Source of the DNA: Elephas maximus indicus
Lineage: Eukaryota; Chordata; Mammalia; Proboscidea; Elephantidae
NCBI RefSeq assembly: GCF_024166365.1
Contig: NC_064834.1
Span: forward strand, 52,370,001-52,434,000
Direction of reading: 5' to 3'
Length of the DNA stretch: 64,000 nt
Part shown: piece by piece, positions 1-64,000 of the stretch
How the letters are laid out: every line of letters starts with the position of its first letter
Numbering within the stretch: the stretch's first letter is position 1
Made by a program: the position numbers and the translations under genes
The notes under the pieces: model-generated
The model's database searches: none
Told to the model about the DNA's origin: nothing
What the model saw: the letters and a program-made list of their open reading frames with translations, nothing else

Positions 1-1839
1 CCTGTGTTTCAGGTAAGTGACCAGCTGGCTCAGATGCATGCAGGGAACACTAAGCCCAGTGTGTTCACCCCCAGTTCAAAACACCTGGTTCCCTAGTGAG
101 TGGCTCTCTACGTGTGTGTCTGTTGTGTCTCAGTTTGTGTCTCTGATAATACAGAAGCAAGAGCAACTAAGGTGTGTGTTGTTGCACTTTGCACTTCATA
201 AATCACTTCCATGCACATTATTTCCTGACCAGAAACCTGTGAGAAGGGCAAGGGTTGTTATTACTGCTATAGAGAAGAGGAAACAAAGGCACGAGAGCTG
301 TGCAATGAATGTGTGACTCAGCAGGTGACAGTCCCAGTGTGTGACAGGGTGGCTGTGGTTCTGAGGATGGCAGTAAGAGGCTAACTGTGTGTGTGAACGT
401 CACACCTGTGTGTAATGGAGTGACCACATGATAGTGTGTGCTCTTTGTGGGTGTGACTAGGGTTTTATTTATGCATAATGCTCTCCTGTCTTGATCCTTG
501 GGAATGTTGCCCTGTGTAAAACAAAAAGCTTTTTTTTTTTTTTTTTTGCTTTTAAGCTATTGTGCTCTTGGATTGGAAAATTCCCATTTGATTGGGGGGG
601 GTGGAGAAGAAGAAAAGAAAACTAGTGAAGTCTGATGTTCTACAAAGCAAATGTTGGCAATATGAGAATTTGGCCATGATTTGCCTGAAAGGGTAGAAAT
701 TCATATTTTTGTAGGAAGATTTTAAAAATTTAAGTTGGAACCATGATATAGATTTTCTCTCTAGGCTCCTGGGCCCTCCAACTTCCTGTCCCTGGTTCAA
801 CAGTCCTTCTAAAGGAAGCTCAGCTTAAGTGGATGGGAATCCTAGAGGACAACTTTCAGTTCCTGACCAAAGTGGGCCTGGAGCTGGGGCTTGACTCCTT
901 GCCTTGGTGCCTTTGGGGCTTCAGGGTGTGTGTTTGAGTAGGGGCCAGCCACAGCCCTTATTGAGGGCATTACTTGATGGCCCTTTAGTGTGATTCAGGG
1001 CATGTGAGCAAGGCTGTCTTCCAGAGTAGGAGGCCCAGGGTAAGTGGGTGGGGGTAGAAAGCGGGGCCAATAAGAAGGGCATATATGGTTAGGAGCAGTA
1101 GTGCTCATGAGATGTGAGAGTGTGTGAGAAGGAAGAGTATAAAAGGGTGTATATGAGAAAAGTGGGGTGTGAGAGATTTGAGGGAGAATGTTAGAAAGGT
1201 GTGAGGGGTGTAAACTCCAGAATGGAAGGGCAAGATGTGGGCCAAAGCAAAGTGGGGCTTGGATCAGGGGATGTGAGTGAATGTATGGGTGTGAGTCTGA
1301 GCATCCAAGAAACTTGGGGTAAAGGGACCAGGATGTGGTGGGACAGTGTGGCTCATGTGGGTGTGGCAGGAGCTTGAGAGGCCTTTCCTGGTTCACTCTC
1401 AAATGCCCTCACCATTTTAGGGACAAGGAAGCCAGGGCCTTTTCCTTTTATTTTAAGTTTTTGTTTCTTTTTAAGAAAAGGAAGAACCTGGAGTCCTTGG
1501 AACAGGAGAGCTTGTGAGGGCTTTAGCACACAGCTCCACGATGTATTGATGACAGAGACCTCCAGAGAACTGAGGCCGAGACCATGGAGTGTGTGGCTGG
1601 CTGTGGAACCTGATAGTCCATAAAGTGGGATGGGACCAGTGCTGAGAGTCTGAGGAAAGAGAACTGCACAAAGTTGGGGACTGCCTGAGCGAGAGGACGC
1701 CCCTGAGTGCGAAGCTGGATCACTGCCTGGGAGCATGTGACAGTGAAGAAGAGGGGGTGGGGTGGGAAGGGTGTGCCGTCTTCTAGGCTGGGGATTCCGT
1801 CTTTGGGTGCCTCTGGCAGCGAGGTTGTCGGGCTTGCTT

Positions 1840-2150
1840 GCGGCTGGCTCAGGGCCTTCGTGCGTGTGCGCGCGTGTGCGCGAGGCGGAGAGCCCCGCGT
1901 CGCTGCTCCGCGTGTGGCTGTGCCTTGGTGTGGCTGGGTATGTGAGCGCGGCCGGGAGTGCAGCTCCCAGCCGACGCGGCGGGCAGCCTGGGTTATCTGA
2001 GCCGCTCGGTCTTGGGTGGCTGCGCCCAGATCTCCGGGCGGCGGCGGCGAAGGCGAGAAGCGCTGTCGAGCCGCAGAGGAGCCGGGAAGCCAGACCCAGG
2101 CCCAGGCGGTGGCAGGGAGCAGAGCATGGAACCACGCGGGGGCCGGGCAG
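1840..2150 (+). other. PAX2: Candidate alternative upstream first exon of PAX2
   Basis: The block is CpG-rich and ends in CAG|GTAAGAGTGG, a near-perfect 5' splice site with GT at 2151. Apart from an ATG followed at once by TGA at 1940, its only ATG is at 2126, with A at -3 and G at +4 (strong Kozak context). The frame from there, MEPRGGRA plus one base, stops at the donor in phase 1, the phase of the canonical exon 1. Joining it to exon 2 would keep the paired-domain frame. As I recall, some human PAX2 models begin about 10 kb upstream of the main start, which matches the spacing; this is not verified. The start coordinate is approximate. It could instead be the first exon of a non-coding transcript. 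Confidence 0.45.
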
Positions 2151-3224
2151 GTAAGAGTGGGGAGCGACTGGTAAGGGACACGCAGGCAAGGGGGTATCTG
2201 AGAGGGAGGGGGGCAGGCAGGCCCGGGGCGGGCTCACCCCACTCCTCTTGTTTTCCTGTGCTTGGGACCCAGCGGAACCACTGTAAAGCTGGAGGGTGGG
2301 CCTCTTGTGCCTTCCCTCCCCATGTCCTCTAAATCTTCCAGTAAAAACTTTCCACACAGAAAATGTGAGTTTTACAACTTCTTTTTGCAGAACCTGGCTT
2401 TTCCTTTCTGTTGAGAGTTTAAGACTTTATCCCTCCGCTTTCTCTAGGCGTATAAATATTTTTCGCAACTTCCTCCAACTTGGGAAGTGGGGAGGCTGTC
2501 TAGTGGGAAGGGAGTATGGGCGTGTGTATGTGTGCCAGTGGGTGGGGAAACAGAGTGAACACACCGGTGTATACAAGTGTGTGAGTATCTTGTGCATTTG
2601 AATATGAACCTAAGTGTGAGCACTGGTGTAGAAGTGCCTAAGGCATAGCCGGGTGATGGCTCTGCCAGGGAAAACCCAACAGCTTCAGAGAGGCCTGGGG
2701 GGAGGGGGCAGGCCCCAGGGGAGTGCGGTGGGGGAGGGGAATCTGAAGCTGCCTACCCAAAGGGCTAAGTGAGTGAAGGGCTGCTCTACTATTTCCGTAT
2801 TTCCTCTTCCTCTTCCCCAGGCCTGCCAGATTTGCACTGACTGTCCACCTGGTGCCTTGGTGTGGTGCAGGGGTGGGAAGCCAGGTGCCCAAGCAGTTTT
2901 GGATCGACGGGAGGGAGAATGTTAAATCAGTTCTCCAAATAATTCCACAGAGGTCAAGGCCTAACTCTAGACCTTTTCTTTTTTTTTTTTTTTCTTTGCT
3001 TCCTAATTCTCAGTCCTTCCCTCTCCCACTCCCTCACTAGCTCAGGTTCCAGTTCTTTCAGCTGATAACCCAGGTTCCACCTCTGGCACTGTTCCTTGGC
3101 CCAATCCTTGGACTGTCCCCACCCCATTCCTATGGCCTTGTCCACACTGAGGAACCTGGACCCCCCAGGAGTGTCAGCTGTGGCCTTCCGGGCTTTTAGG
3201 GCTCAGGGCCACCCCTCCGCACCA

Positions 3225-3385
3225 GAGGTTTAAGTAGGGAGATCAATAGCAAACAGTTGTAATGATCTAATTAATTATGGCAAAATTAAAAGCGAGTACA
3301 AAATCAATCTCTGATGGTGTTGAAGATGGAATTCAATTGAGAGCCCATCTGTGCACCCCCTCGACCGTATAAATATGCAGCCCAA
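3225..3385. promoter_or_regulatory. Candidate conserved non-coding element upstream of PAX2
   Basis: This is an A/T-rich island within GC-rich flank. It contains several TAAT/ATTA homeodomain cores (for example TCTAATTAATTATGG near 3266) and a TATAAATA near 3368. It has no repeat signature and no low-complexity bias. Regulatory function is inferred from composition and location only. Confidence 0.3.
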
Positions 3386-3989
3386 GGACAGACCTAATAG
3401 CTGGGCTTTCCTGGGAGCCTCTCTTCCCCTTTCTTCCTCTCCTGCACAGGGCTTCTGGCTCACTCACTCTCTCTAAATCTAGTTTGCCTCCTGAGGCCTC
3501 CTGACCCCACCCCTCCCTCTTTCCTGGTCCTGTTTGCTCAGGCTTCTCTATTCTCTCACTTTTCCATTTTCCCTCCAGGCAGGCAGCTCCCTCTGCCTTG
3601 TAGGCCCGAGGTGTGTGGATCTTGCTCCCAGCCCGGGCAAGTCTCCCAGCAGATGCACCTAGGCCAGCGCCTCGGGAAGGAGAAGGCAGAGCGGTGAGGG
3701 GCATCCTTGAGCGCCTTTCAGGGTCCTCACCCCAAGCTTTCTGCGCTTCGGCTCCTCCAGAAGCTAGACCGGACCGCGGCGCATCCCACGTCCCCAGGGG
3801 CGCCTGCGCCTACCTGCCGGGTCGGGTAGGGGCCGGGACGCCGGGTTGCCCGCCGCGCTCCCTTTCGGTTCCTTCTTTTTCCCGCCTTTGCCGGCGCGGG
3901 GCTCGCACTCCCGGCGGCCGCGGCTCGCAGAAGGGTGGGGAGGAGCTGTGGCCCTGGGCAGGAGGCCGAGCGGGGTCTTAGAAAAGGAA

Positions 3990-4043
3990 ATCACAGTTCC
4001 CTTCGAGGCTGCCTGGCTGAGCAGCCTCGAAGGGAACTGTGAT
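3990..4043 (+). ncRNA. Perfect hairpin, candidate microRNA precursor
   Basis: The 22-base arm at 3991-4012 is an exact reverse complement of 4021-4042. A further A-T pair at 3990/4043 gives 23 uninterrupted pairs around the 8-base loop CTGGCTGA. After a 2x2 mismatch the stem resumes for four pairs (3984-3987 with 4046-4049, one of them G-T). Arm length, loop size and a lower stem beyond a small bulge fit an animal microRNA precursor. I do not recognise the mature sequence. Because the arms are perfectly complementary, either strand could give the same hairpin. It could instead be a young inverted duplication or an assembly fold-back. Confidence 0.4.
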
Positions 4044-5396
4044 GGTCTTCTGCCCTCCCCGCCGCCTTCTGTCTTTCTTTCTCTCTCCACTACTCCCCTC
4101 CTGTTCTTCTGAACCCATCTCCTCCATAGCCCTGTGGCTTCCCGAGGGTCCGCACCCCCCAGACAGCCCCTACGTCCGGTCCCTTTTGGCCCCATCCGGC
4201 TACTTTAATGGGACAATGATAAACGCGCTCGAGCGAGCGTGCCTGGAGGACGCCCGCGCGCAACCGCTGCAGACGGGTTTGCGAAGGATACGGGTTTTAT
4301 TCTCGCTGCGCCTGTTCCGTAAGAAAAGAGAGAGGAAAGGGGAAGGGGGAGAGAAGCGGCAGCTGGGTCAGTTGTATCTTCAGCCATCGCCGCGTTTTCC
4401 TCCCAAAACCATAAAACAAGATGTTTATTTGTCGTCCTCCCTTTTTCTCCCCTTTTCAGCCGCTGGCCTTCTCCAGTCGGCTCTCCAGCTCTCTGTCGTT
4501 GGTCCCCTGCCTCTCCCTCCTAGGGTCCTAGGTCCATCCTTGGCCCATACTGAGCTCCCTGCCCTCGGAGACCCCTGCCTCTCCTTGATCCACAGCCCGG
4601 CCCTCAGTGCCTGGGGGAGACACAGCCTAACGCCTCCCCACCCTCTTTTGCCAGACCTCCTCTCCCCGTTATTAATTGCTGTGTTGACCTGCAGGATTGA
4701 TTGGATGCCCCTCTGCAAGAGGCTGCAGAGGCCTTGGCCTCGGAGCAGCCTCGCTGAGGGCAAAGGGAGGAGGGAAGGCACAGGATCTAGGTTCTGAGCT
4801 CCCAACTCAGCCCGTCTGGAATACAGCTGTTTGCCTAGACACCCTTTGCCACACTCCCCCCACACAAACACCTTTACGCACCCTCACAACTCAAACACAC
4901 ACTCACAGACCCCTTCACCAAGAGTTGCTCAGTCCCCAAGAAGACACACCAGAAATTCTCCTTAATCGGTTTAGAATTGAAAGAAACTTCTCTTCCGATT
5001 ATTCAGTTTCTTCAGTGTATTTGTTATAGCTCCGGGTCTAGACCTCACTGTCGGCCTAGACAGGGCCAACGAACTCCTGGCACCCAGGCCTTTTACTGTC
5101 CGACTGATTTTGCGCCTTCTGTTTTCTAGGAACAGTTGCAGAAAGTTAAATAATCCTGAATGCGGCTGACCCTTAAAGCCTCAAACCAAAGCACTTTCGC
5201 CAGAAAGAGACCTTGCCTTTGCTTCTCTGTGATTAGTTTCAGCCCTTTTGTTTCAAATTCGGGGAATGGACGGCCTTGGACAGTGGAGGGTGGAGGCTTG
5301 CAACCCCCCTGGGGGCAGGGGTCGAACTTACGCTTACAGCGAGGGCCCTTCCCTCCTACCCCTACCCCTCGCCTGCCTAAACCGCTGGGCGTGCGA

Positions 5397-5432
5397 GCGC
5401 GCGCGCGCACACACACACACACATGCACACAC
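5397..5432. repeat. (GC)n(AC)n alternating purine-pyrimidine tract
   Basis: An uninterrupted 36-base alternation of purine and pyrimidine: about 12 bases of GC repeat run into AC repeat, with one TG step near the end. It is a simple repeat in CpG-rich upstream DNA. Confidence 0.9.
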
Positions 5433-7039
5433 TTACGGGACCCCAACAGCCACAAGCAACTTCCAGCAACACGCCCCTGCCCCGACCCGAGGCCACGGGA
5501 CAGCTGGCCAGGAACCCAAGAGGGAGTGAGCCCTGGGATATCCCGACTCCAAGGTGGGAGCTGGGGCGGGAGCGGGGAGGCCGGAGTACACAAACCTTGG
5601 CTGTCACCCGAAAGAACCCCTTTCTTGGGGCCTCTCCCTATCTCTGCCAGCCCTTCTCGCCCGTTTTTCCCTCTTCCTCCACTCCAATCCTTTGTCTCCA
5701 GCCACTTTGCGCGCCGGGAGCCTGTCCCCCGCCTTCGCACCCCTTCCTGTTGTCTTCCCAGTCTGGCTAGCAGGTCGCCCCTCCTTACCCGTTCCCGGCT
5801 CTGGCGCATTCTCCGCCTGCTCCTGGCATCCATACAGCTGCTGGGAGAGGAGGAAAGGAGGGCGGGCACACCGCGGATGGATCCAAGACAGTAGATTTAG
5901 GGTCTGCTCCCAACTCCGAGAAAACTAGGCACGGTCCTCCCGCCCCTCTCTAACTCTGCCAGGCCCCGTGCCCTCGCCAGCGTGGAGCCCCTGCTCCACA
6001 GCCGTGGCTCGCTGGCTTCCGGGGTCCGCCCTGTGTCTAGAGTTGCACTCCCCTACCTTGCTCTCCGTTCCCTCTCGGCTACCCCTTGCTGCCGCCTGCC
6101 CCCTCCCTCCGCAGCCCCCTTCGTCTCGGGGGCCATGGCAGGTGGCGCCGGGGACATCGCGGGCCTGCCTGCACTGTGTCCCCCAACCACAGTCGGGTCA
6201 GGCCGCGGGCTCAGGGCCCGGCTGAGAGGGGGGTTAATCATTACTTCGCCACCGGCACCCAGCCTCCCTCGGACTATCTTACCGTGGCTTGTGGGGGGGA
6301 GAAGGGAAGGGGACAGCAGGCCCGGTGGGGACCTTGGCTTCGCCCAAACCAGCCTCTTCGGGCCTCCAGGCACAGGTGCCTTCTCCATCCCCTCAGCACC
6401 CCTTTCACGTCCCTTCTTTCCCTCCTTGCCTCTCCCCCTTTCCATGCCTCCTTCAGTCAGGCCTCGCTCCGCCGCCTCATCCGGGCTCTGGCTGTGGCAG
6501 GTTGGCTGCAGGTCTTCGGAGGACCAACTTTCTTTGTTTGGAAGCGGACCGGACGGGATTTCCCTCCCCTTGTCTCCGCTGGGGGCCAGCTCCCCCCGAT
6601 GGTTTTGGCGGACTGGCCCGAAGGGAACGGCGCCTGAGGCCACTATTAACCCAGCTGGGGGCTGGGGGCTTAACTGATCCTCTAGCAGCTGCGCTGGTGC
6701 CTTGGGGAAGGGGTGCAGGAAGAAGTGGAAAAGGAGGAGTGGCAGGAGGGATGGAGACAGAACAGAGGGTTAAACTTGGCCTGGGTGGGGTATGATCAAT
6801 GGAAAGAAGAACCCTAAAAGGGAGGAACACAGGAAGGGGGGCAGTGAGGGATCCCCTAGGCACCTTTAAAGGATAGAAGTTGAATGGAAAACACCACCTC
6901 TGCCTGGGCTAAGTGCTCAGATTCCTCCCTTCCCTCTGTATAGATGGACTGGACATTTATTCCTTAGTCTACTGCAGAAATGTTTGGTTTACGAAATGCT
7001 CTCCCATTGGTTAGCTCCATGGAGTAGGCAAGACAGTTG

Positions 7040-7092
7040 TGGTCAGTCCCATCTTACAGGTGAGGAAACTGAGGCTCAAAGAGGCAAAGGGA
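7040..7092 (-). repeat. MIR fragment
   Basis: It contains the MIR core read on the minus strand (ACAGGTGAGGAAACTGAGGC followed by an AGAGG motif). This is an old tRNA-derived SINE remnant shared by mammals. Confidence 0.6.
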
Positions 7093-7793
7093 CTATGCAT
7101 GTGGTAACTGCCGGTCCTCCCCCTGGGCTGTGGGGCATGGGCCCCTTTCCTGCTGTGCAGAGGTCCATGCATGTCTGGGGGATGGAGGAACGGGTTGTCC
7201 AGGTCTGAGCCTGAGTACAGTTCTGGGTCTCTTCTTATCCCCCAACTCCCCCTGTGAAGAGCTTGTCCTCGCTTGGGCCTCCACTCCAACCCTGTTGTTA
7301 CTGTAGACCGCTGGCCCAGTTCCTCCTGGCTTGACTCTTTTTCGCACCCCCCAGTCAGGTGGCCCGCGGGTCGCAGCCACCTGGCAGGCCCGTGCCGCTA
7401 AGAGGCCGCTTTGGTGGCCAAGTGGCTCTCATTGTCGTCACCCCTTAAAGAGGCTGCGAAGGGCCGGGGCAGGTCGCAGGGACCTCTAGCGAGAGAAGCC
7501 GGGTTAAAGGGGGAGGGGCGGAAGGATAAAGGCCCAGCACGTGCGCTCAGCCTCCACAGGACCAACAGACCGAGCGGGCGGGGCGGCCGCCAGTCAGGCC
7601 CCCGGGACTTCACACAAGGAGCCCAAATATTGGGAACAAAAGCGGGAAAAGAAGAATAAGAGCAGGAGGGAGGGAGTGAGGAGGCAGAAATTAGGGGGTC
7701 TTAGATGAAAAAAAAAAGTAGCTTTAGGGGGAATGTGCTGTGGAGTGTGAAATTGCAGCCCATGGTGCTCCATATTGTACCAGAAGCTCTTCC

Positions 7794-7817
7794 AAAAAAA
7801 AAAAAAAAAAAAAAAAA
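7794..7817. repeat. Poly(A) tract
   Basis: A homopolymer run of about 24 A after CTTCC. There is no recognisable retroposed gene body on its 5' side. Confidence 0.85.
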
Positions 7818-10634
7818 CCCATCCTCCAACGTGACCAGAGGGCTAGGAAGGGGGAGGGGCGGAGAAAACCGGAGGGGGAGGGGAAGGGCCAGGCGCGAAC
7901 TGGTCAGACCAAGCCGGAGAGGGGGCCCGGGTGTGCTTGCCAGCCTGGCTGATGAGATCTGACCGCCGATGGTGTGCGCCGGGCAGCGCCGCTGTCCGGA
8001 AGGCGATTGGGCCAAGGCGTCCACCCCAGAGCTTGATCGTCAGACGAACTTTTTTTTTTTTTTTAGTAGTGGCGTTGGTAACTTCCAGAACTGGGAACAA
8101 CCTAGAAAAGGAGCTCGGCTGCGGAGCGGCTCCTCTGCTCTCCCCTTCTCTCCTCCTTCCTCCGCTTCTGCTCCTCTTCCCTTCGGACTAGTTTTCCTCC
8201 CTTGGTTCTAAACAGCTTCCCCTCGCCACCCCCCCCCCAACTTTAATGCGTTTAATTTGGTCTGCTCTGTGGGGAGCATTTCCTGGGGAGATACATTTAA
8301 TTTCGGAATTTCTAATCCCCTCCCTCAGAGCCCGGGCCCTGACGCCCCTTACCGCTCGCCGGGAGGTGGCAGGAGGAAGGCAGGCCCGGGCCACCGGGGA
8401 GGGACAGGGCTGGAGTCCCCTGCCTTCCCAAATGCTCGGAATCGGGCGACTGGGCCTCAGGTCAGGGCCCTGCCGGAGAAGGGGAGGCAACGACGCCTTT
8501 AGCTTTGCCTAGCACTGTAGAAAGCGCTGGGCCAGAGGGAAACGACTTTCCAAACAAGCAGAAGGGTCGCGAAGGGAGCGGGTGCGAGCGGTGGCAGCAG
8601 ACGAAGGTCTACACTGGCACTGCACTTCCTTCGCAACGTGCCTAGAAATGTTTGGGAGCTCCGGGTGCGAGTCGCACTTGGCTTGGCTTGTTGCGCCTGT
8701 TCCTGTATATACACGCCGGACCGCCGCCTCCCGGACACGTCCCCATGCAGAGCAGGCGCGGCCCGGGCCGAGAGCCAGGAAGGCCGCAGATCGGCCCACC
8801 GCTAGGGAGGAGGCCAGGGCGGGGGCGCCGGGCGCCGGGCGAGCCTGGCAGGGAAGAGCGGGGAGAAAGCGAAGGAGCCGAGATCCACAAGGAAGATTTA
8901 TTGGGCAGATCAGATGCACAGAGGCAGCTAATGAAGCAAATCCCGAGATGGGTATCAGAGCAACTCCCCAAAAGTTTCTTTGCCTTTAAATTTCCGCAGG
9001 GAGGCGGGTGCCTTGTTTGAAGTGTAAATGCCCCTAGGTTGGGGGTGGAATGGCCGCTTTGAAAACACCAGAGAGAAAAGGTTCATTTAGAGGCAGACGG
9101 GAAAAGCAACCAACCCTGACAGGTTGGAGCCCGGGTTGTGTTTGGGGTTGGGTTGTTTTCTTTCGTTCTCGTTGCTTCTTACCTTTTTTTCTTTCTTGCT
9201 TTTTTCCCTCTCTACCATTCTGTAGAGATGAAGAAAGGGAAGGACAGGAAAGAGGCGGTCAGAGGGAGAGGCCAACGGCCGGAGAGAAAGCTATAGGCCA
9301 GCCCTTCATCAGGAGCCCTAGGAGAAGGCAGAGCTGTGGCTAAAAGGGGTACCTAATCGTCAGGGAGGACTCCTCCTTAACTTTCTAGACCTGGGAACAG
9401 GCTGGAGCTAAGGAGGAGACTGCCAGAGGCTGGCCTGGCCAGAAAGAGGGTGAGTGTCCAGCTAGTGCAGTGCTGGGACATCCGGAATAGAGGGGCTGCC
9501 TGCAAGTTAGACTACCAGGGAATGGTCTTCACTCCTCAGGGGATGCCTGTGAATGGTAGGGGCGTGAGCACAACCTCCAAAACAATTTGTGCCTTAAGTC
9601 CCCATCTGCAAAACGTCAAAATTCCTCTCGTCCAGTATGTGCAGATGCATATCATCTGAGCTCACACCCACAGCGTGTGTAACACAGGGCTATGTCTAGC
9701 TGGTTCTAGAAAAATCTGTATCTAAGGTGGAAGGGAGTTCTGCCCACAGTCTTGTTCCTCCGATAGTTCAGACCCCTCCTCCCAATCATAGGGAAATCTT
9801 GGGGCAAAGGGCTCTTTTAGCTCTGAACTGGTCTCGGTGAGGACACTTCCTCAATGACCCCTCTCACCCCAATTCTGAGTTAACTACCTCCCAAGGGAAG
9901 CCCGAGGCTGTATCAGCTAATATCACCTGAAAGCCCCTTGATCCCAGGCCTGGCAGCGGTGCCTTTAGGCACCTGGCACTGTTTTCCTTTTTTTCTCCCC
10001 ACTCGAAGTTAGTGCGTGTTCGTGGGGTTGAATGGCCAAAGCAAACCCAGGAGCGCCATCTACAGGCCTCCAGAAGAAGCGACTGACCTTCAGGCCGGAC
10101 CCTGTGCTTCCAACCTCCGGCCCAAGGGAGCTGGCTCCACCGCCCAAGGGAGGTGGGGGCAGAGGCTGGGATGGAGGGGGCAAGTAAGGGAGGGTTTTTT
10201 TTTTTTCTCCCAGAAGTTACCCCAAGGAGGAAATGGGCTCAGGAAGATACAGGACGGAGGGCAAATGCCGGGATCCCAGCGAACCCGGCCCTCTAGTAGT
10301 GAGAGGCTCCAAAACCTTGTCTGGCTGAGCTTGGCCGGAGCCGTGCCTGAGGAGCAAGGGGGTCCCCCAAACCCAGTTCCGGGAAGCCTGATGGGAGTCC
10401 TGGCTGAGTCTGGCTGGTGAGGCCCCCGATCCTAGTTGCTGCCCAAGCCCCGGCCAAAGAACCGCAGCGCGTGTCCCCAGCGCTTCCCCGTGTGCCGGAG
10501 ACTGCAGGCAGAGCTGGAGTAGCTTTAGGTCTTGGTGGCTAGCGCGCAGCGCAGGGCAGCGCAGACTTCGCCGAGCAGCCGTTTTCGCAGACCCAGGAAA
10601 GCGGGGGGAGGGAGAGAAGGAGGGAGAGTTAAAA

Positions 10635-10735
10635 CATCAGCTGAAGTGCCAAGATGATTTATGAGACGAGGGAAAATATTTCATAAAGATCTCCCGGATA
10701 TTCTGTACTTAACCAGTTGAGAGACAAAGGGCCTC
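10635..10735. promoter_or_regulatory. Candidate distal promoter element
   Basis: An A/T-rich, complex stretch just upstream of the GC-rich promoter. It carries GATGATTTATGAG (a HOX/CDX-like TTTATG core) and an AAATATTTCATAAAG segment. It stands out from both GC-rich flanks. Function is inferred only. Confidence 0.3.
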
Positions 10736-10739
10736 CTTC

Positions 10740-11865
10740 CTGGTGTGTGCGAACGGACCCGAGCTAGCGAGAGAGCGAGGGAGCTAGTGCTGGCAAGGGC
10801 TGTGGAGGCTGGGGCCTCAGCTCCGGCGGGAGCGGGGCTGGGCCCAGCGCGCGGCGCCTCCTGCGCTGGCTTGGGATCGCCGAGCTGGCAGCGGGCGGCG
10901 CTCCGCCGCGTTCACAGCCTCCTCTTCTCCCCAGCCGGGGAGAGAGAGTCTTGGTCTCCTGCGTTCTCTGCCGTCCGCGACCGGCCGCTCCACACTGTCT
11001 CCCTCCCCAAGCCCCCTCCTCGGCCATCCGAGGGCCCAGGAGCCAAGTCCCCGGGTTCTGCTGCCGTCAGTTGGGTCCCACCGGAAAGGTGGGTCCTCGC
11101 TGGAGCTTTCCAGTCCGATTCCAAATCGAGTGCTCTGGGTTGCCCAGACCCCTGTGGCCAGGGGACGAGTGAGGCTCTGGACGCAGCGGCTGAACGTGGG
11201 ACGGGAGAGGACAAACTGCCCGCACTTTGCCTCGGAATGAGAATGGGGGGGGTGCGTGGGCGGGGAGGTACCTCAGGAGGCAAATGCGAAAGGAAGGAAC
11301 AGAGAGGGAGGAAGGAAGAGCCAGGAAGGAACGGAAAGGAACTCGGGGCTGGGGGTAGGGGAGTTAGGACTAGGGATGAGACTGGCCGGGCTGCGCGGCC
11401 CATGCGGGCACTGGCCGGTGGATGGCAGGTCTGGGAGAGTTGGGACTGCGAGCCGCCTTCGGAGAGCGGTGCGCGGCGCGGCCCTCTGTCGGTGCCTGAA
11501 TATTCATTAGACCGGTCGCTCTTTATCCTTATCTAACGTTTATCTTATCGGCGAGTTTCGTTTCTCAGTGTAGTTTTAATCCCGGGCTCCCCCTTCCCCC
11601 TCCCCGGCCCGCTTCCCTCCCTCCCTCTTCCTTCGCCCGCTGCTCCCTCCCTCCCGCTCGCTTCCCCCTCCCCTGCCCTCCCCACGCCGGCACAGGAGTG
11701 ACAGGCGCGGGGCCCTCCTCGCCGAAGCTCGGGGCTCCGGCGCTGGCGAATCACAGAGTGGTGGAATCTATTGCCTTTGTCTGACAAGTCATCCATCTCC
11801 CGGCGAGGGGAGGAGGAGGGGGTCTGGAGGGGGCTTTGCAGCTTTTAGAGAGACACACACCGGGA
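10740..11865 (+). promoter_or_regulatory. PAX2: PAX2 proximal promoter region, CpG island
   Basis: GC- and CpG-rich DNA immediately upstream of the presumed PAX2 start. No TATA box was seen at a suitable distance, as expected for a CpG-island developmental promoter. Within it, 11495-11553 is an A/T-rich window with an ATATTCAT motif and four TATC cores. Further down, 11749-11800 has a SOX-like CTTTGTC next to TGACAAGTCATCC. The 263-codon open frame across this region is compositional and is not called as a gene. Confidence 0.65.
11523..11550 (-). promoter_or_regulatory. Cluster of GATA-type motifs
   Basis: Four TATC cores (GATA on the minus strand) lie within 28 bases, at 11524, 11530, 11541 and 11546. 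Two (TTATCT at 11529 and 11540) fit the WGATAR consensus exactly; the other two are near matches. They sit about 320-340 bases upstream of the presumed transcription start. Binding is inferred. Confidence 0.45.
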
Positions 11866-12169
11866 GCCGCCGCTCCAGTCTCCGGCCGAGCCTCCTCGCA
11901 GCCGCGATCCACCTGGGGCCAGCCCCGCTCTGCCGGCGCCGCTCGGCTCCCTCCTCCCTCCGGCCTCCGGCCGCGGCGGCGTGCCCGGGCCTGTTCCGGG
12001 GGCAGGGGCGGCCCGCGCGCTCCCTCCCGCCGGCGCCCGCTCGGACGGCCCGGGGATTGCTACTTCTCTACCAACTTCGCCAACTCGCCGGCACTTGGAG
12101 AGACCCCGCTCCCGTCCGGCGCCCTCGGGCCGCCCCCGCCCCGCGCCTTCCGCGACCGCCGCCTCGCGG

Positions 12170-12193
12170 ATGACCGGCTTCCTGGGGCGCTGA
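12170..12193 (+). CDS. Upstream ORF 1 in the PAX2 leader (7 codons)
   Basis: ATG at 12170 followed by six codons and TGA at 12191. It has A at +4, and the TGA is in the same frame as the PAX2 start codon 118 codons later. It probably matters, if at all, as a translational control element and not as a peptide. Its translation is not shown by the sequence. Confidence 0.3.
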   Translation: MTGFLGR

Positions 12194-12246
12194 GTGTGCT
12201 GCCGCCCTCGTCCAGCCTCAAACCGGCCGCAGCTGCAGCGCGCACC

Positions 12247-12300
12247 ATGCGTCCCCAGTGCCCCCCAGCCCGGCCTGCCGTCCCGGGGCCGCTCTGCTGA
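12247..12300 (+). CDS. Upstream ORF 2 in the PAX2 leader (17 codons)
   Basis: ATG at 12247 in the context GCACCATGC, with A at -3, encodes 17 residues beginning MRPQC and ends at TGA 12298-12300, 244 bases before the PAX2 ATG. My recollection of the human leader has an ORF of the same length at the same place, which would suggest constraint; this needs an alignment. The likely role is to limit or tune PAX2 translation. Confidence 0.4.
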   Translation: MRPQCPPARPAVPGPLC

Positions 12301-12544
12301 TCGCCCAGCCCGCGCGCCCCGACGGCGGGAACTTGCGGCCCCAGTGGCTGCCAGCCCGGGCAGCCCGGAGGAGTCCCCGCGGGGAGCTCAGCGCGGCCTC
12401 CCTCGCCCCCGTGCGCCTCGCTGCAGCCGGGCGCCTGCTCACCTCCCCCCCACCGTCCCTCCCTTTTCTCCTCAAGTCCTGAAGTTGAGTTTTCGAGGCG
12501 ACACGGCGGCGGCGGCCGCGCTGCTCCCGCTCCTCTGTCTCCCC

Positions 12545-12587
12545 ATGGATATGCACTGCAAAGCAGACCCCTTCTCCGCGATGCACC
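12545..12587 (+). CDS. PAX2: PAX2 coding exon 1
   Basis: This exon encodes MDMHCKADPFSAMH plus the first base of codon 15. This N-terminus is characteristic of PAX2 and separates it from PAX8 and from the main PAX5 form. The ATG context is CCCCATGG, with G at +4. The exon ends at C|GTGAGT (donor 12588), phase 1. A second ATG two codons later (Met3) lies in the same frame. PAX2 is a nuclear DNA-binding regulator of kidney, urogenital tract, optic stalk, inner ear and midbrain-hindbrain development. In people, loss of one copy causes papillorenal syndrome. Confidence 0.97.
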
Positions 12588-13535
12588 GTGAGTACCCGCG
12601 CCCGGCTCCTGTCCGGCTCGGGCTCTTCGTCCCAACCTAGTCCTGTCCCAAGGCGGCCCCGGCTCCCTGCGCTCAGGCCCCATCTCGGAGGCCACGCTGG
12701 CTCCTCTCGGCCCCTCATTTCGTTCCTCCCCTTTCCCTTGGCGCGGTGTTTCTCAAGCCTCCAGCTTCCTTTCCCTCCGCCTGTCACCCAGGCTTATCCT
12801 CTGCCTGCTTTCCCACCTTCCCCGGTGCCCGGCACCTGCCTTTCCTCCTTCCACCTGATCCTTCTCAGGTCTCCGGGTCTTCTGCAGTCCCAGGTCCTGA
12901 CTCCTGCGAAACCCCACTCCCTGGTGGCCCTCTTGCCCTGGGTGGGGCACTAATGGGCAGGTAGTTTCCAGGATTGTGTTTTGTGTTGTGTTTTCTCTAT
13001 CTGTTCTCTATCTCTTTCACTCTTTCTGTCTACCTCCTCCTTCTCCCTTGCCTCTTCTGTACCTTTCTCAAACTAAGAGTTGTGGGTGTTTAGGAGGAGA
13101 CTCCCAGCGTGGGTAGCCTCAGTGTAGGACAAACTGGCCGCAGAGTGTGGGGGTGGGGTGCCCCCTTCTGACCCTCAGCTCCCAGCAGCTCCCGGGCCTC
13201 CTAGCCAAGCTAATGCCGAGCTCCTTGCCGGCTGGCTTGAAATGCTCCTTTCCTCTCCCTTTATTTCTCACCACTCTCCTCTCTCCTTTTCTTGAGTTGG
13301 GAGTCCAGGTTGGCACGACATCCTTGTGGTGGTCGTCTTCCCCCACATCTTTCTTGGAGATGCTCCAAAAACAAAGGGGGCTTCTGAGGAGAAATCTAAG
13401 TCAATGCCAGGGCAAGGAGAGCAGTTTCCTGGGCCACCCTCGAAGAGCGCAGCTCTGCCCCCAGTTTTGGAGGCACCTGGCTGGGCTTCCACTCCCTGGC
13501 AAGGCTGATGCAGCCAGCAACCTGGTCAGGGGGTT

Positions 13536-13700
13536 GCAGAGAGGGAGAAAATGAGGGGGAAGAACAAAAGGAAGGCAAATGCCAAAGCTGGGGAGAAAGG
13601 AGAGAGAAATCAAAAGAAGGGGAAGGAAATTGAAGGAAGAAAATTGAAAGGATTTTGCAGAAAGGAGAAAGGGAGAAAAGTAATAGGAAAATGAGGGAAT
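13536..13700 (+). repeat. Purine-rich low-complexity tract
   Basis: A run of about 165 bases is almost all A and G on the + strand (GAGAGGGAGAAAATGAGGGG and similar blocks). It is imperfect, with no fixed repeat unit. Confidence 0.7.
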
Positions 13701-13949
13701 TATTTTAATAAAATTTGAATTTATCTGATTCATTTCATTCATCTTAGCTTGGAAAACAATTCCAAGATTTTTTTTGCAGTTTTTTTTAAGACAAATAAGA
13801 TTCTAAATAGAAAGCTCCTCCCCATCAGTAGATTAATAATAAAGGATAATTTGTAACTTTTCACAGGGAAACTTTTAGACCTGATTTGGGTCTGTGCTTT
13901 GGAAAACAGAGGAGGAGGGAGAGCTGTGTTTTTTTTTTTCCCCCTTAAG

Positions 13950-14050
13950 CATATATTTAGCGTTACAAGGGGAGCTTTACAAAATACTCCTGGGATAAAA
14001 TTGATTTCCCCAAATAATCTCCAAGCGCTGGGGGCCAGCGCCAAGGCCTC
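13950..14050. promoter_or_regulatory. Candidate intron 1 regulatory element
   Basis: A complex A/T-rich segment between GC-rich blocks, containing GCATATATTTAGCG and GGATAAAATTGATTTCC. It shows no repeat signature. Called only on composition and position in intron 1. Confidence 0.3.
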
Positions 14051-14479
14051 CGACGCTGCGGGCCCCTGTTAGCCGGGCTGGAAAGCCTCCCTCCTTTCCG
14101 GAGGGAGTGGACCCGGGTCCGCAGCCGTCTTCGCCCTGCCTGCCTGCCTGCCTCCCGGCCTGGTCTCCCCTGCTCGCGCTCTCCTCTCTTGACGATTCTG
14201 CGGACATTCTGCCGAGCCGTAGCCGCCCACTGGGTGCCACTTGGAAACCCAAAGTGAAGCAAGGCAAGCAGAAGCGGGTAGGAGAAGGGAGAGAGCTTTG
14301 CGCCGGCCGGCCGGCTGGCGGGCTGGCAAGCGAGAGCTGCAGCCGGAGTCGCCGCCCGGGGCATTCCAGGCCCGACTCTGCGCCAGCTTCGGGAGCCCAC
14401 CCTGGACCCCCGCCGTGCCTCCTTCCCATCCCCACCCTTAGACTGGGGCCGAAGGGCCGGGCCCGGAGCCCGGCGAGGC

Positions 14480-14580
14480 TGAATTATTCATCTTTAATCT
14501 GCCGGCAGCTGCCGCCTTTTCATACCGGTAACGCGAGTTCTCCCGGGGCCTAAATTATTGATGATCCGGGTTTGGAGGGA
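14480..14580. promoter_or_regulatory. Candidate intron 1 regulatory element with ATTA cores
   Basis: Contains GAATTATTCATCTTTAATC and CCTAAATTATTGATGATCC, two homeodomain-like A/T clusters about 60 bases apart, separated by GC-rich sequence. No transposon signature. Function is inferred. Confidence 0.3.
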
Positions 14581-16016
14581 GGGGAAGGTGAGGAGTGGGG
14601 CTAGAAATAGGTGGGGAGACAAGAGAACGTAAAAGGAGAGGTTCATTTTTCCCCCAGCTTCCCCATCAGATGCTAACTCCCCAGAGGATTCGCCCACCCT
14701 TGCCCTTGGTCCCCAGAAGGGGACGGGAGGGAGATGAGGGGAGCGCATGGGTACCCGCTTTCTCCGAAAGTGGCCTGAGGCTAGCGGGGCAGAGGCTGCA
14801 GGTTGCCGGCCGGCTCCAGGCCCGCTTGGCAGCTACAAGTCTGCGCTCAGATTGCTCAATAACTGTGGCTGCCGGTTGATGGCTCTAGGTGCCGGGTTTC
14901 TAAACTGCTGCAGGCGAAGGAGGAAGGGGCGCGCGGCAGCGACCTCAGTCCTGGCACCCGGTGTCCGCCTGGCTCCGAGGTGGGGAGCTCGCGCTGCAGC
15001 AGGGTTGGAAACCCAGAGCCTTACTCTTGCCTTGGCTAGAGGAGCAAACGCCTTTGGTGCTCGGTTGCCTGCGCGGAAACCGCAGCTAAGGGGTCAGAGG
15101 GATGCGAGCTAGCTTGGATTGGCTGCACAGAGTGCCCCTGAGCCACCAACCCGCCGGGCGGCCTGGACCAGGCGACCTGAGCAAGGTGGTAGGCTGCATA
15201 TCTGGAGCAGCGCGGCAGCAGGCGAGCGGGAGCAGCCTGCGCTCTCGGCTGTTGCCGGCGCCGCTCGGCGCTCCGCCGCCTCCCGGTCTCTGAGGGCTGC
15301 AGACCGAGGTCCCTGCCTCCTCCACCTTCCTGCCTCCACATGGTTTTCTTTGAACTTTAGACATTTTAGAGGCAAGAGGAAAATATGGTCCCCAAATATC
15401 TAGAGGCAAAAAAAGAAAGAAAAACGCACGATTAAATAAAAAGAGAAAGAAGTAGGAAAGCTCCGATTAAAAATAAATACAAAGAAACAGGTAGGGAGCA
15501 AAACAGCCCCTAAGAACCGAGTCAACCAGATCCCGATTCCCCAGAATCGCCATCCGCCAAGACCTAGCGCGCAAGGACAACACCCCCTTCCTGCGGCGCA
15601 GGCGGGGATCCCTCTCAGCCGCCTGGTCTACAGTCTGCCCGGCCCTTCCCCTCCTAAAAAAACTAGCTTTCCTGAATTCTTCCCCGCTGGCATGAACTCC
15701 CCCTTTCTGTTTTCCCCTACCCACCCTTCCCCTTTTTCTTTTCTTCTGCCGGGCTTCTCCACTCCCTCCCGCACTTTCTACCATGCGTCTTCGTGGTCTA
15801 AGAACCGCGTTCTTTCGCATCCCTGGGCTCTGCGTCTGCGCTTCCGCGTCTCCAGGGCTTCGCGGTTCCAATCCCCAATCCTCGGCCTTGTGGTCCGCGG
15901 GCCACCCCTCTCCGCGAGTCCGGGAACATGCCCCTCCGCCCTGGCCGCGGACCCTGACTAATGGCCGGTCCCTGCTGTGTGTGGGGTGTTGTGTTTTTTT
16001 TCTTGTCTCTCCCCAG

Positions 16017-16185
16017 CAGGGCACGGGGGTGTGAACCAGCTCGGGGGGGTGTTTGTGAACGGCCGGCCCCTGCCCGACGTGGTGAGGCAGCGCATCGTGG
16101 AGCTCGCCCACCAGGGTGTGCGGCCCTGCGACATCTCCCGGCAGTTGCGGGTCAGCCACGGCTGTGTCAGCAAAATCCTGGGCAG
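16017..16185 (+). CDS. PAX2: PAX2 coding exon 2 (paired domain, PAI part)
   Basis: Completes Pro15 and encodes residues 16-70 plus two bases of codon 71, starting [20 protein letters not shown]. This is the beta hairpin and first helix-turn-helix (PAI) of the paired domain, including the [18 protein letters not shown] recognition helix region that contacts DNA. The acceptor is CCCCAG|CAG|GG, so splicing can occur at 16017 or at 16020; the first gives the usual Pro-Gly. The donor is GGCAG|GTGAGG at 16186. It holds a run of seven G at 16043-16049 (codons 24-26), the known human frameshift hotspot. The reading frame is intact. Confidence 0.97.
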
Positions 16186-17149
<964 letters not shown>

Positions 17150-18169
17150 TGAGCAAGCTACCCTGCCTGCAGGGTGGGACCCCAGCTCCCTCTCCTGCCT
17201 GAGGGGCGGCTCCCCCTCCCCAAGTTCTCAGCTCTTTCTCCAGACTCCACCCTTCCTCCCTGCCCCAAGCCTGGAAGACCTTTGGGCAGGAAGAGGGGAC
17301 CTGCAAGGCAGAGAGATAGGCAGGGCTGTCTCTGGCCCAGGACTGGGCGTTTCCTGCCAGGCTTCACCTCCAGCGTCTTGGAAATGAATCCAAGTGTTGG
17401 TGATAATTAAGACTCCAAGATTATGAGCCTCAGTATCTAGAGACAATCACAGCCAAAGCCTTTAAAAGGACCAGTGTCTATTCATTGCCTTCAAACAGAC
17501 TTCCCTTTCTACAGGCATGCTTGCTTCCCCAGGGGCAGCCACCTGTCCTGGCTCCCCCACCCTTCCTGCGAACCCCCACAAAGCCAGCCTCCCCTGGGCC
17601 CAGGCCACACTAGCCAGCTCCCTCACAAGTTTCCGGTTGGCAGGCACTGGTATCCAGGCCTGCGGAGCAAATGCTGTTAACCACCAGCCAGCAGTTGGTA
17701 GGAGGAGTGGAGGAGCTGGGCAAGGAGTGGTTGACCAGGCAGGGAGGGAGAACTCTGGACCCTGAGGCTGAACCCTGGGAGATGCCCCCGACCATCTAGG
17801 GTGACTATCTCCAGGCTGAAGTCTTTGCACTGATGATAGGCTTAGGGAGACACAGGCCAGAGTCCCTTCAACACAGAGTAGCACAGGGTAGGTAGGTCTT
17901 CTGGTCCCCAAACCGCTGCAATGCATGTGCATCCCATGCACATGTGCCCCGGGCCATGGTGCAAGTGTGTCTGTCCGTGGTGGGTCCAGAACATATAAAC
18001 AGCAGTTGGGCCCAGGATCCCAGGCTGGTTTCACAGGTCACAGAGCTGTCCAACCTGACATCCAAGAGACCCCTCACGAGTCACACATCAGCCAGGAGCA
18101 AATCCCAGAAAGCCTTGGTCAGCCTTTCAACCCTGCCCCCCATTCTATGGCAAACCGCAAATGAGAAAG

Positions 18170-18545
18170 ACTAAGGCTAAGGGCTTCATACCCTTGTTAT
18201 TCTTTGCACTCTTCATAGGCTCATTATCAGGGCAACTAATAATTCAGATGGTGCTTTTTTCTGAAACTGGCATCACACATCAAGGGTTTTTTTTTTTTAA
18301 TATTTTGCAAACGATATGGAATTATCCCAAATCATCCTGAAAACAGCAGGTAAAATTAGCTGGTAGAATGTACCTTGGCTAAAGAAGATTCCCTCTGCCA
18401 CACTTGTGCTGTAACGTACTGCGAGGCGACCCCAGAAATTATCCCAGTGTGTGCCATCTGTATTAAAATGGTTATTCAGTTATGAACAGGGTAACATAAT
18501 ACTGATCAGCTAATTATACACCCTCCGAAAACCCTCCAGCTCCCT
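18170..18545. promoter_or_regulatory. Candidate conserved element in intron 3
   Basis: A 375-base A/T-rich, non-repetitive segment containing CTCATTATCAGGGC, CAACTAATAATTCAGATGG, ATGGTTATTCAGTTATG and GATCAGCTAATTATAC. Several homeodomain-type cores are spread along it. It lacks transposon features. Called an element by inference from composition. Confidence 0.4.
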
Positions 18546-19003
18546 GGGCCTGGCTCAGCCAGGTATTGAAAGCATAGCGGTTTGATATTCAGACACCTTC
18601 CACAAAGGAGCTGGAGAAAGATGCTGGCTGATTTGGGAGAGGAATGAGCCCTTTGCATTTAAAAGCCAAGGGAGGAAGCTGGGGAAGCTCTGGGTCTGTG
18701 GCAGGAGTGACAGAAGGGGACTAAGCATTGTTTTCTGCTGCTGGTCCTGGGAATGAGTTGGAACCCAGGTCTTGGGAAGAGAGTAGCCGGGGCCAAGAGT
18801 GGTCTTGCTGAAAACTGTTGTTGGGACTGGGTGGTGGTGTTCTGAAGAACATTTGTGAGAAATGCTCACTGTTACTAATAGGACTGGCGATCCTTAAAGG
18901 AACCCAAGACACAGATGGCTAAGGCAATTTGTTTCTTCTGATGGTGTGGAGGGGCAGAGGTAGTGGTAGCCTTGTCTAGAACCCCTTGCCACCCAACAGA
19001 CCC

Positions 19004-19063
19004 CCCTCACTGGCTGAGGTGTTTTGAAAGCAACCCTCACTGGCTGAGATGTTTTGGAAGCAA
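19004..19063 (+). repeat. 30-bp tandem duplication
   Basis: Two adjacent 30-base units (19004-19033 and 19034-19063) begin CCCTCACTGGCTGAG and differ at two positions. Confidence 0.9.
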
Positions 19064-19889
19064 GGTTTGGCACAAGTTTGGGAATGCCCTCATTCTGAAA
19101 AGCCATGGAGAGCATGGGACAAGTGACCCTAGGATTAAGCTCTAGAGGCCTTGAGGTCAACCCATCAGAACTGGGAATTGGAGAAGTGAGCTGAAAGGGA
19201 GATGCGAGTGGGAGAAAGAATGACATCCTCTTGAGAGCTGCAGAGTCTGTCAGCACACAGCTCTGTCACCTGAGGGGCCGGGAGGCCTCCTTTCGGTGTG
19301 GAGACATGGCCATCTGTGGGCAGGTGTGCTTGAGATGGAAAGAGAATGGAGAAGAGGGATGGGGATTGCCACTGAGAGCACAAGGAGCAGACAAGCTATT
19401 CCTGATATCGCTTTGGGGCAGGACTCTCCCATGTTTCACGTTTCGGAAAGAATTCTGGGGGCTTCCCAGTGTGCTGCTGAGTCGAGGCTGGCGGGATGCA
19501 TCTGGGCACCACACCCTTAGCTTCATCCCTATCAGTGCCTTGCTTGATGGGGAAAGGTTTTTCTGAGATGTGTTGTTTTACTCTAAAGCTTAATAAAGGC
19601 AGAAGTTTCTGTGGGTGCCAGTAATGTCAGAACTTTGCCCTTTTGCAGTTTTGAGAATCCTTACCGCAGGAAGAAGCTGGAGATTTCTTCTGTGCAGGAA
19701 ATGCAGAGTGTTGGGAATGGGTGGTTCTTGCATTTTGAGGTTTATTGGTTGGTGAGGTGCCCAGTATGCTGGGTACTTTATAACTGTGATGAATAAGGGT
19801 GTGCGTGTGCTGGTGGTTGGCAAGAAAGGAAGCCCATACATGCTCACCCACCTGAGCCAAACTGTAAGGTGTTTCATTTTCCCCTCCCC

Positions 19890-20070
19890 CAAACAGATGC
19901 TGTCGCCGCACTTGAAATATGCTGTTATGGTTATAAACTAAATCGCTTTTCATGTTTTAAAAACAGTTTGGGCATTCTCTGATCCTGTCGTGATAAAGCC
20001 ATCCATTCCACATTCTCCATGAGCACATCCTCATAGAAATGCCCATTTGAGCCAATGGAGTGGGTCAGGG
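19890..20070. promoter_or_regulatory. Candidate conserved element in intron 3
   Basis: Non-repetitive mixed-composition DNA with ATGGTTATAAACTAAATCGC and TCGTGATAAAGCC motifs, without transposon signature. Weak call by appearance only. Confidence 0.22.
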
Positions 20071-21260
20071 AGCCCCCTTGCCCCCATCACAGGGACTACT
20101 GTCAAAAATCCAGAGGGTTGACTAGATGGCTGAGCATATGGAATTTATCTGAACCATTCTAAATATTGGGTTACTGATCACTGAGCATGGAGTTGCCAGC
20201 TCTTCAGCTTATATGCCACTGCTGTGGAGGGAGGGTGTTTATAAACAGGTGACTTTAGGTTGAAATCTGTTATGGGAAATGGACTGGAGAGGGAAGAGAT
20301 GGAGGGGGATCTATGCTACTGAAACGGGAAAAAGTCACCTAGTTACATCGCTAAGCAGTTGACTAGGTAGGAAGGATTTTTCTGATTATATGCTGAAGCC
20401 TTCTGGTTTGGCTATTGTTCTGGGCAGGGAATACAGCTCCTTTTAAAGGACACACTCCTTGAGTCTCAGGTTATTGAAGATCCCCTGAGGGTTCTCTCTT
20501 GGAATGAGCTGACGATAAGACCATCACTCCCTAGTTTCTTCAGCCTGCCCTACACTCCCTGCTCCTAGATCTTTGGAGTGGACTCTTCCAGAGTCACCCT
20601 CACACCGATCACCTGCCACCCACACTTTCCCTTAGTCTGTTTGGCTCTTGGTGAGCACATTTATGCTGCAGGCCCAGCACTGTGTTAAAGAATTCTTTCC
20701 TGTGTCATTCAGGTATCCCCCCTGTGTCATTCCCAAGTCTTCTTCAGAAGCCTAACAGCGGGGATGACAGTGGTCTACCAGCTGTTCATTCAAAGACATT
20801 TCCAGATAAGCTGGGAACCACTCATCCTAGCCAAAGGAACACTGAAGACATGGGCAGGGCTGAGGTCTGTCTCCCTCTCTGAAGCTCAGCTTCCAGAAGC
20901 ATCATGCAATTGACTCTTGGACTTGACTTGGCATGAAGCTAGGCCAGAGGGGCAGCATTGCCTACCACATTTCCATAATCTTGCAGCTGTTTGGTGGCCA
21001 GGGCTGTTGGCCTCATGACAGACAGCCAGGGCAAGTTGGTGGGTGAAGAAAACTCCCTGCAGAGAAATAGGAGACATAAGGACAGGGTACTTGCCTTAGG
21101 TGGCCTGGGGCCTATCAGACTGGGCCACATATAGCAGACAAACATTCCAGTTTCTGTTTGAGAAGCCTTGGTCACCTGTCCTCTCCCAGGGAGTGTCACC
21201 TGCTGCTAAGGTTGCTCATCATTAGAATAAAATGTGAAACAGGCAATGCTGTTGGCCTTC

Positions 21261-21478
21261 TTGGAGTCTCTGAATGGTACAAACAGTTAAGTGCTTGGCT
21301 GCTAACTAAAAGTCTGACTGTTCAAATCCACCCAGAAGTTCCTTGAAAGAAAGATGTGGTGATCTGCTTCCAAAAAATCAGTCACTGAAAACCCTATGGA
21401 GCACAGCTCTACTCAGACACACATGGGGTTGCCAAGAGTCGGAATGGAGTTGACAGCAACAGGTTGGTTTTGGTTGGT
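21261..21478 (+). mobile_element. AfroSINE, variant-B middle
   Basis: A tRNA-derived SINE with GGCTGCTAACTAAAAG, the B-box-like CTGTTCAAATCCACC, and the 3' block ending GAGTTGACAGCAACAGG before a GTTTTGG tail. The middle resembles the variant with GATCTGCTTCCAAAAAATCA. It is diverged, and the first copy met in the window. Confidence 0.85.
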
Positions 21479-23640
21479 CTTCTTATTCCTTAAAATGAGC
21501 TGGAGTCGTTCTTATGAAAAGACCATTTTTGTGTCCTTAGCTGTTTTGGGCTGGGCTTCTTGGCCGGTGTTGTATAGACCTGTCACTTCCCGGTGGCTGG
21601 CCGAGGGCAGGCTTTCAGGCCTCTAAAAGGCTTTCAGGTGAAAGCAATGGCTGGTTGCCCTGAGTTCTTACGTCAGCTGGCAACTCTTCAGAAGGGAAGA
21701 CAAGAGTGGTTGCCCCTAACAAAAGGCCTAGGTGGATTTTGGAAGGTGATGCAAAGAAGAAAAGAGAGGGAAAACCCTGAATAAATAAATAAAATGTGTC
21801 CTAACTGTTCTGAGGACTCAATAAAACAATCATATCAAATATGAAGAGGCATAAATCTTGTGTCTGCACAGGTAACCTATTCAATTGCTTTTATTATCAC
21901 TCAGACTGCCTCCATTTATTACCGTTCACTGCCTGGGCAAAGGAGGCTGCATGGAGGGTGGTCTCCGGTGCAATCCTACACCCCAAGAGGCAACAATCAG
22001 CTCATACAGCCAGGGATTTCGATGGGAGTCCAGGAAGGGCCCATCTGTCTGCATGAAAACCAATCAATAACTCTGTAACCAGAGCTCTTGTCACAAGGAA
22101 ATGGACAACACAACAGTTCAATACAGGGGCCACAGGGGGAATTAGCCAAGTGGAGATGGGGCCAGGCAGGAGCAGCCTCTGGAAAAGGGAAACAGGGATA
22201 CCTGGAAAAGGGGACCTGGGGAGGAGTGGGGTTGCAACAGGGAGAGAAAAGCATTTGTGTACATACTGGCACAGGGAGAGGATTACTACACAAAGTAGAT
22301 CCAAGGAATGAGAGGCAACATTGGAAGTTAGAGTGGTAGGGAACATGCATTTTGGAGGGTAGCTGAGGAATGGGCTTGTTCTGATACACATGGGATGACG
22401 TGATTGTATATGTGACGATATGTACTTGTGGATGTATCTAGAGAAAGAGTAGCAATAGTAGTAACTGGTACAGAAGATGTATCCACCCTCCTCCCTGAGA
22501 GCCTGCATTCTGAACAGGGGGCTCCCTATGAGCCCACATGGAATGGGCTACTGCTTTCCAGGCTTCTCAGCAGGACTGATGAGGCACACCTTAAATCAGG
22601 GACCCCTTTGTCTGCTTCCAGCTTTCTAGATCTCCAGCTCTAGCTACTCTGCAACTTCGCCTCTGAATGCACAAGTCCACCCTTAACCCCTCCTCATTGC
22701 TACCTGTAGTTGGAGTTCTTATATTAAGAGGAAAATGTGTGTACTGGAAAGAATTCCTTCCTCATTTCCTGTTCTTTAAAAGAATGTGGCCAACGGTGTT
22801 AACCTGGCCTGCCAATTCTCTAAATCCCTGCTGGTTCTTCTCACACCTCCTCCATCCCTCTAAGCCAGGTGTCCAGACCTTGGGTTCTTACAAAGAAAGC
22901 AGCTACAGGTATAGGGTGTGCCCAGCTGTGGGGGTGCATCTAGAGAAGGTAGAGGGGCTCCTGACCAGTCTCAGGAGTGGGAAGCAATATCTTCTAACCA
23001 ATGCCCAAATAACAAGTGAAATATTGAAGAGGTGAAAAATTGAATCACTTTGGGTTTATCTATCTACTATTGAACTACAAATTGAGATGTTTTTCTCCTG
23101 TGGGGTGGGGTGTTTTGGTACTACACAGGCTCAAGTTTAATATCTTCATGATAGTTTAAGGCATATAGGTTGATATCTTCTGGGTGTGTGGATTTGCGTG
23201 TGTTGTGTGTGCCTACCTCTGCCTGCTCGTAGGTGAAGGGGCTCTGAGGCCAAGAGGAGGAAAGGGAGGAAGGCTCACAGGACAGGACCAGCAGTCACAG
23301 GCAAAGACTGAATCCCCTGTACTTTAGATCATTAGGGTCGATCAGCGAGGTAGCCACTGGGCCATTGGGAGGTGGCAGAGGGGTGGGTTAGTCCTCATTC
23401 CATAATTTAGGCAAACTGGTCTCAAATTTTCATTCAACTATTATTGTGCTATAGTGTAACCCTCTGGAGTCCAGTAAGAGGGGCCTTGCTACAACGATGC
23501 CATTGTGTAATGGAGAACTGTGTGATAAGTTGTCCATACTTGCTTTAACACTCGAGTCCCCAGCCCAGTTCACGGGTTTAGTTAGGGACCAACGGCATAA
23601 ACAAGGTGAGGTGAGAATATTGCTCCGTATAGCTAGGGGA

Positions 23641-23804
23641 GAGCCCTGGTGGTACAGCAGTTAAGAGCTCAGGCTGATAACCAAAAAGGTCGGCAGTTGA
23701 ATCCACCAGCCACTCCTTGGAAACCCAATGGGGCAGTTCTACTCTGTCGTATAGGGTCACTATGATTCAGAATTGACTCAATAGCAATGGATTTTTTTTA
23801 TATA
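23641..23804 (+). mobile_element. AfroSINE, short form, with perfect target duplication
   Basis: A full-length short-form copy from GAGCCCTGGTGGTACAGCAG to the ATTTTTTTTA tail. It is flanked by a perfect 13-base duplication, TATAGCTAGGGGA, at 23628-23640 and 23805-23817. Non-autonomous; mobilised by LINE-1-type machinery. Confidence 0.95.
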
Positions 23805-24210
23805 TATAGCTAGGGGAGGAAAGGATGAGGTAGGATGGAAGGGGGTGGAAGGAAAGGGAGAATGAGGACTGGAAGAGTAAGGACAGAGGTGATGGAGCTG
23901 ATGGTGAAAGGAAAGGTCTGGGAGCTGGCTTGGCCTTGATGGTTTGGGAATGCAGTACAGGGAATTTCAGAGTTGGGGGGAGGCTTGAAAAGGAGAGATA
24001 GGAGCCTGCTCCTCTGAGCCAAGGCTGTAGGTAGCCCTACAAGGTCTTGGAGGTGGTTGGAGGGAGCCAGAGCTCCAGGGTAGCTGGTAGTCTAAGTTGA
24101 AGGGGGTATAAGGAGAGGCCTAGAAAGTGGTAAAGGAGAAAAGAGGAGGGCGAGCCAGGGAGGAGAAAGGTGGGCAAGTTTCTGAACAGAAGCCCAAGCA
24201 GAGGAAGTGG

Positions 24211-24400
24211 CTTTGTTGTTGTTAGCGGCCATCTAGGTGATTTTTTGACTCATAGCAACCGCATGTGACAGAGTAGCACTGCCCCAAGGGGTTTTTTAGG
24301 CTGTAATCTTTATGGGAGCAGATCAGCAGGTCTTTCATCTGTGGTTCTGCTGGGTGGGTTCAATCCGCCAACTATTTGGTTAGCAGCTGAGTGCTTAACC
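24211..24400 (-). mobile_element. AfroSINE, long form
   Basis: The reverse complement carries the AfroSINE 5' block (minus-strand reading of GGTTAGCAGCTGAGTGC), the middle segment with CTTTATGGGAGCAGATC, and the 3' block near TTTTGACTCATAGCAACC. Diverged copy. Confidence 0.85.
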
Positions 24401-26240
24401 AGAAGACATGGCAGGGGGAGGTAAATTCACAGGGCTGGAGACTGTGTGGTTCCCTGGAGAGTGGAGTGGGGGAGCACAGGTGTGCACCTCAGCCGCCTGC
24501 ACCAGCCACACACTGCAAGGCAGGCCAGGGAGCTGTGAGCCTACTGCAGTGCAGTCACCAGCCTGGTCCCTGGCAGGCCGGAGCAGGGAAAGTGGGAGAA
24601 AGGCCAAGAGGAAGGGAGGGAAGTCCCTGTTTCCTGGGGGTTCCAGATTAGAGCCCCTCCATCCGTAGCCCTTTGGCCACTTTGCTATGGACTTCCTGTC
24701 TCAGCCCACACTTCTCTGTGGTGCTTTCCCTCTGCTGTGATTCAGAAATAAGAAGGCCATGATGGCAGCTCCTGGCAAGAGGAGGAGGCAGGGCTGCGTG
24801 ATGGGGCAGCAAGATGGAAAGGAACTTGCATCTACCTGGTAGACAGAGTAAGGTTGAGAAATCAGAGAGAAGGACGGGAGAGGCGTGGGGGAAGGGGCAG
24901 GGCAGGAAGGGAGCACAGAAGTGGCCCCAAGGCTTGAGCAAACAGAGTGAACACGGGCTGAGCATTCCCTGTTCCTGACGCTCCCGTGGGGACCTCTTGG
25001 TCTTTGCTGGGCCAGACTGCACAGTCCATATCTGGCAGGCAGGTGAAGGAGGCTGAAGGAGACCTGGAGCCTTGTGGGCAGCATCAGCCTAACAGGGCAC
25101 AGGGATGGTGAGGGAGGAGCCCTCATTCTGCCCCTTACCCTGTGACCTCCTCTCTCCTAATCCTAGAGGACAACGGGCTGTGCCTGCCATAATGTGTTAC
25201 CAAGAGAAGCTGGTAAGTGCATGTTGGGCTCCTCTGTGTGGCTCCATTTTGGGAAGAGTGTGTGGGTTGCTGGTATCTAGCTAAACCTGGCAAGCTGTCT
25301 AAACGGCCTGGCCTTGCAGGGAGCTCTCCAAGTGTCAGTCTTGTTGAACTGGGAGCTTCTGGTTTGCTGTTCAGAGGGCTTCTGGCTAAAGCAGTTGTTT
25401 GGTCCCAGAACAGAAGTTCCTGGCATCATCTGGAAGGCCTGCCTCTTTAGGGTGTTGGTGCACTTTACCAGGAGAGGGCAGGTTGAATGGATAGTAGCTG
25501 TTCTGATGGCTTGGTGAGTGGGTGTCCTGTCAGGAAGGCAGAGGGTCCTGTGTACGTGCCCACATCTGGGGGCATGGACACTGGTGAGCTATGTGCATTT
25601 GCTCTGCTGGCCATGAGTGTACTGAGTTGTGTAGTGGCTGGGGAGGTGGGTGTGTGTAATCCGTTGCATATGATGCTATAAAAGCTGGTACCAGTTGCTT
25701 GGCTTGTGTCTGCTAAGATCCTCCGTGTTTGGAAGGGACAAAGGTCAAGGTATTTATCCCTCTGATACCTTACCTCCCTACCCTCAGTCCCTTCCCCTTT
25801 TCCTTCCTCTTTCTTCTCCTTTTGATTATTACTCTGTTAGCTGGTTTGGGTTAGGAGGCCAATCTCAGCTGACTCTAATTAAAGAGTGAAGAGAATTTGA
25901 TAAGATAAGGAAGGCCATCCTTCCTCTAGGGACCAGCAGAGGTTTTATGTTCCCCTATGCCCTCTGCTTTCCTAAGGAGCTGACACTCAGTGGGCAGCAG
26001 ACTGTGACTGCCTGGCCTCAGGGAGAGCCAGAGGAAAAGAGGAAGGGTACTTGGGGTTGAGACTTGTGTTCCTTTCTCTAATCACTGTACGCCTAGGAGG
26101 GAAAGCCTAAGAGGGCACCAGATGAGAGAGGAAGAAAGGGTGGTAGAGAGACAGCAGAAGACAGGAGGAGAAAAGTGAGAGCCAGAGTGGTTGATGCTGA
26201 CCATTCCAGTGAAAGCTCAGTTTTTGGCCACAGAAATGGA

Positions 26241-26286
26241 CTGGGTGGGGTAGGGTGGGGTTTGGTGGGGTGGGGTGGGGGTGGGG
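26241..26286 (+). repeat. G-rich (GGGGT)n tract
   Basis: An imperfect GGGGT repeat with seven or more runs of at least three G, capable in principle of forming G-quadruplexes on the + strand. Confidence 0.85.
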
Positions 26287-26459
26287 TCTTTCTATTAGGC
26301 AAGAGGCTCTGTCTGCTGGGTTGAGCACGCAGCTCTAAGGTCCAGCTCGTCTGAGAAACAGCTTTCTCGCCCTCACTCTCGACTCACTGCTGCCCTTCCC
26401 CAGCACATACACATCTCCTTCCTCCCTGTTGAGCTTGGATCTGAGGACCAAGTAACCCC

Positions 26460-26725
26460 AGGAAAGCAGTGCAGATTCCATAAATGACCTCCCAGAACGG
26501 GTACGAAAAAAGTTGAGAGAAATTCATTTCATGGCCAGTGGCTGCTTAGAAAAGGCGATCCCAGCATACGAATGTGATAAATGTTAACTGAGCATTAATC
26601 GCATTAAAGAGGGCTCTATAAACTTTTCATTTCTAATTAAATTCATCCAGTGATGCTGCCCAAGCGAGTACTCTAGGCCTTTGCTTATGTGGAAAATTAA
26701 AATGCAAATATAATGGGATTTATTT
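26460..26725. promoter_or_regulatory. Candidate conserved enhancer in intron 3
   Basis: One of the clearest complex A/T-rich segments in the window. It contains GAGCATTAATCGCATTAAAG, CATTTCTAATTAAATTCATC and AAATTAAAATGCAAATATAA (a POU-like ATGCAAAT). It has no repeat signature and contrasts sharply with surrounding DNA. Enhancer function is inferred. Confidence 0.45.
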
Positions 26726-26995
26726 CCAGGAGTGGAGTGATGGGCTGGTCCCTCTGGCTACTGGTCTCTAGGCCTATTGGGTCAGATAACTGCTTCTTTG
26801 GGGGTGTTGTCCCCCTCAGGACAGATTCTGATGTGAAGGGGAAGGCCAGAGTTCAAGGTCAAAGAGAGTTAGAAGTGGGGAGAAGATGTGGAAAGAATTG
26901 AAGAGAAGGAGAAAAAGGCATTAGATGGATGGCCTAGGATTACAGGGAGGCATTTCTTGGTTCCCCTCACCCAATTCACACCTTCTAAGAGAATA

Positions 26996-27143
26996 AAAGC
27001 CCTGGCTGCTAACCAGAAGGCCGGCAGTTCAAATCCACTACCGGCTCTTTGGAAACCTTATGGGGCAGTTCCACTCTGTCCTATAGGGTCACTATGAGTT
27101 GAAACTGACTTGATGACAGTGGGTTTGCTTTTCTGGTTTTTGA
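26996..27143 (+). mobile_element. AfroSINE, short form, 5' truncated (first of a pair)
   Basis: Starts within the A-box region (AAAGCCCTGGCTGC) and runs through GGCCGGCAGTTCAAATCC to the GGGTTTGCTTTT tail. The target duplication TAAGAGAATA is at 26986-26995 and 27144-27153. The next AfroSINE begins 13 bases later. Confidence 0.9.
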
Positions 27144-27155
27144 TAAGAGAATAGA

Positions 27156-27384
27156 AAGGAGCCCTGGTGACTCAGTGGCTAAGAACTTGGCTGCTAACTG
27201 AAAGATCGGTGGTTCGAAACCACCAGCTGCTCCATGGGAGGAGGATGTGGCAGTCTGCTTTCATAAAGATCACAGACTTGGAAACCCTATGGAGCGGTTT
27301 TACTCTGTCCTACCTGGTCACTATGTGTCAGGATCTACTTGATGGCAATGGTTTTTTGTTTTGCTTTGTTTGTTTTTTTTTTTT
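27156..27384 (+). mobile_element. AfroSINE, long form (second of a pair)
   Basis: A full-length long form, GGAGCCCTGGTGACTCAG to a T-rich tail, keeping the middle segment GAGGATGTGGCAGTCTGC. The flank AGAGAACAGA at 27385-27394 matches AGAGAATAGA at 27146-27155 with one difference, so it shares its target site with the preceding copy. Confidence 0.9.
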
Positions 27385-27689
27385 AGAGAACAGACCCCAA
27401 AACCTTGCTTGTCAATTATACCATCTCAAACCCCATCTGCAGCTCTGGATGAAGGGTGTGCGTAGGAGGGAGAATTTGGAGGAAGCAGCCCTGCCAGACA
27501 TGTGTGGGCCTGCTCCTAAAAGAACTGAGTGCTCATCAGGAGAGCGGGTCCAGGGCCTGGATTTATCTCCAGCTCTTCGAGGGTTAGCTGCTGTCCACAT
27601 CATGATTTCACTGGGCTCTTCCTGTTGGTGCCGAGCAGCATTGACACAGAGCAATGGAGCATAGAGGCATAACCTGAGGAGGACATTGT

Positions 27690-27900
27690 GCATGCAAACC
27701 CGCCCGCATGCATCTCTCTCATATGCAGAGAGAGCGGTTGCTCATAAGAATAAACAAATATACCTTGCAAGGAGTCCTTTAGTGCCTTGATCCCTTTGAT
27801 AAAAGTGGTAATCCTAAATGCTATTGAATGGAACGATCTAAAGTTCCTGTTTACTAAAACATAAATAAACTCGAGGGAAGAGAGAACCTGGGTAAGAAAA
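27690..27900. promoter_or_regulatory. Candidate conserved element in intron 3
   Basis: Complex non-repetitive DNA with CCCTTTGATAAAAGTGG (TCF/LEF-like CTTTGAT), AAAACATAAATAAACTCG and a small inverted repeat CTCTCTC/GAGAGAG near 27714. Function is inferred. Confidence 0.27.
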
Positions 27901-29029
27901 GCCATTTGAGTAGATCAGTTAGAGACACTGAAAGATAGCTCTGCAGCTGTATGGATGAGGCAGTTGTAAATAGCATTAAAAAGTAGAGAGAGAAAGAAAA
28001 TGGAGTTGGGAGAGATGATAAAAGGCAGAGCCCTAAATCACAAATAGGGGTAAATGTACAGAGTCACAAACCAGATTTACTCCAAGCTTTGCAAAATCTA
28101 CAGCTTGGACTGAAAATCCGTAGATACCAAGTGCACAGGCAGGCATCTGGAGAGTGGATGAGGCCATGTCAGCACATAAAAGGCTGGATTGGCCGCAATG
28201 TGGCCAAACTACTCTCTGGGCTGGACACTGGGATGGGATTGATCCATCGGTTGTGCCGTGCAGGGATCTGATTGGGCAGGGCTCTGTAGACAGTCAAGGG
28301 TACAGCCTTACCACATTTTCAAAGGTCTTTAAGCACATGAGTCTCTTGTGAGCTGGATCCATGTTCTAATGGATCTCCAAGGTAGCAACTCATTCCTGGA
28401 ACGGAGTCTGCTTGACTGGTTTTGTCGAATAGCTACTACCCCGGTCCTCTTTAGTCTGTTTTATTCTGGGTTATTCTTTTCCTCTTTAGTGTTCACTTAT
28501 GTCTCTTGGAAATGCATGAGCACTTGCTGACAAACAGGTTAATGACTGTGGCAACTCCCATAGATCTGGATGAAAACCAAGAACTTTAGTCAATTTTCTA
28601 TAGAGGTTGTCAATATGAAGCCAACTATCTGGCAATTTAGAAACATTCACATCATTAATTGAATGTCTCAGTTTTTATTCAGGCACAGAATCAACACCTG
28701 TTTTGAGAGAAAAATATTTAAGGAAACAAAGTGATGTGTTTAGAAAGCATCTTTGATGCATTTGGGTCTGATCTCTGGTCTGAAGGGAGAATGGGCCTGG
28801 CCATAAAGTCAGGTGGAGAACTAGTGGGGACAGCATTTAGTGTCTGAACAGTCATAGCTGTTGGGCACTTCCCTTGCCCTGCAAGTTGGTCTGGACGGCA
28901 AATAGCTTTGCCCAACTAAACTTCAGCCGTCCATTCGGCCTGGTTTTGATAAGAGAAACATCTTAGGTGAGAATATCAGGGTTCTTGATAGATATGATTT
29001 TTCATTCATTTATTCTTTCATTCATCTAT

Positions 29030-29345
29030 TCAAAAAATCTTTACTGAGCACCTACTATATGCCAGGCAATTCGTATGAAGCCATATGGTGTAGCGTAAGA
29101 AAGCCTGGGGCTCTGGGAAGAGACTATCTCTGGTTTCACTACTCAGCAGGCTACATGGTTATGAGCAAACTTCCTATCCTCTCTGGATCTCTGTTTCCTT
29201 ACCCATAATATGAGAATAATCATGAGCTATCTCATAGGTTCTCATAAGGGTTAAATGAGCTAATCTAGTAAACCTTCTTAGAGTCGTGCCTGGTAGGTAT
29301 TAAGTACTCAATCAATATTATTATTGCAACAATAATCATCAAGTG
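29030..29345 (+). repeat. Old dispersed repeat followed by MIR
   Basis: A segment with TGAGCACCTACTATATGCC (a common old mammalian repeat) is followed by a MIR-like body: TTATGAGCAAACTTCC, GGTTAAATGAGC and GTACTCAATCAATATTATT, in the order of the MIR consensus. Confidence 0.65.
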
Positions 29346-31049
29346 TATATTTCTTGTTATGTGTCTTTATCGATGTGTGTGGGTTCTGGTTTGTGTGTGC
29401 ATAAACATTGAAATCTTTCAAATAAAAAGGCTTGAGGAGTCAAAAGAATATTTTGTGAGTGGGATTGTGTACCATGAATGCCACTGAGATTTAGAAAGGG
29501 AGCCTGCTCTGTATACTTCCAGAAATAAAACACTGTGATTTAGTTATCTGACCACTGGACAGAATTAGTCAATAGCTGCCCCCTTTGTCCACTTTCATTT
29601 GACAGCCAGCCTCTGTGGACATGAGTGTGTGTGTGAGTGTCTGTGTGTATATGTGTGAATTTGTATGACTGTCCACGCCTTCTCTGAGGTGAGCCTACTA
29701 TTGCTTGAAGAGTTGAAAGTTGGCTTTTTCAGGGCTTCATGGCATTTTCATGGGTTGTGGTACTTTGCATTTTGTAGTTTTTTTTTTTTTTAGGATCAAA
29801 TGGTAGTGGAAAAGTCTTTATGTGATGGCTTTAAAGAGTTCTTCTGATTCTTAAATGTCATAGAAGGAAGAGGAAAGGAAGGTAAACAATAACAGGAGAT
29901 GAGAGGAGAGAAAAGGGAGATAAGACAAAACATGAAAAAAGAAGGAGAAGCGAGCAAATATTTGACAAATTCAAACCAAACCTGTCTACTGTTGTCCCAA
30001 CGATCTGGATATTCCCGGGATGCATGGAAGTTTGAGAATCGTTGTTGTTTCAGAGCTAAGGAATCAAGGACTTAAAAAAAATTTTTTTTCAGGAGAAGAA
30101 AACCTAGTTTGGTCTTAATTTAGTTGGTGTAATAGCTCGGAGTAACCGGATAACTGCAAATTCTGCTGTTTACTCTGTGCCCAACAAGAGCAAAGATGGA
30201 CACTGAAGTTTTCCCCAGACTCACAATAAATGATATGTTTCTGGCTCCCCATCTTTATGGGGAGTTCGATGGAATGAGGCTAAGGCCCAAAACCATTCTT
30301 TCCTGAGTTCTCCTTGCCCGTGTAACTTAAGATATGGCAGGTAGGGCGCATGCCCTGGGCGCCACTTGAGGAGGGCTGCTAATGAGCAGTTTCGATTGGC
30401 CAACTGTGAAAACTCATTCAGCAATGTAAAACTAATTGTTAGAGGCACTATTTTCTGTAGCTAGGCCCCTGCCCTTTGGCCTAGTCAGGTAACCAAGCTC
30501 AACTCAAGGGCTGCTAGAAGATCCACACCCAAATGCCTTAACATTCACTTATCTGATACCGTTCTTCCTTCTTCCTTAGTTCCCAAATTTAATACCTAGA
30601 TTCCACTATTCCTCATTTAGACCATTAGCTGGCAAAGGTCCTGATTTTTTTTTAAATGAGAGTGTAGATCTTTTAAGTGAGCTCATTTTGAATTCTGAGG
30701 GCTCAATCATGTTTAAAAATTTTTGTAAGGATAGAACACGTATGAGGGCCACCATCTTCTTTTATGCCGTGTCATCACCACAGGGCTGGATGCAGCCCTC
30801 TGTACGGAGATGGGCAGTGGTGAACTCTATCACCCCCCTTCCCCTGCAGCTGTACAAATAAACTAGAAGGCCAAGGAGAGAGCTGCCTTCTGCCCAGCCC
30901 TGCTTGACTGCAGCTTTTCCACTTTTCTCCTTAAAACACACCACACACACATATATGCACCCTGATTTATTTTGGAATTTTATGTCCCTTAGCACACACA
31001 TGTACACGTATGTACACATGCTTAGGCTGATCTTATTATGTCTTTATAG

Positions 31050-31300
31050 TAATAATAATAATAATAACTAACAAGTGCTTACTGAACTAGGAACTGTTCT
31101 ATGCATGTTACATGTATTAACTGATTTAAACCTCATAAACAACCCCACAGGACTTTATAGGATTGTTTCTAGATGAGGTAACTGGAGTACAGAGAAGTTA
31201 AATAACTTGCCCAAGGTCACAGGCTAAGTAGCAGAGCTGGGATTTGAACCTGTGCAGTACTGGCTCTGAAATCCACATGCTTATCCATTACACCATACTA
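31050..31300 (-). repeat. MIR, nearly full length
   Basis: Read on the minus strand this follows the MIR consensus closely: AACCTCATAAACAACCCCAC, GAAGTTAAATAACTTGCCC, AAGGTCACAGGCTAAGTAGC and GGGATTTGAACCTG. It begins beside a (TAA)n tract at 31047-31067. Confidence 0.85.
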
Positions 31301-31959
31301 TATATCAACCTTGTATCAAAGGAACTGCAGGCATGTGTCATCTTTTGAAGAGCTCTATATATTTTGCAGTCTCATGTTCAGCTATATATTCATACATTTA
31401 CTTGTAAGCTCAGAACAAGGACCCTGTGCCTTAATAGAAAGTCCTGCCAAGTCCATGTGTGCCTGTGGTCTTCCATGACCTGTGAATGCAGATCACTGCT
31501 GAGCCCTATCATCTGGGAATACTGGGAAGTAAGAATATGCTGATGGGCACAGCCACATAGTGGAACAGACTGGGGATTCTTGGAACTAGCGATCATGTTG
31601 TTATTCCCATTGAGACTGGGGAATTTACTCCCATTCATTCTCCTCTAGTCCCAGCAGGGATCTAGACTCTCAACAGGCATAGGGCTTAGCCTAGGGATTT
31701 AATTTAAAATTAAACAGAGGAAGAGAAAGTGGCACCAGGACTTGTACTAGTGAAGTGCAGCCAAAGCTGTTCAGCGGAGCAGGGGCAACTTCTAGTAGCC
31801 AAGCCATCTCTGGATTTGCTTCCAAGAAAAATAGACCTACACATTTGGACATCAAGAAGAGATTTGTCCTGCATCTCTAGAATCTTCCCTCTGGAAAGAA
31901 GCAGTGCAAATGACCAGGCCAGAGTAAGCTAGAAAGCTGAAGGATGGGCCCTCTTACCC

Positions 31960-32500
31960 ACAGCCATACCAATAAAAAAAAAAAAAGGCAATTAAAGCAA
32001 TGACCGAATCACACACCACCACCCAAATCCAACATCGTTACTCAACCCATTTTACCAAGGAGACATCCATTAACCTAATCTCTGAGACATACATTGTAGA
32101 AAAAAAAAAAAAAAAGATGCTGATATGATCAACGAACATAATTCAAAGCAGAAACACAGCCACTGTCACCAAACAATACTCAAATTCCTCCAACTCAGTG
32201 TTACACAAAGTGCAGTCACCTTGATACAATACTACAAAACACCAAGTAACAAACCTTCAGCCAGCTGCCAGAATGCACTGGCACAATGCAGTACACGGTA
32301 ACACACAACACAATTCAAATGCCCCATCCCACAGGCACACCCACATGCAAAGACTGAAATCAGATCGCCATCTGAGCAATGACGGGCACTGGTCAAGCAC
32401 TCACAGCGATGGAACCAGCCAGGCAACATCTAACAGTGCAATGCCTTCTGCACAACCAACAGCAGCCTCCCCAACCCCAGCACACTCCTGATCCCCAGGC
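31960..32500 (+). other. A/C-rich strand-asymmetric tract
   Basis: About 540 bases are poor in G and T on the + strand and rich in A and C, for example CACACACCACCACCCAAATC, with poly(A) runs at 31975-31987 and near 32100. No coding signal or clear repeat unit was recognised. It may be a decayed (CA)-rich repeat or an exon of an unknown transcript. Confidence 0.5.
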
Positions 32501-32804
32501 ACAGGGAAGCCTGCGGGAAAGCAGCAGCTCCAGCCCCTTTCTCCTGCAGCTAGATGTGCCCAGGCCAATGTCCCCAGGCTCTCATTGCTGGTAAGAGAGT
32601 AAACTGTCCCCTGAGCCTGCTTCCGGACACAGGACAAATCAGCTCTATCTTGGTTGGGGGTTTAATAAGACTTTGCTGTTACAGAAAATGACAGAGCTCC
32701 AGGGAGCAAGGGAAAGGTGGCGGAGGGCCTCGCCAAGCTGGGTGCAGGAATTCCCCTTCCTCCACCAAGCCCTGCCTTCTGGGGCCATTCCAGAGCTGAA
32801 GCCC

Positions 32805-33010
32805 TCTTGCTGGGTGTTCACTGAGTATCGATTCAGTCTGCAAGCAATTTTAATATTTCTTCAGGGACTTTCCAGCCACAGCACAAGTCATTAATTCACC
32901 CTCCCAAATTGCTTATTCAATAGCAGGAACATGGCTCCTGAATAAAGTCCCAGAATTTATGTGACTCGCACGAGTCAGGAGGTCAAACAACTGTTATGGA
33001 GCGAAGTTAA
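32805..33010. promoter_or_regulatory. Candidate conserved element in intron 3
   Basis: Complex segment with GCAAGCAATTTTAATATTTC, AAGTCATTAATTCACC and TTGCTTATTCAATAGC, without repeat features. Called on composition. Confidence 0.35.
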
Positions 33011-33892
33011 AAATCCAAATAAAATATTGACACTTTTTTTTTGGGGGGGGAAGCAAAGGTATTTAAAATAGGTTTTTGTTTGCAATGCCCCCAGGATAAA
33101 GAATGGAAGGAGACTGAAGACAAGTTGGAGTTTATAAAATCAATGGAATTTATTGCACATCTACTTGGCATTTAATAATTCTCTCATTTCCACATCCCCC
33201 ACACCACCACCCTGTCCTGGCCATAGACAGAGAGACACACAGGTACACAAACGCACATTTACTCATATCGATACCAGTGCATGGGCCAACATAAAAACAC
33301 AGTTGTGATGTGAGCGTCTTGAAGACCCTGGGAAGGGAACAGTGATGAGTGTAGAGTCGTGTGTGACTGTGGCTTACACATTTGACCAAAACAGGCATGC
33401 TGGGCAAATCTTCCTGAGCTAGGTTTTGATAAATATATTCAGCATCATAAATCCTGGATCAACGCACTAGAACAGACATGAATATAAAGATACGTGAATC
33501 ATAGAAATAGTCTGCAGAAATACAGAACGTGGAGAGACACATCTGTATGCAGTCTCCCCCACAATCATATGCATGAGCAACTATATAATTTGGAAAACCT
33601 ACCCCCAAAACCTACCAGTGCATGTAAAATACACTGAAATCCATAGTCACTTAACCTAAGATTGTGGCTGGTTTGTACCACACACATGATGCTTATCAAA
33701 TACAACCGTGGCACATACGTGGGAGTGGGTAAGCACGGTTAGTATCACAGGTACATGTGATCTCTGTTAATCGTCTCTGTATGTTTCCTCAGTTGTCTAG
33801 ATCATGGATGTGAAAAGACTGAAGGGAAAATTTACTCACGCCCAAATAGTTAATAAAATGCAAAGAAATATTAATATAGAAATTTTCAGAAG

Positions 33893-34200
33893 TAATATGG
33901 TTCAGTGTACAGATATTGGAGTCCCAGGATAGGATCCAAAGTCTGGCTCCGCTGTTATTAAGCATGTGACCTTGAGCAATTTGCTTAGCCTTTCCATTGC
34001 CTCTTTGGTAAAAGAGAGAACATGCTCATTTGTAGAGTTGTGGGTAGGATTTGAATGGGAAGATGCATTTATTACAGAAGAAGCAATTCATATTCACTAC
34101 ATGACAGGCACTGTATGAATATTCACTATGACAAGCAGTATATGAATAAGAAATATTCACTATATTAAATATCAAATAAATGTTAGTTATTACTTTTACT
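33893..34200 (+). repeat. MIR copy
   Basis: Follows the MIR order: TGGAGTCCCAGGATAGG, AAGCATGTGACCTTGAGCAA, ACAGGCACTG and AATAAATGTTAGTTATTAC. Diverged. Confidence 0.7.
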
Positions 34201-34290
34201 ACTGTTATATGCAGCTCATCTATTCATGTGTAAACAGGCCCAGCCTCACACAGATTCTATCCTGATCTGACTAACTTATTCTACCCAATA

Positions 34291-34472
34291 GAGCCCTGGT
34301 GGCACAGTGGTTAGGAACTATGTCTACAAACCAAAAGGTCAGCAGTTCAAATCCACCAGCTGCTCCTTGGAAACCCTATGGGGCAGTTCTACTCTGTCCC
34401 ATAGGGTTGCAATGAGTCAAAATCCACTCAGAGGCAATGGTTTTTTGTTTTTGTTTTTGTTTTTTTGGTATG
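34291..34472 (+). mobile_element. AfroSINE, short form, perfect target duplication
   Basis: Runs from GAGCCCTGGTGGCACAGTGG through the B-box-like AGCAGTTCAAATCC to an (TTTTTG)n tail. It is flanked by a perfect CTACCCAATA duplication at 34281-34290 and 34473-34482. Full length and little diverged. Confidence 0.96.
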
Positions 34473-34482
34473 CTACCCAATA

Positions 34483-34715
34483 GTTAGCGGCTTGGGTTCT
34501 GGAGTTAGGCACCTAGGCTTAAATCCTAGCTCTGCTACTTAATAGCTGTGTGATCCTGGGCAATTTACTTAACCTCTCTGAGCCTCAGTTACCATATTTG
34601 TAGAATAAGGATAATAATAGTACCTACTTCATAGATAATTGTGAGAAGTAAATTAAATAATCCCTGTAAAGTATTTAGCACAGTATTTGGCCCACAGCAA
34701 ACAAATGTTAGTTCA
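34483..34715 (+). repeat. MIR copy, well preserved
   Basis: Contains TCTGCTACTTAATAGCTGTG, ACTTAACCTCTCTGAGCCTC and GATAATAATAGTACCTACTT in MIR consensus order. It abuts the AfroSINE target duplication. Confidence 0.85.
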
Positions 34716-34779
34716 CTATGTCCCTTAAGATTATGTTATTTCTGATAATACAATAGACTATAATAATAATATTAATTTG

Positions 34780-34920
34780 TTATTCAACAAAGAATCATTA
34801 AGTACTTACATTATGCCAGGCACTGTTGCTGGGTCCTGGAAATACAATGGTGAATAAAATAGACCTGAGATTTTCCCTTGTAGAGCTCAGAGTTCAGGGG
34901 AGGACACAATGTGAATTGCG
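34780..34920 (+). repeat. Old dispersed repeat, family uncertain
   Basis: Contains TATGCCAGGCACTGTTGCTG and AATACAATGGTGAATAAAAT, typical of a widespread old mammalian repeat. I cannot assign the family with confidence. Confidence 0.4.
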
Positions 34921-36339
34921 TAAGCAGGAAACAAGGTTTCAGCTCTGTACTAGACCCTGAGGGGAAGAGGGAAACAGAAAGAGAGAGACTGGAAAGCCAG
35001 GGTGGAGTCAGATTGGGAAAGATTTTGAAGGCTAGGGAATATCAAATTTATCCTGTAGGTAATAGGAAGTAATGGTAGGATTTAGCCACATCTTAGGAGG
35101 AGCCCAAGATAGACTGATGGATTGTTTTTGACTACTAGAGTAACCAGGTGAGAAGTGCGGCAAGCTAGAGACCGGGAGGTGGCAGAGACAGGTACAGGCC
35201 CCACCTTTGCCTCCACAATGTGTACTCCCTCTAGACTTTCTTCGGCTGGCCCAGAGATGTCAGTGTACCTGTGAAGGGACAGGGGGGTGGACAGGAGCAT
35301 TTAGGGAGACATGGCCCCAGCAAGGAGTCTATGGCAGCACCCCTTTCTCCATCATATTGGGCAGCCTTGTTGACTCTGGAGTCTCCCAACCAGGCCCACG
35401 GGGTGAACAGCTCTAACTGGAAGCCCTGGCAGATGAGGGCAGGGCCGGTGCCAAGAGGAGCTAGTCTGGTCACGCTCTGGGCTTGTCATGCACTGCAGAC
35501 TGGTTTCCAAATGGTTAAACACATTGCCCCTTGATTTTTAAACTTATGCGTATCTTAAAGTTAAATCAATCTATATGCTTACCATTCACCATATAAACCA
35601 TTACTACTGCCCCGTTGGGCCAGCCCCATGGCCCATCTAGCCTGGTAAATTGTCTCTGGCCTGGGTTCCCAAGGACACGTGGTGGAGGGATTATTGTCTT
35701 CAATGCCAGTCTTAGAAGGTAAGGCTGATGCGGAAAATACGCCTGCTCACGAAGGGACCCACCAGGAGTGTGTCATCCTGTTTTGAAATCATTTTCATTT
35801 TTAACCTATACTTTAGTCTTCACAGAGGAACTGATAAGCTTCTTGAACTTTGGTGACTGTGTCAGCTGGAGTCAAGGTTATCAGATGGAGAGAAATGTGA
35901 TGGAGTATGAGTAAGGAACTTTCTCTTAACTCTGAGACTTTCTCCTAACTCTCTCAAGACTCCTCTGAATAATCAGAAGGGTGATTTTCTCTGCCCCTGG
36001 CTTAAACTGGTCATTCTCAAACATTAGAGAGTTAAAGGGTAATCTGAAGAGTTAGCTGTGAGAAATCCTAACTCGGGAGGTCTGAGATGGGAGACAGGGA
36101 TTTGCATGTTAGCAAGCCCCCAGGGGATGCTAATGTAGGAAATTCAAGGACAATTCTTTGATGAAAACCTGAAAGCTTTTTGGTAGGGCTCTCATTTCTT
36201 GGAGCTCAGTTATAACTTCTGAGATGCAACAGAAGAGACAGGTGCTCTTGACACACTTGGGGGAACTCTTGTAACCCTGGAACCTTTATATTCCAGCTAT
36301 GTCCCTCCACAGCCAGAACGGAAGGTCTTGGCCACAGCT

Positions 36340-36775
36340 TTGAAGGATGGCCTGTCTTTGTTAGCTAGTGCAGCAATAACACAAAATACTGCAAGCGAGT
36401 GGCTTTAGAAAAACAGAACAGAAATTAATTTTTCTCACAGTTCAGGAGCTAGAAATCCAAATTCAGGGCATGGCTCTAGAGGGAGGTCTTTCCTTGTCAG
36501 TAGCCCTGGTTCTTACCAGGAATTCCTTGGGATTCCTTTGCTTGTAGATGATCCTCATTTGGGATCTATCTTACCTGTGTGTATGTCTCTGCATCTGTTC
36601 TGGTCTTTTTATAACTCAAAAGTGATTAGCTTTAGGATCCACTCTACACTGGTATGATGCCATTAATATAGCACACGAAAACCCCTATTTCCAAACAGAA
36701 TCACATCCCCAGGTACTGGGGCCAGGAATTCAACACGTTTTGGAAGGACACAGTTCAGTCCATACCATGGCCTTA
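36340..36775. repeat. Old dispersed repeat, family uncertain
   Basis: Recognisable blocks such as TTTTCTCACAGTTCAGGAGC, CTTGTAGATGATC and AGGTACTGGGGCCAGGAATT, and an end block with GGACACAGTTCAGTCC, match a common old mammalian transposon whose name I cannot give with certainty. Confidence 0.45.
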
Positions 36776-37860
36776 CTCTCATCAGTGGCTGTTATGCACA
36801 GTGCTCAGAACCCTGCTTGCCATGTGATTAATTGTCCAAACTGAAGCCCACAGGGCATGTGAGTGGGTAAAACAATGCTGGACTCTGCACAAACTGCAAA
36901 TCCAGAGCCTAAGAACACATTGTTTCTGTTTAGAGTGGAGGGCATGTGCAGGGTGGATGCTGTTCCCATTGGGGTCCTCCTGCTGGAAGGAGGTATTAAA
37001 TTTCCATTTCTTAGTTTCTGGGTTGTGAGGAAAGGAGAGCCCAGTTCCTTAGGGTTCTCAGGAGTAGGGAGAGGTAGAACCATTTTCAGGAGAGAGGAGG
37101 TTTTCCTGGATGATCTATGATGTCTCACTTGAGGTTCTGCCATGAAAATTCTCCGGCTGTTGGTGTTACTCTGACTGGCCTCAGGGCTGAGTCAGGGACA
37201 CGTGCCTGATGTAGGCAGCTTTCAAAGGCCTGAGATGGAACAATTACCTGCATTTGTTGGGCAAAATATCCTTTCCTGAAGCAAATATGGTTTTGTTCTC
37301 TGGAATGATCTAGGCAGCCTGAAGTCACTGGCAAAGACTCTACCTACTCCTATCTCGCTCAGTGGGCAACTTATCTAAAACATTCTCTACTTTGCAGTTG
37401 TTTTGATTTACCAAATCATGAAAGACTTTCCCCACATCAGGGATTAACTGTTTTCTGCATAGACTCCAAAATGGGCAGTCTACCCCAGGACAATTTAAAT
37501 TGATTTATATATGTATATGACACATGTATCTAGTTACCTGACATCTTGCTCCCAAGGCCGTTTAAGCAATGCAGTGATACGACCTGGCCTGGGAACAGCC
37601 TGCCATTCCACTAGGAAGTAATTCCAAAATGGAGAAAGTAGTCTGTTCTGAATAGCTGGGCAAGATTTCATGGGGGTGTGCTTGGAGTTCCCACGTACAT
37701 ATGCATTGTCAGCATCTGATTCCAACAAGAGTTATTACTTCCCATTTTCCACTTGGGAACACTGAGGCTCATAGGAGCCTATTACACTTCATTTCTCAGA
37801 ACATAACAGGAGACTGGAAGTAGAACCCAGGAGATTGGACCTCTCTACTGGAGGCAATAT

Positions 37861-37902
37861 GCTTATTGTTTACGGGTATAGGCTTATTGTTTACAGGTAT
37901 AG
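37861..37902 (+). repeat. 21-bp tandem duplication
   Basis: Two adjacent 21-base units beginning GCTTATTGTTTAC differ at a single position (G versus A). It immediately precedes a MIR copy. Confidence 0.9.
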
Positions 37903-38095
37903 GCCGGAGGGTCAGTCCACCTGAATTCCAATCCTGGCTTTGCCATTTATCAAATGGGTGGCCTTGGGCAAATTATAACATACTTCATCTGTAAAATGGG
38001 TTGTTGTGAGGATGAAGTGAATGCTTTGTCTGAAGCACTTAGAACATTGCCAAGCACATAGTAAATACTCAGTAGACAGTAGTTTTTATTACTGG
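37895..38095 (+). repeat. MIR copy
   Basis: TCCAATCCTGGCTTTGCC, GTGGCCTTGGGCAAATTA, ATCTGTAAAATGGGTTG and CAAGCACATAGTAAATACTC follow the MIR consensus. Confidence 0.75.
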
Positions 38096-38424
38096 AGCCT
38101 CGGCTAGGGAAGCATTCTTCTAGAAATCCTGACCAGCTTAGTCCTGGAAAGGCTGCCACCTCACTGCCTCCAAGGAGAGCTGTCTGAGGTCACCTCCATG
38201 CTAATAGGACCTCTTCTTGTCTCCACCTCAGGGGGAGTTTTTGCACACCATTTATTATCATATAATATAGTGCAATATAATATCATACATAACATAACAT
38301 AATATGATGGGTAGGTTAACTTGGAAACCCTCAGGCAGACCATAGATGGATGGATAGATGAATAGATACATTTGTACTAAGTATACATACATTATATCAT
38401 TCTATTGATTTGTAAAAAGTTCCC

Positions 38425-38695
38425 GGTCTGCCTGGCTGTAATGAGATTTTTGAACTTTGCGTAGCGATCAATGAGAGGAATATTATTGGCCTGGAGAATT
38501 GATATACCTGCTCTCGGTGGCTTGTTCTGCTCCTGGGCTGCCCCGGCCCCCCAGGTGTACGATTCCAGCAGACACTTAACCTTTTTTACAGTGTCATCAG
38601 GCTAAAAGGAATCTAATAGTGACACAGGACTTGTGCTCAGCACTCTGCCACTATTGCTTTCCTGTCACAAATAATTTATAGCCTTCTATTTCCAT
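38425..38695. promoter_or_regulatory. Candidate conserved element in intron 3
   Basis: Complex non-repetitive segment containing TTTGCGTAGCGATCAATGAG, GAATATTATTGGCC, AGAATTGATATACC and CTGTCACAAATAATTTATAG. It has no transposon features and differs from its repeat-rich surroundings. Function is inferred. Confidence 0.4.
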
Positions 38696-38787
38696 CCCTG
38701 AGCCTGCACCCCAGCCCTGCCTCCCACTTCCCCCCAGCTCCCAGGAATCAATAAACTCACATAGCCACAGTGGGACTTGAGGGTACA

Positions 38788-38912
38788 AGGAGACAGACAA
38801 ACAGACAAAGAGAGGAGAGCTAGAGAGAGGGCCAGAATAAGACAGAGCGAGGAGAGAGAGACTGAGAATGAAACACAGAGGAAGAAGTGAAAGAAGGAGG
38901 AAGAGGAAATAG
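38788..38912 (+). repeat. GA-rich low-complexity tract
   Basis: About 125 bases are mostly A and G (AGAGAGGAGAGCTAGAGAGA and similar), without a fixed unit. Confidence 0.75.
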
Positions 38913-39476
38913 AACTAGAACTAGGAGTTACAGACTCCCTAGTGCTTTCTAAGAAGTGTTGGGAGATTTTGCGTTTCTTCATGAGCTTAACAAACTGCCA
39001 ATAGGAGTCCGATGGCATGGCTTTCATTCTAACTCACAAAATGAATGAGACTGTTTTGATTCCCAGCTTGGTGGGAGCTGGAGACCTTCTGTGAATTTAA
39101 CCAAAGAGGGGTGAGCTCACTACTTGCCTTGCCATCCTTTACGCTAAAGCTCTGCCATTACCCCCTGGCATCTCTCTTAAAGGAACTGCTTTTTGTGCCC
39201 TCTGTGTATCCTTTCCAGAGCCCCCAGGCAGGGGTTGATCTAGTCTCCAGTCTGTCTTTCTGATGCAACTTCTTTTGGGGTCAGGGCTGGGACACCTGCA
39301 GCTGCTGTTTATTGTCTGCTTGATGCTCTTTCTAGTCTCAGTAGCACTTGCATTGATCAGACATATTGGGCTGGAAGGGCTCCTGCTTGCACCCGGCTCA
39401 GCCCCGAAATAGAAAACATCCGAAGTTAGGGGTCACTCATAGGAATAATAATACCAGTAGTTACTATTATTATACC

Positions 39477-39646
39477 AAAAAAACCCAAACCCACTGCCAT
39501 CGAGTTGATTCTGACTCACAGCGACCCCATAGGGTTTCCAAGTCTGTAAATCTTCACTGAAGCAGACTGCCACATCTTTCTCCCATGGAGCAGCTGGTGG
39601 GTTCGAATCGAAGACCTTTTGGTTAACAGCTGAGCACTTTTAACCC
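39477..39646 (-). mobile_element. AfroSINE, long form
   Basis: Reverse-strand copy from AAAACCCAAACCCACTGCC (3' end of the element) to GTTAACAGCTGAGCAC. It includes the middle segment CAGACTGCCACATCTTTCTC and the reverse-complement B box GGTTCGAATCGAAG. Confidence 0.92.
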
Positions 39647-39835
39647 CTGCATTTATTGAGCAAAACATCATGCTAATTACTTTACATGGATTATCCTATT
39701 TAATCCTCACGACAGTCCTATGAAGTGGATAGTATTATCTTAACTTACAGATGAGGGAATAACAAGAAACCAAGGCTTTCACAGGCAGTAAGTAGCAGAG
39801 CTGAGATTCAGACTCAAGCAGAATGACCCCAGAGC
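39647..39835 (-). repeat. MIR copy
   Basis: TTTAATCCTCACGACAGTCC, ACTTACAGATGAGGGAATAA and AGTAAGTAGCAGAGCTGAG give the MIR core read on the minus strand. Confidence 0.75.
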
Positions 39836-41149
39836 CATACCCTGATTCTGTTTGCTGTGCTCATGCCCTTGTGAATGTGAGAGACTCTAAGTACCTGCAA
39901 GTCCCCATGCTGGAGCTCAGACCAAAGCCCTGGAGGTTCCCAGGAGAGGACAGACTCTCATCTGAAGTGGTGGAGGAAAGCATGCTGGAGAGAGAAGTGG
40001 GAAGCAGGCACTTAGCAGGGCAGTCTGTCTGTGGAACCAGGAGATATGCCCTCCAGTGCTCCTAACTGCACCTCCAAGGATTCATATCCAAGGACTTGAC
40101 CTTCCAGGCCAAACCTGCCTGGGACCATGGAGGACATGGATGTCCTTTGGGGTCAAGAATGAAAAAGAATTGGAGGAGGAGGAGGAAGAAGAGGAAATAA
40201 TATCAGGTGGTTGTCCAGAGCAACTGCTTTACATCATTCTTCTAGCCTTTAGTGAAATTCCCATGAGTTGTTGGGTTGTTGTATGGGGTGCAGGGTTGCA
40301 AAGGATGACCATCAGGGTTCCGTGGCCCCAATTCTTAAATTCTCTGAGATCAGCGCTGGGGACTGGCAAGCGTCTACTGCTTGGGGGCTGTGGGTAGACA
40401 TCGAGAGCATGAGTTACAGCACGCACCCTGCCCAGCTCCTTTCCCATGCACCACCAAGCTGGTGTCAGGGAGTAGTGATTTTCCATCACTTGCTGCCTCA
40501 GCTAAATCCACACCAGTGCCCTGGGGTCATAGGCTCTGGGTAACAAAGACAGAAACTCGGCAAGGCCATCCAGTTATCTGCCTCACCCAGCCCCAGCACG
40601 GGAACTCCCTTAGTCCAGAGCCCCTCAAGCCAGGGCCACCGGCAGTGCCCATTGAAATCCCCAGAAGCTTTAGTGCAATGAATCAGAAGCAGCTGATTCT
40701 AGGCTTTTCTTGTAGACGAGTTTACGCTGTCCTTAGCTACTCTCTAATCTTTCCCATTGTGATCATGTGCCAAACCTTCCCCCTTTCTTCATCTTTTGGG
40801 AGATGACCTTACCTTCTGCTTTGCTGAGAGAGAAAAGCACCTTTTTGAAGCTTTTGGCCATGTCAAAATATGCCACATCTGGCTGACTCCTTCCCCTGTG
40901 CCCTCCAATCCATTCCCTCCTGGTTCTGCCTTGCTCTCTCAACCATTTACGTTCTCTCAGGCAACTTCCGTTTCTCCCTCTTCGCTGGTTTTTCCTCCTC
41001 AGCCTATAAACTTATCCAGATTTTCCCTCCACTCAGCTGCTAGTTCCATCCTCTGGCTTCCACACCTTTCTTTCCTTCCCTCTTCCCTGACAGACTTCTG
41101 AAGGTAGCAGTCTGCTCTTATTGCCTCCCTCTCCTTATCCCCCATTCGC

Positions 41150-41560
41150 TTCCTAACCTCTCTGTCTGGTTCCTGTTTCCGTCACTTTGCTGAGACCCTC
41201 TCTCCAAGCTCATCAGTGGTCATCAAAATTCCCAAATCTATGTTTCTTCTTATTGCCAACTCTCCTCAATCTTTATGTCACAGTTGGTACTGTGGATTAT
41301 GATTTCCTCAAAATACTCTTCTCCGCTGTCTTACGTGAAACTGCCTGACCCAGCTTCTCCCATTTCCTGTGTGAACAATTCTCTGACTTCTTTGCAAGGT
41401 CAGGTCCTTTCCCCCTTTCTCTGAAAGTGGGTGTCTTCCAGCCTCTACTCCTTAGGCCTCTCCTACCTTTCAACACTCATTTCCTTGACAGTCTCCTAAA
41501 TTTGTATCTGCGTTGTCAACTGACGCATGGGCATGTCCACCTGCATACTCCCCCACCAGC
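41150..41560 (+). repeat. LINE L2-like remnant
   Basis: Contains CTCAATCTTTATGTCACAG followed by a decayed coding stretch resembling the L2 reverse transcriptase 3' part (DTVDYDFLKILFS-like). Pyrimidine-rich like L2. No intact frame. Assignment is by memory of L2 consensus. Confidence 0.4.
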
Positions 41561-41892
41561 TCAAATGTGGAACGTCTGGTACCAATGTCATCACTGTTCC
41601 AAAACCAGCTACATCCCTACACCCTATTCCTGCCAACAGTACATACCACCAACCTTGCAGTTGCACAAAATTGGGTCCTGAGAACCACAGTTGACATGAG
41701 TTAGTAGTCAAATCCTGGCCATTCTGCTTTTGCAATGTTGTGGAAATTCTTCCCTTTCTTTCCAGAGGCTAGTCCTTAATGCTTCATGCCTGTGTATTGC
41801 TTTACTGTGATCAGTTTGTACGTGACCCCTCTGGGTTAGAAAGCATTCATGGCTTGAGACCCTCCAAACCTGGTTCTTACATGTTGGTGGAA

Positions 41893-42068
41893 GTATGGTA
41901 AAGCAACCAAAAGCACAGATTTTGGAGGCTGCATTCGGACTCTGCCCTAACTAGCAGTGTGATCTTGAGTAAGCTATTTACTCTTCTTTGGCAGTTGTTG
42001 TGAGAATTAACAAAATTACATATACATATTTTAAATCGCTCATAATATTGGCACATAGCAGGTGCTCA
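41893..42068 (+). repeat. MIR, 5' part, interrupted by AfroSINE
   Basis: MIR order GATCTTGAGTAAGCTATTTA and TATTGGCACATAGCAGG, continuing at 42245-42275 with GGTACTCAATAAATGG. The AfroSINE at 42069-42244 splits it. Confidence 0.8.
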
Positions 42069-42244
42069 GAGGGGCCCTGGTGGTGCAGTGGTTAAGCATT
42101 TGGCTGCTAACCAAAAGGTCAGCAATTGGAATCCCCCAACTATTTCTTGGAAACCTTATGGGGCAATTCTACTCTGTTCTATAGGGTTGCTATGAGTCAG
42201 AATTAACTCTACAGCAACAGGTGTTTTTTTTGTTTGTTTGTTTT
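42069..42244 (+). mobile_element. AfroSINE, short form, inserted in a MIR
   Basis: GGGGCCCTGGTGGTGCAGTG to a TTTTTTTTGTTTG tail. The target duplication AGGTGCTCA (42060-42068) / AGGTACTCA (42245-42253) has one mismatch and lies inside a MIR. Confidence 0.94.
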
Positions 42245-42444
42245 AGGTACTCAATAAATGGAAAATAGCTATCATCATCCCCAAGTTTTCAGCCTCCTTT
42301 CCACTGTTTCTAGCTGATTGGTCTAGGCATTGACCCCTGAAAACATCATGCACATTAAAGTATCCATGTCTTTGCTTCTACCCTGCCCCCGTACCTGTTT
42401 ATAACACCCGTTTCTCTGCTTCTTTGCTCATTTTTAGAAGCATA

Positions 42445-42700
42445 TTATTATTATTTTGGCTTAAAACAAAGGTAACTTTTATTTTGTTTACAAATCTGCA
42501 ATTTGGGCAAGGCTTAGTACAGATAGCTTGTTTTTGTTCCACTCAGCATCAACTGGGGTGATTCAAAGGGTGGGGACTGGAATCAACTGAAGACTCATTC
42601 ACTCATATTCCGGCAGCTGTCTGTGGGCTGAATCCTTAGATGGGGCTTTTAGTGGAATCAGCTTCACATGGTTCTCTGTGTGGCCTGGGGTCCTCACAGC
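42445..42700. repeat. Old dispersed repeat, family uncertain
   Basis: Blocks such as AATTTGGGCAAGGCTTAG and CATGGTTCTCTGTGTGGCC resemble a common old mammalian transposon whose family I cannot name. Confidence 0.3.
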
Positions 42701-43014
42701 ATGGTGGCTCAGTTGCAAGGTCAAGCACCCCTCTGCTTTTAGAGTATCTCCTTATTTAGGTGTACTTCCAGTTCCAACTCAGTTAAAGAAAACAAGAGAC
42801 TGGGGTCTTCAGTCCAGCTAAAACTGGTCTTGGACCAGCTCAGGCCCACCTGAACTGCTCAATACTGATGACTGCCCCCAGACGACTTATTTATGTCAAA
42901 GGCCAAAAAACACATGCATGTCTACGCCTGGACGTGGGCAAAACGCCATCTTTGTGGCCCCCCTTTCAGATTCAGAAGCATATTATTTTTCACTGGGAAA
43001 GAGACCTTCGTGCT

Positions 43015-43162
43015 CCTGCAGTCCAGCCCATTTATTTTACAGCTGAAGAAGCTGAGGCCCAAAGATGCTGAATGTTAAACACAAAGCTATGTGGCGTCCT
43101 AATGATAGAGTCAGAACTGGACTCAGAGCCCCTAACCTGCAACCCTGTGCTCTTTCCACTGT
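43015..43162 (-). repeat. MIR fragment
   Basis: TTTTACAGCTGAAGAAGCTG, GAGGCCCAAAGATGC and TGTGCTCTTTCCACTGTCCT match the MIR core on the minus strand. Confidence 0.6.
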
Positions 43163-43165
43163 CCT

Positions 43166-43367
43166 AAAACCGGTTGCTATGAGCTGATTCTGACTCATGG
43201 AGACCCCATGTGTGTCAGAGTAGAAGTGTGTTCCTTACGGTTTTCAGTGACTGATTTTTTGGAAGTAGATCGTCAGGCCTTTCCTCCAAGGTATCTCTGG
43301 GTGGACTCATACCTCCAACCTTTCAGTTAGTAGCTGAGTGTGTTAACCGTTTGCACTACCCAGGGAC
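43166..43367 (-). mobile_element. AfroSINE, variant-B middle
   Basis: Reverse-strand copy with TTGGAAGTAGATCGTCAGGC in the middle and CTGGGTGGACTCATACCTCC in place of the usual B-box region, ending TTGCACTACCCAGGGAC. A diverged related subfamily. Confidence 0.85.
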
Positions 43368-43576
43368 TTCTTCCACTATTCTACATGCCTCCAACTTCAG
43401 TCCTACTCTGCTTTGAAGATCTACATCAAGTTCTAACTGCTCAGTGGCGTTTTCCCCCACTCCCCCAACTACAAGGGGTTTCCTCCTCTGAATCCTTCTG
43501 GTACTTACTCCCAGGCCCCCTCATGCTTACTTAGCTTTTGTGGGGGGATCTATATTTTCTCTCCCTAACTTAATTT

Positions 43577-43731
43577 CTCTGTGATTAAGAGCTATGGCTG
43601 CTAACCAAAAGGTCGGCAGTTTGAACCCACCAGCAGCTCCTTGAAAACCCTAATGGGCAGTTTTACTCTGTCCTATAGGGTCGCTTTGAGTCGGAAGCGA
43701 CTCAATGGCTAATGGGTTTGTTTTGTTTTTT
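43577..43731 (+). mobile_element. AfroSINE, short form, 5' truncated
   Basis: GGCTGCTAACCAAAAGGTCG, TCCTATAGGGTCGCTTTGAG and a GTTTTGTTTTT tail. A perfect target duplication TAACTTAATTT at 43566-43576 and 43732-43742 shows it inserted as a truncated copy. Confidence 0.93.
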
Positions 43732-44799
43732 TAACTTAATTTCCAGCACTGTGATGTAGGGGCTTCATCCCTATTGCCTGCAAGTGCTCAGTAAAAGCCG
43801 GTTAGAGCTGAGTCTGCTGTGGCTTGTGACTCACCTGGCTGGTTGAGGTGAGCATGGCTCACATACCTCTCTGGGGGGAGAAGCAAGGCCCTGGGAAAAG
43901 CTGCTTGCAAGGGAACCTAATTTGACCAGTGGGTGGAGAAGGCCACTCCTCAGCGCCAGTCCCAGGGTTGGTCTTTTGGATCACTGGGCCTGGCTCTTCT
44001 AAATCACTGAAAAGCAGGCTCACCCTCCCCCACCCCCATGCTTGATTCCTTCTCCACCCCTGGGTCTGCAGGGAGGGCAACAGGCTTTTCAACTGGGCAG
44101 TGAAGAGACTGTGACCCAAGTAAGACCCTCAGGCAGGAAAGGAGGCCATCAGCCAGCCAGCTGGGTGGGGCCAGGGCTTGGACTTGCTTGAGGACCATAA
44201 GTGGACTCAAGAAGAGGTTGTTTAGGGCCTGACAGCCAGCAGAGGGACCATGTGCTATGTTGGAATCCTGGGGACAAAAGGGTCCCCTATGACCCAGCTC
44301 TTTCCTGGCTACTTCTTAGCTCAAGGGGTGGGGAAATTCCACCCCTTCCCCTGACTCTGGAGGCATGTGACACAGTTCCAGTAGGAAACACTGCTCCAAA
44401 ATGGCCACTAGACCAGGATTCCTGTTACCAGCGGAAGATAAGTGTGGTTGAGGAGGGAAGGGTGGACAGCAAGCCACAGCAGTCCCCACCCGCAGAAAGG
44501 GAAAGGATACTGAGCTCCACTCAGTGTACGGCCCTGATCCTCGCTACCAAAACTCAACCTGCAGCCGGACGATGCACAGGGCAGAGCACAGTGCAGATTG
44601 CCTCCGCTCATAGCTACACTAGATGGGCCCTGCGGAGCCACCAGGAGGGAAGACTGTGCCTGGCAGCTGTCAATGAGGGCAGGGTTGCAGGGAATAGACT
44701 GATGGGGAAGGAATGAGGGGAGCTTGGGAGAGCCCTTCCAAGGGCTGGGCTGGAGGTGGCCAGACCAGGAGAGGCACATGATGTGTGATGCTGTTGTGA

Positions 44800-46880
<2,081 letters not shown>

Positions 46881-48379
46881 TGAAAGGCCAACCTGCCTTG
46901 TCCTCACCTGATCCCAACCCAGCAGGAGGTGGGGAGTAATGTCATCTGCACCTGACCTGGGTGTCTTTTCTCTGTCACACATGGACACCACCCCCAATAA
47001 ACTACACAGGGAGCTGGCCCCTTGACTCTTCTTCTCCATGAGAGGAAACAGCACTCAGGCTCCTTCTTTCCCATCCCCCAGTCCCTGGAACACCTCAGCA
47101 CAGTGTCGGGCAGTTAAAAGGAGTAGAGAATGAAGAAGAATGGTAAGGAGGAGAGGAAAAATGAATTAAGGGGGTCACTGAAATGAAGAAAGACTGAGAT
47201 TCCAGGTTTTTCCTCTACTGAGAATTCACACACATTGTGCCATAAGGGGTCCCTTGGTGAACATTTGGTTCTCTTCTGGTGCATGAGGCCAGGGCCATGG
47301 GAGACAAGCAGAGGTACAGTGTCTGCAGCCTGCTTCCTGCCTCAGTTCTCTCAGGATCCCCACTGGAAAAGATGTAATCTGGCCTAGGGAAAGTGTATGG
47401 TTTTAAGAATATCTCCCACGGAATGGACAGAATCCATAAGGATGAGCATAAAGGGGTGAGTGCACGCCCCACTATACCAAGACAGTCTCGATTTATGCCT
47501 ATTGTCTCCACATCTTGGCCAGTCAGCATCTCCTTTTACTCTAAAAAATGTTCTGTTTGGACAATAAATGATATGGTCATCCCAAGCATAGACAAGCCCT
47601 TGATGGGGGCAGCTTTAGATGGTAAGGAATAGAAAAAGGATAAAGCCGGGATTCCCTGGGCCCGTGGTCTGATGTTCCCTAGGCCTAGATTACGGGTGAA
47701 GAGAAAGAGCCCTGGCCTTCAGCGGAAGGGATGGAGTGGATGAGAGGCCTAGGTCTGGCAAGACAGTGATGACCTGGTGCTGGCCTCCTTCCAGAAGCCC
47801 TAATGGCCTCGTTTCACAGGGAAACAGCTTGTCTGGCTCTATTTCTCCTTCTTCCAAAATATCCAAACCCATTTGGCTGCCACGGCCTTTGCCACTCACT
47901 AAATTTCATTGTGGTTGTTTTGGCGGCAGCCCCTGATGGGCAGGGGGAGGCTGAGTAAAAGCCTTAAGTCCCAGTTCCCCCCGAGGGCTTCCCATACTCA
48001 GGTATTAGCCAAGCCCTCTGATTCTTTGAGTGGTTTAGAAGATTCTGCCTCAAACCCTAAAGGGTTTCTCCTTTAAACCACCAGCCGCTGCTTTTTTTAG
48101 CAGAGTGTAAGGCATCCAGTGGGCCGGGAGAAGCCTCTGTAATGACTTTAACTCTGTAATAACTTTTATGCTCCCCCATGGGCCTGAGGTTGGGGCCAAG
48201 CACGCCCTCTGCTCCCTGGGCTCCTCCTGAAGGCCATGAAAGGAGACCAGAGGTAGGGAGGCCCTGGCGCGAGTCTGTTGCCACCCAGGGCCAGGCTGGG
48301 CTGGCCCAGGACAGAGCACCCTTCTCTCTGGATAGCTGATCACACTTATTGTTTCTGGTCTATTCAGTTCAATGAACCT

Positions 48380-48490
48380 TTCCTGCACATCAGTTGCAAG
48401 AAAGACCTGGTGCTATAAAATCTCAAAGCAGAACAAGATATGATTCTTGTCCTTAAGGAGCTTATAGTCTAGCGGGGCGTGTAAAGCACA
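48380..48490 (+). repeat. Old dispersed repeat, family uncertain
   Basis: GATTCTTGTCCTTAAGGAGC followed by TTATAGTCTAGCGGGG resembles the end block of a widespread old mammalian repeat. Confidence 0.4.
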
Positions 48491-49784
48491 TGAGCCCAGA
48501 GAGCAGAAAGGCCCATCAGATATCAGTGTTGCAACAGAGATCTGGGCTGTAAGCCATGGGAGTTCAGAGCGGGGAGGGAGAAAACTGTCAGGAAGGGCTG
48601 CCGCCTGAGGAGGAGCTTGAAGGATGAATGAGGATGATGATAAGACAATGGTAGCATGAAAATCTCCTAGACTGAGCCTTGTGACCAGAAGGTACTGTGG
48701 CGAGAAAATTCAGGGAACTTTGGCTGTGATGAAGGGCAAGGGTAAGTAGTAGGAGGTAAGACTAGGGAGAGGGGTTAGGGTCACAGGATATCAGGCCAAG
48801 ACTGGATCATATGAGAAGTTTGGACTTTTTTCTGAAGGTAGGAATAGCTGCTTAAGGCATCAGCAGGAAGGGACACGAAGAAGGCTGGGTTGGGGGAAGC
48901 TCACCCTCCAGCAGTGTGACCAACCAAGAGGGAAGCCGGGAGACATCTTGGAAAGCAGTTAATGTCTTTTAGGTGAGGGATAATGGGGGCCCTCCAAGTT
49001 TCCCCTTACTGCTTAAACACTATCTCCTAAGCCTTGCCAGGTAGCAAGAAGGATCAGAGACCTCGTTCCATTTTTTGGTAGGAGGGAGTTTTTTGCCCTG
49101 ACTTCCCCTTCCTCTTAACCTGGCTCCTGCCTTTTCTAGACCAGCCTCAGGCCAGATTGAGCCGTCCTTTCCCTGGTTTTTTTAGGAAGCTAGCTCTCCC
49201 TGGACCCTGACTTGATCTATCAGACCCAGGTGGGAAGAGAGAGGAGAGGAGAGAGCAAAGCCCTTTCACAGACCTTCATCCCCCTCCTCCACCCTGGGTG
49301 CCTCCAAGCATCCAGGCCCCTGTTTGCATTAGGGAGCAGCTCAGATGATTAAGAATAGGGGAGATAATTATGTGTCAAGATGATGTAGCCCAACTCTGCA
49401 GTCAGGCCAAGGTAGCAAAGCAGCTGGTAGGTTTTTGCAGGAGGCGGCAGCAGGCAGAGGTTGCATAGACACCCAGGTGTGTCCTTCAGCTTTGGAGCAG
49501 AACTGCAGACAAAAGTGAAAACTGACTTGGGAACTGAGGGGTGTTGGGACAGGGATGGGAATACATGTCAAGGGACTAGACCCTCCACTCCCTGTAGGGG
49601 CTCATCTCCCTCTAGAAGGACCACTGATTCTCCTGCCAGGCTGGTCCTCCTTTGGCCCCAGGCACTGGGCCTCTCACTAGAAGTGTCACACCCCGAGAGC
49701 AAGCTATGAGCTTCTGTCCTCAGGGAAGCTGATCCCAAGTCTCGGGTGCAGTTCGGCCTATTCTTCAGCTCTAACAATGTCACG

Positions 49785-50005
49785 GTGGTGGGCATTAGTG
49801 AGGACAATCACTGCAGCATGTGCTAGCATTATTGGAGACAGTCTCAGCAGTAGTTATTGGTGTTGCAGTGATAATATCCAAAGTATTATTGGCATTGGCA
49901 CTCAGAATGTGGACAGTGTTATTAGTATCTGTAGCAATCATAGCTGTGGGAATATTAGTAAAAGGCCAATCAGCTGTGGCTCTGGGGGAAAAGGAGATGG
50001 ACAGT
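49785..50005 (+). repeat. Degenerate triplet-like region
   Basis: Enriched in GTN and ATN triplets (AGTAGTTATTGGTGTTGC, AAGTATTATTGGCATTGG, AGTGTTATTAGTATCTG). One frame therefore reads as a very hydrophobic 67-residue stretch, but it lacks an initial ATG. It is best seen as a decayed simple repeat. Confidence 0.4.
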
Positions 50006-50288
50006 GACTGTGAACCTGCTTGAGACTCCTCATTCTTTGACCTTTGGAGGTATGGAAAAATCTCACAGACTTTCTTTTGAGAAATGGCTAGTGAAGACGC
50101 CTTGACCCTCCTCCCAAGAGTCTAGAAGTTCCCAGAATGAGTTAGGGATAGATGAGGAAGTTATGTCATGAAGCATCCAAAAAACAGGCTGCCCATCAGT
50201 CAGAGAGGGTAGAGCCCCCATCCAGCATCCGCCAAAATGCTCGCCTCTTCTTAGCTACAATTATGGATGAGTATTTTATATTGGGGCT

Positions 50289-50451
50289 GGAAACACTGGT
50301 GGCGTAGTGATTAAGTGCTGTGGCTGCTAACCAAAGGGTTGGCAGTTCACATCCGCCAGGCGCTCCTTGGAAACTCTGTGGGGCAGTTCTACTCTGTCCT
50401 ATAGGGTCACCATGAGTCGGAATCAGCTCGACGGCACTGGGTTTTTCTGGG
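50289..50451 (+). mobile_element. AfroSINE, short form (first of a pair)
   Basis: GAAACACTGGTGGCGTAGTG through CTCCTTGGAAACTCTGTGGG to GACGGCACTGGGTTTTTCT. The target duplication ATATTGGGGCT is at 50278-50288 and 50452-50462, perfect. Close to the consensus. Confidence 0.95.
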
Positions 50452-50462
50452 ATATTGGGGCT

Positions 50463-50673
50463 AAAGGAGCCTTGGTGGGGCTCTGTTTAAGCACTCATCT
50501 GCTAACTGAAAGGTCAGCGGCTCGAAATCACCAGCCTCTCCACAGAAGAAAGATGTGGCAGTCTGATTCCATAAAGATTTACAGCCTTGGAAACCCTATG
50601 GGGCAGTTCTACCATGTCCTATAGGGTCACTATGAGTCAGAATCAACTTGAAGGCAGTGGGTTGTGGTGGGTT
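50463..50673 (+). mobile_element. AfroSINE, long form (second of a pair)
   Basis: GGAGCCTTGGTGGGGCTC at the 5' end, the middle segment AAGATGTGGCAGTCTGATTC, and a 3' end in GAAGGCAGTGGG. Its right flank ATACTGGGGCT (50674-50684) matches the duplication of the preceding copy with one difference. Confidence 0.92.
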
Positions 50674-51384
50674 ATACTGGGGCTGGATTCCCTGGGCACT
50701 TTGAAGGGACACTGATTCCCTGAATGTTCCATGCTCTGGCTTACACAGCTGGAGGATAGAGACTCTTGTCTCCCTATCTACAATCAGGCTCAAACTCTGA
50801 AGTCCTTTCTTCCCACTCAGTTGCTTTTGGCTGGAGCCCAAAGCATTGCTGTACACCGGTGTTGTTGCTGAAACATAGAGCAGTTACATAACTTGTCCAA
50901 AAATCCACATGGAGTCATATGGTGTAAGCCTATTGGTCTGTGTGAGGGAAGGTGTGCTGGTCTCCTCCTTTGCTGTGTGGGATTGCACTGGGCTGTGGTT
51001 TTGCCTTCCGTTAATCAGGTGCACAATGACTTGTGCAGCTGAATGGTGCCAAGCCAGTGCAGTTGTGAGTTTGCAGTGGGGCAGGCTGCACAGATGCAAA
51101 TGGCTGAGGCTTGTCACTGCCTTTAGTTGCTCCCTTCTGCTTGGGATGAAGCCATAACTGGAAGAAGTGTTTTATTTCTTGAGTTGGTTACCCTCTGAGA
51201 AGCCCACAAGGGTGGTGCTCAGGTTAGGCTTGGATCCAGTAAAGGGACTCAGCTGTGGAAATGAGCAACACCTGCCCTGTCTAGGAGCCCTGGCCTCAGG
51301 CCAGGGAAGGCTGCACAGACTTCACCAGGAAGGGCAGCAAGGGCCAAGGCAGGCTGTGCAGCTCGTGGAGCCTAGCACTGGTGG

Positions 51385-51590
51385 GAAGAGTGGCTCAGTG
51401 GGGAAAAGTATGGGCTGTGGAGTACAGCTGGCTTTGAACTCTAGCGCCACTTCCTAGTGGTATGACCTTGGCCAAGTCAACCTCCATCAGCTCAGTTGTC
51501 TCCTCTGTACAATGGAGATGTAACAGCACTTGCTTCATGGGGACCGTGGAGAGGGTTAAATGAGATCATGGATATAAAGTGTTGACCAAG
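51385..51590 (+). repeat. MIR copy
   Basis: TGGCTTTGAACTCTAGCGCC, TATGACCTTGGCCAAGTCAA and GGGTTAAATGAGATCATGG are in MIR order. Confidence 0.75.
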
Positions 51591-52859
51591 TCCATCTTGG
51601 AAAATGGGTCTTTATGTATCTGGGAAGGAAGGCTTAATTGACAGTGTTATGTTTCTAGGGGAGGTGAAGTTATGTCAGAGAGAAACTTATCTGGGCACAG
51701 GCTCCCTAACTTTGGTGTGGCTGCTTATAACTAGGGCAGCCTAGAGAAGCTGCTCCATGGATAACCTAACGTAGATAGGACCAGCGCAGTGCGAAAAACA
51801 AGTCAGCCTCCCATGTGTGCTTTGGAGGACCTTTGTCTTCCTGCTCGTTTGCTCTGTAGCTATCCAGTCAGGCCACATGCTATCACTTAGCATCCACAGG
51901 CATTTAGGTGTATGTAAATAATGATAGCACCTTCTCCTTTGTCTAACATGGAGGCATCACTCCTTCTGTCCATTGATGTACATTTCTGTTCCCAAATGCA
52001 AGCTTATATGTTTATTTTATGGGCCCATAGATAAGTTTTTACACTGCTTATGCAAGTATGAGTATGTGTGTGTTTCCTACCATCTCGAGATCTTTGGGTA
52101 AAAGGAGGTATGGAATGCCAAGTGTTGGGAAGGTGTACAATTTGCTGGGTTGTGTGCGTGCTTAAAGAGATTGTCAGGTGTGAGCATGTGCCTGCCCACC
52201 AGGCCAGTGAGTGTAGAGACCTGGAAGCCAGGTCTGCCTGTGTTAAGCATCTGTGGTCTGAGGCACAATTGTGTATATAGAGCTTTGCCCAAAGGGCCCC
52301 ATAGGCATCACCTTGCATTCTGTTGGCAAATGGATGGGGATGCCCTGAGCCTACCTCCAGGGGTAGCCTGGGGCCCAAGGCTAGGGGGACTGAGGCAGGA
52401 TCCCCTGCCCACTCAGGCTGTGTGGACCTGCGGCTTGGAACTCTTGCAGCCCTTTGAAGAGGAGCCTGGTCTCCCAATCTCAGGTCTTGCTCTGGTCTTC
52501 TACCTTCCTGTCTTTTGGGATCTCTCAGTGTCTGTCTGTCTCTTATTTGCTCTAGTCGAGGTATACACTGATCCTGCCCACATTAGAGGAGGTGGAGGTT
52601 TGCATCTGGTCTGGACTTTAAGAGGTATGGGGGCCAGAGGGAACATGGTGTGGGGGTCAAGGGAAATAGCTTGGGGGTGGTGGTTAGAGACCATTCAGAG
52701 AGTGGGTTCCTAAGGGCCAGAGAGTGGAAAAGGAAGAGGTGGCTCAGGCTTCCATCAGAAACTAAGAGGCTAATAGAGCTTCAGGGCCTGGATCACTTCT
52801 GCCTTGGGGTTTGGGGTTGAGGCCCCAGTGGCCGGAAGGGTCAGGCACTTGGTGGATGG

Positions 52860-53060
52860 AGGGCACTTTTTCCAGCCTTTGGAAAAACAAAGAGCAGATC
52901 GAGTAGTAAAACAAAAGCAAAGGAGACCTGGAAGCACCTGACAGCCCTAATTCATCACGGCCCAAGTTTTTTCCTGTGTTCCCATTATATTTGTTTGTAA
53001 AAGTGGAAATCAATTTTGAAGGTAATTTTCTGGAAAGAATGGAAGGGAGGTGGGAGGGCC
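52860..53060. promoter_or_regulatory. Candidate conserved element in intron 5
   Basis: Complex A/T-rich segment with TTGGAAAAACAAAGAGC (SOX-like AACAAAG), CCCTAATTCATCACGG and GAAATCAATTTTGAAGG. No repeat signature. Function is inferred. Confidence 0.4.
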
Positions 53061-53224
53061 GGATAAGGCAGAGATGGTAAAAGGAAAAATTTAGGCCAGG
53101 CACAGCCCAGGGGCAGCTCTTGGCAAGGTGAAAGAAAATTGCATATTCAATCTCCATCCATGAATCTCCCTCACTGCTGCCCGCCTCCTGCTTGAAAACA
53201 ATGAAGGCTTTTTCCCAACGCTGG

Positions 53225-53960
53225 GCAGGGCCTCGGTATCAGCCTCACTTTAACTTCAGGGTCATTAATTCCCTGATTATTGAAGGAGAAGAGAGGGTTG
53301 CAGCATCGTCAATTCCAAAGGCAACCCCCCCCCCCCCCACCATGTGATCAGGCCCTGGCTGGGGCAGGGTAGGGGGCAGCCAGGGCAAGGTGAGGTGTTG
53401 TTTCAGAAGAGCAAAGGGGTGGGGAGGGGGGAAATGGGGAGCCCACTGGACTGGGAGGGAAGGAAGCCAGGAGGAGGGTGGAAGAAGGCAGTCATTACTG
53501 CATACCTCTGTTGTGTTGTTATTGCAAATTAAAAGTAGCATGTTCCACTCCACAGCTATCTTTGGGGAGGGAGGGGCACCGAGGGAGGTGGGGGATCTTA
53601 TCATTGCTTCTTCAGCAGACCAGCCATGGTGTCACCGTGTGAGGTGACATTTGAATTTACAATTCCGCTGAGAAAAGCCATTAATTCACAAATTAACATT
53701 TCTCCCTCTCCCTCTCTCTTTAACACTCTCTCCCTCTCTCACATGGATGTGCAAGCAATTGAAAAGACAAAGGAAATAGCCTTAAGGAAGAGACTTTACT
53801 GCTAGTCTGTCTGTGCTGAGATTGCTCCCCCTGCTTCCAGATAGATAAACCAATTACCTGAGCAGCTCTGCTCCTGGCCGCCCGCGATCGCCTCCTTTTG
53901 TAGACTGCCTCTGTGGCTGGATTACAGTCGGTGTAGCTCATTAATGTAAACCAGGCATGT
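53225..53960. promoter_or_regulatory. Candidate conserved region in intron 5
   Basis: Contains three A/T-rich complex blocks: GGGTCATTAATTCCCTGATT near 53261, AAAGCCATTAATTCACAAATT near 53675, and GATAAACCAATTACCTGAGC to GCTCATTAATGTAAACC at 53843-53952. Between the first two lie a C14 run (53325-53338) and GC-rich low-complexity DNA. Repeated ATTAATT cores and the absence of transposons suggest a regulatory region; this is inference. Confidence 0.42.
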
Positions 53961-54680
53961 CCTGGTCACCGGCCTCTCCTCCCCGCTGTCTTTCTGGCGG
54001 GGTAGCAGGAAGAGTGCCAGGGTCAGAAAAAGGGGCAAGGAGCACCCCAGAGAAGAGCAGAGGGTGCCACAGCCAAGCTGCCTAGGCCCTGGATCTTTGT
54101 GAGTGCAGCTGCTCTCATGGAGGAGGCTGATGGGGGAGTCTGCAGGTGTCTGCTCCCTGGCAGGCTGGCTCTGAACTGAGCGAGAGGTGGGCACAGGGAG
54201 ACGGGCTGAGGCTGAGGTAAGGCCAGAGTACTTGTTTCTCAGGCTCACCGTGCCTATATACTCTGGGGTCTTTTGGGCCAGACGCAGGAGGCTGGCAGAG
54301 TCAGAGAGGACCTGAGCCCTCCCTGCATGGGAAGAGCTGGGAGAATCCTTGCTGAGTGTACTCCATTTTAGTGGGACAGGATTCAGCCTGAAGGAGCTGG
54401 AAGGGGGGTCGGAGAGGGCGCAGACGTCTTGGTGAGGTCACACCGTATTGGGGGAAAAAAAAAATGAGGTTGCCCCAGCTCCTTACCTAAACACAGCACT
54501 TGGGCACAATTATGTCTGTTTACCACATAATCCTCACCCAGACACACATCCAGTCATCCAAGTCCCTTCTTAGAAAATACCCACCTAGGAATGTGCTCTC
54601 AGAGTTCTGAAGTGAGCTTACCCTGTGGGCAGGGAGTGGTGGAGCCTCTTTTTGCTTTTACTCACCTCCCAGGCTCTTGC

Positions 54681-54896
54681 AGGCCCCTGGGGGGTGCAAA
54701 TGGCTTGCACTCAACTACTAACCTAAATGTTGGTGGTTTGAACTCACCTAGTAGCGCTGTGAAAGAAAGGCCTGGCAATCTGCTGCCATAAAGAGTACAG
54801 CTAAGAAAACCCTATGAAGCAGTTCTATTCTGTCACATACAGGGTTGCCATGAGTCAGATTTGACTCCACAGCAACGGATTGGACTTTTCTTCTTT
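54681..54896 (+). mobile_element. AfroSINE, long form, diverged
   Basis: AGGCCCCTGGGGGGTGCAAA to GACTCCACAGCAACGG, with middle CTGGCAATCTGCTGCC. Flanks CAGGCTCTTGC (54670-54680) and CAGACTCTTGC (54897-54907) form a target duplication with one mismatch. Confidence 0.9.
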
Positions 54897-56881
54897 CAGA
54901 CTCTTGCTACACACTGTAAGAAGGTGTTATATTGGCAGAGGGAAGCCAAGCAGAGTTTGCGTTTATAAGGAGAGGTGCTCTGTGGGTTATTGCTGGGATG
55001 ACATCCGTTCACACACACTGTACCACCTAGTGCCTGTCAGACTTGGCCCTCGTGGAGAAATCCTATGAAAGTCCAGAAACCAGGTATACATGGAGGGAGT
55101 CATCTGCCTAGACAAGTGCCTCAGTTTAACGACATTAACAAAGCTCAACCTATGTTTATTTTCCAGCCATTATTCAAAACCTGGCTAATGTACACTCCAG
55201 TCCAAGAAAGGGCTAAGGTTCAAAGATCAGTATTCATTAAGATACCAAAAAAAAAAAAAAAGAAAGAAAGCTACTTATGAACATACATTCATCGTTATGA
55301 TTATATCTTCCTAGTAACCTGGGAAATTAGACCATTCATACCTGAGGGGGAAATATTTCTATCTTAGTGGGATCGCATAGTTTAGCCAAACTCTCTGGGC
55401 AATGTTGGCCATGAGCCTGTTGAACATTGACCGTGTTATCTATGCAGAGGTAGATGTGAGTTATGGCAGGACTTTCCCTTGGGCCCTGAGCACAGGGGGA
55501 CTTGTGTTTTTCCATGGGGAAATACTGGGATTTAGCCATGGCCATGTAGCTGACATAGGTCCCTGAATTTGCACATAAATCCCTGCACGTACACCATAGA
55601 CTGTCACCAAATCATTAACCGTCCTAGTTGTCCAACTGGTTTACACTGTTGTGGATAAAGAGTTACATTTGGTTGACTGGGGAAGTATTTTGAGATTTAA
55701 CACAGAGTATTTTTTTAATAAAGGGCCCAAAAGAAAGACTGGATAGGTGGGCCCTACCTCCCAGGAGAGAATGCACAGATGTGATGTAGAGATGGCTCTA
55801 TGTGTCCCTCCATCACTGGAAATCGTGGTGGCTGTAGTATAGGTATTACAACTTTCTCAGCTGAGGCCATCCAGTGATCCCGGATCTCCATATTTGTACA
55901 CGCACGTGCATGCATACACACACCAACCTTTAGACTATCTCTTCGAATCCTAGTCCCCCAATTGGCAACTCCCTTTCAGCCCTGCAGATAGGCACCACTC
56001 TCCTCCCACAGCAAGGGCGCCTATCCAGAAATCTGCTGCCTCAGCTCTGCCCTTCTCCCCCAAGCACAGGCTCCGGCTGCAGGTGGGAGGAGCCAGGCTG
56101 AGGCTGTCCCCCAGGCCTGCTGCTCTCTGCTCTCCTCCCAGGGCACCTCCTCCTCTGCAGGCCAGCAGACAGCTAAGAAGGGCAGGCACCTGGTCTGAGG
56201 GACCCCTTAGAAAGAGGATTTGGAAAGAATGCAGACCAGGGAGACCCAGGAGTGCTGCGGGCCAGAGGAATGGGTCCTGGCAGCCTCTCCCACCCTTGCT
56301 ACCTGTACAGCAATGGGCCCTCCTCACCCCTGGCTTCCTCAGGGCCTTGGTGGCCTTGGGGCTCTGTGGGTCTCTCCTATTCTGCTTCATGGGGGTGGAA
56401 GGGCAAGGAGGGTTAGGGGAGGGCAGGGGCTGGCTCAGGGGCTGAGAGACTGATCATGAGCCTCCGAGCCTCATAGCTGAGTTAAGTTGCGGCAGAGCCA
56501 GTAATTCAAACCATCCTGACCCTTCAGTGAACCCAAACCTGCTGACCTTGACAGCACCAGACAAGGGAGGCCTCACAAACCTCAACCTTGCAGGCCTCGC
56601 CTCCTTGCCCTCCCCTTCTCCCAGCCCTGTGGCCCTAGCCTCCAGGTGGCTCCTAATTTGGCCATCCCCATGAAATGTCAGCATCCCCTCCCTCACTGCC
56701 TGCTTCAAAGCACCCTTTGTGCTCATCCCCACTGGAGAGAAGAGCATGGGCATCGCGTGGGGGTCCTTTCCAGGGCTGCTGCTGAGGCTCCCCCAGCCCT
56801 GGCAAGGGTTTTCTTCCATTGAGGGAGCACCTTTCCCTTTCCCACCTGCCCCAGCCTTCATCTGTTTCAGAAGTGCTGGCT

Positions 56882-56882
<1 letters not shown>

Positions 56883-56933
<51 letters not shown>

Positions 56934-56943
56934 TGTGTGTGTG
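56883..56943 (+). repeat. (GT)n microsatellite with GA interruption
   Basis: About 21 GT units to 56925, then GAGAGAGA, then five more GT units. Confidence 0.95.
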
Positions 56944-57190
56944 AAGGTCTGGGTGCACACAGAGGCAGGGATAAAATGCGATCGAGACAGAGCAGACAAG
57001 GGGAGAGAAGAAAAGCCTGAGGAAAGGAGCCCCAGGAACCTGCATTAAAGTAAATGCAGTTTATGAAGTTTATGCTTTTCTCCCAGGGAGAGCTGGATCC
57101 CATCCAACAGCCTCTCAGAGCCTGCCAGACAGCTCCTGAAGCAGAAAGTGCAGGCAGGAGAACAGGCAAGCCAGTGACAGAGGGAGAAAT

Positions 57191-57238
57191 GTGTGCGCGC
57201 ACACACACACACACACACAAACTCACTCACACACACAC
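57191..57238 (+). repeat. (GT)(GC)(AC)n microsatellite
   Basis: GTGTGCGCGC followed by about ten AC units and then broken ACTCAC/ACAC units. Opposite in strand sense to the GT run 270 bases upstream. Confidence 0.93.
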
Positions 57239-58369
57239 TGGGCTCACTTGGATCTCTCTAAGCCCTGGCCAGCTTCAAACCTTGGATGGAGGGATGCAGG
57301 CGGGTTATGTCCAGCAGGTGTGGTTCTAGGAGCTATACTTTCCATCTCTCTCACCTCCCCAAGCCCATTTATACCTCCTTTGGCAGTGTAACCCACCCAG
57401 ACACATAGGCAGTGTGGACACCTGGGTGGACTAGAGGCGTGGCGAGCTGGGTCAAGGACCGTGTGGACTACCTGAAGCAGCCAGCCCACTTATAGAAACC
57501 GCTCTGGATGAGAGGCATTGTAGGTGGTCTTAGGGTAGTGGACAGGAGGACTAGGTAGTAAAAGGGGCCAGAATGTGGTACCATTGAGTCTCCCATGAAT
57601 CCGCCTTTTCTTCTGATGTCAGGATCCATCTTTCTCTGGCATCTTGGCCTAGACTAAGTGGGTGCTCTGCAGCTACTGAGGATAGCTACTGAGGTCTCTT
57701 AAGGGGAAACAATTAGAGACTTTTTTTTTTCCCAAGTATTCAAGGGAAATAAATGGTTGACCAGATTAGGACATGGGAGCTCTTCAGAGGGACTTATAAG
57801 CTTGTTGGAGTATCTGCCTTTCTAGACCCTTCTTCATGTGCATGACCACATGGGCGCATGTGTGTGTAGGAGTGTGTGTCCACTGATAATATGTAAGCAG
57901 GCCAGGATCCTTGAATTTAGAGGGCAGGGGAGCGTGGAGGAGAAAAATGCCTGGAAAAGGAAGTATGCAGCACAGGCCTTGGGCCCAGCCTGCAGATGGG
58001 CACATCGAGTCTCTGGTCTCTGTGGCTGCTGCAACATGCCTTGGCTGGGGACAGGCCATGGGGAGAAGGCATCTCCCCCTCTTCCTGGGAACTGCGTGCT
58101 CTTATCCAGGCTCTGCCAGGAACTGGGATAGAGGGCGACACCAGAGGTAGAGACGTGGAAAGGCAGAGAATCCAGACAAGAGGCGGGAGGAAGGGAAAGT
58201 GGAGGGGCAGAACTGCTGATTGTGGAGGACACCCTGGGCCACTAGGAGATGCTAGGCATGGAAGGAAGCAGCAACTGGCCAAGGATGGCTTTCGCCCCCT
58301 CTCTCCCCTTCTCCATCCTTCCCTCCCTCCTCCTCTGCCTCCTTATCCCTCCCTCTTCCCTCCACACGT

Positions 58370-58720
58370 CTTTATTGGTTCCAGTAATAGTGTTGATTTG
58401 CATGGCAGGCAAAGCCTTGCTACACACACAAAAAGAAAACCCCAGCCGTGGCGGTGGCGTGGCAGTGTCAGCTCTCGCTGTTGTTCGACAGTGTAAAATT
58501 AAATTAATAAAGCCCCCAACACAGGAAAACATAACAGGAAATTAATGGCCTTTACTGTCGCTCTGATGCAGTCATTTGCAACCCTGCTTTCCGCACCAAA
58601 GACTTCATAAATGCAAGCAGTTTCTCTAAACAAGCATACTTAGGGCAGCCTGGTATGTAATTTTTCGCCTTGCTTGTGTCCTTTGAGCTAACAAAGCCCC
58701 CTTCTCTCCTGGGTCCAGAG
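58370..58720. promoter_or_regulatory. Candidate conserved enhancer in intron 5
   Basis: Complex A/T-rich segment with an exact POU octamer ATTTGCAT at 58396-58403, AAATTAAATTAATAAAGC, GGAAATTAATGGCC and CAGTCATTTGCAACCC. No repeat features; GC-rich, polypyrimidine DNA lies just upstream. Enhancer function is inferred. Confidence 0.45.
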
Positions 58721-59267
58721 AGGTTTCTAACTGGGTCTGGCCCCTGCTTGGTCCAGCGGGAGCAGCACCTAGGCAGAAACCCCACCTCCTCCTCCTGAGG
58801 ACCTAGAGGGGACTGAGAAGGAGGGCTCAGGTCCCAAGAAAAGAGACACTCTTTGAGCCCTCCTTCCCCATCGGTGGATTGGTGAGTCTCAGCCAGTGAG
58901 ACCTGGCTGCTGCCATCAGGCCAGCAGGAAGGCACAGCAGTGCTCCCAGGTGGAAGCTTGATCTCTCCAGGAAATTCACCCAAACCCACCTTATCCTCAC
59001 CCCTCCCCTTTGCATTGTCCCTGGCCTTCCCTCACCCCTCCTCGTCCATCTGTACCTGCCAGCCTTCTTCCACTTCTCCCACACACACTTGGGCTGCCTC
59101 GTGCACTAACCACATGGATGCCCATGCCTTTCTTTTCCACAGGTAACCCGGGGACTCTTTTTTTTTTTTTTTTTTGAGGGGGCTAACTTATTCAAAATGG
59201 AGAAAGTGACGGAACTGGCACAATTCCTTGGGGTTCTAGGTCTCTCTCATATTTCCCTCTTCTCTCC

Positions 59268-59460
59268 AGGTTGCCATCGAGTTAATGACACTCATGGCGA
59301 CCCATGAGTGTCCGAGTGGAACTGTGCGCCATAGAGTTTTCAATGGCTGATTTTTTAGAAGTCAATCACCAGAGGTTCCTCCGAGACTTCTCTGGATGGG
59401 CTCGAGCCTCCAACCTTTCAGTTGGCAGCCGAGCGCATTAACTATTTTCACCACCCAGGG
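59268..59460 (-). mobile_element. AfroSINE, variant-B middle
   Basis: Reverse-strand copy with GGTTGCCATCGAGTTAATG, TTTTAGAAGTCAATCACC in the middle, and CAGTTGGCAGCCGAGCGC near the 5' end of the element. Confidence 0.87.
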
Positions 59461-60103
59461 TTATCCCTCTGTCCTCAGGCAGATTTCCTGTAAATCAGTT
59501 CAGAGAGCTGAGAGTCTATGACTTTACTGTGGCATGTACATAGCTGGAATATTGGCAAAATGTATACTTTCTCTCTGGGGAGCTTTGTTTCAGTGTGAGC
59601 CCAAGAGCCAACTGTATTGGGACACAGGAGAGGAGCAAATAACCAGGAGGCAGATCTCAAGGAGCTTACAATCTACTGGGGGAGGCAAGGCTATCACACA
59701 ACAAACAATTAGCTGTTAATTAAATGCTGAACCTTGTGGCTATGTAGGAATTCAGGGAAGTAGACTAGAAGAGCGGACAGGAAAGGCTTTGAGGAGGACG
59801 GGGAGTTTGAACCTGGCAGTGGCTAAAATTTGAGGTTGTCTCCAGGGGTGCCTCACGGGTGGAAGGAAACCAGTGATTCCGCTGAGGGTGGTCACAAAGC
59901 AGAGTCTCAGATTCATCCAGTCTTATCTGCTACTCCTTCTAGCACTCTCCCAGCAGTCCTGTTTGGCATGGTGGGTCACAGCATCTCCTGGACACAGGAC
60001 ACAGGTAGACAGTTATCATTGTTAGCAGCACTGCCTTTATACTGAGTCTTTTGGTGTCCAGGAGTCTAAATGTGTGAATGTGAGATCCTTACTTGCTCTA
60101 CCA

Positions 60104-60260
60104 TTAAAAAAAAAAAAGTTGCCGTGGAGTCAATTCTGACTCATAGTCAACCCTATAGGACAGAGTAGAACTGCCCCACAGTGTTTCCAAGTAATGGCTG
60201 GTGGATTCAAACTGCGACCTTTTGGTTAGCAGCCAAACTCTTAGCAACTGTACCACCAGG
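60104..60260 (-). mobile_element. AfroSINE, short form (cluster copy 1)
   Basis: TTGCCGTGGAGTCAATTCTG to TGTACCACCAGG, after an A-rich tail (the element's 3' end). Short form, with CAGTGTTTCCAAGTAATGGC at the middle junction. Confidence 0.92.
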
Positions 60261-60265
60261 GCTCT

Positions 60266-60438
60266 ACCACAGTGACCCTAATAAGATAGAATAGAACTGC
60301 CCCATAGGGTTTCCAAGGTTGTAATCTTTATGGAAGCAGACTGCCACATCTTTCTCCTGCGGAGTGGCTGGTGGGTTCAAACCACCAACCTTTTCGGTTA
60401 GCAGCTAAGCGTTTAACCACTGTGCCACCAGGGCTCCT
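60266..60438 (-). mobile_element. AfroSINE, long form (cluster copy 2)
   Basis: AGAACTGCCCCATAGGGTTT, the middle GCAGACTGCCACATCTTTCT and GTGCCACCAGGGCTCC at the element's 5' end. Its 3' part is short or degraded. Confidence 0.9.
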
Positions 60439-60445
60439 AGGACCT

Positions 60446-60648
60446 TTAAAACCAGTTGCCAAGTCAACTCCAATTCATGGTGACTCCCTGTGTATCAGAG
60501 TAGAACTGTGCTCCACAGGGTTTTCAGTGGCTAATTTTATTGAAAGTAGATCACCAGGCCTTTTTAACTAGGCACCTCTGGGTGGACCCAAACTTCCCCT
60601 TTTGTTTAGCAGCCAAGCATGTTAACTATTTGTATCACTCAAAGCCCT
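60446..60648 (-). mobile_element. AfroSINE, variant-B middle (cluster copy 3)
   Basis: AAAACCAGTTGCCAAGTCAA, AAAGTAGATCACCAGGCC and TTAGCAGCCAAGCATG in order on the minus strand. Confidence 0.87.
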
Positions 60649-60717
60649 TGACTAATTACATAATCTCTCTGAATCTCAGTTTTCTCGACTATAAAATAGA
60701 GATGACACTTACAACAT

Positions 60718-60887
60718 CCAAAACCAAAAACCAAACCCACTGCAGTCGAGTCGATTCCGACTCATAGCGACCCTATAGGACAGAGTAGAACTGCCCCATA
60801 GAGTTTCCAAGGAGCGCCTGGCGGATTTGAACTGCCAGCCTCTTGGTTAGCAGCCGTAGCACTTAGCCACTACGCCACCAGGGTTTC
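60718..60887 (-). mobile_element. AfroSINE, short form, perfect target duplication (cluster copy 4)
   Basis: Near-consensus reverse-strand copy from CCAAAACCAAAAACCAAACC to CGCCACCAGGGTTTC. It is flanked by a perfect 12-base duplication CACTTACAACAT at 60706-60717 and 60888-60899, and is inserted into a decayed MIR. Confidence 0.96.
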
Positions 60888-61089
60888 CACTTACAACATA
60901 GAATGGTAGTAAAGATCTCCATTTGGTGCTCTCCCTTCTCTCCCTCCTTTCCTTTCTTCCACTCATTCCATCATTATTATTGAGCACCTGGCAAAACACT
61001 GGCTAAACACTGGGTGAACTTCAGTTTCTCACATGATGTGGTCCCTATCCTTGAGGGAGATCCCTCACCATCCTGGTTGCCCATCTCTT

Positions 61090-61480
61090 TGTTCATTCTT
61101 GAGTGTTAAAGTTAAAGACCCTCTTAAATGAACACTAAACTCTAGAGACAGTCTAGCCGACACCACGAAAGTGGTACCATTGCCACTCTCCATCTGGAGA
61201 CTCTACATCCATAATGTAGCCTAAGATTGCATTCGATTTAACAGCTGTGTCAGACTCAAGCTCATATTGGGTTCGTGGTCAACTAAAACCTCGAGATCTT
61301 TTTCACATCAATTGCTATCAAGCCAGGTCTACCCCATTCTGCACTTGTGTAATTGATTTTTTTTAACCTAAACATAGGGCATTCCATTTATCCCTGTTGA
61401 ATTTCATCTGGTTGGTTTGGGCTCATAATTCCATCCTAGTAAGGTCATAGGGATGTCCTCCATACCTTCATCCAACTAGC
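61090..61480. repeat. Old LINE-like remnant (possibly CR1/L3)
   Basis: Blocks such as ACCTCGAGATCTTTTTCACA and TGTTGAATTTCATCTGGTTG match my memory of a very old amniote repeat. No open frame. Family assignment is uncertain. Confidence 0.35.
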
Positions 61481-62689
61481 TTTTTAAAGAGTTGAATAGA
61501 TAAATTAAAGGAAAGCCACATGGTCTATGACACTGGAGTGTTCTCTCCAAGTTGCAATCAGTGAATATTTTAGGTACTATTGAGCCCAACAACTATCAAC
61601 CATTTCACTTTTCTTCATTTTGTCTATAACGCTAGGAAGGACATTCTTTGCCAAATGTTAACGTTCACTACATCCACAGCATTTCCTTAATCAATAAAAA
61701 AAATCCAGTTTAAGTTGATGTACAAACTGAGTTCCTGCTATATATAAAGCACAGCAGGAACTGATTTACAAAGGCAAATAGGGCATGGTCCTTGACCTTA
61801 AGAAACTTATAATCTAGTAGGAAAATAGATGCACACACCATTAATCATCATTTGAGCAGGATGTGATAAGTGCTATGATCAAGGTTTGATGTGCTATGAT
61901 GAATGTTAAAAAAAAAAAAAAAGGAGCAGTTGCTTGTAACCAGGGCAATTGGGGAAGTCTTCTTGGGGAGGCATTAGATCTAAGCACTGATATTGAGTTA
62001 ATGGACCACAACTTATTTTTTTATATGTAGGCTCCAGGGTATCACCATTTTTTTTTTCTAGTGCCCACAAATTAGCTGTATCATATTTTCTTCTAAAAGA
62101 TTTCCAGAGCTTCTTATTGAATTTATTAGAATGTTGTTTGCATAAGTTTATCTTTCTCCGTTTTCTGTAAGCCAGGATGACGTTAGGCTTGTCACTGCCA
62201 AATCTTTTCGTTGTGACTCCATAAGGATTATCAAGATCCTACCTACTTTTGCAATCGTACCTACTTTTTTCCCTAGGATCCTGATATATGACTAGGGGTT
62301 ACCTGCCCAGGCCCTTCCCTGACCTGGGCTCCAGGCGCTTCTACCGGTGCCTGTTATGCTGTTCCCATTTTGAAGATTCTTTTCGATGATCAAGAAGACA
62401 GAGGCAAGCTGGGGGTTGAGAAGTTCTGCCTTCCCTCTCAGTATTACAACCTCTTTCCAAGCAGTGAGTCTCCACCTGCCTTCTTTTTTTTTTCTCCAAA
62501 CATAGCTATCAAGGCCCTTTTTTGTTGTCTCAGCTTATTCTGAGTTTTTGTCTTTCCGACAGGCTCATGTTGCTGTCATATCCGTCCTTGGTTATGGTCT
62601 CCTCCTTCCATCTGTTGTGTGTCCATTATAACAGAGAGAAAAAAAATAACTTTCATCTGATAATAAGTGTAATACATGCTTACTGTAAC

Positions 62690-63000
62690 ATACTTGGAAG
62701 ATACAGATATTTTTTTAAATCACCCATCACCAAGATATAACCACTGCTGGTATTTTGTATATTGTTTCCAGTCTTTTATTCTCCTGTGTATCTACAGTTT
62801 TATATATATGTAATTTTTAATCAAAATTGGAATGATACTGTATATACAGCTTTGCATTTTGCTATTTTCAGTTAACATTATATCAGGACCATTTTCACAT
62901 GTCATTAAATATTCTTCAAAAACACGATTTTTTAATGGCTGCATAATCTTCTGCTGTTTGGTGTACATGTCCTTTTAAAATCTAGGCTCATCATATTTTA
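62690..63000. repeat. Old A/T-rich dispersed repeat, family uncertain
   Basis: AAGATATAACCACTGCTGGT, TTTTCACATGTCATTAAATA and TTTTTAATGGCTGCATAATC match a common old mammalian repeat, probably a LINE 3' end. Not assignable by eye. Confidence 0.4.
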
Positions 63001-63329
63001 AAGCTTATTGCAACGACAATGATGTTCTTTAAATGCCCTTCTCTTTCCACCCCTTCCTCACCCCTTTACATTGTCAGATTGATCACTTGAGCTTATAGAG
63101 GCACAATTTCATTTTTAGAGCATCCTGTCTTTATGGAATTATTTCCCCTTCTAGAATTTTTTGCCATGGGACCACATGCCCATCCTTTCTCTCAATACCT
63201 CTTTTCTTCCCTTAGATGGGATTCTGTCCCTTGTCCCCTTCCTTTGCTACTATCAGTTCTAGGCGTGGTTGTTTGCTTTCCAGATCCCCATTGCTTCCCT
63301 TTTTCAGTTTTTCTTTCTTAGTCAGAATG

Positions 63330-63510
63330 AAGCAGTCCAGAATAGTGGGAAGGGTGCAGGGCTGGGAACCTAGGTTTCCATTCTGGCGTTGACTAGCTGT
63401 GTGACATGGGACAATCACCTAACTTTTCTGCACCTTTTTTTTTTTTAATCTCTAAAAGAGAATCAGATTAAATTATCTCCATGATCCTTTCCAGCTGCAA
63501 AATGTGAGAA
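63330..63510 (+). repeat. MIR copy
   Basis: GTTGACTAGCTGTGTGACAT and ATTAAATTATCTCCATGATC are in MIR order, with a T-rich insertion near 63430. Confidence 0.65.
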
Positions 63511-63764
63511 CTCTGAACTCAGAGCAGTGATTTCTTTTGTTGCTTCTTTTTCCTTCTAAAAGATAAAATGTGCAAGGCAAGTTAGGAATTTATTAACCTT
63601 TGCTTTTTAGAATTCTATTTGACACATCAACCAACATTTTTGATTACCTACTATACGCCAAGCCCCATGTTAGGTTTACAGAGATGAAAAAGATGGGGTA
63701 CCTCCCTTCAGAATATTCACAGGCTAGTGGAGAAGGCAAACATTAAAAAAAAATAGCTACAACA

Positions 63765-64000
63765 CAGATTCTAAATTTGGCTTACTTGCTGGATGTAGTA
63801 AGAAATTTTGGCTGAGGTACTTAACCTTTCCAGCTCTTGGTTTTTCCAGGTTATGAGCTCAGCTGACAGAAGCATATTACCTGTGCTTGGTTCTGTCTCC
63901 TCCATCAAGTGTTAGCTGGGTAACCTTTGGAAAGTTCTTTAACCTCTGCACTTCCATTTCTTTACCTACAAAATGGAGATAATAGAAGCTTACTATATAA
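63765..64000 (+). repeat. MIR-like copy, runs to window end
   Basis: GAGGTACTTAACCTTTCCAG, then a second MIR-like core GGTAACCTTTGGAAAGTTC and CTACAAAATGGAGATAATAG near the end. Possibly two overlapping fragments. Confidence 0.5.

Follow-up and report, generated by a model that had tools for sequence, protein, structure and literature searches.

A candidate upstream promoter and in-phase first exon of PAX2 in Elephas maximus indicus, compared with the two-promoter arrangement of PAX5

The window analyzed here, a 64,000-nt stretch of the Elephas maximus indicus genome, holds the 5' part of PAX2, a gene of the mammalian kidney and eye: exon 1, exon 2 and a further paired-box match at about 16946-17149. 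In the coding part of canonical exon 1 (12545..12587, + strand), 43 nucleotides run from the ATG at 12545, specify MDMHCKADPFSAMH plus one base and end in phase 1, with the first intron base at 12588. Exon 2 (16017..16185, + strand) opens the paired domain and matches positions 1-58 of Pfam PF00292. It can be entered at either acceptor of a NAGNAG pair, at 16017 (score 9.76) or 16020 (score 6.62), since the exon is preceded by CAGCAG (16014-16019), which sets the two acceptors three bases apart. With canonical exon 1, use of the second acceptor converts MH-P-GHGG into MH-R-HGG, and with the upstream exon described below the choice would come down to one alanine gained or lost.

About 10.4 kb 5' of the canonical ATG at 12545 lies a CpG-rich block, which we propose as a distal PAX2 promoter with its exon. 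Using thresholds of GC >= 0.55 and observed/expected CpG >= 0.65, the island extends over 560 bases (1681..2240, + strand). The sequence-only reading had drawn this block at 1840-2155; its CpG richness stands (GC 0.73, CpG observed/expected 0.94), but the true extent is larger. The flanks are CpG-poor, with an observed/expected ratio of 0.35 in bin 1601-1800 and 0.20 in bin 2201-2400, and the next block reaching the thresholds begins at 3621. In all, 15 CpG-rich blocks are found in the window, every one of them inside its first 17.2 kb. Retention of CpG at a ratio of 0.94 beside such flanks suggests a lasting absence of germline methylation at the island. Neither TATA nor CCAAT has a match in the island, and GGGCGG occurs there at 2036 and 2226. 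GC skew is positive inside the block and also before it and is therefore uninformative. No second copy, duplicate or retrocopy of the exon was found in the genome, where a search with 501 bases taken around the block returned nothing but that stretch itself (very common words were skipped), and an Rfam scan gave 0 matches at the gathering threshold.

The proposed upstream first exon occupies 1946..2150 on the + strand. Its 3' end is set by the donor, and its 5' end was chosen only as the position just past the last short ATG-TGA. The splice donor GTAAGA (2151..2156, + strand) reads CAG/GTAAGAGT with the intron starting at base 2151, and it scores 7.01 on approximate weights, where the donor of canonical exon 1 reaches 1.80 and that of exon 2 reaches 7.31. 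A second, weaker donor (score 5.22) lies 20 bases further 3', at 2171. Four ATGs are present in 1600-2160 (at 1630, 1735, 1940 and 2126). A TGA comes directly after the ATGs at 1735 and 1940, and the one at 1630 has a different phase and lies 5' of the CpG block. The remaining ATG (2126-2128) is in strong context, position -3 being A (2123) and position +4 being G (2129), and its frame has an in-frame stop upstream at 1943. From it, the putative alternative coding start (2126..2150, + strand) spans 25 nt and would specify MEPRGGRA plus one base, ending in phase 1, although such a frame arises in 31% of shuffled blocks, and in 7% with strong context. The sequence-only reading had described a CpG-rich block closed by this donor, a sole usable ATG in strong context, and a phase shared with canonical exon 1. 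Donor coordinates and sequence check out, the other ATGs of the block stop at once or fall outside it, the start context is borne out, and the 25-nt and 43-nt coding stretches do share phase 1. As a candidate first exon of PAX2, the upstream exon thus combines a donor phase that matches exon 2, an open frame and a high donor score. Pattern scans for it in collections of genome and viral contigs with no other vertebrate among them gave 0 matches, a result that carries no information on mammals.

The frame stays open when the upstream exon is joined in silico to either acceptor of exon 2, as had been claimed for the join at 16017; with the second acceptor the product reads MEPRGGRAGHGG... In the predicted product, MDMHCKADPFSAMH-P would be replaced by MEPRGGRA-A and the paired domain would be whole. 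A rough score ranks acceptor 16017 sixth among the 1038 AG sites scored in 2170-16200. The five acceptor-like sites that outscore it, all ahead of exon 2, are at 10214, 2821, 3450, 3579 and 8070, so that other joins, including a cassette or early-ending exon, are possible.

Several surveys indicate how far this arrangement departs from chance. Donors were scored with the same approximate weights, and on the + strand only 9 of 3239 GT sites, the donor at 2151 among them, score at or above 7.01. A survey of both strands, which excluded the first 600 bases of each and judged CpG richness in the 300 bases upstream, returned 13 donors at or above 7.0 (8 on the + strand, 5 on the - strand). CpG-rich sequence lies upstream of 4 of the 13, and the one at 2151 is the only one of these four with an open phase-1 ATG. 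Lowering the cutoff to 5.0 gave 47 donors, with an open phase-1 ATG within 300 bases in 13 and CpG-rich sequence upstream in 7; two donors, 2151 (+) and 12442 (-), have both CpG richness and a strong-context phase-1 ATG. When the block was dinucleotide-shuffled 5000 times and the donor kept in place, an open phase-1 ATG appeared in 30.6% of the shuffles and a strong-context one in 7.2%. Because shuffles yield such a frame this often, it is the combination of island and donor that is notable and not the frame by itself: the ATG and phase on their own are weak evidence for coding.

Two other features of the window deserve mention. Inside the proposed first intron, a perfect inverted repeat (3990-4043) has 23-base arms with 8 bases between them, and the 86-base stretch around it folds at -50.5 kcal/mol (z -8.05). 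No other copy of the repeat was found in the genome and it matched no Rfam family; it is either a microRNA-like hairpin or an inverted duplication produced by template switching. At the window edge (10-20) there is a strong donor, CAG/GTAAGTGA, with its first intron base at 13 and a score of 8.63. This donor may belong to an exon even further upstream that is cut by the window edge; no CpG richness was detected near it, in 1-200.

Published mouse data bear on the same part of the gene. RNA-seq of the developing mouse kidney detected Pax2 signal ahead of the RefSeq start, at a distance of 10-12 kb, which the authors called an alternative promoter (PMC3180702). That paper enters it as an uncharacterized "Alt. 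5'/Promoter" assigned by signal and gives the distance as about 12 kb in one place and 10 kb in another; its Table 2 gives no junction for this upstream 5' end, and antisense transcripts at mouse Pax2 are likewise described. The comparison concerns the same gene, and it is one of RNA-seq signal, with no exon borders, to the elephant block, matched by distance and not by alignment. In the literature we searched, an upstream Pax2 promoter is described only in PMC3180702, as far as the available texts go. A PAX2 protein with an MEPRGGRA N-terminus was not found in the accessible literature searched by accession, coordinates and wording, and the available text of a survey of Pax2/5/8 splicing mentions no such PAX2 exon (PMC4488758). 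PMC4365716 was rejected as a coincidence of numbers.

In human, a short CpG island of 498 bases (chr10:102495116-102495613), compared with 560 here, is listed under PAX2 (PMC5478622). As reported there, its methylation is 5% in normal bronchial cells and on average 94% in three lung cancer lines, in which it is among the top 20 hypermethylated islands. That paper describes methylation and not transcripts, and the island, which would precede the canonical promoter by about 10 kb, was again matched to the elephant block by distance and not by alignment. The canonical human promoter is overlapped by a 1,598-base element at hg19 chr10:102504680-102506278 (PMC12352900). According to the same report, in endometrial cancer lines the open, H3K27ac/H3K4me3-marked promoter accompanying PAX2 expression is, by its coordinates, the canonical region, and Methyl-seq in 8 lines, over a region of 230 kb surrounding the gene, is described as showing no feature that tracks PAX2 expression. 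These lines may simply leave a distal promoter unused.

The position of the human island depends on the genome build, which PMC5478622 does not state. That paper places the RASSF1A island at 50377803-50378540, the same coordinates that are given as hg19 in PMC9404304. With the RASSF1A coordinates given as hg19 and the canonical promoter element at hg19 102504680-102506278, the PAX2 island should lie upstream of the canonical promoter; on the build so deduced, some 9.1 to 11.2 kb would separate it from that element, a spacing like that in the window. Older PAX2 start coordinates are nearly identical to those of the island, namely chr10:102495457 (PMC2687719) and 102495458 (PMC3262754), and, if all were in one build, would put the island on the canonical start itself. 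We rejected that placement since these coordinates probably belong to another build; PMC3262754 reports alignment to build 36.3 and variants in hg18, with one table header reading hg19.

Our best explanation, which we hold to be rather likely, is that the block is a distal PAX2 promoter with a first exon joined in phase to exon 2. Transcription would begin in the island and head towards PAX2, and the donor at 2151 would be spliced to exon 2 at 16017/16020. RNA from the upstream island would skip canonical exon 1 because the latter, being a first exon, lacks an acceptor of similar strength: within 11400-12546 no AG scores above 4.45, compared to 9.76 at 16017. In the resulting protein the paired domain would be intact and the residues ahead of it exchanged. 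The upstream promoter and first exon are probably real; we infer the join to exon 2 from phase, frame and splice-site scores, and translation from the ATG at 2126 is plausible on the same grounds. Human Ensembl PAX2 models, we presume, start near hg19 chr10:102495360, within the island at 102495116-102495613, and human gene models presumably already contain an upstream coding exon. The reading as promoter and first exon is partly supported by its agreement with independent mouse and human data at about the matching position; that the elephant element, the mouse signal and the human island are one and the same element is inferred, as is the exact start site. An upstream promoter at about this distance is in print for mouse, and an island there for human; the consequence at the protein level is putative.

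A real distal promoter need not produce the MEPRGGRA protein. Its exon could be a 5' untranslated one that reaches the gene via another exon, or it could belong to a separate non-coding or early-ended RNA. This is a possibility we regard as doubtful but worth keeping in mind, given that the mouse signal comes with no junctions in Table 2 of PMC3180702, that five intronic acceptor-like sites outscore the acceptor of exon 2, and that an open in-phase frame turns up in 31% of shuffles. Yet phase, start context and donor strength are mutually consistent, and 16017 still ranks 6th of the 1038 AG sites in 2170-16200 on the rough score.

Productive splicing itself would be given up if the CpG island acted in the PAX2 locus as an enhancer or as a site bound by Polycomb, with donor and ATG present by chance. 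The donor, which is among the strongest of the window and lies near the downstream edge of the island, argues against this, as does the mouse kidney RNA signal extending to 10-12 kb upstream (PMC3180702). On the other hand, 15 CpG-rich blocks occupy the first 17.2 kb, and a 4.1 kb minimal promoter in upstream Pax2 DNA is cited in PMC3180702. Homeobox genes and Polycomb targets are also reported as enriched among hypermethylated genes, with tumor hypermethylation chiefly at islands distant from start sites (PMC5478622). The latter means that the hypermethylation of the human island does not favor the promoter reading. Overall, we consider a Polycomb or enhancer element without productive splicing to be improbable.

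If the distal promoter and its coding first exon are used as we propose, PAX2 dosage and isoform choice would depend on two promoters, as for PAX5, and gene panels that cover only the canonical exons would overlook changes in the distal promoter, its donor or the start codon. Since the human island at about this distance is strongly methylated in three lung cancer lines (PMC5478622), results reported as "PAX2 promoter methylation" may refer to the distal island rather than the main promoter. A broader and quite speculative idea, which we think unlikely in its full form, is that placental mammals possess a PAX5-like two-promoter PAX2 system, gained independently, whose distal promoter is active in the developing kidney and makes a distinct N-terminus. 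If true, variants of the exon could be relevant to families with renal coloboma in whom the usual exons carry no mutation.

The precedent invoked in the sequence-only reading, that PAX5 joins two alternative first exons to a shared exon 2, is real as regards layout. PAX5 has a distal exon 1A, coding for 15 residues, and a proximal exon 1B (+7 kb), coding for 14, and both are followed by the common exons 2 to 10; 1B resembles the canonical first exon of PAX2, and 1A appears with mammals according to the authors (PMC9456430 and PMC6132355). The two systems differ in that 1A has documented transcripts, whereas the PAX2 upstream exon is a candidate recognized in genomic sequence. They also differ in their peptides, the only part compared: by eye, MEPRGGRA shows no likeness to the 1A peptide MDLEKNYPTPRTSRT, and this comparison gave no sign of homology to exon 1A. 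Common descent of the upstream exons is not supported. Paired-box searches of the elephant's own genome gave at least 10 and at least 6 matches, none recognizable as PAX5 (the matched genes were not individually identified), and PAX5 exon 2 is absent from the 6 matches listed; as these counts are lower bounds, they are no evidence of PAX5 loss. By analogy, the PAX2 upstream exon would nevertheless work like the PAX5 pair. Both layouts, that of PAX2 as proposed here, have two promoters kilobases apart (+7 kb in PAX5, about 10.4 kb in PAX2), short coding first exons and a shared exon 2, and only the 14-15 residues ahead of the paired domain are altered. RNA from PAX5 promoter 1A skips exon 1B, just as we propose for canonical exon 1 of PAX2.
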